From: Campylobacter gastrosuis
GTDB lineage: Bacteria > Campylobacterota > Campylobacteria > Campylobacterales > Campylobacteraceae
Direction: 5' to 3'
NCBI RefSeq assembly: GCF_030249845.1
Contig: NZ_JANURM010000011.1
Span: 1-57,639, forward strand
DNA length: 57,639 bases
The notes below the pieces were generated by a model, which saw only the letters and a list, made by a program, of their open reading frames with translations, had not been told where the DNA came from and ran no database searches. Below, piece after piece: positions 1-57,639 of this stretch; positions within the stretch are counted from its first letter, which is position 1; the number at the start of each line of letters is the position of its first letter. The position numbers and the translations under genes are program-made.

Positions 1-1
1 T

Positions 2-139
2 TATCCAGATTACAAAGAGGCTTTAAAGATAAAAGATAGCCTTGAATACAAACTAGGCGAAGAGTTTATAAAGGCTAGCAAAAACTGGTATAAGGGTGGA
101 TTTGTGAAATTTATGTTTATAGTAAATAAACTCAAATGA
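2..139 (+). CDS. C-terminal end of a probable sugar transferase (5' truncated by window)
   Basis: The first 45 codons read open from the window edge to a TGA at 137-139. The peptide contains YKLGEEFIKASKNWYKGG near its end. From memory, this is the usual C-terminal signature (YKLG...IKA...WYKGG) of Campylobacter capsule and glycan transferases. The rest of the gene lies to the left, so neither its enzyme class nor its start can be judged. It runs in the same direction as the heptose genes that follow and is separated from the next one by about 40 bases. The transferase call rests on the tail motif and context only. Confidence 0.5.
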   Translation, partial: YPDYKEALKIKDSLEYKLGEEFIKASKNWYKGGFVKFMFIVNKLK

Positions 140-181
140 GCCAAATAAATAATTAGAATTTTATATCAAAAGAGGTAAAAA

Positions 182-1427
182 ATGAAAATAGGCATTTTAG
201 GTGCTGGTATATCCGGTATGTCTGTGGCTAGGCTATTAAAAGATGATTTTGAAGTAGAAGTCTTAGAAAAACAATCAGTTGTGGGCGGTATAGCCAGGAC
301 AAGAGACGTAAAAGGTATGGCTTATCACGTAAATGGCGGTCACTGCTTTGATTCTAAATATGATGATGTTAAAGATTTCGTTTTTAATAAAGTATTGCCA
401 AAAGACAAATGGAATCATATCGCTAGAAAAGCAGAGGTGCTTTTTAAAGACAGGTGGATTAGCTACCCAATTGAGTTTTCTATTAATCAAATAGATAAAA
501 TAGACTCTGATTTGGCTTTTAAAATCACAAATGAGATGTTTAATGCCTCTTATAAGGGGGGGGGCAAATTTACAAGAGTGGTTTATAAATCACTTTGGGG
601 AGACTTTGGCAAAAGAGTATTTTATCCCATACAATACAAAAATATGGCAAATTTCGCCTAAGGATATGGATAGTGTATGGATAGAAGATGAGAAGCAAAT
701 GAAGCTACCAGTCCCAACCAAAAGAGGATTTTATGATGCCTTATTAAACAGACCAAATGACAATATGGTTCATAAAAATTTCTACTATCCAAAAACAAAT
801 AACCAAAATACTTTTATAGAAGCGATAGGGGATGGTGTAAAAATTATCACAAATTATAATGTTGATAGTATAGTAAAAGAAAATAATTCGTGGGTTATTA
901 ATGGAGAAAAAAGATATGACATTTTAATTAATACAACACCTTTGGATTTAATGCCAAATTTATTAAGTAATATCCCAGCCGATGCTTTAAGTGCGTTTAA
1001 GAAATTAAAATTTAACAGAGTTACAAATATACTTTGGGAGACAGATGGTAGCCTGAATTTTACGTGGGGCTATATCCCAGACCCAAAAATAGGCTTTCAT
1101 AGGATTAGCAATACCGGCTCAATCGTCCAGCCAAATGGCAAATTTTGCACGACAGAAGTCATAGGCAATGTGCCGTACGAAAAGTTGGCACAAGAGGGTA
1201 AAAAAATACCTTTCTTAAAAAATCCTATTGATTACAATGTTACAGAACACGCTTATGTGCATTTTGATTTAAACTATACCAAGTCTAAACAAAAATCTAT
1301 CTCTTATTTAAATTCAATAGGATTAATCTCTCACGGACGTTTTGGCGAATGGGAGTATTATAATATGGATGTTTGCATTAAAAGGTCTATTGATTTAGCA
1401 AAAAGACTAAAAGATGAGTATTTATAA
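182..1427 (+). CDS. FAD-dependent oxidoreductase (amine oxidase / UDP-galactopyranose mutase-like), phase-variable, OFF in this sequence
   Basis: The N-terminal part (182-661) starts with a Rossmann FAD-binding motif, GAGISG at residues 7-12, and an acidic Glu29 at the end of the second strand. It then meets a G9 tract at 556-564 and runs to a stop at 659-661. The C-terminal part continues in another frame to a TAA at 1425-1427, with a FAD-enzyme tail (SHGRFGEWEYYN). Removing one G joins the two frames as YKGGANLQEWF and gives about 414 residues, normal for this class. The gene is therefore probably a contingency gene switched off here. It may oxidise or rearrange a nucleotide sugar for the surface glycan; the substrate cannot be named. 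A sequencing miscall in the tract is the alternative. Confidence 0.7.
556..564 (+). repeat. G9 homopolymer, contingency tract in the FAD oxidoreductase
   Basis: Nine consecutive G lie inside the coding region. With nine, translation runs into a stop about 95 bases later. With eight (or eleven) the two halves are in one frame. Tracts of this length slip readily in Campylobacter. Confidence 0.85.
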
Positions 1428-1481
1428 TTTGTGAAAATTTTAAGTTAAAAATATGCAAAGTTAGATTTAACTAAATTTTTA

Positions 1482-1487
1482 TATAAT
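1482..1487 (+). promoter_or_regulatory. Likely -10 box for the PLP dehydratase gene
   Basis: TATAAT occurs 30 bases upstream of the ATG at 1517, in an AT-rich gap after the phase-variable gene. Campylobacter promoters often lack a clear -35 box, and none is evident here. An AAGGA ribosome site follows at 1506-1510. Confidence 0.5.
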
Positions 1488-1516
1488 TTGAGTCTATTTT
1501 TTATAAAGGATTTTTT

Positions 1517-2746
1517 ATGCAAGGTTATTCGTTGGCGTCATCCACTTGGGATGACAAGGAGTTAAGTGCAATTGATGAAGTCATCAAAAGCGACATATTT
1601 ACGATGGGCAAACAAGTAGCTCAGTTTGAGCAAGATTTTGCCACATTTACAGGCTCAAAATACGCCGTAATGACAAGTTCTGGCTCTACTGCAAATTTAA
1701 TTGCCACAGCTGCGTTATTTTACACCAAAAATAACAAGTTAAAACGAGGCGATGAGGTTATTGTCCCAGCTGTGTCTTGGAGCACAACTTACTATCCGCT
1801 ACATCAGTATGGATTGAAGCTTAAATTTGTAGATATTGACCTATATACGCTAAATTATGATTTAGAAGCACTAAGAAGCGCTATAAGTGATAACACTAGG
1901 TTAATAATGTGTGTAAATCTACTTGGTAATCCAAATGATTTTGATGCGATTAAGGACATTATAGGCGATAAAAATATCATTTTACTTGAAGATAACTGCG
2001 AATCAATGGGTGCTGAATATAATGGCAAACAAGCTGGGACATTTGGCATTATGGGGACTTTTTCTACATTTTATTCTCATCATATGGCTACTATGGAGGG
2101 TGGTTTTGTAGTTACAGACAATGAAGAGTTATATCATATTTTGCTTTGTCTTAGAGCTCACGGCTGGACTAGAAATTTACCAAAAGATAATTTAGTTGCA
2201 CCAAAAAACGATGACTGGTTTAGCGAGGCTTTTAGATTTGTGTTGCCTGGATTTAATGTCCGTCCAGTGGAGATGAGTGGTGCTATTGGCATACAGCAAC
2301 TTAAAAAACTACCAAATTTTTTAATGCATAGAAGAGAAAATGCAAAGTTGTTTAGTAAATATTTTGAAAATCACCCTGATTTTATAATGCAAAAAGAGAT
2401 AGGTTTAAGCTCTTGGTTTGGTTTTTCTTTAATAATCCGCAAAGACTCAAAACTAAAAAGAGGCGACATTATTAAGGTCTTAGAAGCAAATAATATTGAA
2501 TATCGCCCAATTGCCACTGGCGATTTTACACAAAATGAGGTTATTAAATATTTTGATTACGAGATACACAAAGAGCTAAAAAATGCAAAATATATACACG
2601 AAAATGGCTTTTTTGTAGGCAATCACCAAGTAGATATTAGCAGACAAATCAATTTGCTAAATAGCGTCATAGGGGTGGGCAGTAAGGCTCTAAATATTAA
2701 ATTTAAAAATTCTATCGCCAATTTTGGCAACCAAAAGGCTGCGTAA
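1517..2746 (+). CDS. PLP-dependent sugar 3-dehydratase (ColD / DdhC-like, DegT-DnrJ-EryC1-StrS fold)
   Basis: The 409-residue protein has the fold-type I aminotransferase layout of the DegT family: a TSSGSTAN phosphate-binding loop near residue 53, EDNCE around 158, and the cofactor-lysine region near 185. Where aminotransferases carry the Schiff-base lysine (FFPTK), this protein has FYSHH, with His188 and His189. A histidine here is the mark of the dehydratases ColD (GDP-4-keto-6-deoxymannose 3-dehydratase) and DdhC, which remove the C3 hydroxyl of a 4-keto-6-deoxy sugar. With the heptose genes downstream, the likely substrate is a GDP-4-keto-6-deoxyheptose and the product a 3,6-dideoxyheptose precursor. 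The stop overlaps the next start (TAATG). Substrate is inference; the family and the His substitution are visible. Confidence 0.8.
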   Translation: MQGYSLASSTWDDKELSAIDEVIKSDIFTMGKQVAQFEQDFATFTGSKYAVMTSSGSTANLIATAALFYTKNNKLKRGDEVIVPAVSWSTTYYPLHQYGLKLKFVDIDLYTLNYDLEALRSAISDNTRLIMCVNLLGNPNDFDAIKDIIGDKNIILLEDNCESMGAEYNGKQAGTFGIMGTFSTFYSHHMATMEGGFVVTDNEELYHILLCLRAHGWTRNLPKDNLVAPKNDDWFSEAFRFVLPGFNVRPVEMSGAIGIQQLKKLPNFLMHRRENAKLFSKYFENHPDFIMQKEIGLSSWFGFSLIIRKDSKLKRGDIIKVLEANNIEYRPIATGDFTQNEVIKYFDYEIHKELKNAKYIHENGFFVGNHQVDISRQINLLNSVIGVGSKALNIKFKNSIANFGNQKAA

Positions 2747-3285
2747 TGGCGATAGAATTTGATATTAAAGAATCAAAAACGCTAAAAGGCGTGTATATAA
2801 TAACTCCAAATAAATTTAAAGACCTAAGAGGCGAGATTTGGTCAGCATTTACTAGCGAAGCCATAGACTCTCTTTTGCCTAATAATCTTAAATTTATCCA
2901 CGACAAATTCATTCACTCTAAGCACAATGTAATTCGTGGCATTCACGGCGACAAAAACACATATAAATTTGCAACTTGCGTGTATGGTCAGATTTGTCAA
3001 GTTGTTGTAGATTGTAGAGAGGATAGTCCAACCTACCTAAAATATGAAAAATTTACAATTGATGCAGACAATCAACAAATGATACTCGTCCCAGCCGGTT
3101 TTGGCAACGCACATTATGTCTGTTCTGATAGTGCCGTGTATTATTACAAATGTGCATATATAGGCAAATACACAGACGCGGATGAGCAATTTACCTACGC
3201 TTGGAATGACCCAAGAATAGGCATAGAGTGGCCAACACAAACTCCGATTTTATCTCAAAGAGATATCTTGGCTATGCAAAACTAA
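2746..3285 (+). CDS. RmlC-like nucleotide-sugar 3,5-epimerase, copy 1
   Basis: The 179-residue cupin belongs to the dTDP-4-dehydrorhamnose 3,5-epimerase family. It keeps the three catalytic positions: His67 in RGIHG, Tyr134 in VYYYK and Asp173 in SQRD. These match, from memory, the positions reported for the C. jejuni heptose epimerases MlghB/DdahB. Residue 123 is His (GNAHYV), where copy 2 has Gln, a difference near the sugar pocket. It likely epimerises C3 and/or C5 of the GDP-4-keto heptose. The ATG overlaps the stop of the PLP enzyme, so the two are probably translationally coupled. Its first ~65 bases and the preceding dozen are almost identical to those of copy 2 at 5642, showing duplication or gene conversion. 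Confidence 0.8.
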   Translation: MAIEFDIKESKTLKGVYIITPNKFKDLRGEIWSAFTSEAIDSLLPNNLKFIHDKFIHSKHNVIRGIHGDKNTYKFATCVYGQICQVVVDCREDSPTYLKYEKFTIDADNQQMILVPAGFGNAHYVCSDSAVYYYKCAYIGKYTDADEQFTYAWNDPRIGIEWPTQTPILSQRDILAMQN

Positions 3286-3312
3286 ACCATTAAAACATAA
3301 ACCTTGCTTTAA

Positions 3313-3344
3313 GCTACTAAGCCCTATATTTTGTGCTTAGTAGC
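3313..3344 (+). terminator. Hairpin after epimerase copy 1
   Basis: A perfect 10-bp inverted repeat (GCTACTAAGC / GCTTAGTAGC) with a 12-base loop lies 28 bases after the epimerase stop. The following sequence is AT-rich with only a short T run, so it may be a weak terminator between this gene pair and the promoter at 3380. Confidence 0.5.
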
Positions 3345-3379
3345 ATACAAATTTTAAGTAGATATTTAGTAAAAAATTA

Positions 3380-3385
3380 TATAAT
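3380..3385 (+). promoter_or_regulatory. Likely -10 box for the reductase/epimerase chain
   Basis: TATAAT lies 61 bases before the chosen ATG at 3446, downstream of the hairpin at 3313-3344. No convincing -35 box is visible. Confidence 0.45.
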
Positions 3386-3445
3386 CACTAATCTTTAAAT
3401 TTGCATTTTATTAACTTAGTTAAACATTTTATATTAAGGTTTTTA

Positions 3446-4573
3446 ATGAATAAAAACTCAAAAATTTACATAGCAGGGCATAAAGGATTAGTTGGCAGTG
3501 CCATTTTACAAGAGTTGCAAAATCAGGGCTATACAAATTTAATCTATAAAACTCACGATGAGCTAGATTTAATAAACCAAAGTGCCGTGAATGATTTTTT
3601 TAAAAAACAAAAACCAGAATATGTAATATTATCAGCAGCCAAAGCTGGCGGAATAATGGCAAATAGTATTTCACGAGCAGACTTTATCTATCAAAATTTA
3701 ATGATAGAATGTAATGTAATCCACGAAGCATATAAAAGCGGAGTTAAGAAGTTAATTTTTGTAGCTTCAACCACCGTATATCCAAAAAATGCCGCCTTGC
3801 CGACATCTGAAAGTGCTATGCTAACCGGGGACTTAGAATACACAAACAAACCTTATGCTATATCCAAAATCGCTGGTTGTATGCTTTGTGAGTCTTATAA
3901 TTTGCAATATGGCACAAATTTTATTGCTATTACACCTACAAATTTATATGGCAACAACGATAAATTTGACCTAGAAAAAGCCCACGTTGTGCCGGGAATT
4001 TTACGAAAAATGCACCTAGCCAAGCTTTTAAATGAAAACAATATAAGCACCTTGCTTAAAAACCTAAATTTAAGCTCGTTTGATGAGGCTAAGAGATACT
4101 TATCTAGTTTTGGAGTGAGTCAAAATAGCGTTGAAATTTGGGGTGATGGCACACCCACAAGGGAATTTTTGCATAGTAGCGATTTAGCTAATGCTGTAAT
4201 TTTTATAATGCAAAATATAAATTTTTCTGATTTAAAATCATCTTTAAAAGACATTCAAAACACTCACTTAAACATAGGACCAAATGAAAATATTACAATT
4301 AAAGAATTAGCAATTCTAATTAAAGAGATTGTTGGCTTTAAAGGCGAGCTTGTATTTAATGCAACTAAACCAAATGGGGCGATGAATAAGCTCACTGATT
4401 GCTCTAAAATCCACTCCCTTGGTTGGAAACACAAAATAAATTTAGAACAAGGCATAAAAATGATGTATGAATGGTATCAAAATGGGGGGGGGTATAGCCC
4501 ATATTTAAAACCAGTAAATAACCCTAAATTTACTCCAAATCACTGCACTCTTAAAAGGAGTGCAAATGCATAA
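3446..4573 (+). CDS. GDP-fucose-synthase-like GDP-heptose reductase/epimerase, paralogue 1
   Basis: This extended-SDR protein (375 aa) starts MNKNSKIYIAGHKG. A start 15 codons upstream is possible, but the ATG at 3446 matches the three paralogues and follows AAGG. GHKGLVG binds NADP. Aligned to E. coli GDP-fucose synthase from memory, Ser108, Tyr137 and Lys141 form the reductase triad and His180 equals the epimerase acid His179. The epimerase cysteine is Thr110. It may therefore reduce, and perhaps partly epimerise, a 4-keto heptose. A G9 tract at 4484-4492 encodes GGG and opens a 26-residue tail that ends inside the next gene's start. Its first 175 bases match paralogue 4 and its last part matches paralogue 3, so it looks mosaic. 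Confidence 0.75.
   Translation: MNKNSKIYIAGHKGLVGSAILQELQNQGYTNLIYKTHDELDLINQSAVNDFFKKQKPEYVILSAAKAGGIMANSISRADFIYQNLMIECNVIHEAYKSGVKKLIFVASTTVYPKNAALPTSESAMLTGDLEYTNKPYAISKIAGCMLCESYNLQYGTNFIAITPTNLYGNNDKFDLEKAHVVPGILRKMHLAKLLNENNISTLLKNLNLSSFDEAKRYLSSFGVSQNSVEIWGDGTPTREFLHSSDLANAVIFIMQNINFSDLKSSLKDIQNTHLNIGPNENITIKELAILIKEIVGFKGELVFNATKPNGAMNKLTDCSKIHSLGWKHKINLEQGIKMMYEWYQNGGGYSPYLKPVNNPKFTPNHCTLKRSANA
3450..3624 (+). repeat. Near-identical 5' block shared with paralogue 4 (pairs with 7317-7491)
   Basis: The two 175-base stretches differ at only two positions by eye. Past them the genes diverge abruptly (ATGTAATATT versus ATGTGTTTTT). Offset between copies is 3867 bases. Confidence 0.9.
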
Positions 4574-4594
4574 AAACTCAAAAATTTACATAGC
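4403..4594 (+). repeat. 192-base perfect direct repeat, left copy (pairs with 7150-7341)
   Basis: The block covers the last ~57 codons of paralogue 1, including the G9 tract, its stop, and the first 29 bases of paralogue 2. It is identical to the junction of paralogues 3 and 4, offset 2747 bases. Recombination between the copies would delete paralogue 2, epimerase copy 2 and paralogue 3. Confidence 0.9.
4484..4492 (+). repeat. G9 tract near the 3' end of paralogue 1
   Basis: Nine G encode Gly-Gly-Gly. With nine the gene stops at 4571-4573, overlapping the next ATG (4566). With ten it would stop at TAG 4495-4497, and with eight at TAA 4506-4508, both well short of the next gene. Confidence 0.85.
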
Positions 4595-5642
4595 GGGGCA
4601 TAAAGGCACACTTGGGTCTGCTATATTAAAAGAGCTAAAAGAGCAAAACTATACAAACTTAATTTATAAATCAAGACTAGAATTAGACCTTACAAATCAA
4701 ATGGCTGTGGCTGAATTTTTTGCATCACAAAAGCCTGAATATGTATTTTTATGTGCAGCCAAACTTGATACTTTGGGGCTTTTTACGCCCGCTAGTGTGA
4801 TTTATGAAAACATTATGCTTCAAGCAAATATCATTAATTCTGCTTATGAAAATAATGTTAAAAAACTCATATTTTATGGCTCTGCTTGGGCATATCCACA
4901 AAAAGCAACAAATCCCATCACTGAACAAGACCTGCTAAGTGGTAAACTAGACACCAAAGCCGTGGCATATGGCTTACCAAAAATCATAGGCACGAAGATG
5001 TGTGAAGCCTACAATCTGCAATACAACACCAATTTCATAACCTTATATCTTGCAAATTTATATGGGCAAACTGCCAAGTTTGACCTTACAAAGGCTAAGG
5101 TTTTACCAGCTTTACTTAGAAAATTTCATTTAGCAAAGCTTCTATATGAAGATAGATTTGACTTGGTTTTAAAGGATTTAAAACTAAACGAGAGTGAAGC
5201 AAAGGCTGTTTTAGACAAATTTGGCATCAGCAAAGATAGTGTTGAAATTTGGGGAAGTGGCGAGGTTGTGCGTGAGTTTATTCACGCTAAGGATTTAGCA
5301 GACGCTTCTATTTTTGTTATGAAAAATGTTGATTTTAATAACTTAAAATCAGAACAAGAAACACATTTAAACGTCGGCAGTGGCGAGTTTTTAAGCATTA
5401 AAGAGTTGGCATTTTTAATTAAAGATATTGTTGGATTTAAAGGCGTTATTAAATTTAATACAGACAAACCAGATTCTACAATGGACAGAATGCTTGATTC
5501 TTCAAAAATTAAAAGCTTTGGTTGGAAACACAAAATAAATTTAGAACAAGGAGTAAGAATGTTATATAAATGGTATCAAAATGGGGGGGGGTATAGCCTA
5601 AAATCTAAATCTATCGCCCAAGCCACCTTAAAGGCTGCGTAA
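4566..5642 (+). CDS. GDP-fucose-synthase-like reductase, paralogue 2
   Basis: The 358-residue protein starts MHKNSKIYIAGHKG. The ATG at 4566 is preferred over an in-frame GTG at 4560, because AAAGGAG lies seven bases upstream and paralogues align there. It keeps the reductase residues Ser106, Tyr135 and Lys139. The two epimerase residues of GDP-fucose synthase are replaced: Trp108 for Cys and Lys178 for His. That pattern predicts a pure 4-keto reductase that needs a separate epimerase, which is encoded immediately downstream. The start overlaps the stop of paralogue 1 by eight bases, and the stop overlaps the next ATG (TAATG). A G9 tract at 5583-5591 again precedes a short tail. The exact product sugar cannot be read from sequence. 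Confidence 0.75.
   Translation: MHKNSKIYIAGHKGTLGSAILKELKEQNYTNLIYKSRLELDLTNQMAVAEFFASQKPEYVFLCAAKLDTLGLFTPASVIYENIMLQANIINSAYENNVKKLIFYGSAWAYPQKATNPITEQDLLSGKLDTKAVAYGLPKIIGTKMCEAYNLQYNTNFITLYLANLYGQTAKFDLTKAKVLPALLRKFHLAKLLYEDRFDLVLKDLKLNESEAKAVLDKFGISKDSVEIWGSGEVVREFIHAKDLADASIFVMKNVDFNNLKSEQETHLNVGSGEFLSIKELAFLIKDIVGFKGVIKFNTDKPDSTMDRMLDSSKIKSFGWKHKINLEQGVRMLYKWYQNGGGYSLKSKSIAQATLKAA
5583..5591 (+). repeat. G9 tract near the 3' end of paralogue 2
   Basis: With nine G the gene reaches the TAA at 5640-5642 that overlaps the next ATG. Ten G would stop at 5594-5596 and eight G at 5599-5601. Confidence 0.85.
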
Positions 5643-6202
5643 TGGCGATAGAATTTGACATTCAAGAATCAAAAACGCTAAAAGGCGTATATATAATAAC
5701 CCCTAGCAAATTTCAGGATTTAAGAGGCGAAATATGGTCTGCTTATTCAAGCGATATTATAGATAAGCTTTTACCTAATGGTCTAAAATTTGTGCTTGAT
5801 AAATTTACGCTTTCTAAGCCAAATGTCCTAAGGGGCATTCACGGCGATGATAAATCTTATAAATTAGTAACTTGCGTAACTGGCGAAATTCACGCTGTTG
5901 TGGTAGATTGTAGAAAAGATAGTCCAACTTATTTAAAATGGGAAAAATTTATCATCAATCAAGACAATCAAAAACTCATTTTAATACCACCAAGAATGGG
6001 CAATGCCCAATACGTAAGCTCAAAATGTGAATCAATGTATTATTACAAATGGGCTTTTAATGGACAATATCCAGATGCTAATGAGCAATTTACATTTGCT
6101 TGGAACGACCCAAAAATAGCCATAGAGTGGCCAACAAATACGCCAATTTTATCTGATAGAGACATTAGTGCAATGACACAAGACCACACAAAGGGATTTT
6201 AA
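5642..6202 (+). CDS. RmlC-like nucleotide-sugar 3,5-epimerase, copy 2
   Basis: The 186-residue cupin is paralogous to the protein at 2746. It keeps His67 in RGIHG, the YYYK tyrosine at 135 (one residue later because of a small insertion) and the Asp of SDRD at 174. Residue 123 is Gln (RMGNAQYV), as I recall for the C. jejuni MlghB/DdahB enzymes, whereas copy 1 has His. It likely inverts C3 and/or C5 of the GDP-4-keto-6-deoxyheptose before reduction by a neighbouring reductase. Start and stop overlap both neighbours by one base or two (TAATG on each side), so it sits in a tightly coupled chain. The regiochemistry is inferred from family only. Confidence 0.8.
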   Translation: MAIEFDIQESKTLKGVYIITPSKFQDLRGEIWSAYSSDIIDKLLPNGLKFVLDKFTLSKPNVLRGIHGDDKSYKLVTCVTGEIHAVVVDCRKDSPTYLKWEKFIINQDNQKLILIPPRMGNAQYVSSKCESMYYYKWAFNGQYPDANEQFTFAWNDPKIAIEWPTNTPILSDRDISAMTQDHTKGF

Positions 6203-7320
6203 TGGATAAAAACTCAAAAATTTATATAGCAGGACATAAAGGCACAGCTGGGACAGCTTTGGTAAAAAATTTAAAACAAATGGGTTTTAATAATTTAATT
6301 TTAAAAACTAGACAGGAGCTAGATTTAACCAATCAAAAAGAAGTAGCTAATTTTTTTGCTACTTCAAAACCAGAGTATGTATTTTTATGTGCTGTTTTGC
6401 CGTGTGGAGCAGCAAATGTCGCACAAAGAGCTGATTTTATATATGAAAATTTAATGTTACAAAACAATGTTATTCATCATTCATATTTAAATTCAGTAAA
6501 AAAACTAATCTGTTATGGTTCTGGATATATGTATCCATATTTGGCACAAAACCCATTAAAAGAGAGTTTTATGCTTGAAGGGAATTTAGAGTATGGGGCT
6601 TATACATTTGCGATTGCCAAAATAGCCGGAGCTGCTATGTGTGAAGCATACAATATCCAGTATGGGACAAATTTTTTATGTCTAGCCTTAAATAATCTAT
6701 ATGGCACAAAGGCAAATTTTGAATTTGGCAAAAGTCGTGTATTGCCAGCATTAATACGTAAATTTCATCTTGCTAAGCTACTTGAAGAAAATAATTTCAA
6801 AGCCGTTTTAGATGATTTAAATATGGGCGAAAATGAAGCAAAAAAATTATTAAATGATTTTGGCATATCTAGCAAAAGCGTTGAGATATGGGGAAATGGC
6901 AAGGTTAAAAGAGAGTTTATTCACAGCGATGATTTAGCACAGGCTAGTATTTTTGTTATGCAAAATATAAATTTTAAAGATTTAATATTACAGCCAAATC
7001 CACAGAACACACACATAAATATAGGTTCGGGAGTAGCATACAGCATAGCCGAAGTTGCAAATATGATAAAGGATATAGTTGGATTTAAAGGCGAGCTTGT
7101 ATTTAATGCTTCTAGACCCGATTCTACTATGGATAGGCTTATGGATGTATCTAAAATCCACTCCCTTGGTTGGAAACACAAAATAAATTTAGAACAAGGC
7201 ATAAAAATGATGTATGAATGGTATCAAAATGGGGGGGGGTATAGCCCATATTTAAAACCAGTAAATAACCCTAAATTTACTCCAAATCACTGCACTCTTA
7301 AAAGGAGTGCAAATGCATAA
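6202..7320 (+). CDS. GDP-4-keto-6-deoxyheptose C4 reductase (MlghC/DdahC-like), paralogue 3
   Basis: Of the four paralogues, this 372-residue protein is closest to what I remember of C. jejuni Cj1428/MlghC-DdahC, sharing the stretch AVLPCGAANVAQRADFIYEN. NADP binds at GHKGTAG. Ser107 and Lys140 of the SDR triad are present. The position expected for the catalytic Tyr is Phe136 (TFAIAK), with a Tyr two residues earlier. The epimerase Cys and His are Tyr109 and Arg179, so epimerase activity is unlikely. It ends with the same G9 tract and tail as paralogue 1 and overlaps the next start by eight bases. Function as a C4 reductase is inferred from the resemblance. Confidence 0.75.
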   Translation: MDKNSKIYIAGHKGTAGTALVKNLKQMGFNNLILKTRQELDLTNQKEVANFFATSKPEYVFLCAVLPCGAANVAQRADFIYENLMLQNNVIHHSYLNSVKKLICYGSGYMYPYLAQNPLKESFMLEGNLEYGAYTFAIAKIAGAAMCEAYNIQYGTNFLCLALNNLYGTKANFEFGKSRVLPALIRKFHLAKLLEENNFKAVLDDLNMGENEAKKLLNDFGISSKSVEIWGNGKVKREFIHSDDLAQASIFVMQNINFKDLILQPNPQNTHINIGSGVAYSIAEVANMIKDIVGFKGELVFNASRPDSTMDRLMDVSKIHSLGWKHKINLEQGIKMMYEWYQNGGGYSPYLKPVNNPKFTPNHCTLKRSANA

Positions 7321-7341
7321 AAACTCAAAAATTTACATAGC
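7150..7341 (+). repeat. 192-base perfect direct repeat, right copy (pairs with 4403-4594)
   Basis: This is identical to the paralogue 1/2 junction, including the G9 tract, the stop, the AAAGGAG and the first codons of the next gene. The flanks diverge at once on both sides. Confidence 0.9.
7231..7239 (+). repeat. G9 tract near the 3' end of paralogue 3
   Basis: It has the same position and consequence as at 4484-4492. Nine G lead to the stop at 7318-7320, which overlaps the next ATG at 7313. Ten or eight G stop at about 7242-7255. Confidence 0.85.
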
Positions 7342-8371
7342 AGGGCATAAAGGATTAGTTGGCAGTGCCATTTTGCAAGAGTTGCAAAGTCAGGGCTATA
7401 CAAATTTAATCTATAAAACTCACGATGAGCTAGATTTAATAAACCAAAGTGCCGTGAATGATTTTTTTAAAAAACAAAAACCAGAATATGTGTTTTTTTC
7501 GGCCGCCTTTGTGGGAGGTTTTATTAAACAAAGAAAGTATCCGGCTGAATTTTTATACAACAATATAATGATGCAAAATAACGTTATACACGCTGCTGCC
7601 ACAAATGACACAAAAAAGCTCATCTACATAGCCTCAGCTTGTGTGTATCCAAAAGACGCACCTTTGCCATTAAAAGAGAGCTATATGCTAAGTGGAGCGT
7701 TTCAGCCAAATAATGAGAGTTACGCCATTGGCAAGGTCGCTGGCATAAAGCTATGTGAGTATCTAAATTTAGAGAAAAATACAAATTTTTTATGTGTAGC
7801 ACCCACTAGCATTTATGGAGAAAATGATAATTTTGACATTGAAAATTCGCACGTCCAAGCTGGAATTTTTCGTAAAATTTACCTTGCTAAACAGCTAAAT
7901 GAGGGCAATATGGATATGCTTTGTAAGGATTTGAATATGCAAAAGGACTTAGCATTAGAATTTTGTAAAAAACACGGCATATTTGATACTCACATTAAAA
8001 TGCTAGGCACAGGCACAGCGGCAAGAGAATTTGCTAACGCTAAGGATTTAGCAAATTTTTGCATACATCTTGCTTGTAATATTAATTTTAAAGACCTTTG
8101 CGAATATGATGAAAACGGCAATCTAATAAGCTCTTTTGTAAATTTCACAGATGGCACACCTATAAACATTAAGGAGTTATCGTTTTTAATTGCTAAACTT
8201 ATGAATTACAAAGGAGAACTGATTTTTCAAAATGAACTAAGCAAAGATGATGGCACATTAGCAAAAACAATGAGTGTAGAGAAATTTAATAAACTCGGTT
8301 TTAAAAATAAAATTTCAATTCAAGATGGCCTTAAAAAAATGATAGAACTTTACAATCAAAAAAATCTATAA
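7313..8371 (+). CDS. GDP-fucose-synthase-like bifunctional epimerase/reductase, paralogue 4
   Basis: The 352-residue protein starts at the ATG at 7313, preceded by AAAGGAG; an in-frame GTG at 7307 is less likely. It is the only paralogue with the full active-site set of E. coli GDP-fucose synthase as I recall it: Ser108, Cys110, Tyr137, Lys141 and His180. It could therefore both epimerise C3/C5 and reduce C4 without help from the RmlC-like proteins. Its first 175 bases match paralogue 1, but the rest is clearly different and includes a longer insert around residues 260-280. It lacks the G tract and tail and ends the overlapping chain; a promoter follows. Substrate (heptose rather than mannose) is inferred from the neighbours. 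Confidence 0.75.
   Translation: MHKNSKIYIAGHKGLVGSAILQELQSQGYTNLIYKTHDELDLINQSAVNDFFKKQKPEYVFFSAAFVGGFIKQRKYPAEFLYNNIMMQNNVIHAAATNDTKKLIYIASACVYPKDAPLPLKESYMLSGAFQPNNESYAIGKVAGIKLCEYLNLEKNTNFLCVAPTSIYGENDNFDIENSHVQAGIFRKIYLAKQLNEGNMDMLCKDLNMQKDLALEFCKKHGIFDTHIKMLGTGTAAREFANAKDLANFCIHLACNINFKDLCEYDENGNLISSFVNFTDGTPINIKELSFLIAKLMNYKGELIFQNELSKDDGTLAKTMSVEKFNKLGFKNKISIQDGLKKMIELYNQKNL
7317..7491 (+). repeat. Near-identical 5' block shared with paralogue 1 (pairs with 3450-3624)
   Basis: This is the right copy of the 175-base repeat, with two differences by eye. It overlaps the end of the 192-base repeat, so this junction shares blocks with both ends of paralogue 1. Confidence 0.9.
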
Positions 8372-8387
8372 TTAATTAAACCAATGA

Positions 8388-8393
8388 TATAAT
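8388..8393 (+). promoter_or_regulatory. Likely -10 box for the GDP-heptose synthesis genes
   Basis: TATAAT lies 28 bases before the ATG at 8421, in the 49-base gap after paralogue 4. An AAGGA site follows at 8412-8416. No clear -35 box. Confidence 0.5.
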
Positions 8394-8420
8394 CACAAGA
8401 AATTTATTTTTAAGGATCAA

Positions 8421-9449
8421 ATGGTGTTAGCTTTAATTACTGGTTTTACTGGACAAGTTGGCTCACAAATGGCTGATTTTTTACTTGAAAATACGGATTA
8501 TAATGTCATCGGTATGATGCGTTGGCAAGAACCTATGGATAATGTATATCATTTAAGTAATAGAATAAATAAAAAAGATAGAATAAGCGTATTTTATGCT
8601 GATTTGACCGATTATTCTAGCATTTACAAGCTTTTTGAAACAAAGCGACCAGATGTTATTTTTCATCTAGCAGCACAATCTTTCCCTAAAACATCCTTTG
8701 ATATCCCAATTGAAACTCTACACACTAACATTATCGGCACAGCAAATATCTTAGAAAATATTAGGTTATTAAAACAAAAAGATGGTTACGACCCAGTTGT
8801 GCATATATGTAGTTCTAGCGAAGTTTATGGCAGAGCAAAGGTTGGCGTTAAATTAAATGAAGATACGCCATTTCACGGAGCAAGTCCATATAGTATTAGT
8901 AAAATAGGGACAGATTATCTAGGCAGATTTTACGGCGAAGCGTATGGGATTAAGACATATGTAACTAGAATGGGGACCCATAGTGGTCCAAGACGCAGTG
9001 ATGTGTTTTTTGAAAGCACTGTGGCTAAGCAGATTGCCCTTATTGAAGCTGGCTTACAAGAGCCAATCATAAAAGTCGGCAACTTATCAAGTGTTAGGAC
9101 GTTTCAGGATTGTCGTGATGCTATAAGGGCGTATTATCTGCTATCTGTTGAGAGCCAAAAGGGCAATGTACCTTGTGGCGAAGCGTTTAACATTGCTGGC
9201 GAAGAGGCTTTTAAACTACCTGAGGTTATTGAAATTTTACTAGGATTTTCTACTAGAAATGATATAAAAGTGCAAGAAGACAGCGAGCGACTTCGCCCTA
9301 TTGATGCAGATTATCAGATGTTTGATAATACCAAAATAAGAAGCTTTATTGATTGGAAACCAGAAATTCCAGCTAGAATAATGTTTAAAGATCTGCTAAA
9401 TCATTGGAGAGATGAGATTAAACGAGGCAGAATTCCACTAAATAGATAA
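8421..9449 (+). CDS. dmhA: GDP-D-glycero-D-manno-heptose 4,6-dehydratase (DmhA/WcbK-like)
   Basis: The 342-residue extended SDR has the NADP motif GFTGQVG at residues 8-14, the catalytic SSE near residue 131 and YSISK around 156-160, all features of GDP-mannose 4,6-dehydratases. Its place directly before heptose kinase, isomerase and guanylyltransferase genes points to the heptose version known from C. jejuni and Yersinia. It would convert GDP-manno-heptose to GDP-4-keto-6-deoxy-lyxo-heptose, the common substrate of the epimerases, reductases and the His-type dehydratase upstream. AAGGA lies five bases before the ATG. The stop is 14 bases before the next gene, so the four genes to 11747 look like one operon. 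GDP-mannose as substrate is the alternative. Confidence 0.85.
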   Translation: MVLALITGFTGQVGSQMADFLLENTDYNVIGMMRWQEPMDNVYHLSNRINKKDRISVFYADLTDYSSIYKLFETKRPDVIFHLAAQSFPKTSFDIPIETLHTNIIGTANILENIRLLKQKDGYDPVVHICSSSEVYGRAKVGVKLNEDTPFHGASPYSISKIGTDYLGRFYGEAYGIKTYVTRMGTHSGPRRSDVFFESTVAKQIALIEAGLQEPIIKVGNLSSVRTFQDCRDAIRAYYLLSVESQKGNVPCGEAFNIAGEEAFKLPEVIEILLGFSTRNDIKVQEDSERLRPIDADYQMFDNTKIRSFIDWKPEIPARIMFKDLLNHWRDEIKRGRIPLNR

Positions 9450-9463
9450 ATTTAGGATAAATT

Positions 9464-10486
9464 ATGGCAAAAATTATACGCTCTCAAACTCCGCTTAGGC
9501 TAGGACTTGCTGGTGGCGGAACGGATATAAATTTATATTGTGATAAATACGTAGGCTACGTGCTTAATGCTACAATTTCTTTATATGTGCATTGCACACT
9601 CATTCAAAGAGATGATGATATGATTATTTTTGATTCGCCAGATACCGGTGCTTACGCCAAATATCCAAGCAGTCAGAGATTAGAGAATGATGGAAATTTA
9701 GATATTTTTAAAGCAATTTATAACCGCCTTGTTAAAGATTTTACGCACAAGCCACTTAGTTTTTCACTTCATACATACTCAGATGTGCCTAGCGGAAGTG
9801 GGCTTGGCGGAAGCTCAACCTTAGTCGTTGGCGTGATACGTGCTTTTGCAGAGTGGCTAAATTTACCACTTGGCGAATATGACATAGCTAAACTTGCCTA
9901 TGAAATTGAGCGTGAAGATTTAGGTATAGTTGGTGGAGCACAAGATCAATACGCAGCTACATTTGGCGGTTTTAACTTTATGGAATTTTACGATAATAAA
10001 CGAGTAATCGTAAATCCTTTGCGAATTAAAAACTGGATTGTAAGCGAACTTGAATCTAGGATAGTTTTATATTTTACTAATATTACCAGAGAGGCAAAAG
10101 ATATAGAAGAGCATAAAAAAGGAAAACTAGGCGATCAAAAATCACTTGAAGCTATGCACGCTATTAAACAAGATGCAATCACGATGAAAGAGACGCTTTT
10201 TAAAGCTGATTTTGACATGTTTGCTAAAATTTTAGGAAAATCTTGGCAATCAAAAAAGATAATATCAGAAATTGTAAGCAATGATGAGCTAGATAGAATT
10301 TATAATCTAGCTATGCAAAATGGTGCATATAGCGGCAAAACCAGTGGTGCTGGTGCTGGTGGCTTTATGTTCTTTTTAGTTGATCCTATTAAAAAATATA
10401 ATTTAGTCAAGACACTAAATACGCAACAAGGTTATGTGCAAGATTTCTCATTTACCAAAGAAGGAGCAAAGTCGTGGAAGCTATAA
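9464..10486 (+). CDS. hddA: D-glycero-D-manno-heptose 7-phosphate kinase
   Basis: The 340-residue GHMP kinase has the N-terminal sugar-binding start RSQTPLRLGLAGGGTD and the ATP loop PSGSGLGGSS near residues 110-120. A C-terminal GHMP motif, KTSGAGAGGFM, lies at about 290-300. This size and pattern match HddA, which phosphorylates heptose 7-phosphate at C1 on the way to GDP-heptose. The gene lies between the dehydratase and the isomerase, and its end overlaps the next start by 13 bases. It acts in the cytoplasm. A matching GmhB phosphatase is not in the window and may be shared with lipooligosaccharide heptose synthesis elsewhere. Confidence 0.9.
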   Translation: MAKIIRSQTPLRLGLAGGGTDINLYCDKYVGYVLNATISLYVHCTLIQRDDDMIIFDSPDTGAYAKYPSSQRLENDGNLDIFKAIYNRLVKDFTHKPLSFSLHTYSDVPSGSGLGGSSTLVVGVIRAFAEWLNLPLGEYDIAKLAYEIEREDLGIVGGAQDQYAATFGGFNFMEFYDNKRVIVNPLRIKNWIVSELESRIVLYFTNITREAKDIEEHKKGKLGDQKSLEAMHAIKQDAITMKETLFKADFDMFAKILGKSWQSKKIISEIVSNDELDRIYNLAMQNGAYSGKTSGAGAGGFMFFLVDPIKKYNLVKTLNTQQGYVQDFSFTKEGAKSWKL

Positions 10487-11076
10487 ATAATTATATTAAA
10501 GGTCATTTTGCTGATTCAATTGAAGTTAAAAATAAAATTTTAAGCGATACAGGGCTAATAGAGCTTATACAAAAAGTAGCATTAGAAACAACCAAAGCTT
10601 ACAAAAATAGCAATAAAACACTCTTAGCAGGTAATGGCGGAAGTGCAGCGGATGCACAGCATATCGCTGGGGAGTTTGTAAGTAAATTTTACTTTGATAG
10701 ACCGGGTGTTTCTAGTATTGCACTTACGACCGACACAAGTATTTTAACAGCTATTGGCAATGATTATGGGTACGATAAACTATTTTCAAGACAGGTGCAA
10801 GCACAAGGCACAAAAGGTGATGTATTTATCGGTATTTCAACCAGCGGAAATAGCACAAATATCATAGAGGCATTAAAAATATGCAAAGAAAAAGGCATTA
10901 TAAGTGTAGGACTTACTGGAAAAAGTGGAGGCAAAATGGCAGATTTATGTGATTACTGCATAAAAGTGCCTTCTGATTGCACCCCAAGGATACAAGAATC
11001 TCATATTCTTATAGGTCACATTATCTGTGCTATTGTAGAAGAAGAGCTGTTTGGCAAGGGTTTTAAATGCTTGTAA
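10474..11076 (+). CDS. gmhA: Sedoheptulose 7-phosphate isomerase, second-type GmhA
   Basis: The 200-residue SIS-domain protein carries LAGNGGSAADAQHIAGEF near residue 50 and ISTSGNSTN near 125, the phosphate-binding loops of GmhA. It makes heptose 7-phosphate from sedoheptulose 7-phosphate, the first step of the pathway. The start is a GTG at 10474 inside the end of hddA, with AAGGAG just upstream. The gene ends ten bases into the next one. Its linkage with hddA and hddC suggests it serves the capsule-type GDP-heptose rather than core ADP-heptose, for which a separate gmhA usually exists. Confidence 0.9.
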   Translation: MEAINNYIKGHFADSIEVKNKILSDTGLIELIQKVALETTKAYKNSNKTLLAGNGGSAADAQHIAGEFVSKFYFDRPGVSSIALTTDTSILTAIGNDYGYDKLFSRQVQAQGTKGDVFIGISTSGNSTNIIEALKICKEKGIISVGLTGKSGGKMADLCDYCIKVPSDCTPRIQESHILIGHIICAIVEEELFGKGFKCL

Positions 11077-11747
11077 ATGAAGCCATAGTTTTATGTGGCG
11101 GTCTAGGCACTCGCCTAAAAAGTGTCATTAAGGACATCCCAAAGCCAATGGCACCGGTAGGCGATGAGCCATTTTTAGCTTTTGTGCTAAAATTCTTAAA
11201 AAAACAAGAAATAAAAAGGGTTGTTTTAGCAGTATCCTACAAATATGAGGTAATACAAAATTTTTTTGGCGATAACTATCTTGGTATGGATATAATTTAT
11301 AGCATAGAAGATACTCCATTAGGAACTGGCGGTGCAATCGTCAAGGCGTTAAAGATGATAAAAAATAGTAGCTCTTATGTGTTAAACGGCGATACGTTTT
11401 TTGATATCGCACTGGCTAAATTAAATTTAAATGATAGTAAAATTTGCGTAGCACTTAAACATATGAGTGATTTTGACAGATATGCAAGCGTAAGTATAGA
11501 AAAAAATGGCTACATAACATCTTTTAATGAGAAAAAATTTACAAAAAATGGATTTATTAATGGTGGGATTTATCTAATAAGCAAAGATATATTTAACACC
11601 TTTAATCTACCTAGTAAATTTTCATTTGAAGAGTTTTTTCAAGACAATTTTTTATCACTAAAATCCACAGCAAAAGTATTTGATGATTATTTTATTGACA
11701 TAGGAATACCGCAAGACTACAATAAATTTTGCCGATTAAATATGTGA
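11067..11747 (+). CDS. hddC: D-glycero-D-manno-heptose 1-phosphate guanylyltransferase
   Basis: The 226-residue nucleotidyltransferase has the signature LCGGLGTRLKS at residues 9-19, followed by PKPMAPV, and a NGDTFFD metal-binding loop around residue 108. It matches HddC, which activates heptose 1-phosphate with GTP and supplies the GDP-sugar for the dehydratase at 8421. It overlaps gmhA by ten bases. It is the last intact gene of the plus-strand sugar block; the following kilobase has no gene. Specificity for GTP and heptose is inferred from the hddA-gmhA neighbours, since the fold alone does not fix it. Confidence 0.88.
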   Translation: MLVNEAIVLCGGLGTRLKSVIKDIPKPMAPVGDEPFLAFVLKFLKKQEIKRVVLAVSYKYEVIQNFFGDNYLGMDIIYSIEDTPLGTGGAIVKALKMIKNSSSYVLNGDTFFDIALAKLNLNDSKICVALKHMSDFDRYASVSIEKNGYITSFNEKKFTKNGFINGGIYLISKDIFNTFNLPSKFSFEEFFQDNFLSLKSTAKVFDDYFIDIGIPQDYNKFCRLNM

Positions 11748-11829
11748 TTATTAAATACCTCACCAAATGCACCATTTAATTTTTAACATTATCTCTTAAA
11801 TGCGATTTTAGGAGACTGGCTTAATAAGT

Positions 11830-11849
11830 AAAAAAAAAAGGGGGGGGGG
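11830..11849 (+). repeat. Orphan A10G10 tract in non-coding DNA
   Basis: Ten A (11830-11839) are followed directly by ten G (11840-11849). No intact reading frame spans it. Short open segments follow, so it is probably the contingency tract of a decayed surface-sugar gene. Confidence 0.75.
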
Positions 11850-12048
11850 TATATAATAATATTTATCTCAACAAACAAATAAAGCCAAAATCATACAAAA
11901 AGCAGTTACATTTCTATTTTAGACCCGTATAAAGACTATGTATTGACACTTGAATGCATAAAAAACAAAAATTTCTAACGAATTTAAAAGGATTGTCAGA
12001 CACAAGCACTATTGGAAGCAACAAGATAAACTCACATATACAAATTAG
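11849..12048 (+). pseudogene. Decayed coding remnant after the orphan G tract
   Basis: Three short forward fragments look protein-like but are broken by stops and frame changes. Frame a, from the G tract to 11932, reads YNNIYLNKQIKPKSYKKQ. Frame b, 11883-11978, includes ILDPYKDYVLTLECIKNKNF. Frame c, 11977-12048, reads NEFKRIVRHKHYWKQQDK. Frames b and c are adjacent and one base out of register, as after an indel. No start codon or family assignment is possible. Position and G tract suggest a former capsule-type transferase, which is inference. Confidence 0.45.
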
Positions 12049-12309
12049 CTTATCGCTCTCATATGATTAATGTTTTTTTATATAAATCCAAGACTAAAAA
12101 CAAGTTTTTGTAGCTCATATTTATTAAATGTATTAGTGTATTTTTAAGATATTTTACAACGAAGTTAAATATCGTGAAGCATCACACATCTAAGCTGGGC
12201 GCGGACGAGCCTTTTAAAGTGGAGCGACCGAGTGGGTTGTAAGTAGGAGTGAGGCAAAAAGTCGTGGCTACTTGGAAATGAGCCAAAGCAAGCAGGTGAG
12301 CAAAGGCAT

Positions 12310-12331
12310 TTTAAAACATTAGCGTTTTAAA
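12310..12331. repeat. Short inverted repeat in the spacer
   Basis: TTTAAAAC and GTTTTAAA form a perfect 8-bp stem around a 6-base loop. There is no T run, so it is not a clear terminator. Confidence 0.5.
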
Positions 12332-12404
12332 CCGAAGCAAAAAGCTATACGTAACCGCACACCAAACTTTAACAAAGCATAAACAAAAAGGATAAGCAAG
12401 ATAA

Positions 12405-12431
12405 AAATTTTTCAGTTTAAATCGTGAAGTA
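12405..12431. repeat. 27-base direct repeat, first copy (second copy 12614-12640)
   Basis: The two copies differ at one position and end in AAATCGTGAAGTA. Each is preceded by a variant of AGCA(G)GATAAA and precedes a palindromic block (12493-12575 and 12667-12711), so spacer and palindrome seem to have been duplicated together. Confidence 0.65.
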
Positions 12432-12492
12432 TAAATGAAAAAAACAACTTTATTTGAAACAACCATATTTTCAAAATTGATATATTTTAAGG

Positions 12493-12575
12493 GCGTGGGG
12501 CGAAAATAAATAACCTAAAAAAGGCTACAAATTAGCCTTTTGGAGTTGTGAAAAATATTTATTTAAGCTCCACGC
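12493..12575. repeat. Nested palindrome 1 (extragenic element)
   Basis: Outer 20-base arms at 12493-12512 and 12556-12575 pair at 17 positions (GCGTGGGGC... / ...GCTCCACGC). Inside sits a perfect 9-bp hairpin, AAAAGGCTA / TAGCCTTTT, at 12519-12541, which could act as a terminator in either direction. The element lies just downstream of trmA. Confidence 0.6.
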
Positions 12576-12666
12576 ACTTAATTTAAATATAAAAGACAAG
12601 CAGGATAAATCACAAATTTTTCAGTTCAAATCGTGAAGTATTTTTGATTTAGACAAGGCGTGGGCG

Positions 12667-12711
12667 AAAAATCAAACGGAGCGTATATTAAATACGTGAG
12701 TATTGATTTTT
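12667..12711. repeat. Nested palindrome 2 (extragenic element)
   Basis: Arms AAAAATCAA (12667-12675) and TTGATTTTT (12703-12711) enclose an inner CGTAT / ATACG pair. Just upstream is GGCGTGGGCG, resembling the left edge of palindrome 1. Confidence 0.55.
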
Positions 12712-12749
12712 TGACCGCAACGAAGTATAAATCAAAAAGACAAGCAGGA

Positions 12750-13859
12750 CTAAAAAACAAAATTTCGTGTTAACAAAACTCCGCATTCTAGGTGATGCGT
12801 ATTGGCAAACTGATCAAACCCCGCAAACCGCACTACTTTATGCGTCTTTGCTAACTCACACAAATTCTCTTTTAGCGTGGACGGGTTGCACGAAATATAG
12901 ATGATATTTTCATAGTTTTTGATAAACTCTATCACGTTTTTGCTTAGCCCGGCACGTGGAGGATCAACTAAAATATGGCTAAAATCGTAGCTAAAAATGT
13001 CTAAGTTTTTAAGGCGGTTAAACTCACGCTCGTGGTTAAACGCACTCATTAGCTCATCAGCACTAAGTCGCACGAAATTTATATTTTTTATATTGTTTAA
13101 CTTGCAGTTTTTCGTGGCATTTTTAATCGAGCTTTTTGAAATTTCAGTGGCTAAAACAGCCCTAAATTTCTCACTTAAAGGCAATGTAAAATTGCCGTGT
13201 CCGCAGTAGAGTTCAAGCAAATCAGTGCCGTTTTTAACGCAACTTTTAGCCCAGCCTATCATACTTTCATTTACCTTTTTATTTGGCTGGATAAAGGCGT
13301 TTTCATCGTAGTTTAGCGTGTAAATTTTATCATCAATTTTTAGCTTATCGCTTAAATTTGGCTCATCTAAAACGATTTTTACACCCTTGCTTCTGGCTAT
13401 AAAATTTACGTTTTTAAACGCCGATTTTAAAATTTCAAGCTCATTTTTAAAGCTCTCATCAAGCCTTTTGTGATAGAGCAAAACGCACAAAAGCTCACTT
13501 GTGCTATCAATAAACTCAACCCCAAAAAGCCTTGATTTTAAGCTCTCAAATTGATTTAGAATCTCAATTAACTTTGGCATAAAATCATAAATTTCAAAGC
13601 TTACCTTCGGGCAGTTTTTAATTAAAATTTTATTGCCATTTACGCCGTTCATCGTGTATGAAATAGCGTTATTTTCGTGCCAAATGCCAAATTCGGCGCG
13701 AGTTCTGTAATGGCTCTTATGGCTTTTAAAAAACTCAAAATCGCCCTTATAAAACTCGCTAAAATTCTCACGTAAAAAATCTAGCTTAAACTCAACCTGC
13801 TCATCATAAGGCGAAAAAAGAGTGCAACTACCGCACTCCCTTAAATGTAGGCACTCCAC
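12750..13859 (-). CDS. trmA: tRNA/rRNA (uracil-C5)-methyltransferase, TrmA family
   Basis: The 369-residue SAM-dependent enzyme carries DPPRAGLS near residue 300 and the catalytic-cysteine motif SCNPSTL near 325, both typical of the TrmA/RlmCD family. It makes 5-methyluridine, usually U54 of tRNA. The N-terminus has Cys3, Cys9 and Cys12 in a CX5CX2C pattern plus a later NCP cysteine, which resembles the [4Fe-4S] ligands of the rRNA enzyme RlmD. A role on 23S rRNA instead of tRNA is therefore possible. The start is a GTG at 13859 overlapping the last base of the antiporter stop. The trmA-antiporter order matches C. jejuni as I remember it. Confidence 0.85.
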   Translation of the reverse strand: MECLHLRECGSCTLFSPYDEQVEFKLDFLRENFSEFYKGDFEFFKSHKSHYRTRAEFGIWHENNAISYTMNGVNGNKILIKNCPKVSFEIYDFMPKLIEILNQFESLKSRLFGVEFIDSTSELLCVLLYHKRLDESFKNELEILKSAFKNVNFIARSKGVKIVLDEPNLSDKLKIDDKIYTLNYDENAFIQPNKKVNESMIGWAKSCVKNGTDLLELYCGHGNFTLPLSEKFRAVLATEISKSSIKNATKNCKLNNIKNINFVRLSADELMSAFNHEREFNRLKNLDIFSYDFSHILVDPPRAGLSKNVIEFIKNYENIIYISCNPSTLKENLCELAKTHKVVRFAGFDQFANTHHLECGVLLTRNFVF

Positions 13860-15547
13860 TAAGCCTCAACCTTTTTACCCACAAATCTAACAAGCGCCCA
13901 AGTAGCGACCAAGCCGACTGGCAAGGCGACCCACACACTAAGCCCAAAGGCTGTCGGCACGAAGCCTAGTAAAACGGCGATAATGCCCACGCTTAGGGCG
14001 TAAGGCATTTGTGTTTGGACGTGGTCAATGTGGTTACACCCAGCGCCCATTGAGCTTAAAATCGTAGTATCTGATATCGGCGAGCAGTGATCGCCAAAAA
14101 TGGCGCCAGTAAGCACGGCGGCGATATTTACTATCATATAATTGTGAAATTCATCTCCGCTAAGTCCCACGCCAACGCCCACAGCGCTAGCTAGCGGTAT
14201 GGCAAGAGGCATTAAAATGCCCATCGTGCCGTAGCTCGTGCCAGTTGAGAAGCTAATAAACGACCCAAGTATAAAAACGGCTGTCGGCAGGATAAATTTT
14301 GGTGTGCTTTGGCTTAGCATATCCACTAAATACCTGCTCGTGCCAAGCTCTTTAATCACCGAACTAAGCGACCAAGCAAGAAGCAAGATCACAATCGTGA
14401 TAATCATCGTTTTCCAGCCCTTCACCCACGTATCAATCGCCTCTTTTAGCGAGAAAATTTTACGCCAAACGCCCATTGTAATCGCTACAATCGTAGCTAA
14501 AAGTGCCGACTGAAAAAGTGCGACCGAAGCGTCAGCGGCACCAAAAGTCTCACGAAATGTATTAAATGTAAATGGATTTTCTTTGGCTAGTTTTAACGCC
14601 TCGCCTTCAAGCGATGAAAGACCGCTAAAATAAAAGCTCACAAAGGCGCCGATGATTAGCACAAATATCGGCACAATGGCGTTTGAAGCTTGAAGCCTAA
14701 TGCCCTCTTTTGGCTCTAATGTCTTATCTTCAATATCAGCCATACTCACTCGCCCGCTATGCACCTCGCCACTTCTAGCGCGACGCTCAGCCGTTAGCAT
14801 TGAGCCAAACTCACGCCCCATAAATGCGGTGCAAACGATGAAAAATAGAATGAAAATATTATAAAATCTATACGGGATAGTTTCAATAAACACGCCATAA
14901 GCGTTAATATCGGTGATACCTACAAGCTCGTAAGCGTTTTTAATGAGTGAAATTTCAAGTCCAACCCAAGTCGAGATGATAGCGATACCAGCGATAGGCG
15001 CGGCTGTGGCGTCAATGATAAAGGCTAGTTTTTCACGGCTGATTTTAAATTTATCCGTTATCGGACGCATTATTGGGCCGACGATTAGAGCGTTTGCGTA
15101 ATCGTCAAAAAAGACTAAAAGCCCCATAAACCACGTTGAAATTTGCGCTCCGATGCCAGTTTTCGCCCTTTTGCTAAGCCAAAGCGCAACTGCCTTCGTG
15201 CCGCCCATTTTTGTAACAAGTGCCACCACGCCACCGATACAAAGCACTTGAAGCATAATGCCAGCATTCCAGCTATCAGCCATAGAGCTAACCACCCTTG
15301 AAACAATGCCGGTAAAGCCCTTTACTACGGATACGAAGACGTTTTCATTTACGATATTTATAAGAAACGTCCCGCTAAAAACGCCGATAAAAAGCGATAA
15401 AATCACATCTTTTGTAATAAACGCCAAAATAATTGAAATAGCTGGCGGTAAAAGCGTCCAAAGACCGAAAATTTCGGCATTTTTAGCAGGGTCGCTAAAC
15501 GCCATAATCGGCAAAACTAACAACGAAAACAGAAATTTTCTACTCAT
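13859..15547 (-). CDS. NhaC-family Na+/H+ antiporter
   Basis: The 562-residue polytopic inner-membrane protein has about a dozen hydrophobic segments. A possible signal peptide occupies residues 1-17, before a membrane domain starting with IFGLWTLLPP. Conserved stretches such as FFDDYANALIVG, SFSTGTSYGTMGILMP and FGDHCSPISDTTILSS are typical of the Na_H_antiporter (NhaC) family. It probably exchanges Na+ or an organic cation/anion for protons. The gene sits 14 bases after the SDR gene and one base into trmA, so they are probably cotranscribed. A transported substrate other than sodium cannot be excluded within this family. Confidence 0.85.
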   Translation of the reverse strand: MSRKFLFSLLVLPIMAFSDPAKNAEIFGLWTLLPPAISIILAFITKDVILSLFIGVFSGTFLINIVNENVFVSVVKGFTGIVSRVVSSMADSWNAGIMLQVLCIGGVVALVTKMGGTKAVALWLSKRAKTGIGAQISTWFMGLLVFFDDYANALIVGPIMRPITDKFKISREKLAFIIDATAAPIAGIAIISTWVGLEISLIKNAYELVGITDINAYGVFIETIPYRFYNIFILFFIVCTAFMGREFGSMLTAERRARSGEVHSGRVSMADIEDKTLEPKEGIRLQASNAIVPIFVLIIGAFVSFYFSGLSSLEGEALKLAKENPFTFNTFRETFGAADASVALFQSALLATIVAITMGVWRKIFSLKEAIDTWVKGWKTMIITIVILLLAWSLSSVIKELGTSRYLVDMLSQSTPKFILPTAVFILGSFISFSTGTSYGTMGILMPLAIPLASAVGVGVGLSGDEFHNYMIVNIAAVLTGAIFGDHCSPISDTTILSSMGAGCNHIDHVQTQMPYALSVGIIAVLLGFVPTAFGLSVWVALPVGLVATWALVRFVGKKVEA

Positions 15548-15561
15548 TAAATCCCCTTAAA

Positions 15562-16311
15562 TTAATCTTTTAAAACATAAAGTCCGCCCCAGCTCTGCGT
15601 AACTGGCATAACTTCAAGGCGGTTGATATTTACGTGCTTTGGCAAGCTTATGCAGTTTAGCACGACTTGTGCGATATCATCGGCGCTTAGATACTTTGTG
15701 CCCTCATAAACGGCGTCGGCTTTTGCCTTATCGCCCTTAAATCTAACCTCGCTAAACTCGGTCTTACAAAGCCCCGGCTCAATGTCAGTAACCCTGATAT
15801 TTAGCCCTCTAACGTCGTTTCTTAAATTAAAACTAAGCTGTTTTACAAACGCTTTCGTGCCGCCATAAACGTTGCCGCCAGCATAAGGCCACGACCCAGC
15901 GACCGAGCCGATGTTTAAAATATAGCCAGATTTTCGCTCTTTCATAATCGGCAAAATCGCCTTTGTAGCGTAAATTAGCCCCTTAATATTCGTATCAATC
16001 ATCACTTCAAAATCATCTAAACTAGCCTCGTTAAAGCCATCAACCCCAAGTGCAAGTCCGGCGTTATTTACCAAAATTTCAATGTCTTTAAAATTTTCTG
16101 GCAGGTTTTTTACGGCGTTAAAAACGGCGTCTTTATCCCTGATATCACAAGCGATTATATGCGTATTGCCAAGCTCATCGGCAAGGCTTTTTAGCCTATC
16201 TTCTCGGCGTCCAAGCGCGATAATTTTATACCCTTCAAGCGATAATTTCTTAGCGATCGCCCTGCCAAAACCAGATGTCGCACCGGTGATAAAAGCACTA
16301 TTTTTCATCAT
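15562..16311 (-). CDS. Short-chain dehydrogenase/reductase (YdfG-like)
   Basis: The 249-residue classical SDR has the nucleotide motif TGATSGFG at residues 8-15, NNAG around 87, the catalytic Ser in NIGSVAGS near 137 and YGGTK near 151. It resembles YdfG-type NADP-dependent 3-hydroxy acid dehydrogenases. TTG, ATG and ATG occur in a row at the start; the ATGs at 16311 or 16308 are likeliest given GGGG just upstream. Its beginning overlaps the end of the ankyrin gene by about 14 bases. A linked physiological role is not evident from sequence. Confidence 0.8.
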   Translation of the reverse strand: MMKNSAFITGATSGFGRAIAKKLSLEGYKIIALGRREDRLKSLADELGNTHIIACDIRDKDAVFNAVKNLPENFKDIEILVNNAGLALGVDGFNEASLDDFEVMIDTNIKGLIYATKAILPIMKERKSGYILNIGSVAGSWPYAGGNVYGGTKAFVKQLSFNLRNDVRGLNIRVTDIEPGLCKTEFSEVRFKGDKAKADAVYEGTKYLSADDIAQVVLNCISLPKHVNINRLEVMPVTQSWGGLYVLKD

Positions 16312-17494
16312 CAACCCCTAAAAATGTATTTGCATTTAGCCCTAAATTTTCTAAAAATTTCACGTTTTGGGCGTTTTGTGTCATATTTGCATAATCAACT
16401 GCATTAAAGCCAATCTCATCAACAGCGTCTATTTTCGCCCCATTTTGTACCAGGAGCTTTAAAATTTCAGGCGTAGCGTGAGCGGCTGCGTGCATAAAAA
16501 GTGTGCGTTTGGTGTGCTCTAAACCGCACATATCAAGGTAAAACGGCAAATTTTGCCCTAAATTTAAAAGCGCTGTCTTTGTATTTTGATCAATGTAGCT
16601 GTCATTTACATTTGCACCATTTTTTAATAAAATTTTAACAAGCTCCGTGTCTTTTAGTTCAACGGCATAAAAAATCGCACTCTTACCAAAGGCATTTTTG
16701 TGATTTACGTTTGAGCCGTTTTTGATTAAAAACTCCACGTTTTTTTGGCTTTTTAAGGCAAAAAAGATAGCCGTTTCATCGCCAAATTCCAAGTCTGCTC
16801 CACGTTTTAAAATTTCGTTTAAAATCGCCTCATCTTTGTTGAACAAAAGTGCCGTGTTTAAAATCGCACTTAGCTCAAATTTGCTTAAATTTTTAGAGTA
16901 AAGTAGCGACATAACCTGCTCAAAAGTGGCATTTGAGCTAAGAATTTTTTGTGCCTCGCTAATATCTGGCTTTATCCTTAAAAGCTCGGCGTATCCACCA
17001 ACGGCGTAGTTTAAAAACTCGTTTAAAACGGCTGTTGCGTAGTAGGCGGCTTCAAGTGTTTCATAGCCCTTTTTTTCATAAAATTTCACAAGCGGAGTTT
17101 GTGCTTCATTAAAAAAGCCCCAAAATTCGCGAAATTTATTAAAATTATAAAACGCACTATACGCCCAGTAGCGAAAATATCCACGCTGTGCCTCCCTTAA
17201 CTCATCGGCACTTTGGGCGTCAGGTAGGGTTTTGGCGTATGAATTTGGCTCATAAGAGGCGTTTATTAGCACGGATAAAAATTGCTTAAAACTAGTGCTA
17301 ACTTGGGCGTTGCCAACGCAACTCACGCTCTCGCCCCTAATTTGTCTGCTAACTTCAAGTAGGCTTTTTATGGGGGCGATAGCTAAAATCGTATCATCGC
17401 AGTTTAAAATTTCTTTTGGGCTAAGCTTGTCTAAATCGCAACTAGCAAAGGCAAAATTTGCAAACAAAAAAACAACAAAAAGTAACTTTTTCAC
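16298..17494 (-). CDS. Periplasmic ankyrin-repeat protein
   Basis: The 398-residue protein has a clear Sec signal peptide (MKKLLFVVFLFANFAFAS, cleavage near 18). The N-terminal half is unassigned and the C-terminal half holds four to five ankyrin-like repeats with phrases such as NGSNVNHKNAFGKSAIFYAV and NGAKIDAVDEIG. Ankyrin repeats bind proteins, so it may scaffold or chaperone a periplasmic partner. C. jejuni has, as I recall, a comparable gene between acnB and an SDR gene. It follows acnB by 35 bases and overlaps the SDR gene. Partner unknown. Confidence 0.8.
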   Translation of the reverse strand: MKKLLFVVFLFANFAFASCDLDKLSPKEILNCDDTILAIAPIKSLLEVSRQIRGESVSCVGNAQVSTSFKQFLSVLINASYEPNSYAKTLPDAQSADELREAQRGYFRYWAYSAFYNFNKFREFWGFFNEAQTPLVKFYEKKGYETLEAAYYATAVLNEFLNYAVGGYAELLRIKPDISEAQKILSSNATFEQVMSLLYSKNLSKFELSAILNTALLFNKDEAILNEILKRGADLEFGDETAIFFALKSQKNVEFLIKNGSNVNHKNAFGKSAIFYAVELKDTELVKILLKNGANVNDSYIDQNTKTALLNLGQNLPFYLDMCGLEHTKRTLFMHAAAHATPEILKLLVQNGAKIDAVDEIGFNAVDYANMTQNAQNVKFLENLGLNANTFLGVDDEK

Positions 17495-17529
17495 GTTTGC
17501 CTCCTTTTAAAACTGATATTTTAACAAAT

Positions 17530-20085
17530 TTATAACGAAAACTCGCTTAGTTCGTTAAAATTTAGATACTGATAAATTTTATCCGTTTTATTATTTATTG
17601 TATTTTTAATAATCTCAAAATACTCACTAGCACTTGGAATTCGCCCCAAAATCGCACAAACAGCGGCAAGTTCGGCGCTGCCTAGATAGACCTTTGCGCC
17701 CATACCCATTCGGTTGTCAAAATTCCTTGTTGAAGTTGAAAAGACCACGGCGTTATCGGCAACTCTCGCTTGATTACCCATACAAAGCGAACAGCCCGGC
17801 ACCTCAATCCTAGCCCCAGCCGCCCCAAACACCGAGTAGTAGCCCTCGCTAGTTAGCTTATCTTTATCCATTTTCGTTGGTGGCACGACCCAGAGGCGAG
17901 TTTTTAGCTGACCCTTATCACGAAGCACCTCGCCAAGCGCCCTGTAATGCCCGATATTTGTCATACAGCTACCCACAAAGACCTCATCAATGTTTTTAGG
18001 ACGCCCATCATCGCTTAAAATTTCAGATAGCGTTGCAACATCGTCAGGGTCGTTTGGACAGGCTAGGATTGGCTCGGTTATATCATCTAGATTTATCTCA
18101 ATTGTATAGGCGTATTTTGCGTTTTTATCAGCCTTTAAAAGGGTCGGATTTTTAAGCCACTCGCTCATCTTTTCACGGCGTCTTTTTAGCGTGTTTGCGT
18201 CGTTATAACCAGCCTTTATCATCTCATCAATTAGCGTGATATTTGATTTTATGTATTCAATAACTGGTTCGGTATTTAAGGCAATGGCACAAGCAGCAGC
18301 CGAACGCTCGGCACTTGCATCACTAAGCTCAAAAGCTTGTTCTACTTTTAAATCACTAAGCCCTTCAATCTCTAAAATTCGCCCTGCAAAGACATTTTTT
18401 TTACCCTTTTTATCAACCGATAAAAGCCCCTGTTTTATGGCGTAGTAAGGTATGGCATTTACCAAATCCCTAAGTGTTATGCCCTCTTTTAAATTCCCAC
18501 TAAAACGCACCAGCACGGATTCTGGCATATTTAGTGGCATAGACCCAAGCACCGCTGCAAACGCCACAAGACCACTGCCAGCTGGGAAGCTAATGCCAAT
18601 AGGAAAGCGTGTGTGGCTATCGCCACCAGTGCCAACGGAGTCTGGTAAAACCATACGATTTAGCCACGAGTGTATGACGCCATCCCCCGGCTTTAAGCTA
18701 ACGCCACCACGTGAGTTTATAAATTTTGGCAGAGTTTTGTGTAAAATCGCATCGCTTGGCTTTGGATAAGCAGCGGTGTGGCAAAAGCTTTGAAGCACAA
18801 AATCAGCACCAAATCCAAGACTAGCAAGCTCTTTTATCTCGTCCCTTGTCATTGGGCCAGTGGTATCTTGGCTGCCAACGGTTAGAGTTAAAGGCTCACA
18901 ATACTGCCCAGCCCTAATGCCACTTACGCCACACGCCTTGCCGACCATTTTTTGAGCCAAGGTAAATCCGCTCTCATCGTCAGCCAAAACGTCGGCATTT
19001 TTTATAAAAATATCACTTACAGGCTCTAAATTTAGCGCCTCTCTTGCCTTTTGTGTAAGAGCCTTGCCTATCATCAAAGTCGTCCTGCCACCAGCTCTTA
19101 GCTCATCAGTTATCGTATTTGGCGTGAGTTTAAAGGTGCTAACGACCTTGCCGTCCTTTAAAATTTCGCCCCTAAAAGGCAAAATTTCAATCTCATCGCC
19201 CATATTAAGCAAACTAACATCAGCCACAATCGGCAAGGCACCGCTATCTTGTGCTGTGTTAAAAAATATCGGAGCGATAGTCGTGCCAATGACCACGCCA
19301 CCGGTTTTTTTATTTGGCACACCATTTATCTCATCGCCAAAATGCCACTGGATTGAGTTTATGCCACTTTTTCTGCTTGAACCAGTGCCAACGACATCGC
19401 CAACATAAACAAGTGCTAAACCACGCTCTTTAAGCTCTTTGATTTTGCTAAGAGCGTCTGGGAGGCGATTTTTAAGCATTGCATTTGCGTGAAGTGGTAT
19501 GTCTGAGCGAGTAAAGGCGTCGCCTGCTGGGCTTAAATCATCGGTGTTTGTTTCGCCACTGACCTTAAAAACAACGGCTTTTATACGCTCATTTAGCGGT
19601 TTTTTAGCCTTAAACCAATCGGCATTTGCCCACGATTTTAAAATTTCAAGTGCGAATTCATTGTGCTTTGAAAGCTCTAAAATTTCATCAAAATAGCTAT
19701 GGACAAAAATGGTGTTTTTAAGTGCGTTGCAAGCCTCGCTTGCTACGTTTTTATCGGCATTTTGCAGGGCTGAGATTAGCACGATGACATTGTATCCGCC
19801 AAGCATAGTTGATAACATTTTAATGGCTGTGATTTTATCAATACCAGAAATTTTTAACTCGTGGTTTATAATTTCGTTTAAAAACTCAGCCTTGATTTTC
19901 GCACTCTCATCAATGCCCGGATTTATGCGAGTGGCTAGAATTTTAATAAGCTCATCTTGGTTTTTATCGTTTTGTTTTAGTAGATTTACTAGCTCTTTTG
20001 TCTGTGTTTCATTTAACGCAAGTGGCGGCACACCAAGTGCTTTTCGCTCATCTACGTGAATTTTATACTCATCTAAAAAGCTCAT
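17530..20085 (-). CDS. acnB: Aconitate hydratase B
   Basis: The 851-residue protein is full length for bacterial AcnB. The swivel and HEAT-like N-terminal domains come first ([14 protein letters not shown] near 175). Then follow [11 protein letters not shown] near 395, the first cluster Cys in GSCMTNIGH near 695 and the pair in GCSLCMGNQ near 760. It interconverts citrate and isocitrate through a [4Fe-4S] cluster in the TCA cycle. Start ATG 20085 is preceded by AAGGGG. A short spacer with the rpoC terminator lies upstream. Confidence 0.97.
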
Positions 20086-20163
20086 TTTTAACCCCTTTTT
20101 CTAAAAATGAGCTATGGTAGCAAAATTTTAATTAATCTAAGGTTTGATTTTTATTTTAAAATC

Positions 20164-20183
20164 AAAAAAGGGGTAAATACCCC

Positions 20184-20185
<2 letters not shown>
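20164..20185 (-). terminator. rpoC terminator
   Basis: Read on the minus strand, AAGGGG-TATTTA-CCCCTT is followed by T-rich sequence. The stem begins within the rpoC stop codon region (stop at 20184-20186). Confidence 0.8.
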
Positions 20186-28866
<8,681 letters not shown>

Positions 28867-28885
28867 TTATTAAAGGCATCTAAAT

Positions 28886-28914
28886 TTAAAAAAGAGAGGA
28901 CACCAGCCCTCTCT
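28886..28914 (-). terminator. Partial terminator/attenuator between rplL and rpoB
   Basis: On the minus strand AGAGAGG and CCTCTCT form a 7-bp stem around an 8-base loop, followed by six T. A read-through terminator at this position is the usual way bacteria make less polymerase than ribosomal stalk protein. Confidence 0.75.
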
Positions 28915-28935
28915 ACAAATTTCATAAAAATGAAA

Positions 28936-29310
28936 TTATTTAAGCTCGACTTTTGCACCAGCTTCTTCAAGCTCTTTTTTAGCTGCTTCTGCTTCGTCTT
29001 TGCTAATGCCCTCTTTAAGAACAGAAGGAGTTTGCTCAACTGCATCTTTTGCCTCTTTAAGACCAAGACCAGTAAGAGCTCTAACAACTTTAATAACGTT
29101 GATTTTCTTATCGCCACCATCAAGTAGCACAACGTTAAATTCAGTCTTCTCCTCAGCTGCCTCAGCCGCTGCACCACCGCCAACACCAGCTACCATTACA
29201 GGAGCTGCACTAACGCCAAATTTCTCTTCAAACTCTTTTACAAGTTCTGAAAGTTCTAATACTGAAAGATTAGAGATAAACTCTAATACATCTGCTTTTG
29301 TAATTGCCAT
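28936..29310 (-). CDS. rplL: 50S ribosomal protein L7/L12
   Basis: The 124-residue protein has the N-terminal dimerisation helix, an Ala/Gly-rich hinge ([16 protein letters not shown] near 38-50) and the C-terminal factor-binding domain ([19 protein letters not shown]...LGLKEAKD). It forms the ribosomal stalk with L10, encoded 16 bases upstream. Length and sequence are normal. A strong terminator-like hairpin follows before rpoB. Confidence 0.97.
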
Positions 29311-29325
29311 TTTATTATCCTTTTA

Positions 29326-29811
29326 TTATGCTGATTGTTCTTTTTTCTCTTTAAGCGCATTTAATCCAATTGTGAAATTTTGAATTGGCGCATTCCAAAC
29401 CTGCAAAAGCATTGCAATAAGCTCATCGCGACTTGGCATTTTAGATAGAGCTTTAACCTTCTCAACGCTCGCAACTTCGCCGTCAATGTAAGCTGTTTTG
29501 ATTTTAAAGAAATCTTGATTTGTCTCTTCAAATTTAGCAACAACTTTTGTTACATTTAACTGATCTTCGCCCCAAACGTAGATGTTTGTATCTTTAAGAT
29601 CCATACCCTCTTTTTCAACGTTTTTAAGAGCGATTTTAGCCAAAGTGTTTTTAACAACTTGAACTTTAACACCTTGTTCTCTTGCTGCGTTTCTTAAAAC
29701 TTCAAGTTTTTTCACGCTAAGACCACGATAATCACAAACAACAATAGCTTGTGCTTCTTTAAACTCGGCTTGTAGTTTGGCTATAACTTCTGATTTTTCG
29801 TTACGTGTCAA
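29326..29811 (-). CDS. rplJ: 50S ribosomal protein L10
   Basis: L10 of 161 residues, starting [17 protein letters not shown]. The start is a TTG at 29811 with AAAGGAG five to ten bases upstream; an upstream in-frame start at 29859 would add 16 residues without family support. [15 protein letters not shown] and KNTLAKIAL are typical. The C-terminal helix anchors L7/L12 dimers. L10 normally represses its own mRNA by binding the leader just upstream, and the preceding spacer has suitable structure. TTG starts are rare among neighbouring genes and may moderate expression. Confidence 0.95.
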
Positions 29812-29940
29812 TTTCTCTCCTTTCCGACCAGTGATTTCAAGCAGAGCGAGTCGGCTCAATTAAGTCAAAAGACCTCCGCTATCTCTAATCTAAGATAAAA
29901 TTTTAAGCTCCGCTAAGCTCAAACTTTTACCTTAGAATTT
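29812..29940 (-). promoter_or_regulatory. Candidate L10 leader (autoregulatory mRNA structure)
   Basis: Between rplA and rplJ the minus-strand RNA can pair CCGAC with GTCGG just before the AAAGGAG. Further upstream it can form AGCTTAGCGGAGCT-like structures. L10 leaders in other bacteria sit exactly here. I cannot fold the RNA, so this rests on position and partial complementarity. Confidence 0.35.
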
Positions 29941-29971
29941 AAATTTTGAGCCATTTTTAGGCTCAAAATTT
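29941..29971 (-). terminator. 12-bp hairpin directly after rplA
   Basis: AAATTTTGAGCC (29941-29952) and GGCTCAAAATTT (29960-29971) are perfectly complementary and begin right after the rplA stop. On the transcribed strand no T run follows, so it may be an attenuator, a processing or stability element rather than a full terminator. Confidence 0.5.
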
Positions 29972-30673
29972 TTATTTTAAATCCATAACTTCTTGTGTAT
30001 CAAGTGACACAGAAGGGCTCATTGTCAAAGATAAAGCCGCATTTTTTACATATCTGCCCTTTGCAGCAGCTGGTTTGTGCTTGTTTATGGCTTTGATAAA
30101 GGCTGAGATGTTTTCGCTCAACTGCTCTTTGCTAAAACTTACCTTGCCAAGTCCAGCGTGGATATTGCCCTGTTTATCAACCCTGAAATTTACCTGACCG
30201 CTTTTTGCGTTATTTACCGCTTGTGCAACATCCATTGTAACGGTGCCAGTTTTTGGGTTTGGCATTAAGCCTTTTGGACCAAGGATACGACCAACTTTAC
30301 CAACTAGACCCATTAAATTTGGAGTGGCAATTAAAACATCAAAATTTATAACGCCCTTTGCAATATCATCAACCAAATCATCGCTACCAACAATATCAGC
30401 ACCAGCATTTTTAGCCTCATCAGCCTTTGCGTCCTTTGCTATAACAGCAACACGAACCTTCTTGCCTGTGCCAGCTGGTAAAATAACAGAGCCACGAACC
30501 ATTTGGTCAGCGTGTCTTGGATCAACGTTAAGTTTAAGTGCTATCTCAACGGTTTCGTCAAATTTTGCTGACTTTAATGTTTTTACCGCATCAATGCCTT
30601 CGCTAATGCTGTAAATTTTATTCTCATCTATCTTTTTTAATAACTCTTGAAATCTTTTAGTAGTTTTTCCCAT
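29972..30673 (-). CDS. rplA: 50S ribosomal protein L1
   Basis: The 233-residue protein starts [14 protein letters not shown]. The ATG at 30673 is preferred over a TTG one codon earlier because GGAGA sits seven bases upstream. Conserved L1 sequences include [19 protein letters not shown] near 125-145 and the [10 protein letters not shown] stretch. L1 forms the mobile arm near the ribosomal E site and usually represses the rplK-rplA mRNA. The gene lies between rplK and rplJ as in nearly all bacteria. Confidence 0.97.
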
Positions 30674-30732
30674 CAATATCTCCGCATATAAAGTGCTTCC
30701 GCCTTCTGAAATTCAGCCCGGCGGTAAGGGCA

Positions 30733-31158
30733 TTAGTCTATAACTTCGACACCCATTGAACGAGCAGAACCAGCTATAATCTTAGCAGCCTGCTCTTTAT
30801 CAGTTGTGTTTAAATCAACGATTTTTCTCTCAACTATCTCTAAAATTTGAGCTTTTGTGATTTTGCCAACCTTGTTTTTCAAAGGATTATCAGTGCCTTT
30901 TGAAATTCCAGCTGCCTTTTTGATTAAATCAGTCGCTGGTGGTTGCTTTGTGATAAATGTAAAGCTTCTATCGGCATAAACAGTGATAACAACAGGAATA
31001 TTAAAACCTGCCATATCTTTTGTTCTCTCGTTAAATGCTTTACAAAATTCCATAATATTAACGCCTTGCTGACCAAGAGCTGGACCAACAGGTGGGCTTG
31101 GATTTGCTTTTGTTGCAGCAATTTGCAATTTTATTTCGCCTATAACTTTCTTAGCCAT
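30733..31158 (-). CDS. rplK: 50S ribosomal protein L11
   Basis: L11, 141 residues, of normal length. The N-terminal domain carries [19 protein letters not shown], and the RNA-binding C-terminal domain carries [14 protein letters not shown] and [11 protein letters not shown]. It binds the GTPase-associated region of 23S rRNA and is needed for the RelA-type stringent response. The gene is 11 bases after nusG and 59 bases before rplA. Confidence 0.98.
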
Positions 31159-31169
31159 AAACTATCTCC

Positions 31170-31700
31170 TTAAATTATCTTCTCAACTTGTGAATACAAA
31201 ATATCAACAGGCGTGCTTCTACCAAAGATTGAAACATTTAGTCTAAGCTTACCATGAACCATATCATACTCCTCTACGATACCAGTAAAGTTCGCAAAAG
31301 GACCATCTATTATACGCACGCTCTCGCCATCCTCAAAGTAAATTTTCGGCTTAGGAGCGGCACGTTTTTGCACCTTCTCTAAAATCGTGTTTATATCTTT
31401 ATCCGTTAAAGGCGTCGGCTTTTTTGACTCGCCAATAAATCTACCAACCTTTGGCAAAGACTGAATTTTATGCCATAAAGCTGTGTCAAGATCAAGATTA
31501 GCAAAAGCGTAACCGGGATAAAGAGTTCTCTCGTTTATCTTTTGTTTTCCGTTTTTTATCTCAATAACATCTTCGGTAGGGACTATAACCTCTTTTAGCT
31601 GCTCTTCTATGCCGTGGTCTTTAACCAAATTTTCAATGGCTCTTTTAACTGCCATCTCGCTACCAGCATAGGTTTGAATAGCATACCATTTATGTGCCAT
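31170..31700 (-). CDS. nusG: Transcription termination/antitermination factor NusG
   Basis: The 176-residue protein begins with the NGN domain (KWYAIQTYAGSEMAVKRAIE) and ends with the KOW domain (DGESVRIIDGPFANFTGIVEEYD). It binds RNA polymerase, reduces pausing and links transcription to Rho and to the ribosome. It lies nine bases after secE and directly before rplK, the standard order. Confidence 0.97.
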   Translation of the reverse strand: MAHKWYAIQTYAGSEMAVKRAIENLVKDHGIEEQLKEVIVPTEDVIEIKNGKQKINERTLYPGYAFANLDLDTALWHKIQSLPKVGRFIGESKKPTPLTDKDINTILEKVQKRAAPKPKIYFEDGESVRIIDGPFANFTGIVEEYDMVHGKLRLNVSIFGRSTPVDILYSQVEKII

Positions 31701-31709
31701 ATCTACCCC

Positions 31710-31889
31710 TTATATCAACTTTGAAAGACTAAAAGACATAATAGCATCAACCAAAGCTAAAAACAACGATACGACCAAAACAACTATAAAAACGGTAATA
31801 AAAGCATTTCTAATCTGCTCTTTTGTAGGAAAGATAACCTTTAAAATTTCAACCTTAGAAAGCCTTAAATAATTTATAAATTTTTCCAT
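31710..31889 (-). CDS. secE: Preprotein translocase subunit SecE
   Basis: A single-span SecE of 59 residues starting MEKFINYLRLSKVEILKVIF. The ATG at 31889 was chosen because a longer frame to 31934 runs into the tRNA-Trp gene. The amphipathic helix and the KVIFPTKEQ turn come first, then one membrane helix around residues 30-52. SecE clamps SecY in the inner-membrane translocon. Confidence 0.95.
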   Translation of the reverse strand: MEKFINYLRLSKVEILKVIFPTKEQIRNAFITVFIVVLVVSLFLALVDAIMSFSLSKLI

Positions 31890-31904
31890 TTTTAACCTTA
31901 ATCG

Positions 31905-31980
31905 TGGCAGGGCAAGAGGGATTCGAACCCCCAACCATTGGATTTGGAATCCAGCGCTCTACCGTTGGAGCTATTGCCCT
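31905..31980 (-). tRNA. tRNA-Trp (CCA)
   Basis: The 76-base gene includes an encoded CCA end. Acceptor arms AGGGCAA / TTGCCCT pair perfectly, the T loop is GTTCGAATC, and the anticodon loop CTCCAAA-type sequence within GGATTCCAAATCC gives CCA. It lies between rpmG and secE, the usual Campylobacter position. Confidence 0.97.
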
Positions 31981-31995
31981 AATGGTATTAGCCCA

Positions 31996-32169
31996 CTAGC
32001 TTTTTAGCTTAACTTCTTTATGCACGGTGTGCTTTTTAAGTCTTGGACAATATTTGTTTAACTCTAATTTTTCTGTCGTAGTCTTGCTATTTTTTGTTGT
32101 AGTGTAGTTTATATCGCCACACTCAGCACATTTTAGCCCTACTTTAACTCTACTATTACTTTTTGCCAT
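31996..32169 (-). CDS. rpmG: 50S ribosomal protein L33
   Basis: A 57-residue protein starting [19 protein letters not shown] and ending in VHKEVKLKS. It has the zinc-ribbon form with CAEC (Cys14, Cys17) but only one downstream Cys, in [11 protein letters not shown], so the second zinc knuckle appears incomplete (CP..L instead of CXXC). It sits between tuf and tRNA-Trp. AAGGAAA precedes the ATG, and the tuf terminator hairpin lies just before it. Confidence 0.93.
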
Positions 32170-32181
32170 AAATTTCCTTGT

Positions 32182-32202
32182 AAAAAGGCGGGTTGCCCCG
32201 CC
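32182..32202 (-). terminator. tuf terminator hairpin
   Basis: On the minus strand GGCGGG-GCAA-CCCGCC is followed by five T. It lies 11 bases past the tuf stop and probably reduces read-through into rpmG. Confidence 0.85.
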
Positions 32203-32212
32203 AAAATTTTAA

Positions 32213-33412
32213 TTACGCTAGTATCTTAGAAACAACGCCTGAACCAACTGTTCTACCACCCTCACGGATCGCAAAACGTGTGCCTTCTTCAAGAGCGATT
32301 GGAGCGATTAGCTCAACGGTGATTTTTAGGTTATCGCCAGGCATAACCATCTCTGTGCCCTCTGGCAATGTGATTGAGCCTGTAACGTCTGTTGTTCTAA
32401 CATAGAATTGTGGTCTATAATTGTTAAAGAACGGAGTATGGCGACCGCCTTCGTCTTTTGTTAGAATATACACTTCGCCCTCAAATTTTGTGTGAGGCGT
32501 GATTGATTTTGGCTTAGCAAGAACCATACCACGCTCAACGTCTTCTTTTTTAGTGCCTCTTAAAAGAACACCAACGTTGTCGCCAGCTTCGCCTTGATCC
32601 ATCTCTTTTCTAAACATCTCAACGCCAGTAACTGTTGTTGTTTGAGTATCTCTGATACCTACGATCTCAATTGTGTCACCAACTTTTACAACGCCTTTTT
32701 CAATTCTACCTGTAACAACCGTTCCACGACCAGAGATTGAGAAAACGTCCTCAATTGGCATAAGAAGGTCTTTATCAGTAGCACGAACTGGTGTTGGGAT
32801 ATAGCTATCAACAGCAGCCATAAGGTCAAGAACTTTTGCTGACCATTCGCCGTCTGTGCCGGCTTTTGCTTCGTTAAGTGCTTGAAGAGCTGAACCTGAA
32901 ATAATAGGTGTGTCATCGCCTGGGAAGTCATAAGTGCTTAAAAGCTCTCTGATTTCCATTTCAACTAGCTCTAAAAGCTCAGCGTCATCAACCATATCAG
33001 CTTTGTTCATAAATACAACGATGTATGGGACGCCAACTTGGCGAGATAGTAGAATGTGCTCTCTTGTTTGTGGCATTGGGCCGTCAGCTGCTGAAACAAC
33101 TAGGATAGCACCGTCCATTTGAGCAGCACCAGTAATCATATTTTTAACGTAGTCTGCGTGACCTGGGCAATCCACGTGTGCATAGTGGCGATTTTCTGTT
33201 TCATACTCAATGTGTGAAGTAGCGATAGTAATACCGCGCTCTTTCTCTTCTGGTGCGTTGTCTATGTTGTCATAGTCTTTAAGCTCAGCAAGACCTTTTC
33301 TTGAAAGAACAGCAGAAATAGCAGCTGTCAAAGTAGTTTTACCGTGGTCAACGTGACCAATGGTTCCGATATTTACGTGTGGCTTGTTGCGTGAAAATTT
33401 TTCTTTAGCCAT
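32213..33412 (-). CDS. tuf: Elongation factor Tu
   Basis: EF-Tu, 399 residues, starting [31 protein letters not shown] sequence. The ATG at 33412 is preferred over one four codons upstream because GGAGGA is six bases before it. The GTPase motifs [17 protein letters not shown] and NKAD are present, followed by domains 2 and 3 ([11 protein letters not shown]; the C-terminal [10 protein letters not shown]). It delivers aminoacyl-tRNA to the ribosome. The tRNA genes upstream suggest cotranscription and processing. Confidence 0.98.
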
Positions 33413-33484
33413 CTTGTCCTCCATTATAATATGTGACTTAAACTAAAAAATTTGTATTTTTATGACTTTAATCGTATAAACCAG

Positions 33485-33559
<75 letters not shown>

Positions 33560-33682
33560 ATAACAACTCTTGGCAGAGACGATATATAGCGATAACAATA
33601 CAAATTCAACTAATTACGGATAAAACTGAAATGCAGATAAAACATACCATACAGCTCCCAGTTTAGTATCCAAAACCTTTTT

Positions 33683-33759
33683 TGGAGCGGGAAACGGGGC
33701 TCGAACCCGCGACCCTCAGCTTGGAAGGCTGATGCTCTAGCCAACTGAGCTACTCCCGC
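33683..33759 (-). tRNA. tRNA-Gly (TCC)
   Basis: 77 bases with encoded CCA. Acceptor GCGGGAG pairs with TTCCCGC, the T loop is GTTCGAGCC, and the anticodon loop CTTCCAA gives TCC. Confidence 0.96.
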
Positions 33760-33765
33760 AATAGC

Positions 33766-33850
<85 letters not shown>

Positions 33851-33905
33851 CTTTTAACATTAAAAATATTGCTTGGTATTTCTGGTCAAACACTGTTACA
33901 AAAAA

Positions 33906-33981
33906 TGGAGCTGGTGAACGGAATCGAACCGCCGACCTACTGCTTACAAGGCAGTAGCTCTACCATCTGAGCTACACCAGC
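33906..33981 (-). tRNA. tRNA-Thr (TGT)
   Basis: 76 bases with encoded CCA. Acceptor GCTGGTG / CACCAGC pairs, the T loop is GTTCGATTC, and the anticodon loop CTTGTAA gives TGT. It is the first gene after the promoter at 34001-34029. Confidence 0.96.
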
Positions 33982-34000
33982 ACCGATAATTGAAAGTGCG

Positions 34001-34029
34001 ATTATATCTCAAATAAAAATAAATGTCAA
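34001..34029 (-). promoter_or_regulatory. Consensus sigma-70 promoter of the tRNA-tuf cluster
   Basis: On the minus strand TTGACA (34029-34024) and TATAAT (34006-34001) are both perfect and separated by 17 bases. The tRNA-Thr gene begins 20 bases after the -10 box. Such a full consensus is unusual in this AT-rich genome and fits stable-RNA output. Confidence 0.85.
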
Positions 34030-34079
34030 GGTTTTTTATAAAATTTCTTAATTTTATTTTGTTTTAAAATTTTGAGTTT

Positions 34080-34085
34080 TATAAT
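34080..34085 (+). promoter_or_regulatory. Likely -10 box for the coiled-coil protein gene
   Basis: TATAAT lies 34 bases before the ATG at 34119, back-to-back with the tRNA promoter. No -35 match seen. Confidence 0.45.
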
Positions 34086-34118
34086 TACAGCTAAATTTAA
34101 CTCACAAGGGATTTTAAA

Positions 34119-34355
34119 ATGGGAATTTTGCCGTGGATAGTCATCATTTTGCTCGTTTTTGTCATCTACTCTTTGATGATAAGATACGAAAAAAAGATTG
34201 AAAAAATCACAAAAATCATCGAAACAAACAGCGAAAATATCCAAGAAAATAGAAAACTCATTGAGCAAAATCGCAGTTTGATTGAGAAAAACAAGCTAAG
34301 TATTGAAAAAAATACTCAAAATTTAACGAAAATTGATGTTGATTTAGAGGATTAA
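34119..34355 (+). CDS. Small membrane-anchored coiled-coil protein
   Basis: The 78-residue protein has one N-terminal membrane helix (PWIVIILLVFVIYSLMI, residues 5-21). A charged helix follows with seven-residue repeats of the form IEXNXXL (ENRKLIEQNRSLIEKNKLS), predicting a long coiled coil. No enzyme motif is visible and I do not recognise the family. It has its own likely promoter and an ACAAGGGA site. Its end overlaps the 3' end of the second LapG-like gene on the other strand by four bases, so the two transcripts may overlap. It could be a spacer or scaffold in the envelope; function unknown. Confidence 0.7.
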   Translation: MGILPWIVIILLVFVIYSLMIRYEKKIEKITKIIETNSENIQENRKLIEQNRSLIEKNKLSIEKNTQNLTKIDVDLED

Positions 34356-34987
34356 CGCCAAAATTTCTCTACTTTTTCTTTTTGAAGTAGGCTTTCGTAG
34401 GTTTGCATTCTGATATTTAGTGGCTCTAAAATTTTGCCATTATTTTTTAGTTTGTAATATTTTGCGTCCATTAGGCAGTAAAGTGGCTCTAAATCGTATC
34501 GTTTTGATAGCGGCAGGACACGAAAGCTAAGATTATCAAGGATGACTGGCTCATCGCCCTGCCTTTGCCAAAGGGCTAAGACCATATGGTATCCGCCCTT
34601 ACTAATTAGCTTCTCTTTTACCACCAAAAGGCAGGTTTTGCTATTTACACCTAAATCTTTTAGGCTCTCTTTTTTGCTGATTGCATACTCTTCGCAGTCG
34701 CCACCAGCACTCCGTAAAAACTCGCCTCTCGTGCTCCAAACATCAACGTTTTTGTTATAAAAATCATCGTATCTTGGTTTGATTGTATTAATGTAAGAAT
34801 TTACAAGCTCAATCTTACGCCAGTCGCTCTGGGTTTGCGTTTTTTTCATAAAATTTGCGTAGTGATTTAGGACATTTTTGCAAATTTCATTACTCCCGCA
34901 CCTCGCTAAATTTTCATTTGAAAGCTCATAGGTGGCTGAGTTTAACGCCACCACGAGCAAAAAAAGGTAGATGAGAATTCTAACCAT
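34352..34987 (-). CDS. Transglutaminase-like cysteine protease, second LapG-like copy
   Basis: The 211-residue protein has a signal peptide (MVRILIYLFLLVVALNSA) and the bacterial transglutaminase-like cysteine protease fold. Cys98 lies in GGDCEEY, His134 in GYHMVL and Asp151 in ILDNL, forming the catalytic triad. Asp97 and Glu99 beside the Cys match the Ca2+-binding residues of LapG as I recall them. It is the last gene of the Lap-type operon, overlapping the LuxR gene by eight bases. It is clearly different from the LapG-like protein at 41639, so the operon encodes two such proteases. It could process another adhesin, a different site or a secretion component. Confidence 0.8.
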   Translation of the reverse strand: MVRILIYLFLLVVALNSATYELSNENLARCGSNEICKNVLNHYANFMKKTQTQSDWRKIELVNSYINTIKPRYDDFYNKNVDVWSTRGEFLRSAGGDCEEYAISKKESLKDLGVNSKTCLLVVKEKLISKGGYHMVLALWQRQGDEPVILDNLSFRVLPLSKRYDLEPLYCLMDAKYYKLKNNGKILEPLNIRMQTYESLLQKEKVEKFWR

Positions 34988-35597
34988 TTTGTTGCATTAA
35001 AAGCACCAAGCCTATCCTGTCTTTTACCCCGACCTTGTTGTAAATCGCCGTTGTGTGAGCCTTAACGGTGCGTAGCGTAATACCTGAAATTTCGGCTATT
35101 TCTTTATTTGTGTAGCCCTTTTTTATAAGGTTTGCGATCTCTTTTTCTCTGTTGCTTAGCTCGCCAAAAGCACTGCTCTGCTCGGCTAAATTTTCGCTAT
35201 TTTGTGTAATCTGGCTAATCATCTGCTGGATAAACTCTGGATAGAGCCAAACCTGACCGCTTTTGATTGTTTTTAGGGCGTCTTTGAAGTGAATCTCTTG
35301 CATATGTGAGTTGGCATAGCCTTTAATGCCAAGTGCTAACGCAAACTTACCCTCGTTGAAATTTGGCTCGTTTGAAAGGATTAAAATTTTAGCATTTGCA
35401 TTTTCGTTAAAAATGGCACTAATTGTAGCACTAAGCTCGCTAACGACGCTTAATTCAACGCCTACGATACACTCCTTTGTGTTTCGTAAAAGCTTAAAAA
35501 ATTCGCTCTTGTTTGTTAAAATTTGCACGTCATCTAGCTTGTAGCTTAGCCACAAATTATAAAGTGAGTTGTTTTGAGTAAATAAAATCGTTTTCAT
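34980..35597 (-). CDS. LuxR-family DNA-binding regulator with degenerate receiver
   Basis: The 205-residue protein ends in a LuxR helix-turn-helix (LSNREKEIANLIKKGYTNKEIA...RTVKAHTTAIYNKVGV, residues 146-195). The N-terminal ~120 residues have the spacing of a receiver domain but lack the usual acidic pocket and phosphorylatable Asp (GVELSV at the expected site). It may therefore respond to a ligand or partner and not to a kinase. LuxR-type regulators are uncommon in Campylobacter. It lies in the Lap operon after the unknown 173-residue protein and overlaps the second protease, so control of adhesin or transporter expression is likely. Confidence 0.8.
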   Translation of the reverse strand: MKTILFTQNNSLYNLWLSYKLDDVQILTNKSEFFKLLRNTKECIVGVELSVVSELSATISAIFNENANAKILILSNEPNFNEGKFALALGIKGYANSHMQEIHFKDALKTIKSGQVWLYPEFIQQMISQITQNSENLAEQSSAFGELSNREKEIANLIKKGYTNKEIAEISGITLRTVKAHTTAIYNKVGVKDRIGLVLLMQQNG

Positions 35598-36115
35598 ATT
35601 TGATCCTTTTTGCTTACTTTAAGCCTTTTTGTAAATACCAAATCCGCATCGGCGTAGACAAAAATCGTCCTATCACTGCTAAATTCGGTGCTAAAATACT
35701 CATATTTTATCGTGGATAAAAATCCGTTAATGTCGCTATCTTTTGCGATAATATCAAGCCTAATCTCAATCCCGCCGTCTGAGATTGAGTATTTATATGG
35801 CTTTGATAAATTTAAAAGTCCAGCGTCAAAACTCAGCCTATCAAGGCTCTCATCATATCCACGAACGATGAGCCTAATAACACTAATGTCTGCTAAATGG
35901 CTAAAATTTTCATCAATAATTAGCGTATTTTTATCTTCATTCGCCCCTAAAAGCTCGTGAAAATTCTTAGTCGTGTCGCTAAAAATAAGCTCCTTTATGT
36001 CGCTATTTAGCACGTCAGAACAAATTCCATCATCAACTAAAATCATATCATAATCATCAAGTTTTTTGATGAAATATGCGTCAAAATTTTTGCTATACGT
36101 TGCAACACTACTCAT
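35594..36115 (-). CDS. Unknown protein of the Lap-type operon
   Basis: The 173-residue protein has no signal peptide, membrane helix or recognised motif. It is acidic (many Asp/Glu) with mixed alpha/beta character, including LIIDENFSHLADISVIRL and a beta-rich C-terminal half around YKYSISDGGIEIRLDI. It overlaps the LuxR gene (ATGA) and abuts the LapC-like gene, so it is surely cotranscribed. It might partner the atypical LuxR regulator or the c-di-GMP circuit. I do not recognise it. Confidence 0.7.
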   Translation of the reverse strand: MSSVATYSKNFDAYFIKKLDDYDMILVDDGICSDVLNSDIKELIFSDTTKNFHELLGANEDKNTLIIDENFSHLADISVIRLIVRGYDESLDRLSFDAGLLNLSKPYKYSISDGGIEIRLDIIAKDSDINGFLSTIKYEYFSTEFSSDRTIFVYADADLVFTKRLKVSKKDQI

Positions 36116-37551
36116 TATCGCTCCGTTAAGGCGTTGTTTTTTGCCTTTAAAATCGGCTTTAAAAGATAATCTAAAATTGTCTTTTTGCCAGTGATAATGT
36201 CGGCACTTACTATCATACCGACCTTGATACGAAGCGGTTTTTGCTCGTTGCCAAGATAGTTTTTATCGGTTTCAACCCTGATTAGATAGTAGCTCTCGCC
36301 AGTTTTCTCATCGGTTTGAGTATCGGCTGAAATTTGCGTAACCTTGCCGTGAAGTCCGCCATAAATGCTAAAATCGTAAGCTGTAAATTTCACAACAGCG
36401 TCAAGTCCGGGGCGTAAAAAGGCAACATCGGCTGGTTTTACCTTAACTTCGGCAACTAGCTTATCTTCAAGCGGGACGATCTCAGCTATGCTCTCGCCAG
36501 GCTTAATAACGCCAGAGATTGTATGCACCATAAGCTTGCTAACAATACCATTTACTGGGCTTCTAACAAATGTCCGCTCAACCCTGTCGCTTAGATTTAT
36601 TTGAGATTCGTTTATACGAGCCATCTCGCCTGAAACTTCGTTTAGCTCACGTTTTGCGTTATTTTTAAAGGCGAGTTTTGTCTCTGAAATTTTATTTTTT
36701 ACCTCTTTTATGGTTGAGTCAATCCTTGGCACCGATAGCCTAGCAGCGTCAAGCTCGCCTTTTAGGTCGTTTAGTCGCCTTTGAAGCTGTAAAAACTCAA
36801 CCTCGCTTACAAGCCCTTTTTTAAAGAGTGGCTCCATAATATCACGCTCTTTTAGGGCTAGTGAGTAGCTGCCCTGAGTTTGTGAAATTTTACTTCTAAG
36901 CTCGTTTAGCTCGCTCTCTCTTTGGCGAAGTTGCTCGTTTAAAATTCTCACTTGCTCATCAAGCTGGGCAATGTTTGAGTTGTGTAGGCTTAGCTCATAC
37001 ATTATGGCTTTGCTGTTGTTTGAATCGCGCTTTTCATCAAAGGCAAACGGTTCATCGTTGGCTTCGGCATTTAGGCGTAGGAATTTTGCTTGAAGCTCTT
37101 CAAGTCTTAGCTGTGACTCGCCGTAGCTACTTGAAAAATTCTTATTATCTATCTTTAAAATGACTTGGTCTTTTTTGACCTCATCGCCCTCTTTTACTAA
37201 AATTTGCTCAACAATACCGCCTTCTAAATTTTGCACGGCTTGGTTTTTGCCAGAGGGGATAATCTTACCGCTACCACGAGTAATCTCATCAATCTGAGCA
37301 AAACTTGCCCAAACCAAAAGCCAAGCCACGGTTACGACAATGGCGTATAAAATTTTACGCGAATTTGAAGGGGCTTTTGCCAAAACCGCTTCTGAAAGGC
37401 TTGACATAAAGCGAATGTCGTAAGCGTCGTAGTTTTTGTTTTTTAACGCCGTTCGTATATTTTTTGTGTTAGCGTAAATTTCATTACTCACGCTCTCTTG
37501 GGTGCTGATATCAAGTGGGGTTTTTTCTAAATTTTCTGTGTTGTTTTGCAT
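36115..37551 (-). CDS. Type I secretion periplasmic adaptor, HlyD/LapC family
   Basis: The 478-residue membrane-fusion protein has a cytoplasmic N-terminus of about 65 residues and one membrane helix near 66-84 (AIVVTVAWLLVWASFAQID). A lipoyl half-motif follows (SGKNQAVQNLEGGIVEQILVKEG), then a long coiled coil around residues 150-320, the second lipoyl half (VRSPVNGIVSKL) and a beta-barrel domain. It would bridge the inner-membrane ABC transporter with the TolC-like protein encoded at 42312. Start and stop overlap both neighbours (TAATG with the ABC gene). Assignment to the adhesin-export branch rests on linkage with LapD/LapG-like genes. Confidence 0.9.
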   Translation of the reverse strand: MQNNTENLEKTPLDISTQESVSNEIYANTKNIRTALKNKNYDAYDIRFMSSLSEAVLAKAPSNSRKILYAIVVTVAWLLVWASFAQIDEITRGSGKIIPSGKNQAVQNLEGGIVEQILVKEGDEVKKDQVILKIDNKNFSSSYGESQLRLEELQAKFLRLNAEANDEPFAFDEKRDSNNSKAIMYELSLHNSNIAQLDEQVRILNEQLRQRESELNELRSKISQTQGSYSLALKERDIMEPLFKKGLVSEVEFLQLQRRLNDLKGELDAARLSVPRIDSTIKEVKNKISETKLAFKNNAKRELNEVSGEMARINESQINLSDRVERTFVRSPVNGIVSKLMVHTISGVIKPGESIAEIVPLEDKLVAEVKVKPADVAFLRPGLDAVVKFTAYDFSIYGGLHGKVTQISADTQTDEKTGESYYLIRVETDKNYLGNEQKPLRIKVGMIVSADIITGKKTILDYLLKPILKAKNNALTER

Positions 37552-39689
37552 TAATTGCCCCCTAGTTTTTTAAGGACTTCGTTTTTCTCGCCGTCAATTA
37601 AAATTTTGCCGTTATCAACGACAATTAGCCTATCAACCAAATCAAGCATTGAGGTCTTGTGAGTAACTAAAATCATCGTTTTACCGCCTAAATTTGCCTT
37701 TAAATTCGCTTTTAGCCTGTTTTCAACGGTGTTATCAAGCGAGTTTGTCGGCTCATCAAGCAAAATAATCGGACTATCAAGCAAAAACGCCCTAGCAAGC
37801 GCTATGCTCTGCCTTTGACCGCCACTAATGCCGTCCCCACGCTCTAAAACCGGCATATCAAAGCCAAGCGGGTGCATATTGACATACTCATCTACACCGC
37901 TAATCTTTGAGGCACGAATGATTTGCATATCATCAGCATATGGTGCTTTTTGCACGATATTTTCACGCACGGTGCCTTTAAAAAGCAAGATATCTTGTGG
38001 CACGTAGCCGATATTTCGGCGTAAGTCGGCTGGGTCAATCTGATTTATATCAATACCATCAATTAAAACCGAGCCTTCGGTTGGGGCATAAAGCCCTAGG
38101 ATTAGCTTTTGAATCGTCGTTTTGCCAGAGCCATTTCTGCCAATAATGCCTACTTTTTCGCCAGCGTTTATCGTGAAATTTACCCTATCAAGCGAGCCTT
38201 TAACGGTTTCTGGGTAGGTAAAGCTCACGTTTTTAAACTCAATCTTGCCTAAGAATGAATTTCTACGCACGAATTTCTTGCCATCTGGGCGTTCAACCGA
38301 CATATTCATTATGTTATCCACGCTTTGATAGGCTGTTTTTGTCTGTTCGTAGTTTGAGATTAGGGCTGCAACCTGTCCCATTGGTGCAATAGCACGACTT
38401 GAAAGAATAACAACTGCAATAAGCCCACCCATTGTAAGCTCTGTATCTTTTATCATATAAACACCAGCTACGACGATAGCGATTGTGTTTAGCTGGATTA
38501 AAAAGGCTGTAACGGTGTTTATTGAGGTCGTTATCATCTTTGATTTTATGCTTCTGTTTGAAATCTCGCCAGTCGCCTCCTCCCAGCTCCACTGGACGTG
38601 CCCGCTAGCACCCATTGTCTTTATCGTTTCAAGGGCGTTTAGGCTCTCAATTAAAATTCCATTCTTTGCTGCACTTGCTTCAAAGGTGCTTTTTATGGCG
38701 TTTTGAAGTGGATTTTTGATTGAAAATGTATAGATTAAGATTATAAACATTATCACAATCGGAGCAAAAACTAGGTAGCTACCGATAAAATAAACGGTGA
38801 GTAGGAAAATCACGGCAAATGGCAGATCCACAATGGCAGCAAGCGAGGCTGATGAGAAGAAATTTCTAATCGTGTCAAACTCTTTTAAATTACTTGCAAA
38901 TGAGCCTACTGATTTTGGCTTGTTTGATAACTTCATATCCATAACACGCTCAAAAATCATTGAGCTCATTATGATATCGCTCTTTTTGCCAGCAATTTCA
39001 AGAAAATATGAGCGGACAAATTTTAAGAAAAAGTCAATCAAATAAACGACTAAAACGCCAATGGCTAAGACCCAGAGCGTTTCAACGGAGTTGTTTGGCA
39101 CGACCCTGTCATAGACATTCATCGTAAAAAGCGGACTTGCTAAAACGAATAAATTTATAATCAAACTCGCTAAAACAACATCAATGTAAATTTTCTTTGA
39201 TTTTTTAAGTGTGCCCCAAAACCAATGCTCTTTTGTATTTTCAAGCAGATGAGAGGCGTTTTGCTCATCGGGCGCAAACTCACGCTTTAAATAGTAAGCG
39301 TAGCCTAGATACTCATCTTTTAGCTTCTCAATATCAATCACGCTCTCGCCATTTGGAATTTCTGGCGTGATGATATTTGCACTTTTGCCGTCGCTACTTA
39401 TGCTTTGTAAAATACAAGCCCTTTTGCCACGAAGCATCAAAATGCAGGGCAAAACAAGAGGCGAAATTTCATCAATCTGCTTTTTAATAAGAGTGGATGC
39501 AAATCCAGCTCTCATCGCCGCTCGTGAAAATAGCGACTTTGAGCCATTAAGCGAAAACAGCTCAACGCTCTCGCCCTCTTCAACAGGCAAACCAATCGTT
39601 AAAGCGTCCGCTGTGTAGGGGTTATTGTGAAGTTTAGTAAAGATTACTAAACACTCTAAGAGTTGGTCTTTTTTATCTACTTGTGCCAT
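37551..39689 (-). CDS. Type I secretion ABC transporter, LapB family
   Basis: The 712-residue protein has three parts. The N-terminal ~140 residues look like a C39-like domain without the catalytic Cys, as in RTX and adhesin exporters. Five to six membrane helices span about 165-440 (VVLASLIINLFVLASPLF first). The ATPase has Walker A GRNGSGKT near residue 516, signature SGGQRQS near 620 and Walker B IILLDEPT near 642. It powers secretion of a C-terminal-signal substrate, most likely the adhesin ending at 54861. The gene follows the LapD-like gene by three bases and overlaps the adaptor gene by one. Confidence 0.92.
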   Translation of the reverse strand: MAQVDKKDQLLECLVIFTKLHNNPYTADALTIGLPVEEGESVELFSLNGSKSLFSRAAMRAGFASTLIKKQIDEISPLVLPCILMLRGKRACILQSISSDGKSANIITPEIPNGESVIDIEKLKDEYLGYAYYLKREFAPDEQNASHLLENTKEHWFWGTLKKSKKIYIDVVLASLIINLFVLASPLFTMNVYDRVVPNNSVETLWVLAIGVLVVYLIDFFLKFVRSYFLEIAGKKSDIIMSSMIFERVMDMKLSNKPKSVGSFASNLKEFDTIRNFFSSASLAAIVDLPFAVIFLLTVYFIGSYLVFAPIVIMFIILIYTFSIKNPLQNAIKSTFEASAAKNGILIESLNALETIKTMGASGHVQWSWEEATGEISNRSIKSKMITTSINTVTAFLIQLNTIAIVVAGVYMIKDTELTMGGLIAVVILSSRAIAPMGQVAALISNYEQTKTAYQSVDNIMNMSVERPDGKKFVRRNSFLGKIEFKNVSFTYPETVKGSLDRVNFTINAGEKVGIIGRNGSGKTTIQKLILGLYAPTEGSVLIDGIDINQIDPADLRRNIGYVPQDILLFKGTVRENIVQKAPYADDMQIIRASKISGVDEYVNMHPLGFDMPVLERGDGISGGQRQSIALARAFLLDSPIILLDEPTNSLDNTVENRLKANLKANLGGKTMILVTHKTSMLDLVDRLIVVDNGKILIDGEKNEVLKKLGGN

Positions 39690-39692
39690 AAT

Positions 39693-41642
39693 TTATCCAA
39701 TATTTTTAGTATCATCAATGTAAATTCCTTGCATACTTGTTATGCCAAGCTCAATCAATCGGCGTTTTTGCTCCTCGTTTTCAACGCCAATGCCGATGAT
39801 TTTAATGCCTTTTGAATTCATAATCACATCAAGCGACTTTCTGCTCTCATCAACATCTTTGTCTTTAAAGAAATCAGTAATGTTTGCAGCCCTGATTTTA
39901 ACGTAATTTGGTGAAATTTCTTTAAGCTTTTCAATACTGTTTTGATTAAACTCAAAGTGGTCAAAACCAAAGCCAAAGCCGTGTTTTTTAAGCGTATCAA
40001 TGAGTTTTGCTGTATTAGCCACGCTTATATCATCTCTGTCTGGAATTTCAATGTAAATTTTATGCTTTGAAGCAGTGCTGATTTTCTTTAAAATCGCCGT
40101 TAAACGAGTGAAATTTTCATCTTCGTTTATGACATCTTTACTTAAATTTATGGCTAGGGTGTCGTTGATTAAACTGCCGTTTAAAAGCATATTTAAGACC
40201 CTTTCAAGCACGTAAATATCAAGCGAGGCACTTAGCGAAAGCTCATTTACCATAGGCATAAAATAGCTTGCCATTTGCCATTTGCCACCATCATCAACTA
40301 GCCTTAAATAAAGCTCTCTATGCTCTAAATCGCTATCATCGCTAACGACCCTTTGGGCAGCAAATTTAAACATATCATTTTGCATTGATTTTGTGATTAA
40401 ATCCCTGTATTGCTCTTTGCCAAGCACTATTGCTTGTGAGCCCTCAGTGAAAATTTTATACTCAAAATTACCAGCACTTCTAGCTGAAACTAGCGTAACA
40501 TCGGCGCGTGTGAGTGTTGTTTTTAAATCGCTCTGGTGATCATAATCAACCACGGCAATGTTTAAGCCACACTGATCAGTTATATCAAATGAGCTAAAAA
40601 TTTCACGCAGATTTTCATTGATTTTTTCAATCTCGCCCCTTAAATTTTCAGATAAAACGCCGGTGTGTAAAAGCACGAAGTCGTTGTCATTTAGCCTTGC
40701 AACAAAGGATGTAACCTTGCTTTGATTGACGCTATCTTGCAGGGTTTGTGAAATTTTGGTAATCAAGCTTTGAAGGCGTTCAAAGCCGAGTGTCTTTTTA
40801 AGCGAGATAAGATCAGTAAAGCTAACAAGCACGATAGCACCGCTTGAATACTCCTCGCTAGCGACATACTCCTCAAATTTTGTCTGAAAATACCGCCTGT
40901 TATAAAGTCCGCTATCGCTGTCTTTATAAAGTAGCTCTTGGTTTTTATTAAGCGTTTTTTTCTCTTGTTCAAAGATATCTTCAACCTTTTTAACCATCGC
41001 ATTCATCGCCAAAGCCATCTGTTTTAGGTCGGTTGCAGACGGGATTTTATCTTGGGTTATAAATTTATGTTCAAGTATCGCTTCGGCTTGTTTTTGCATT
41101 TTATCAAGTGGCTCAGATAATATTAATTTTACCACAAGATAAACACATAAAATCATCACTAAAAATATTGAAACAAGGGTGCCTAAAATACCTATCATAC
41201 CAGTATAAAGCTCGTAATATGCACGTCCAGTGCTACTTTGAACGTAAAGTGTGCCAAATTTTGTCCAGCCAGTCATAATCTCGCTATTTTCAATCGGAGC
41301 GTTAAGCTTTGCAACTTTAAAAAACCACTCTGGGACATCATCAACCACGAGCTTTTCTCTGCTCTCAATAAGCACTTTGCCATCAACATCATCAAGTCTA
41401 ATCATCTGATAATAACCGCTATCAAACATAGAATTTATCATCGTTTGAGCCATTGATAAATCCTCTGTATCAACGACAGATTTAAGCGAAAGCCCTAGTG
41501 AATTTGCCGTGTGCCTTGCATTTATGCCTAACTGGTCGTTTATGTAGCTATTTAGGCTGTTAAAATTTAAATAACCAACTGCGATAAAAATCAAAATACC
41601 AAAAGCTATAATAGCTCCCATAATACGTTGAAAAAGTGTCAT
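39693..41642 (-). CDS. LapD-like c-di-GMP receptor (degenerate GGDEF-EAL)
   Basis: The 649-residue protein has a membrane helix at 7-26, a periplasmic LapD/MoxY-type domain to about 145, a second helix near 147-173, a HAMP segment, then GGDEF- and EAL-type domains. The GGDEF signature is replaced by LNDND near residue 317. The EAL motif reads LYLRL near 444, so neither synthesis nor hydrolysis of c-di-GMP is expected. Trp126 in GWTKFGTLYV sits where LapD of Pseudomonas uses a Trp to hold LapG. It should bind c-di-GMP inside and sequester the protease outside, so that the adhesin stays on the surface. It overlaps the LapG-like gene by four bases. Confidence 0.88.
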   Translation of the reverse strand: MTLFQRIMGAIIAFGILIFIAVGYLNFNSLNSYINDQLGINARHTANSLGLSLKSVVDTEDLSMAQTMINSMFDSGYYQMIRLDDVDGKVLIESREKLVVDDVPEWFFKVAKLNAPIENSEIMTGWTKFGTLYVQSSTGRAYYELYTGMIGILGTLVSIFLVMILCVYLVVKLILSEPLDKMQKQAEAILEHKFITQDKIPSATDLKQMALAMNAMVKKVEDIFEQEKKTLNKNQELLYKDSDSGLYNRRYFQTKFEEYVASEEYSSGAIVLVSFTDLISLKKTLGFERLQSLITKISQTLQDSVNQSKVTSFVARLNDNDFVLLHTGVLSENLRGEIEKINENLREIFSSFDITDQCGLNIAVVDYDHQSDLKTTLTRADVTLVSARSAGNFEYKIFTEGSQAIVLGKEQYRDLITKSMQNDMFKFAAQRVVSDDSDLEHRELYLRLVDDGGKWQMASYFMPMVNELSLSASLDIYVLERVLNMLLNGSLINDTLAINLSKDVINEDENFTRLTAILKKISTASKHKIYIEIPDRDDISVANTAKLIDTLKKHGFGFGFDHFEFNQNSIEKLKEISPNYVKIRAANITDFFKDKDVDESRKSLDVIMNSKGIKIIGIGVENEEQKRRLIELGITSMQGIYIDDTKNIG

Positions 41643-42301
41643 AATCCCTCTTTTTGCATTCTATCAATTAACTCAATCCATTTTGGATTTTGTTTTTTAT
41701 TTCCGCCCGGCACGACTTGCCCTAACCCCTCTTGCTTGGCTAAATAAAGTGAATCGCCGTTAAAACTATAAACAGGCACCAAATCTGTCCTTTGTGTGGC
41801 GATTTTGATATTTCCGTTAATATTATCTAAAACAAGTGGAATTGATTTTGGCGTTTCATAATATGAAAGCACCATATGGGCTTGATTATATCTTAATGCC
41901 TTTACATAAGTAAAATAAAGCTTATCAGTGGAAACGCCGAGTTGTTTTAGCGTGAAGTATTTTGCTGTGACATAATCTTCGCAGTCGCCAGCACCCTTGC
42001 CTAAAAATTCCATTCTAGTCGCCCAATAATCTTTCTTGCCCCAAACCTCCATATCATCAGCCCACCTTAGCGAGTTAAAGAAGTTATTTACCTTTATAAG
42101 TTTTTCTTGTTCGCTCGCATTTTGCAGTGAAACCATTAGAGCATTTAAGGCTACTGCTCGTCTTCTAGCACCCTCGCCATATCTTTTTTCAAGTTGTGCG
42201 ATTGTAGAAGATTTAATATAATCAACTCCATAAAGAGCTAAAAAAAACAAAAGGGCGAGAGTGATCGCCCTAAATATAAAATTACCCTTATTTGTGGGCA
42301 T
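41639..42301 (-). CDS. LapG-like periplasmic cysteine protease
   Basis: The 220-residue protein has an N-terminal membrane anchor or signal (residues 10-26). Its BTLCP triad is Cys107 in GAGDCEDY, His142 in AHMVL and Asp159 in LVLDN. Asp106 and Glu108 fit the Ca2+ site of LapG. In Pseudomonas, LapG clips the N-terminus of LapA and releases it unless LapD holds it. The gene directly precedes the LapD-like gene with an ATGA overlap, so this copy is the likelier LapD partner. The N-terminal cleavage region of the adhesin lies outside the window, so the target site could not be checked. Confidence 0.88.
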   Translation of the reverse strand: MPTNKGNFIFRAITLALLFFLALYGVDYIKSSTIAQLEKRYGEGARRRAVALNALMVSLQNASEQEKLIKVNNFFNSLRWADDMEVWGKKDYWATRMEFLGKGAGDCEDYVTAKYFTLKQLGVSTDKLYFTYVKALRYNQAHMVLSYYETPKSIPLVLDNINGNIKIATQRTDLVPVYSFNGDSLYLAKQEGLGQVVPGGNKKQNPKWIELIDRMQKEGL

Positions 42302-42311
42302 ATTTAAAATT

Positions 42312-44069
42312 TTACCTTAAATCGTTTGCTATGCTACAAGCACCTTGGATATACTTCTTAGCAAATCCCGGCTCAAAGCTATCTGAGATCATACCCATAT
42401 TATCAAGCAGTCTATATTTTGCGTATAAAAGTGCTGTTTCGGTGTTGATAATCTCTTTTAACGCTGTGTTGTATTCGTTCTCGGCGTCAAGTAGGTTGAT
42501 TAGATCTCTTCTGCCGATTCTAAATTCATCTTGATATGAGTCAAGTGTCGCTTTTGCAAACTCAACGTGCTCATTTAGATAAGCCATTTTTTTCTGTTCA
42601 AGTGTGTAGTTTTGCCACGAAAATTTTAGGCTCTCTGTTAAATCTCTTGTTAAAACATCAAGAGTTTGTTGCTCGGCTGATGTGGCTAGCTGGCTTTTCT
42701 CTTTTTCTAGCTTATCTGTGCCTTTGTTATAAAGGTTATATCGTAATCTTAAAAGCGTATCAAATGTCGCCTCTTCGTAGTTATCATAAAGGACATTTGT
42801 ATGCTCGTAATTACCTGAAACTTCAAGGTCTAGCTTTGGTCTAAATGGAGCGTCTTTCTCTTTTACGACAGACTCAGCCATTGCGATATTTGCCCTTTGC
42901 ACTAGCAAAGATGGGTTACAAAGCATAGCTTTATCATAAACCTCTTTTTCAGAATTTGGTAGTGCTAAGCCAAACTCTGGCATAACCAAATCAGCCGCTG
43001 TCACTCTACGTCCATAAAGCTTTTCAAATGTAGAGATAGCGTCTTCGTAATTGTTTTCAGCTGCGATTAGATTTGACTGGGCTAGGGTGTATCTTGAACC
43101 AGCTTGGCGTTCTTCTGAGGCTACGCCAAAACCAGCTTGCGCTCGGTCTTTGATTTGATTATAAATTTGCTCGTGGCTCTTAACAGAATCAGCCTCAATG
43201 TCAAGAATTTTCTTAGTTTTAATAAGCTCTAAATAGGCATTTACAGCCTGTAAAACGAGCCTATCGGCTGTTTGTGCTAGGGTGTAGGCTGTTGAGTCAA
43301 GTCTAGCGCTTTGTGAATTTATGCGGTGTTTATCAGCGCCGCCGTTGTATAAATTTTCAGTTAGAGTTAGGTTTGCACCTGAAATTCTGCCGTCGCCAGT
43401 TCTTGTTGATACGCCGTCATCTAGGCGTTTTTTCTCATAGCCGACATAGCCACTTGCATCAAGTGTCGGATAGTAGGCGTTTTTAGCGATATTTAGGTCT
43501 TTGCCGACTTGTAAATATGTAAATTCTGCCTGTTTTATGTTTGGATTTTCGCTTAAAATGCTCTTTACGACGCTTTCAAGTGTTAGAGCGTTGCCAGTGG
43601 CTTGTGTCTCACTAGCTGGCACGACTGGGTCTTGTTTTGGCATTTCAGGGACCTCATCGCCTGCTAAAACCTGCTCAATATTTAGCGGAGCCATTTTGCC
43701 ACTTGCTCTTGCCTTTTGATTTTCAGTTACAATTAGATAGTCTTGCTCGGTTTTTAGCTTCATAAATGAGTCGCTATGACCCTTTATCTGTTTAACCTTG
43801 GCTAAAAGAGAGTCCGCTTCTGCTCTTGAAATTGGCTTGGTGTCAATAAAAAGTACCTTCTCTTTTTTATCAGAAATGTAGCTATCAACCTCAATTAAAT
43901 TTGCAATACCTTCAATATCGTTTTGAAGTTTTTGAGCTACTTTATTAACAGAAGTATCGCTTCTGCCCTCTCCAAATGTGCCGACAAAAATTCGGTAATT
44001 AAACCCTTCGGCATTTGCACTTGCAATGCTTAAAGCTGCTAAAATACTAGCAGAAACAATCTTTTTCAT
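42312..44069 (-). CDS. TolC-family outer-membrane channel with extra N-terminal domain
   Basis: The 585-residue protein has a signal peptide (residues 1-20, ending ASANA). A ~100-residue domain starting FNYRIFVGTFGEG may be SPOR-like, followed by a linker to about 160. The OEP/TolC barrel-coil region begins at LESVVKSILSENPNIKQAE. Typical TolC phrases such as LTENLYNGG and AYLELIKTKKILD are present. It should form the outer-membrane exit for the type I system (LapE role) and is the first gene of the operon. The N-terminal domain is unusual for TolC proteins and might bind peptidoglycan; that is inference. Confidence 0.85.
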   Translation of the reverse strand: MKKIVSASILAALSIASANAEGFNYRIFVGTFGEGRSDTSVNKVAQKLQNDIEGIANLIEVDSYISDKKEKVLFIDTKPISRAEADSLLAKVKQIKGHSDSFMKLKTEQDYLIVTENQKARASGKMAPLNIEQVLAGDEVPEMPKQDPVVPASETQATGNALTLESVVKSILSENPNIKQAEFTYLQVGKDLNIAKNAYYPTLDASGYVGYEKKRLDDGVSTRTGDGRISGANLTLTENLYNGGADKHRINSQSARLDSTAYTLAQTADRLVLQAVNAYLELIKTKKILDIEADSVKSHEQIYNQIKDRAQAGFGVASEERQAGSRYTLAQSNLIAAENNYEDAISTFEKLYGRRVTAADLVMPEFGLALPNSEKEVYDKAMLCNPSLLVQRANIAMAESVVKEKDAPFRPKLDLEVSGNYEHTNVLYDNYEEATFDTLLRLRYNLYNKGTDKLEKEKSQLATSAEQQTLDVLTRDLTESLKFSWQNYTLEQKKMAYLNEHVEFAKATLDSYQDEFRIGRRDLINLLDAENEYNTALKEIINTETALLYAKYRLLDNMGMISDSFEPGFAKKYIQGACSIANDLR

Positions 44070-44171
44070 AACAAAATTCCTTCTTAAATAGAATAAAAAA
44101 TGTTGCGATTTTAACCAAAAATTGTTTAAAAATCAAATTTAACGCGCTATCTTCCCCATTTTTGTGGATTT

Positions 44172-45425
44172 TTACAATGAATTTGCGATTAACTCAATCG
44201 GATTTTTTACAGCGATTTTGGAATTTTTAATGTGAAGTGCGTTTGAGAGTTGCATTTTGCACGCGCTACACTCCGCACTTACGATATTTGCGCCGCTATT
44301 TTCTATCATCACGGCTTTATTTTGCCCGACTTTTCGGCTTAGATGATACTTCTCGCTTTGCATCGTAACTCCGCCAAAACCGCAACAAGCATTCGGATCG
44401 CTCATCTCAACGAGCGTGAAATTTTGAGCCAATAAATTTCGCGGTTCTTTAAAAACGCCCTGCATTTTTCTAGCGTGGCAGGGGTCGTGGTAGGTTACAA
44501 GCGTTTGATTTTTGGCGTTTTTGGCTAAAATTTCTTTTAAATTCGTAAATTTCTCAAAATATTCGGTGGCTAAAAATATCCTTTTACTGACATTTTTTGC
44601 CCTTTCTTGCCACTCCTTATCTTGTGCGAAAAAATGCTCATAATCAACCTTTATCATCGCCGAACAGGTCGCTTCTGGGATGATTATGGCATCTAAGCTT
44701 TCAAGCATTTTTTCAAAATAAACTATATTTTTTTTAGCCAAAGCTTCAACGTTGCTAAAATCGCCGGTAAAATACGCCGGAGCGCCGCAACAGGCTTGTT
44801 TTTTCATCAAATGGGCGTTGATTTTTAGCGTCTTTAAAATTTTTAAAAGCCCATCGCCAATCTCGGTGTAGGCGTAATTTGCCATACAGCCGATGAAAAT
44901 TCCCACCGATTTTTCGCCGCCGTTGTCTATAAATTCGGCATTTGCGTTTAAAAAACTGCTCTTACTAGCTGTGGGCAAAAGTCGCTCTTTTTTTACGAGC
45001 GGTAGGCTAAATCTAGGGCTCATCGCCCTGTCCTTTATCTTAAAGGCACAACTTTGAAAAACGTAGCCCATTTTGGCACAAAAATCCATAATCTTGCGGT
45101 GTCTAAGCAGGTAAAAAAACGCCTTTTTATACCACGCAATGCCGTATTTTTGGGCGATATCGTAGCGAACCTGCTCAATGGCGCTATCAACCCTAAGCGA
45201 AGATGGGCAGACGCTTACGCAGTTCGTGCATAAAAAACAGCTCTCAAAGATGTTTTTTGCCGTTTTATCAAGCTTTAACTCGCCCCTTTCATAAGCGCCC
45301 ACAAGGTCTAAAAATCCACGTGGGCTGGTCGTTTCATCGCGGTTTATATCATAAATCGTGCAAACCTGAATGCACTTGCCACACTTTACGCATTTATCTG
45401 AAATTTCTTTTAAATTTATCATCAT
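44172..45425 (-). CDS. Fe-S protein of the GlcF / LutA class
   Basis: The 417-residue protein has two N-terminal ferredoxin-type motifs (CVKCGKCIQVC near 14-24 and CFLCTNCVSVCP near 64-75). Two CCG cysteine-rich domains follow (ACCGAPAYF near 218 and ACCGFGGV near 347), the layout of glycolate or lactate oxidase iron-sulfur subunits. It passes electrons from a flavoprotein dehydrogenase, which is not encoded nearby. It overlaps hemN by four bases; the same neighbour pair exists in C. jejuni as I recall. A role in lactate or glycolate oxidation, or a heterodisulfide-type redox role, are both open. Confidence 0.8.
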   Translation of the reverse strand: MMINLKEISDKCVKCGKCIQVCTIYDINRDETTSPRGFLDLVGAYERGELKLDKTAKNIFESCFLCTNCVSVCPSSLRVDSAIEQVRYDIAQKYGIAWYKKAFFYLLRHRKIMDFCAKMGYVFQSCAFKIKDRAMSPRFSLPLVKKERLLPTASKSSFLNANAEFIDNGGEKSVGIFIGCMANYAYTEIGDGLLKILKTLKINAHLMKKQACCGAPAYFTGDFSNVEALAKKNIVYFEKMLESLDAIIIPEATCSAMIKVDYEHFFAQDKEWQERAKNVSKRIFLATEYFEKFTNLKEILAKNAKNQTLVTYHDPCHARKMQGVFKEPRNLLAQNFTLVEMSDPNACCGFGGVTMQSEKYHLSRKVGQNKAVMIENSGANIVSAECSACKMQLSNALHIKNSKIAVKNPIELIANSL

Positions 45426-46789
45426 ATCGTCTTTGAAAAGCTATTTTTGCTGTCTTTAAATTTAACCATATACTCATCAAAACACATTGCAATGTTGCGA
45501 ATTAGCATTGCGCCGGTTTCATTTACGATAAGCCTGTCATCGGTGATTTGAACGAATTCGCTTAAATTTTTAAGCTCATCTAACTCGGCTTTAAAATGCT
45601 CTTTAAAGCTCACGCCAAACTCACGCTCAATGGCTTTAATATCAAGCGTGAAATTTGCCATTAAGCTCATAATCACCGCCTTTCTAAGCAGGTCTTCATC
45701 ACTTAGATAAACGCCCCTAGAATATGGCAAACGCCCAGCGTCAATGGCGTTTTCGTATTCGTCTAAATCTTTGAAATTTTGCGCGTAGTGACGTTTTAAC
45801 TCGCCGATACTTGTAACCCCAACGCCGATTAAATCAGCGCCGCCCTTTGTCGTATAGCCTTGAAAATTTCGGTGCAAAGTGCCGTCGTTTAGGGCTTTAA
45901 ACAGCTCATCATCTGGCTTTGCAAAGTGATCCATTCCTATCATTTTATAGCCGTTTTGGGTTAAAAACCCGGCTGTAAATTTTAAAATTTCAAGCTTTGT
46001 TTTTGGGCTTGGCAAGGTCGTTTCATCAAATTTTCGCATTGATTTTTTTATCCACGGCACGTGTGCGTAGTTAAAAATCGCTAAGCGGTCTGGGCTAAGA
46101 GTGAGTGCCATTTTTAGGGTGTTTTTAAAACTCTCTAAACTCTGATATGGCAAGCCGTAAATTAAGTCCATATTTATGGATTTTATGCCGTAACGCCTTG
46201 CTAAATTTACCGCATTTTGCGTGATTTCATAAGGCTGAATGCGGTGAATTTCGGCTTGGACTTTTTCATCAAAATCCTGAACGCCGTAGCTTATGCGGTT
46301 AAAGCCGTGAGAGGTCAACACTTTTATCTGATCTTCATTTAAAAATCTCGGGTCAATCTCGCACGAAATTTCGGCGTCTTCGCTGAAATTTGTAAATTTG
46401 GCTTTGATTAATTTTATGATTTTATCAAGCTGGGCGGCGCTAAAAAATGTCGGAGTGCCGCCGCCAAAATGAAGCTGTAAAACAGGCGAGGTCGTGTCAA
46501 GATGAGAGCTTAAAATTTCAAGCTCACGCTCTAAGTAGCCGATATAACGCTCTTTTTTATCCTCTTTGCTCGTGTAAATCACGTTACAGCCGCAAAAATA
46601 ACAGGCGGAGCGACAAAACGGCAAGTGAAAATAAAGCGATAAAGGGCGAGTTTTATCGCGGTTTTTTAGCTCGTTTATGTAGCTTTCGTAGCTAAAATCA
46701 CCGCTAAATTCAAGCGCCGTCGGATAGCTTGTATATCTTGGACCAGGGCGCGAATACTTAACATATGCGTCAAAATCAATCATTTGCAT
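45422..46789 (-). CDS. hemN: Oxygen-independent coproporphyrinogen III oxidase
   Basis: The 455-residue radical-SAM enzyme has the cluster motif CRSACYFC near residues 60-67, followed by GCN, and [10 protein letters not shown] near 108. [10 protein letters not shown] near residue 17 is the HemN N-terminal signature. It decarboxylates coproporphyrinogen III in anaerobic heme synthesis; hemB lies 2 kb away in the same orientation. The start overlaps the DUF2603 gene and the end overlaps the Fe-S protein gene. Full length argues for true HemN, not the shorter HemW. Confidence 0.95.
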
Positions 46790-47246
46790 TACCTCTTATT
46801 CTCATCATCTCTTTAATATCTACAAATAAATTTGGGTGCGCCTTTTTGATTTTGCGTAAAATTTTATCCAAATCAATGTCGCCGCCCTGCTTTTGCGACC
46901 TTATCTCGCTCATCGCAACTGCCCAAACATCGCCAAAATCAATCGGCACATTTTGCCAAATCGCCTTTTCAAGCCGAAGCTCAAAATTCTCCTTTTGAAG
47001 TCGCCTAAACGCCTCAATTAACGCCGAGAGCGATTTAATGGATACCATAGTGTGTAGATTTTGCTTCTCATCAATGCCAAACCACGGCTCCACGCCGTCC
47101 CACGAGCCACTTTTTAGGTTTAAAAATTTCTCGTTTTTATTCTCCGTCGGCACAATCTCAAAAATCGTCCGCTCATCATCTTTAATGCCAAAATCTTGGC
47201 TGATTTGCTCTATTTGTGCCAAAGCGTCTTTTTTGTTACTCATCAT
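46776..47246 (-). CDS. DUF2603 family protein
   Basis: The 156-residue soluble protein has no catalytic motif. It contains [22 protein letters not shown] and a C-terminal [17 protein letters not shown] segment. I recognise it as the DUF2603 family, which is confined to Campylobacter and relatives and lies next to hemN there. Two ATGs occur in a row; the first (47246) was used. Overlap with hemN suggests cotranscription. Function unknown. Confidence 0.8.
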
Positions 47247-47285
47247 TGTCCCTATTTTTGCTGTAAATTGCCAAAATTTTTATAT

Positions 47286-47522
47286 TCACTTAACGCCTTC
47301 AATAACGCTATTTAGGTATTTTTGCATATCATCAAAGGCGATAAAATCAAGTTTGCCCTCATCTCTTTGCTTTAAAATTTGAGCAAAATCACGCTCATCA
47401 TCATCGCTAATGCTCTGTTCGTTGCAACTAAACACCGCATTTGGGTCAGAAACTAGCACGACGGCTTTTAAAATTTCTAAGACCTCATCGCTGATGTCCG
47501 TTTTTATGCTTATCTCTCTCAC
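47286..47522 (-). CDS. Small acidic protein downstream of argF
   Basis: The 78-residue protein is acidic with two helical segments, and its end ([18 protein letters not shown]) recalls antitoxin-type or prevent-host-death-like tails. No toxin gene follows. The start is a GTG that overlaps the argF stop (GTGA), so it is translated with argF. A conserved place between argF and the DUF2603 gene is likely. I do not recognise a defined family. Confidence 0.6.
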
Positions 47523-48442
47523 GTGCGTGTCCTTTTTCTATCAAGCCAAACCATTATCGCTTTTTGTGCGTGTAGGCGGTTTTCGGCTTCATCAAAAATT
47601 TCATCAGCGTGCGCTTCAAAGACCGCTTCGCTCACTTCATAACCCCTGTAAGCCGGCAAGCAGTGTAAAAACATAGCGTCCTTGTCTGCTAGGCTCATCA
47701 CGCTCTCATCTACGCAAAATCCAGCAAAATCCTTAATGCGTTTTTCTTTCTCGCTCTCTTGCCCCATTGATACCCAAGTGTCGGTGGTTACGACCTTTGC
47801 GTCTTTTACCGCCTCTTTTATGTCGTTTGTGATGATGATTTTAGCGCCTGAGATTTTGGCGTTTTCATAGGCTAAATCAAGCACGCTTTTTAGCGGAGCG
47901 TAGTCCTTTGGCGTGGCGATTCTTAGCTCAAAGCCGAGCTTAGAAGCTAGCATTAGCCACGAATTTGTAATGTTATTTGCGTCCCCAACGTAAGCGACCG
48001 CGCCTAGTTTATTATGCTCCATCATCGTTAAAAAGTCCGCCATAATCTGCACTGGATGAAACATATCGCTTAGTCCGTTTATCACTGGCACCGATGAAAA
48101 TTTGGCTAGTTCATTTAGCGTTTCGTGGCTATTTACACGAGCCATTATCATATCGCACATTCGGCTTAAAACCCTTGCGGTGTCCTTTATCGGCTCTCCG
48201 CGTCCGATTTGTATGTCGTTTGAGCTTAAAAACAGAGCGTGTCCGCCAAGCTCATTCATACCCACATCAAAGCTAACTCGCGTCCTAGTCGAGCTTTTCT
48301 CAAAAATCATCGCTAGTTTTTGATTTTTTAGATACTTTTTAAATTTACCAGCCTTTGCCTTTGCCTTTATCTTTTTTGCAAGGTCTAGAATTTCAAGAAT
48401 TTCATCTTTACTAAAATCGTTTAATGTCAAAAAATGTCGCAT
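47519..48442 (-). CDS. argF: Ornithine carbamoyltransferase
   Basis: The 307-residue enzyme has the carbamoyl-phosphate motif STRTRVSF near 52, MARVNSHE near 99, HPVQIMAD near 127 and the ornithine-side [13 protein letters not shown] near 265. It makes citrulline from ornithine and carbamoyl phosphate in arginine synthesis. The start follows AAGGAG, and its end overlaps the small acidic gene. An inverted-repeat element separates it from hemB. Confidence 0.96.
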
Positions 48443-48499
48443 TTTTGCTCCTTATTTTAAATTTCAAACAAAAAAGGCGTAGTATCGCAAGATGATTTT

Positions 48500-48575
48500 G
48501 TGGTTGCGTAGAAATTTTAAGTCAAGATAAGGCACACAGCCTATCGCCGACTTAAAATTTCAAGCTCCGCAAAAG
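48500..48575. repeat. Nested palindrome between hemB and argF (extragenic element)
   Basis: Perfect 13-base arms GAAATTTTAAGTC (48511-48523) and GACTTAAAATTTC (48549-48561) enclose a second imperfect hairpin around GGC-ACACA-GCC. Outside them TTGCG and CGCAA add a further pair. The plan resembles the elements at 12493-12575 and 12667-12711. Both flanking genes are read on the minus strand, so it is transcribed. Confidence 0.7.
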
Positions 48576-48595
48576 ACACTCGCGAGACAAGCCGT

Positions 48596-49567
48596 TTAAC
48601 CACGCAAAATTTTCGCTGCCTCTTTTGCGTGATAGGTTATGATTAAACTCGCACCCGCTCTTTTAAACGCTAAAAGCGTTTCAAGCATCACTTTTTCGTA
48701 ATCAATCACACCGGCTTTGGCGGCTGCTTTTAGCATAGCGTATTCGCCACTTACATTATAAACGCAAAGCGGTGTGAGCGTTAAATTTTTAATCTCACGC
48801 ACCACGTCAAGATAGGCAAGAGCTGGTTTTACCATTAAAATATCAGCACCCTGCCTCTCATCTTCAAGGCTCTCATTTATCGCTTCAAGGCGATTTGCAA
48901 AGTCCATTTGATAGCTCTTTCTATCGCCAAAACTCGGAGTGCTCTCGGCTACATCGCGAAATGGCCCGTAGTAAGCCGAGGCAAATTTGGTTGAATACGC
49001 CATTATCGGTAAATTCTCATAGCCGTTTTCATCAAGCGCGTTTCTTAAAGTGGCGATTATGCCGTCCATCATACCGCTTGGTGCTATCATATCAGCGCCG
49101 TTTTTGGCGTGGATTAAGGCTTGTTTGGCTGAAATTTCAAGCGTGGCGTCGTTATCCACCGAACCGCAAACGTGATCAAGTATCCCGCAGTGTCCGTGGT
49201 CGGTGTATTCGCAAAAGCAAAGGTCGGTTACCACAAAAAGGCTTGGGAATTTCGCCTTTATCGCCCTTAACGCCGTTGCTATTATGCCGTCATCGCTTAG
49301 GGCGTCAGAGCCGATACTATCTTTGACGCTTGGAATTCCAAACAAGATGATTGATTTTATGCCTAGATTTATGATCTCTTCGCACTCTTTTAAAATTTCA
49401 TCAACGCTAAGCTGAAAAACGCCCGGCATTGAAGCGATCTCACGCCTAATGCCAACACCCTCAACCACAAAAAGCGGATAGATAAAATCATCAACGCTAA
49501 GCGTAGTCTCTCTCATCATCGCCCTTAAATTTTCGCTCGTTCTAAGTCGTCTAAATCGTTTAAACAT
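48596..49567 (-). CDS. hemB: Delta-aminolevulinic acid dehydratase (porphobilinogen synthase)
   Basis: The 323-residue enzyme has the zinc-binding cysteines in [14 protein letters not shown] near 115-130. Active-site lysines lie in [15 protein letters not shown] near 190 and [10 protein letters not shown] near 245. It condenses two 5-aminolevulinates to porphobilinogen in heme synthesis. It is divergent from ribA, with 59 bases between the start codons. Confidence 0.97.
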
Positions 49568-49626
49568 AATTTTGCCTTTAATCTGTTAAAATGCCCTAAG
49601 TTTAACACAATCGGAGTAAATTTAAA

Positions 49627-50199
49627 ATGAAAATTGAAATTTCAAACGTAGCAAATTTGCCCTCTCGCTTTGGGAGCTATAAATTAAAGGCGTTTAAAGA
49701 GGGCGAAAAGGAGCATTTAGCGGTCTATAAAGAGCCGTTTGGCGAGGTCGTAAATGTGCGAATCCACTCAGAGTGCCTAACTGGCGATGCCATTGGCAGC
49801 TTAAAATGCGATTGCAGGGATCAGCTTGAAGCGAGTTTAAAATACATTGAAAATCACGGCGGTATGGTTATTTATCTTCGCCAAGAGGGGCGAAATATCG
49901 GGCTTTTAAACAAAATAAACGCTTACAGCCTGCAAGATCAGGGCTTTGATACGATTAAGGCAAATCATCAGCTTGGCTTTAAGGCTGATGAGCGAACTTA
50001 CGAAATCGTTGATGAAATTTTAAGTCATTTTGGCATTAAAAAAATCAATCTTTTAACAAATAATCCAGAAAAATTAAGTGGCTTAAAGTGCGTAGAGATC
50101 GTATCTCGTGTGCCAATACAAACAAAAGCAAATGAGTTTAACAAAGAGTATTTAAAGGTCAAAAAAGAGCAAATGGGGCATATGCTAAACGATGAGTAG
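49627..50199 (+). CDS. ribA: GTP cyclohydrolase II
   Basis: The 190-residue protein is a stand-alone RibA. The zinc site is [14 protein letters not shown] near 53-66, followed by [11 protein letters not shown] near 85 and a nucleotide-binding tail with LLTNNPEKL. It opens GTP to start riboflavin synthesis. AATCGGAG precedes the ATG. It overlaps rsmG by eight bases. The divergent spacer to hemB must hold promoters both ways. Confidence 0.96.
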
Positions 50200-50725
50200 T
50201 TTTGAAACAAATGTGGCAAAATTTGCTGAAATTTTGGCTAAATTTAATCAAATCCATAGCCTAACAAATTATAAAAATATCAACGAACAGGTCATTGATA
50301 GCCTTGCTCCGCTTGAATTTTTAGATTTTAGCAGGTTTAAAACGGCGATTGACGTTGGCAGTGGAGCTGGGTTTCCAGCGATTTTTTTAGCACTTAAAAC
50401 GCCTGAAATTTCGTGGTATCTTTTTGAGCCAAATACCAAAAAATCGGCGTTTTTAAATTTCATCAAAGTTGAGCTTGGTTTAGAAAACATAAAAATTCAC
50501 AGCCAAAAAATTGAGCTTTGTCCTAAATTTAAAGCCGATTTAATCACATCAAGGGCGTTGATGAAAATCCCTGATTTTGTGAAAATTTGCAGTGGATTTT
50601 ATGATAAAAGCACGAAATTTCTGCTTTATAAAGGCAGTAGTGTTAAAGATGAGCTTGGCGATTTTAGGGCTGAAATTTTTAACAAAAAAAATAGAAATTA
50701 CATTTTAATGGACGGATTATGCTAG
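50192..50725 (+). CDS. rsmG: 16S rRNA (guanine-N7) methyltransferase
   Basis: The 177-residue protein has HSLTNYKN near 30, the SAM motif [15 protein letters not shown] near 59-73 and TSRAL near 124. These are hallmarks of RsmG (GidB), which methylates G527 of 16S rRNA. It is slightly short at the C-terminus, as in other Campylobacter. It overlaps ribA and the following small gene, so the group from ribA to htpX is one operon. Confidence 0.93.
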
Positions 50726-50922
50726 GCAAAATTTTAACTCTAATTGCGATTTTAGCAGTCGTTTATCTCATCTTTTTTAAGTTTAAAAAGCTAGATAAAC
50801 CAAAAGATGAAAAGGAGATTGAAAATTTCGTTGAGTGCGAAAAATGCGGGACTTTCGTGCCTTTAAAAAGCACGATTTTAAGCAACGGCAAGCACTTTTG
50901 CCGTGATTGTTTAAGGGGTTAG
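50719..50922 (+). CDS. Small membrane protein with zinc-ribbon-like tail (PP0621 family)
   Basis: The 67-residue protein has an N-terminal membrane helix (residues 5-22). The C-terminal part holds CEKCGTFVP and CRDC, two CXXC knuckles that could bind zinc. This matches the PP0621-type family. It overlaps rsmG by seven bases and ends two bases before the next start. Role unknown; possibly membrane-linked redox or RNA-related. Confidence 0.75.
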
Positions 50923-50923
50923 A

Positions 50924-51283
50924 ATGCAAATTTTAGGACACGATTTGATCGCTTACGAGCCGTTAATTTTCACAAAAGATGAAATTTATGAAAACTGCTT
51001 TTTTGAGTTTGACAAAGCATTAATCAAAAAAGCAAAAGAGCAAAACGCCCAGTTTAGCGTAGTTTGCGATGATTTAACTAAGGCAATTTTAGCAAACGCT
51101 AGCGGTGCTAAATTTATCATCTGCGATATTAAAAACGCAAAAAATTTTGCAAAAATGGCTGAGTTTTATCTGTTTGATAGCAAAATCGCTTGTGTGATTG
51201 ATGATGAGGCGGAGATTGCGATTTTAGCCTATCTTGGTGTTGATGTTGCGATTTTTAGGGAGGCAATTCGTGGAGATTTTTAA
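50924..51283 (+). CDS. Conserved protein of unknown function upstream of htpX
   Basis: The 119-residue soluble protein has alternating alpha/beta character (FSVVCDDLTKAILANASGAKFIICD), ending in an AILAYLGVDVAIF helix. The pattern suggests a small Rossmann-like fold, but no motif is diagnostic. It is embedded in the ribA-rsmG-htpX operon and overlaps htpX by 14 bases. I do not recognise a family. Confidence 0.7.
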   Translation: MQILGHDLIAYEPLIFTKDEIYENCFFEFDKALIKKAKEQNAQFSVVCDDLTKAILANASGAKFIICDIKNAKNFAKMAEFYLFDSKIACVIDDEAEIAILAYLGVDVAIFREAIRGDF

Positions 51284-52097
51284 AAGCGCCTTTTTAATGG
51301 CGACCCTAGCCCTGATTTTTGTATTTTTTGGAGCGATGATAGGTGGCACACAGGGCGTTTTTATCGCGCTTTTAATCGCGCTTGCCACTAACTTTTTTAG
51401 CTACTTTTTTAGCGACACGCTCGTGCTAAAACACTACAACGCCGTGCGAGTTGATGAGAGTAACGCAAAGGGGCTTTTAGATATCGTAAAAAGCCTTTGT
51501 GAGCGTTCAAACACCCCACTCCCAGCCGTTTATATCATACCTGATAAGACGCCAAACGCCTTTGCCACTGGCAGAAACCCCAAAAATTCAGCCGTCGCCG
51601 TAACCGAGGGGCTTTTAGATCTGCTTACACCAGATGAGATAGAGGGCGTCATCGCTCACGAGCTAAGCCACGTCCGCCACTACGATATTTTAACTGGCTC
51701 AATTGTTGCCGTGTTTGCTGGTGCGATTGCGATGATTGCAAATTTTGCCAAATTTAGCGCCATTTCTAGCCAAAATAGAAAAAATACAGCACTAATTTTA
51801 ATAGCAAGTATCATAATGCCAGTGGTTGCACTAATCATTCAAATGGCAATCTCGCGTGAGCGTGAATACAAAGCCGACAAGGGCGCAGCAATGATGACAA
51901 AAAAACCTCATCATCTGGCTTCTGCCCTGGCAAAACTGCAAAATTACTCACAAAATTTACAAAACGCAAACGCCCAAACCGCTCATCTTTTCATCATTAG
52001 CCCATTTAGTGGAGTTAAGGACACGCTCTCATCGCTATTTCGCACGCACCCAAGCACGAATGAGCGGATAAAACGGCTAAATGAGATGAATTTTTAA
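51270..52097 (+). CDS. htpX: Membrane zinc metalloprotease HtpX
   Basis: The 275-residue M48B protease has two N-terminal membrane helices, the zinc motif HELSHVRH near 138, two further helices (near 155-210) and the downstream glutamate in REREYKADKGAA. It degrades misfolded inner-membrane proteins. The start chosen is the GTG at 51270 (VEIFKSAFLM), since AGGGAGG lies at 51259-51265 and family members begin here. A frame extending to 51234 lies inside the previous gene. Confidence 0.92.
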   Translation: MEIFKSAFLMATLALIFVFFGAMIGGTQGVFIALLIALATNFFSYFFSDTLVLKHYNAVRVDESNAKGLLDIVKSLCERSNTPLPAVYIIPDKTPNAFATGRNPKNSAVAVTEGLLDLLTPDEIEGVIAHELSHVRHYDILTGSIVAVFAGAIAMIANFAKFSAISSQNRKNTALILIASIIMPVVALIIQMAISREREYKADKGAAMMTKKPHHLASALAKLQNYSQNLQNANAQTAHLFIISPFSGVKDTLSSLFRTHPSTNERIKRLNEMNF

Positions 52098-52148
52098 ATC
52101 CGTTCATTTACAAAAACTGGCTAAAATTGCAAATTTTTAAGGATTTTG

Positions 52149-53015
52149 ATGAATAAAAACGCATTTTACGCCATTAAAAAAATTGCCACGCAAAACTACA
52201 AAAAGCTACTTGGCACGTTCTGGCTGGTTTTAGCCGAAAACGTGCTTTTTACGCTCTATCCGCTCATTGCTGGTTGGGCGATTAATAAGATAATTAGTGG
52301 CGAGACGCTCTTAGCCCTAAGCTACGCAATAATCGTGCTTCTTGGCTGGGTTTTAGGTGCGGCTAGGCGTAAGATTGACACGCAGGTTTTTGCCACGATT
52401 TATGCGAATTTATGCGTAAAAGTGATAATGAGCGAGCGAAAAAAATCCACCGACACGTCAAAAATTTCAGCCAGAGTGGCTCTATCTCGTGAGCTAATTA
52501 GCTTTTTTGAAGAGCACCTGCCGACGCTTTTTACCACGACTGTTTCTATTGTCGGCTCATTTTGTATGCTTTTAGTGATTGAGCCAGTTGTGGGCGTGGC
52601 TTCGTTTGTTGGAATTTTGATTTTATGGCTAAATTTACGTGGGTTTATCCGTGCCAACGATAGGCTGTATTTTAGGCTAAATAACCGCCTTGAAAAGGAC
52701 GTCTTTGTGATAGAAAATCACGATGAGAACGGCACAAAACGCCACTATGAGCTGACCTCGCTATTTCGTATTGCTATCTCAAACAAAGAGGCACTTGGAT
52801 ACCTAATCATCGGCATTTTTGCGTTTTTGCTCTTTGGCGTGGCTATCATCACACTTTCAAGCCAAAATGCAAACGCAGGGCATATCTACTCTGTGATGAC
52901 CTACCTTTGGACGCTTTGCATTAGCCTTGATGACGTGCCTAGACTGCTTCAACACTTCTCGCAACTTAAAGATATAAGTAGCAGAGTTAGCACCGAAATT
53001 AGCGATGATTTGTAA
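52149..53015 (+). CDS. ABC-transporter-type membrane protein without ATPase domain
   Basis: The 288-residue protein has about five to six membrane helices, and its N-terminal arrangement (LGTFWLVLAENVLFTLYPLIAGWAINKI) is that of an ABC exporter membrane domain. It ends near residue 285 with no Walker motifs, and no ATPase gene follows. Such six-span ABC-like proteins occur in Campylobacter. The ATG at 52149 is preferred to a TTG one codon earlier; AAGGA lies six bases upstream. It ends eight bases before the zinc exporter gene, so a joint role in metal handling is possible. Confidence 0.75.
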   Translation: MNKNAFYAIKKIATQNYKKLLGTFWLVLAENVLFTLYPLIAGWAINKIISGETLLALSYAIIVLLGWVLGAARRKIDTQVFATIYANLCVKVIMSERKKSTDTSKISARVALSRELISFFEEHLPTLFTTTVSIVGSFCMLLVIEPVVGVASFVGILILWLNLRGFIRANDRLYFRLNNRLEKDVFVIENHDENGTKRHYELTSLFRIAISNKEALGYLIIGIFAFLLFGVAIITLSSQNANAGHIYSVMTYLWTLCISLDDVPRLLQHFSQLKDISSRVSTEISDDL

Positions 53016-53023
53016 GGATTTTG

Positions 53024-54442
53024 ATGAAAAATAGAGAATTTTTAGATGATTTTGCGTTTGTTTTAGGCAAAAATGCGGATAAAAATTTGCACGAAAATGA
53101 AAACTTTGAGCGTGAAAATTCACACACTCACGGCGACCACGCCGATTGCGGACACGGACACGATAAAAATTTACACGGCGACAACAAAACAAACAGCCAC
53201 GACAAAAACGAAAAATGCGAATTTTCAGGCATAAACCTACACGATAAAGGCGAAAATTCACACACTCACGACCACGCAAACGACCACGAAACACAAAATC
53301 ACGCACACGGCGAGTGCGAAATGAACAGCCACGATGAAAATTTACACGCCGACCACGAAATAAAAAATCACGCACACGACAAAAATCACGAAGCACACGA
53401 CCAAACCGAGCGTGAAAACGAAAATTTTAATGGTTTAAATTGCAAAAATCACGCTAAAAATTCGCACAGCCACGAACACAAACAACACGCCAACCACGCC
53501 GAATGCGACCATAGCCACGCTCACACGAGCAACAAAAGGGTGCTAAAAATTTCATTTTTCATTATATTTTTGTTTATGGTGGTTGAAGTTATCGGCGGAT
53601 TTGTAACAAACTCCCTAGCCCTGCTCTCGGACGCAACCCATATGCTCTCAGACGCCCTAGCCCTAGCGCTGGCACTTTTAGCGTTTAAAATCGGCGAGAA
53701 AAACGGCACGTTACGCCACACATTTGGCTATAAAAGGGTTGAAATTTTAGTGGCGTTTTTAAACTCTATCACGCTTTTAGCGATTGCTGTTTGGATAGTT
53801 TTTGAGGCGATTAGTCGCTTTAAAAATCCGCCAGAGATTGCCACTTTTGGTATGTTAGCGGTGAGTTTTGTCGGACTTTTGGTTAATTTAGTCGTGGCAT
53901 TTTATATGCTAAAAAAGGCAGATGTGAGCGAAAATGTGAATTTAAAAGGTGCGTATTTGCACGTTTTAAGCGACCTGCTTGGCTCGGCTGGGGCTGTTGT
54001 GACTGGACTTTTGATGATATTTTTTAATCTTTTTATCGCTGATGCTATCGTGAGTGTTTTGGTTGCGATTTTGGTCGCAAAGAGTGGCTGGGAGCTGTTA
54101 AAAGCGACTTTTCATATCTTAATGGAGGGATCGCCAGTAAATGTAAATAGCGATGAAATTTTAACGGCGATTTTAGGCGTAAATGGGGTAAAATCAATCC
54201 ACGACTTACATATTTGGAGCATTAGCAGTGGGATAAATGCGCTTTGTGCTCACGTGGTCGTTGATAGCACTTTAAGCATAAAAGATGGGCAAGAGATAGT
54301 AAAAAACATTGAAAATGCACTAAAAAAGCTAAATATCACGCACCAAACGATACAGCTTGAAACCGCACAAAATGACTGCAAAGATGAGCTAATTTGCGAT
54401 TTAAAGGGCGATAGCAACGGACATTTAGGGCATAATCACTAG
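53024..54442 (+). CDS. CDF zinc exporter with exceptionally His-rich N-terminus
   Basis: The 472-residue cation diffusion facilitator has six membrane helices from about residue 173. The metal sites HMLSD in helix 2 and HVLSD in helix 5 predict Zn2+ export, and a cytoplasmic C-terminal domain carries LHIWSISSG. The first 170 residues are cytoplasmic, hydrophilic and contain 31 His plus several Cys, Asp and Glu in imperfect repeats (NSHTHDH, NHAHDKNH). Ordinary CDF loops have far fewer. This tail may buffer or deliver zinc. ATG 53024 was preferred over TTG 53021. The gene probably shares a transcript with the ABC-like protein. Confidence 0.92.
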   Translation: MKNREFLDDFAFVLGKNADKNLHENENFERENSHTHGDHADCGHGHDKNLHGDNKTNSHDKNEKCEFSGINLHDKGENSHTHDHANDHETQNHAHGECEMNSHDENLHADHEIKNHAHDKNHEAHDQTERENENFNGLNCKNHAKNSHSHEHKQHANHAECDHSHAHTSNKRVLKISFFIIFLFMVVEVIGGFVTNSLALLSDATHMLSDALALALALLAFKIGEKNGTLRHTFGYKRVEILVAFLNSITLLAIAVWIVFEAISRFKNPPEIATFGMLAVSFVGLLVNLVVAFYMLKKADVSENVNLKGAYLHVLSDLLGSAGAVVTGLLMIFFNLFIADAIVSVLVAILVAKSGWELLKATFHILMEGSPVNVNSDEILTAILGVNGVKSIHDLHIWSISSGINALCAHVVVDSTLSIKDGQEIVKNIENALKKLNITHQTIQLETAQNDCKDELICDLKGDSNGHLGHNH

Positions 54443-54444
54443 GA

Positions 54445-54546
54445 TTATTTTATGTCAAATTTTGAGTTTGTGATAATGCCATCAATCATAGCGTAAGCAA
54501 AACCTATGAAACACAAAATCAAACCTATAATTACGAAAGTATCCAT
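54445..54546 (-). CDS. 33-residue single-span membrane peptide
   Basis: A 33-codon frame starts ATG 54546 (MDTFVIIGLILCFIGFAYAM) and ends TAA 54445-54447. It has a single membrane helix at 4-20 and a short polar tail (TNSKFDIK). AAGGA lies six bases before the ATG, and the gene begins nine bases after the 77-residue protein's stop, so it is probably translated from the same mRNA. It ends two bases from the converging zinc exporter. Unknown family. Confidence 0.55.
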   Translation of the reverse strand: MDTFVIIGLILCFIGFAYAMIDGIITNSKFDIK

Positions 54547-54555
54547 TTTTTATCC

Positions 54556-54789
54556 TTATTTTTTGAGTTTGCCTATATCTGTGCTTTTCTTATCAATGGC
54601 TCTGTTAATAATCAAAATTGCAATTATCAAAAGTGCCAGAGAACAAAATGCTGAAATAATCAATATATTTTCGGCTTCTTTATAGTTATTTGCTATCCAA
54701 CCTACAATAGCAAGAAAAGAACCAACAGCGATACTAAGCCAAAACCTTAACGTAAGTAACCGCTCTTTTGCTTCATCTAATTTTGACAT
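54556..54789 (-). CDS. Small two-span membrane protein
   Basis: The 77-residue protein has an N-terminal charged helix (SKLDEAKERLLTLRFW), two membrane helices (about 16-34 and 43-62) and a lysine-rich tail (KKSTDIGKLKK). AAGGATAAAA precedes the ATG. It is followed at once by the 33-residue membrane peptide. The pair resembles small paired membrane-protein genes of unknown role. No family recognised. Confidence 0.65.
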   Translation of the reverse strand: MSKLDEAKERLLTLRFWLSIAVGSFLAIVGWIANNYKEAENILIISAFCSLALLIIAILIINRAIDKKSTDIGKLKK

Positions 54790-54830
54790 TTTTATCCTTT
54801 TGGGGATTATAGCATTTTATGGGGGATTTT

Positions 54831-54852
54831 AAAAGACGGGGTTGCCCCCGCC
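54831..54852 (-). terminator. Adhesin gene terminator
   Basis: On the minus strand GGCGGGG and CCCCGTC form a 7-bp stem (one G-U pair) with a four-base loop, followed by TTTT. It lies nine bases beyond the adhesin stop. Confidence 0.8.
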
Positions 54853-54860
54853 TTTGTGTG

Positions 54861-57639
54861 TTATTGATTGTCTTCTAGTTTGACATCAATTAGCTTATTA
54901 ACTTCAACATATAGGTCTTGTCCATCACTTGTAGTGGTTTTAAAGACACGATTTGTTTCGGTATCAAGCAGTTTGCTTAGCTTGTCAGCTTGGTTATTTA
55001 ACGCACCAACTGGCTCAGCACTTACATTTGCGCCGTCTGCTGTGTCGTTTGTCCTGCCACTAGCATCAGTTACTTTTTCAAAGCCATTGACGCCAGTTTT
55101 TAGGCTATCAGTAACTTCTGTAAAGCCTTTTAGCGTTACTTTATCGTTGCTGTCGCCGATGATTTCAAGGACATTGTTTGTTGGTTTGCCATTTACTACT
55201 TGATTATCAAGTATGTCGGCTACATTTACCTTATCAAGCGTGATACTTACGCTATCAGTCGCTTTTTCGCCAAGTGAGATGACTTCAAAATTCTCAACCT
55301 TGCTGTCAAGATTTTGGATTTTTGTAAAGTCAATGCTCTCTTTAACAAGAAGCGTATCTCTACCATCTCCGCCATCAACTTTGACATCTTTTGTATCAAA
55401 TACAACGACATCATCGCCTTTACCAGCGTTGATTGTATCAGCACCGCCTTTTGCGTCAATGTAGTCGCCATCGTTTGTGCCGTTGATTGTTTCAACGCCG
55501 TCTGTGCCGTCAATGTCGTGAGCAGTTTTGCTTGAAACGGCTTTGAATGCACTTTGTGAAGATACTTCTTTTACAAATGTATTTGAAGTGCTATCATAGA
55601 CTACGCCACTATTTTGACTGAAATCTTTTGTATAAGTATTAAAGTCTAGTGAGCCGTTATCTTTACCAAAGATTGAGTATTCGCCTTTTTCATTTGCTAT
55701 ACCGACAGCACCTCTAAGGTCAGAGTTATCCAATCCGATAATAATCTCAACATTATGTTTGCCATTTAAATCAATAGGCAAATCAATATATGTCTTTTTA
55801 TATATCCAGTCGCTATTGTATAGAAGCTGTCCATCAACCTTAATAGCAACTCTAATCTTACCTTGATCACCAGCATCAAATTTATAATTTTCATCAGTAA
55901 ATGACTGGGTAGGCTGTGCTACAAGTTTAGTTTTGCCATTGACTACTTTTGCACCCTGAATTAATGTAGTAGCCTTAAACGAATAGACCTGTTGATGATT
56001 TAAACCATCATTCCAAGTCGTATTAGTTTCTTGTTTAAAATACTTATGCGTAGTCCCAAGAGGATCACCTGTAATAGCATAAGCACCTTGTAAATTTACA
56101 GCGTGATTGTATTTGCCCTTTTGACTTGGACTTGCCTTAATAGCTTCAACATCAGTGTTAAATGTTCTAAAATCACTCTGATTTACTGCACCAGCCCACG
56201 ACCACATATGACCTGTAAATCCAACCTGATTGCTTGGAATTTCAATAGAGTGTTTTGTAAAGTCAGCTTCTGTTGCTACACTTGCAGTATTACCAGCTTT
56301 GTCAGTTACGCTTACGTTAATAACGTTTTTACCATTAGCTAGGCTCTCTGTCGGTATGTAGAATTTACCATTTTTCTCAACTACGCTGACATCTTTGCCG
56401 CCGATTGAGATTGTTGGCTTGATACCGTTTTCTGCGTTTGTGATGATGATCTGTCCATCTGGTTTTACTTCTACGCCTACTTTTGTATCTACATTAATTG
56501 TAAATGTATTTGAAGCGTTTGAAGTGTTACCACTTACATCAACAGCTTTTACGCTGATATTGTGAGTGCCATCTTTTAGGGCTGGACTTGTGAATTCAAA
56601 CTCGCCGTAACGTTTGCCGTTAGTATCAGTTTTTTCAACTGCTGTTGCTGTGCCGATTAGCTTATCGCCGTCAAAAATTTGCATCTCTTTTGTCGCATTT
56701 AGGACTTGGTCTGAAATAGTGCCTTTGATTGTTGGCGTGCTGTCGTTTGTTAGGTCGTTATTTGCTAACTCGCCAGTTTTACCGCCTGCTACGTTATCTA
56801 CGATAGCTGTAATTTTTGGTGCTTCTAGGTCGTAGAAGTCGTAGTTAAAGTTATGAACTTTTGTTACTACTTTTTCGTTACCAGCGTCGTCGTGAGCGGT
56901 TACTTTTACATTTACGGCTATGTCATTCTTGTCTTGTGTAAGTGGTAGTTTTTCGCCGTTTTGTAAGCCGATTAGGTCAGCGCCCGGAATTTTGATAGCG
57001 AAATTGCCATCTTTATCAAGAGCTGATGAGAATGTTTTGCCGTTTGCTGTTGTAACTTCAACTTTATCGCCAGCTTTGAACTCGCCTGAAATTTTGCCTG
57101 ATACGACTTGGTCAAACATAGCTTCAACTTGATTTAGGGTGTTGTCGCCTGAAATGCCATTTACTGCTAAGTCGCTGATGACTTGTGTATCTACATCTAC
57201 GCTAACAGCAGATGATGACTTCTCGCCTTTCTCATCGGTAGCTTTTGCTACGAATTCGTGTTTGCCGTCTGTTAAAGCTGTGCTTGGTGTAAAGCTAAAC
57301 TCGCCTTTGTCGTTTGTAGTGGCTTTGCCTAGCTCTTTGCCGTTGTCGTAGATTGTTACTTCAACGCCAGATTTTTCAACGCCGATATTGCCTTTAATTT
57401 CAGGTTTATTGTCGTTTGTCTTAGCACCTTTAACATCGCCAGTTGAGTCTTTTGCATTTGTATTGACATCATCAACCACGCTTGTGATAGCTGGGCTAAA
57501 TTCTATGCCACTACCTGCTACTACTTTACCCTCATCTGAAACGTTACCAGCTTTGTCTTCTGTTTTAGCTGTAACTTCTGAGCCGTCTTCTATTTTGTCA
57601 GCTGGGATTGTGATTTTGCCAGTGTCTGGATCAACTTTA
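54861..57639 (-). CDS. Giant Ig-repeat/RTX adhesin (LapA/BapA-like), C-terminal part
   Basis: The frame is open from the right window edge to the TAA at 54861-54863, so at least 925 residues are present and the N-terminus is missing. From the left in protein order come Ig-like repeats with phrases such as NDNKPEIKG, DGKHEFVAKATDEKG and NDSTPTIKG. An unusual ~240-residue domain (about 56250-55530) follows, then a short RTX block (GGADTINAGKGDDVVVFD, GGDGRDTLLV) and a C-terminal region likely to hold the type I secretion signal. It is the probable substrate of the LapB/C/TolC-like system at 34-44 kb and of the LapG-like proteases. An in-frame ATG at 57479 is internal, not the start. Confidence 0.88.
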   Translation of the reverse strand, partial: KVDPDTGKITIPADKIEDGSEVTAKTEDKAGNVSDEGKVVAGSGIEFSPAITSVVDDVNTNAKDSTGDVKGAKTNDNKPEIKGNIGVEKSGVEVTIYDNGKELGKATTNDKGEFSFTPSTALTDGKHEFVAKATDEKGEKSSSAVSVDVDTQVISDLAVNGISGDNTLNQVEAMFDQVVSGKISGEFKAGDKVEVTTANGKTFSSALDKDGNFAIKIPGADLIGLQNGEKLPLTQDKNDIAVNVKVTAHDDAGNEKVVTKVHNFNYDFYDLEAPKITAIVDNVAGGKTGELANNDLTNDSTPTIKGTISDQVLNATKEMQIFDGDKLIGTATAVEKTDTNGKRYGEFEFTSPALKDGTHNISVKAVDVSGNTSNASNTFTINVDTKVGVEVKPDGQIIITNAENGIKPTISIGGKDVSVVEKNGKFYIPTESLANGKNVINVSVTDKAGNTASVATEADFTKHSIEIPSNQVGFTGHMWSWAGAVNQSDFRTFNTDVEAIKASPSQKGKYNHAVNLQGAYAITGDPLGTTHKYFKQETNTTWNDGLNHQQVYSFKATTLIQGAKVVNGKTKLVAQPTQSFTDENYKFDAGDQGKIRVAIKVDGQLLYNSDWIYKKTYIDLPIDLNGKHNVEIIIGLDNSDLRGAVGIANEKGEYSIFGKDNGSLDFNTYTKDFSQNSGVVYDSTSNTFVKEVSSQSAFKAVSSKTAHDIDGTDGVETINGTNDGDYIDAKGGADTINAGKGDDVVVFDTKDVKVDGGDGRDTLLVKESIDFTKIQNLDSKVENFEVISLGEKATDSVSITLDKVNVADILDNQVVNGKPTNNVLEIIGDSNDKVTLKGFTEVTDSLKTGVNGFEKVTDASGRTNDTADGANVSAEPVGALNNQADKLSKLLDTETNRVFKTTTSDGQDLYVEVNKLIDVKLEDNQ

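What the first reader, a model, noticed from the sequence alone, without database searches (positions are those of the whole stretch)
4484..7239. Three 3'-end G9 tracts decide whether each reductase stops on top of the next gene's start
Paralogues 1, 2 and 3 each carry G9 close to their 3' end (4484-4492, 5583-5591, 7231-7239). In all three, nine G is the phase that reaches a stop overlapping the next ATG (4571-4573/4566, 5640-5642/5642, 7318-7320/7313). Both neighbouring phases stop early: G10 within two codons of the tract, G8 within a few more. Slippage would leave the enzyme core intact but trim the tail and move termination about 40-75 bases upstream of the next start. Phase variation could then tune translation of the next gene by coupling, which is a different logic from the usual on/off switch. 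Tract and stop positions are seen; the regulatory effect is inferred.
Basis: partly seen in the sequence, partly recalled or inferred. Interest (0 to 1): 0.8.

Follow-up and report, generated by a model that had tools for sequence, protein, structure and literature searches.

The report
Slippery G-tract gates next gene's translation
In a sugar-making operon of a likely Campylobacter genome, three runs of nine Gs near gene ends set whether the reading frame stops on top of the next gene's start or 41-69 bases short of it, and this is predicted to open or leave shut an RNA hairpin over that start, so chance copying slips would likely turn the next gene up or down while likely leaving the enzyme itself whole.

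Summary
All three G9 tracts are present; only the gene frame reaches a stop overlapping the next ATG, and the other two frames stop 5-16 nt past the tract. Relatives support the regulatory idea. Of 181 unique relatives in held loci, 38 carry a 3'-end G-tract; 35 (22 loci) could be assessed. In all 35 one frame runs to a stop overlapping or within 13 nt of the next start; the native frame is that one in 25 and stops early in 10. Near-identical sister sequences sit in opposite phases.

New here: the next gene's Shine-Dalgarno is predicted to fold into a hairpin whose 5' arm lies in the tail. Hairpins are stronger than at 103 control junctions, and arms pair better with each other than with swapped arms. 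The tail is predicted disordered and is missing from 74 of 74 tract-free Campylobacterota relatives. Best reading: phase-variable translational coupling. No expression was measured. The idea is in print for one other locus (cj0045/cj0044), and 3'-end tracts are known as C-terminal phase variation; my ten searches showed no account of the hairpin gate.

The parts
1517..2746 (+). DegT-family aminotransferase gene; its stop overlaps the next start (TAATG)
   Evidence: PF01041; ORF ends
2672..2679 (+). GGGGTGGG, an interrupted tract where relatives have G8-G10; read as a gate no longer slippery
   Evidence: window letters; relatives L002 G10, L141 G8, L142 G9
2707..2760 (+). predicted hairpin over the Shine-Dalgarno and start of the first epimerase gene
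   Evidence: z -5.32, 0 of 200 shuffles as low
2746..3285 (+). RmlC-fold epimerase gene 1
   Evidence: PF00908
3446..4573 (+). paralogue 1, DdahC-like C4 reductase gene; stop overlaps the start of paralogue 2
   Evidence: best solved relative 7anh, residues 1-345
4484..4492 (+). G9 tract 1 (residues 347-349); early stops of the other frames at 4495-4497 and 4506-4508
4544..4564 (+). predicted hairpin hiding the Shine-Dalgarno of paralogue 2
   Evidence: z -3.87 for 4498-4597
4566..5642 (+). paralogue 2, reductase gene; stop overlaps the start of epimerase gene 2 (TAATG)
   Evidence: PF01370; 7m13/7cxt 416 bits, 7anh 399 bits
5583..5591 (+). G9 tract 2 (residues 340-342); early stops of the other frames at 5594-5596 and 5599-5601
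5606..5657 (+). predicted hairpin over the Shine-Dalgarno and start of epimerase gene 2
   Evidence: z -3.01, 1 of 200 shuffles as low
5642..6202 (+). RmlC-fold epimerase gene 2, closest to GDP-heptose 3- and 3,5-epimerases; followed by a no-tract overlap with paralogue 3
   Evidence: 8dak; no hairpin at 6202, z +0.93
6202..7320 (+). paralogue 3, MlghC-like C4 reductase gene; stop overlaps the start of paralogue 4
   Evidence: 7cxt/7m13/7anc, 582-583 bits
7231..7239 (+). G9 tract 3 (residues 344-346); early stops of the other frames at 7242-7244 and 7253-7255
7291..7311 (+). predicted hairpin hiding the Shine-Dalgarno of paralogue 4, same letters as the one at 4544-4564
   Evidence: z -3.32 for 7245-7344
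7313..8371 (+). paralogue 4, reductase gene without a tract
   Evidence: 8ewu 345 bits; no-tract member

Best explanation
Each 3'-end G-tract is likely a phase-variable gate on translational coupling: in one tract phase the reading frame runs on through a 16-26-residue tail to a stop that overlaps the next gene's start, and a ribosome taking that route is predicted to unfold a hairpin that hides the next gene's Shine-Dalgarno, while in the other two phases it would stop 41-69 nt short and leave the hairpin shut. Shown here: tracts, frames, stop/start overlaps, both states in different genomes, near-identical sequences that differ in tract length, and sequence change of the hairpin arms that keeps them paired. 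Inferred: that tract length changes within a clone, that the hairpin forms in the cell, that the coupled phase raises the next gene's output (by opening the site, by reinitiation, or both), and that the shortened enzyme stays active. In this window all three gates are in the coupled phase. They lie among paralogous reductases and epimerases whose closest solved relatives act on different GDP-heptose isomers, so the likely effect is to change the ratio of downstream enzymes, and so which sugar is made, without switching off the tract-bearing gene.
For: Frames and overlaps. Enzyme domain ends before the tract (solved relatives align to residue 345 of paralogue 1; model confident to the helix 333-348, below 50 pLDDT for 350-375). 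35 of 35 assessable relatives have a frame reaching the next start, 25 coupled and 10 not. 0 of 74 tract-free Campylobacterota relatives have 14 or more residues beyond residue 345. Sister pairs in opposite phase: L144/L157, L201/L202, L159/L160; proteins P0049/P0051. Hairpins: 25 cluster means, median z -2.83 against +0.11 for 103 controls, p 7e-11. Arms: own -12.16, swapped -7.97 kcal/mol, 0 of 5000 permutations; controls -4.31 and -4.30. Layout and hairpin also after other genes.
Against: No expression data. Hairpins are weak at some junctions: 10 of 35 have z above -2, and L158 p3, L195, L197 and L175 are above -1 (L004 p1 about -1.0). Nine of 70 off-phase stops lie within 9 nt of the 5' arm or past it, where a stopped ribosome might still disturb it. 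The opening-energy measure also drops at the kinase and aminotransferase starts, so it is not specific. The in-window p1 and p3 junctions are copies. Tract lengths come from assemblies, in which homopolymers can be misread. One further 3'-end tract with an overlap in the own genome has only a weak fold (L221, z -1.3 to -1.4). A review leaves open that overlap lowers downstream translation.
Confidence: 0.7

Rival explanations
1. [quoted passage not shown] overlap with the next gene is ordinary operon packing.
For: 3'-end tracts with two short and one longer frame are described in H. canadensis and read as C-terminal switching (PMC2823697 passages), also in gonococci (PMC5320596 passages). The tail does change.
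Against: Tail peptides are not conserved beyond the last residues and are predicted disordered; the farthest frame ends at the next start in 35 of 35, where packing needs no hairpin, yet hairpins are strong against 103 packed controls.
Confidence: 0.12
2. Same gate, opposite sign: a ribosome stopping on the next start blocks it, so the early-stop phases raise the next gene.
For: Raised as one option for cj0045/cj0044 (PMC8355987 passage).
Against: The predicted hairpin would keep the site shut when the tail is not translated, and overlapping pairs tested in E. coli and Haloferax mostly showed positive coupling (PMC6728339 passages).
Confidence: 0.08
3. The tracts do not vary in this organism; G9 is fixed and the overlap is plain constitutive coupling.
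For: The window is in the coupled phase at all three, and tract lengths come from assemblies, many of them drafts.
Against: 10 of 35 relatives are out of the coupled frame, and sister sequences differ at the tract. Published C. jejuni tract indel rates are 1e-4 to 1.6e-3 per division (PMC8355987 passage). The same window has a further G9 tract inside a gene whose frame is broken there.
Confidence: 0.06
4. The G repeat acts as an RNA element, for example as a target of a small RNA of the RepG kind, and its length tunes pairing rather than frame.
For: RepG binds a variable G repeat in H. pylori and also affects a co-transcribed gene (PMC8295292 passages).
Against: That repeat is in a leader, and translational coupling was judged unlikely there. 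It would not explain the open frame, the quick stops in the other two frames or the overlap. No small RNA was sought here.
Confidence: 0.03

Closest known systems
cj0045/cj0044 3'-end poly-G of Campylobacter jejuni (Kim et al. 2012, not held; seen through passages of PMC8355987 and PMC4965091)
   Same: Tract at a gene's 3' end; one length extends the gene over the next start; effect on the next gene suspected.
   Different: One locus, another gene family, sign left open; the passages seen mention no hairpin and no comparison across species.
C-terminal phase variation (H. canadensis, PMC2823697; gonococcus, PMC5320596)
   Same: 3'-end tract, most of the protein kept, and in several table rows two short and one longer tail.
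   Different: Read as change of protein sequence, or once as fusion; the words coupling and overlap do not occur in the H. canadensis text.
Translational coupling by opening of a structured start (UTNI) and by termination-reinitiation (TeRe), PMC6728339
   Same: Overlapping stop/start and a structure hiding the downstream start.
   Different: Constitutive there; here the upstream frame would be set by a slippery tract.
Slipped-strand poly-G phase variation of Campylobacter surface-sugar genes
   Same: G tract of 7 or more in a sugar gene, length differing between close relatives.
   Different: The usual case truncates the tract-bearing gene; here the tract lies past its conserved domain.
MlghC and DdahC, GDP-heptose C4 reductases of C. 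jejuni (7ANC, 7ANH; PMC7949155 passages)
   Same: Best solved relatives of paralogues 3 and 1.
   Different: The solved chains are 345-353 residues and align to residue 342-345 of the window proteins, so they lack the tail.

Membership tests
Slipped-strand (poly-G) phase variation | Homopolymer of 7 or more in a coding frame | tested here: met
   G9 three times
Slipped-strand (poly-G) phase variation | Tract length differs between otherwise near-identical sequences | tested here: met
   three sister pairs among relatives, 96.4-99.4% identical, gap columns equal to the tract difference; not tested for this window's own species
Slipped-strand (poly-G) phase variation | Reversible change within a clone with altered expression | not testable with these tools
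   no reads or expression data
Translational coupling | Upstream stop overlapping or next to the downstream start | tested here: met
   overlap at 4566, 5642 and 7313; -16 to +13 nt in 35 of 35 relatives
Translational coupling | Structure hiding the downstream start that upstream translation would open | tested here: met
   by prediction only; weak at 10 of 35
Translational coupling | Downstream output depends on upstream translation | not testable with these tools
   needs reporter assays
C-terminal phase variation | 3'-end tract that changes the C-terminus and spares the rest | tested here: met
C-terminal phase variation | The changed C-terminus has a function of its own | tested here: inconclusive
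   tail predicted disordered and not conserved; no assay
GDP-L-fucose synthase (NCBIfam NF047922) | Score at or above the curated cut-off of 500 | tested here: not met
   386, 318, 324 and 305 bits for paralogues 1-4
Heptose C4 reductases (MlghC/DdahC type) | Closest solved relatives, matched over the whole domain | tested here: met
   7anh for paralogue 1 and 7cxt/7m13/7anc for paralogue 3; activity and substrate not tested

The most novel reading that the evidence does not exclude
A portable cis module - slippery G-tract, dispensable open tail, hairpin over the next Shine-Dalgarno, overlapping stop/start - has spread through sugar operons of Campylobacter and Helicobacter as a control on the following gene rather than a switch on its own gene. 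Several in series would set the ratio of isomer-making enzymes and so choose which surface sugar is made, and much of the published class of C-terminal phase variation would be this coupling gate.
Probability: 0.5. Interest if true: 0.87.

Novelty: new variant of a known kind. Interest (0 to 1): 0.78.

Why it matters
Phase-variable genes are usually scored ON or OFF by whether their own frame is intact. If this reading is right, tracts near a gene's 3' end would have to be scored by the gene that follows, and catalogues of phase-variable genes may credit them to the wrong gene or treat them as neutral. It gives a simple route to heritable change in enzyme ratios within an operon. It is also directly testable, because sequence alone says which phase should couple and which hairpin arm should matter.

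Tried and rejected
Fusion of neighbouring proteins by slippage: rejected for this window; none of the three frames after the tracts reads on into the next gene's frame. Ordinary on/off switching of the tract-bearing enzyme: rejected as the main effect, since the early-stop phases keep every residue up to the three glycines, and solved relatives end there. Hairpin as transcription terminator: not pursued; I ran no terminator scan, and no T run follows the window hairpins. GDP-fucose synthase as the function: below the curated cut-off. Covariation counting on a MAFFT alignment (A2): abandoned because the stems lie in two registers; replaced by a hand alignment and the arm-swap test, so the compensatory count rests on 4 chosen junctions of 35. 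The first catalogue (26 tract members, 25 assessed) was replaced by the larger one; it gave the same picture. Own-genome survey: one search printed only the first places of its 176 matches, and I fetched 20 stretches around printed places, so the 31 unique tracts (7 internal, 6 3'-end, 5 5'-end, 13 other by my thresholds; tract 3 merged with tract 1) are not the whole genome. The script filed L242, the same kind of junction as L241, among the rest because of how it reads the codon before the tract; its counts are given as printed. differ in one rule (one search also asked that a second frame stop within 45 nt). Literature: ten searches; of papers I saw listings, abstracts and 'find' passages only; Kim et al. 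2012 is not held.
Full report
Observation. The window holds four paralogous reductase-like genes (3446-4573, 4566-5642, 6202-7320, 7313-8371), two RmlC-fold epimerase genes and an aminotransferase gene. The first three reductase genes carry G9 at 4484-4492, 5583-5591 and 7231-7239, on codon boundaries. The gene frame ends on the next start in each case (ATGCATAA, TAATG, ATGCATAA), and the other two frames end 5 and 16, 5 and 10, and 5 and 16 nt past the tract.

What the genes are. Paralogue 1 is closest to 7anh and paralogue 3 to 7cxt/7m13/7anc among solved structures. From the tables in the passages seen of PMC7949155, 7ANH is DdahC and 7ANC is MlghC, C4 reductases acting on different GDP-heptose epimers. 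The second epimerase is closest to GDP-heptose 3- and 3,5-epimerases. A heptose-7-phosphate kinase gene (above its cut-off) and an isomerase-like gene (below cut-off) follow. The curated GDP-fucose synthase model is not met by any of the four.

The tract lies past the end of the enzyme. Solved relatives align to residue 345 of paralogue 1, whose tract encodes residues 347-349. An AlphaFold model built on 34 sequences is confident up to the last helix (333-348) and below 50 pLDDT for 350-375. The early-stop phases would keep everything through the glycines, so the core is likely spared.

Relatives. tblastn of the four domains against the loci held at that time gave 181 unique members, 38 of them with a G run of 7 or more at the 3' end. 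I dropped three: L167 (cut by a contig end) and two in L215 (the tract lies inside a much longer frame). In the other 35, from 22 loci, the farthest frame stops close to a next start: first base of the stop to first base of the start is +2 in 12, -5 in 10, -1 in 6, +12 in 2, +4 in 2, and +3, +13 and -16 in one each; the other frames stop a median 10 nt (at most 56) after the tract. The native frame is the far one in 25 and not in 10. By a stricter count 31 have exactly one open frame, one (L193 p1) has two, and three (L004 p4, L164, L218 p3) have none because their stop lies 12-13 nt early. Shuffled tails give an expected 14.9 of 35 with an open frame. Because I looked for the next start around the farthest stop, closeness is partly built in; the open frame and the quick stops in the other two frames are not. 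Many of the 35 are related, so the product of probabilities printed should not be taken as a p-value.

Tract and tail belong together. Among 74 Campylobacterota members without a tract none has 14 or more residues beyond residue 345 (median 5), while the tract members' far frame has about 12-70. Of those 74, 39 have a next start within -12 to +60 nt and 15 of these within -8 to +4, so tight packing also occurs without a tract. Tail peptides share little between groups beyond the last few residues, which the Shine-Dalgarno and the overlap dictate.

Tract length varies among relatives. L144 (G8) and L157 (G9) are 98.5% identical over 468 columns with one gap column; L201 (G8) and L202 (G9) 99.4% with one; L159 (G7) and L160 (G9) 96.4% with two. 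In each pair one is coupled and one is not. Two database proteins are identical for 352 residues and end in a short and a long tail, on contigs of 8,027 and 8,028 bases. L159 p3 and L144 p2 carry interrupted tracts at the same site. In the window the aminotransferase gene has GGGGTGGG at 2672-2679 where relatives L002, L141 and L142 have G10, G8 and G9, consistent with a gate that lost its slipperiness in the coupled frame.

The hairpin. At the three tract junctions and at the interrupted one the next Shine-Dalgarno is predicted to fold with the tail (z -3.9, -3.0, -3.3 and -5.3), while the no-tract overlap at 6202 is not (z +0.9). Over the 35 junctions median z is -3.08; over 25 sequence clusters it is -2.83, with 16 of 25 at or below -2, against +0.11 and 4 of 103 for tight junctions without tracts in Campylobacterota loci. 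In the full set 25 of 35 are at or below -2; L158 p3, L195, L197 and L175 are above -1, and L004 p1 is about -1.0. Arms fit each other: -12.16 kcal/mol for own arms, -7.97 for swapped, 0 of 5000 permutations as low, own arm the best of all in 10 of 25; controls show -4.31 and -4.30. In four hand-aligned junctions 3 of 11 pairs changed on both sides, with one mismatched pair in L023. Off-phase stops lie a median 32 nt before the 5' arm, but 9 of 70 are within 9 nt of it or past it. Holding the upstream stretch single-stranded lowers the cost of opening the Shine-Dalgarno from 5.7, 4.8 and 2.7 to 0.3, 0.0 and 0.2 kcal/mol at the three junctions, and a ribosome parked at the early stop does not; the kinase and aminotransferase starts also drop (3.3 and 2.6 to 0.1), so this measure alone is not specific.

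Beyond this family. A pattern of G8, spacer, AAGG and TRATG matched in 42 of 135 Campylobacteraceae genomes. Of 26 unique sites in the 30 loci fetched, 10 (one of them this window's tract 2) have the 3'-end coupling layout; 6 of those 10 have z at or below -2 against 1 of the other 16. With G9 in the family of G363, which holds Helicobacter, it matched in 42 of 112 genomes; 5 of 30 sites have the layout, 4 of 5 with z at or below -2 against 3 of 25. By peptide sequence, upstream genes include the aminotransferase and, by my reading, an acetyltransferase-like gene. In the part of the own genome surveyed, 3 of 31 unique tracts (4 counting tract 3) have the layout, and the fourth, L221, folds only weakly.

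What is known. A review passage proposes this for cj0045/cj0044 and leaves the sign open (PMC8355987); a table footnote of PMC4965091 notes that G11 extends translation over the start of cj0044c. C-terminal phase variation is described in H. canadensis, where several genes show two short frames and one longer one, and the words coupling and overlap do not occur in the text (PMC2823697); it is also described in gonococci (PMC5320596). Coupling by opening a structured start and by reinitiation is established (PMC6728339). In ten searches I saw no account of a hairpin gate set by a slippery tract, but the library is partial and I saw listings, abstracts and passages only.

Verdict. It is best read as phase-variable translational coupling, a new variant joining two known kinds. 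Expression effect, sign and within-clone slippage are untested.

Noticed in passing
window 182-1427, tract 556-564: A G9 tract lies inside a gene with an NAD-binding domain at its start (weakly like UDP-galactopyranose mutase); in this assembly its frame is broken there, leaving two overlapping ORFs (182-661, 531-1427).
   Followed up: partly
window 11830-11849: A10 followed by G10 in a stretch without a long open frame, after the end of the heptose genes.
   Followed up: no
window 2672-2679 and 2707-2760: The aminotransferase gene has an interrupted tract (GGGGTGGG) with the strongest hairpin of the five window junctions folded; relatives have an unbroken tract there.
   Followed up: yes
L159 paralogue 3 and L144 paralogue 2: Interrupted tracts (GGGGAGGGGG, GGGAGGGG) at the usual site, followed by the usual tail sequence and junction but with an early stop: possible gates fixed in the uncoupled state.
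   Followed up: partly
L221:3658-3666 (own genome, contig C1): Another G9 near a 3' end in the own genome, with TAATG at the next start (a 495-codon ORF); its fold is weak (z -1.3 to -1.4).
   Followed up: partly
own genome contig C1 (positions): Several tract positions on contig C1 recur at an offset of 211,326 bases, which suggests a long repeated stretch or an assembly artefact.
   Followed up: no
window 4414-4590 and 7161-7337; L157 p1 and p3: Tail-plus-junction blocks are identical between paralogues within a genome but differ between genomes, which suggests gene conversion of the gate itself.
   Followed up: partly
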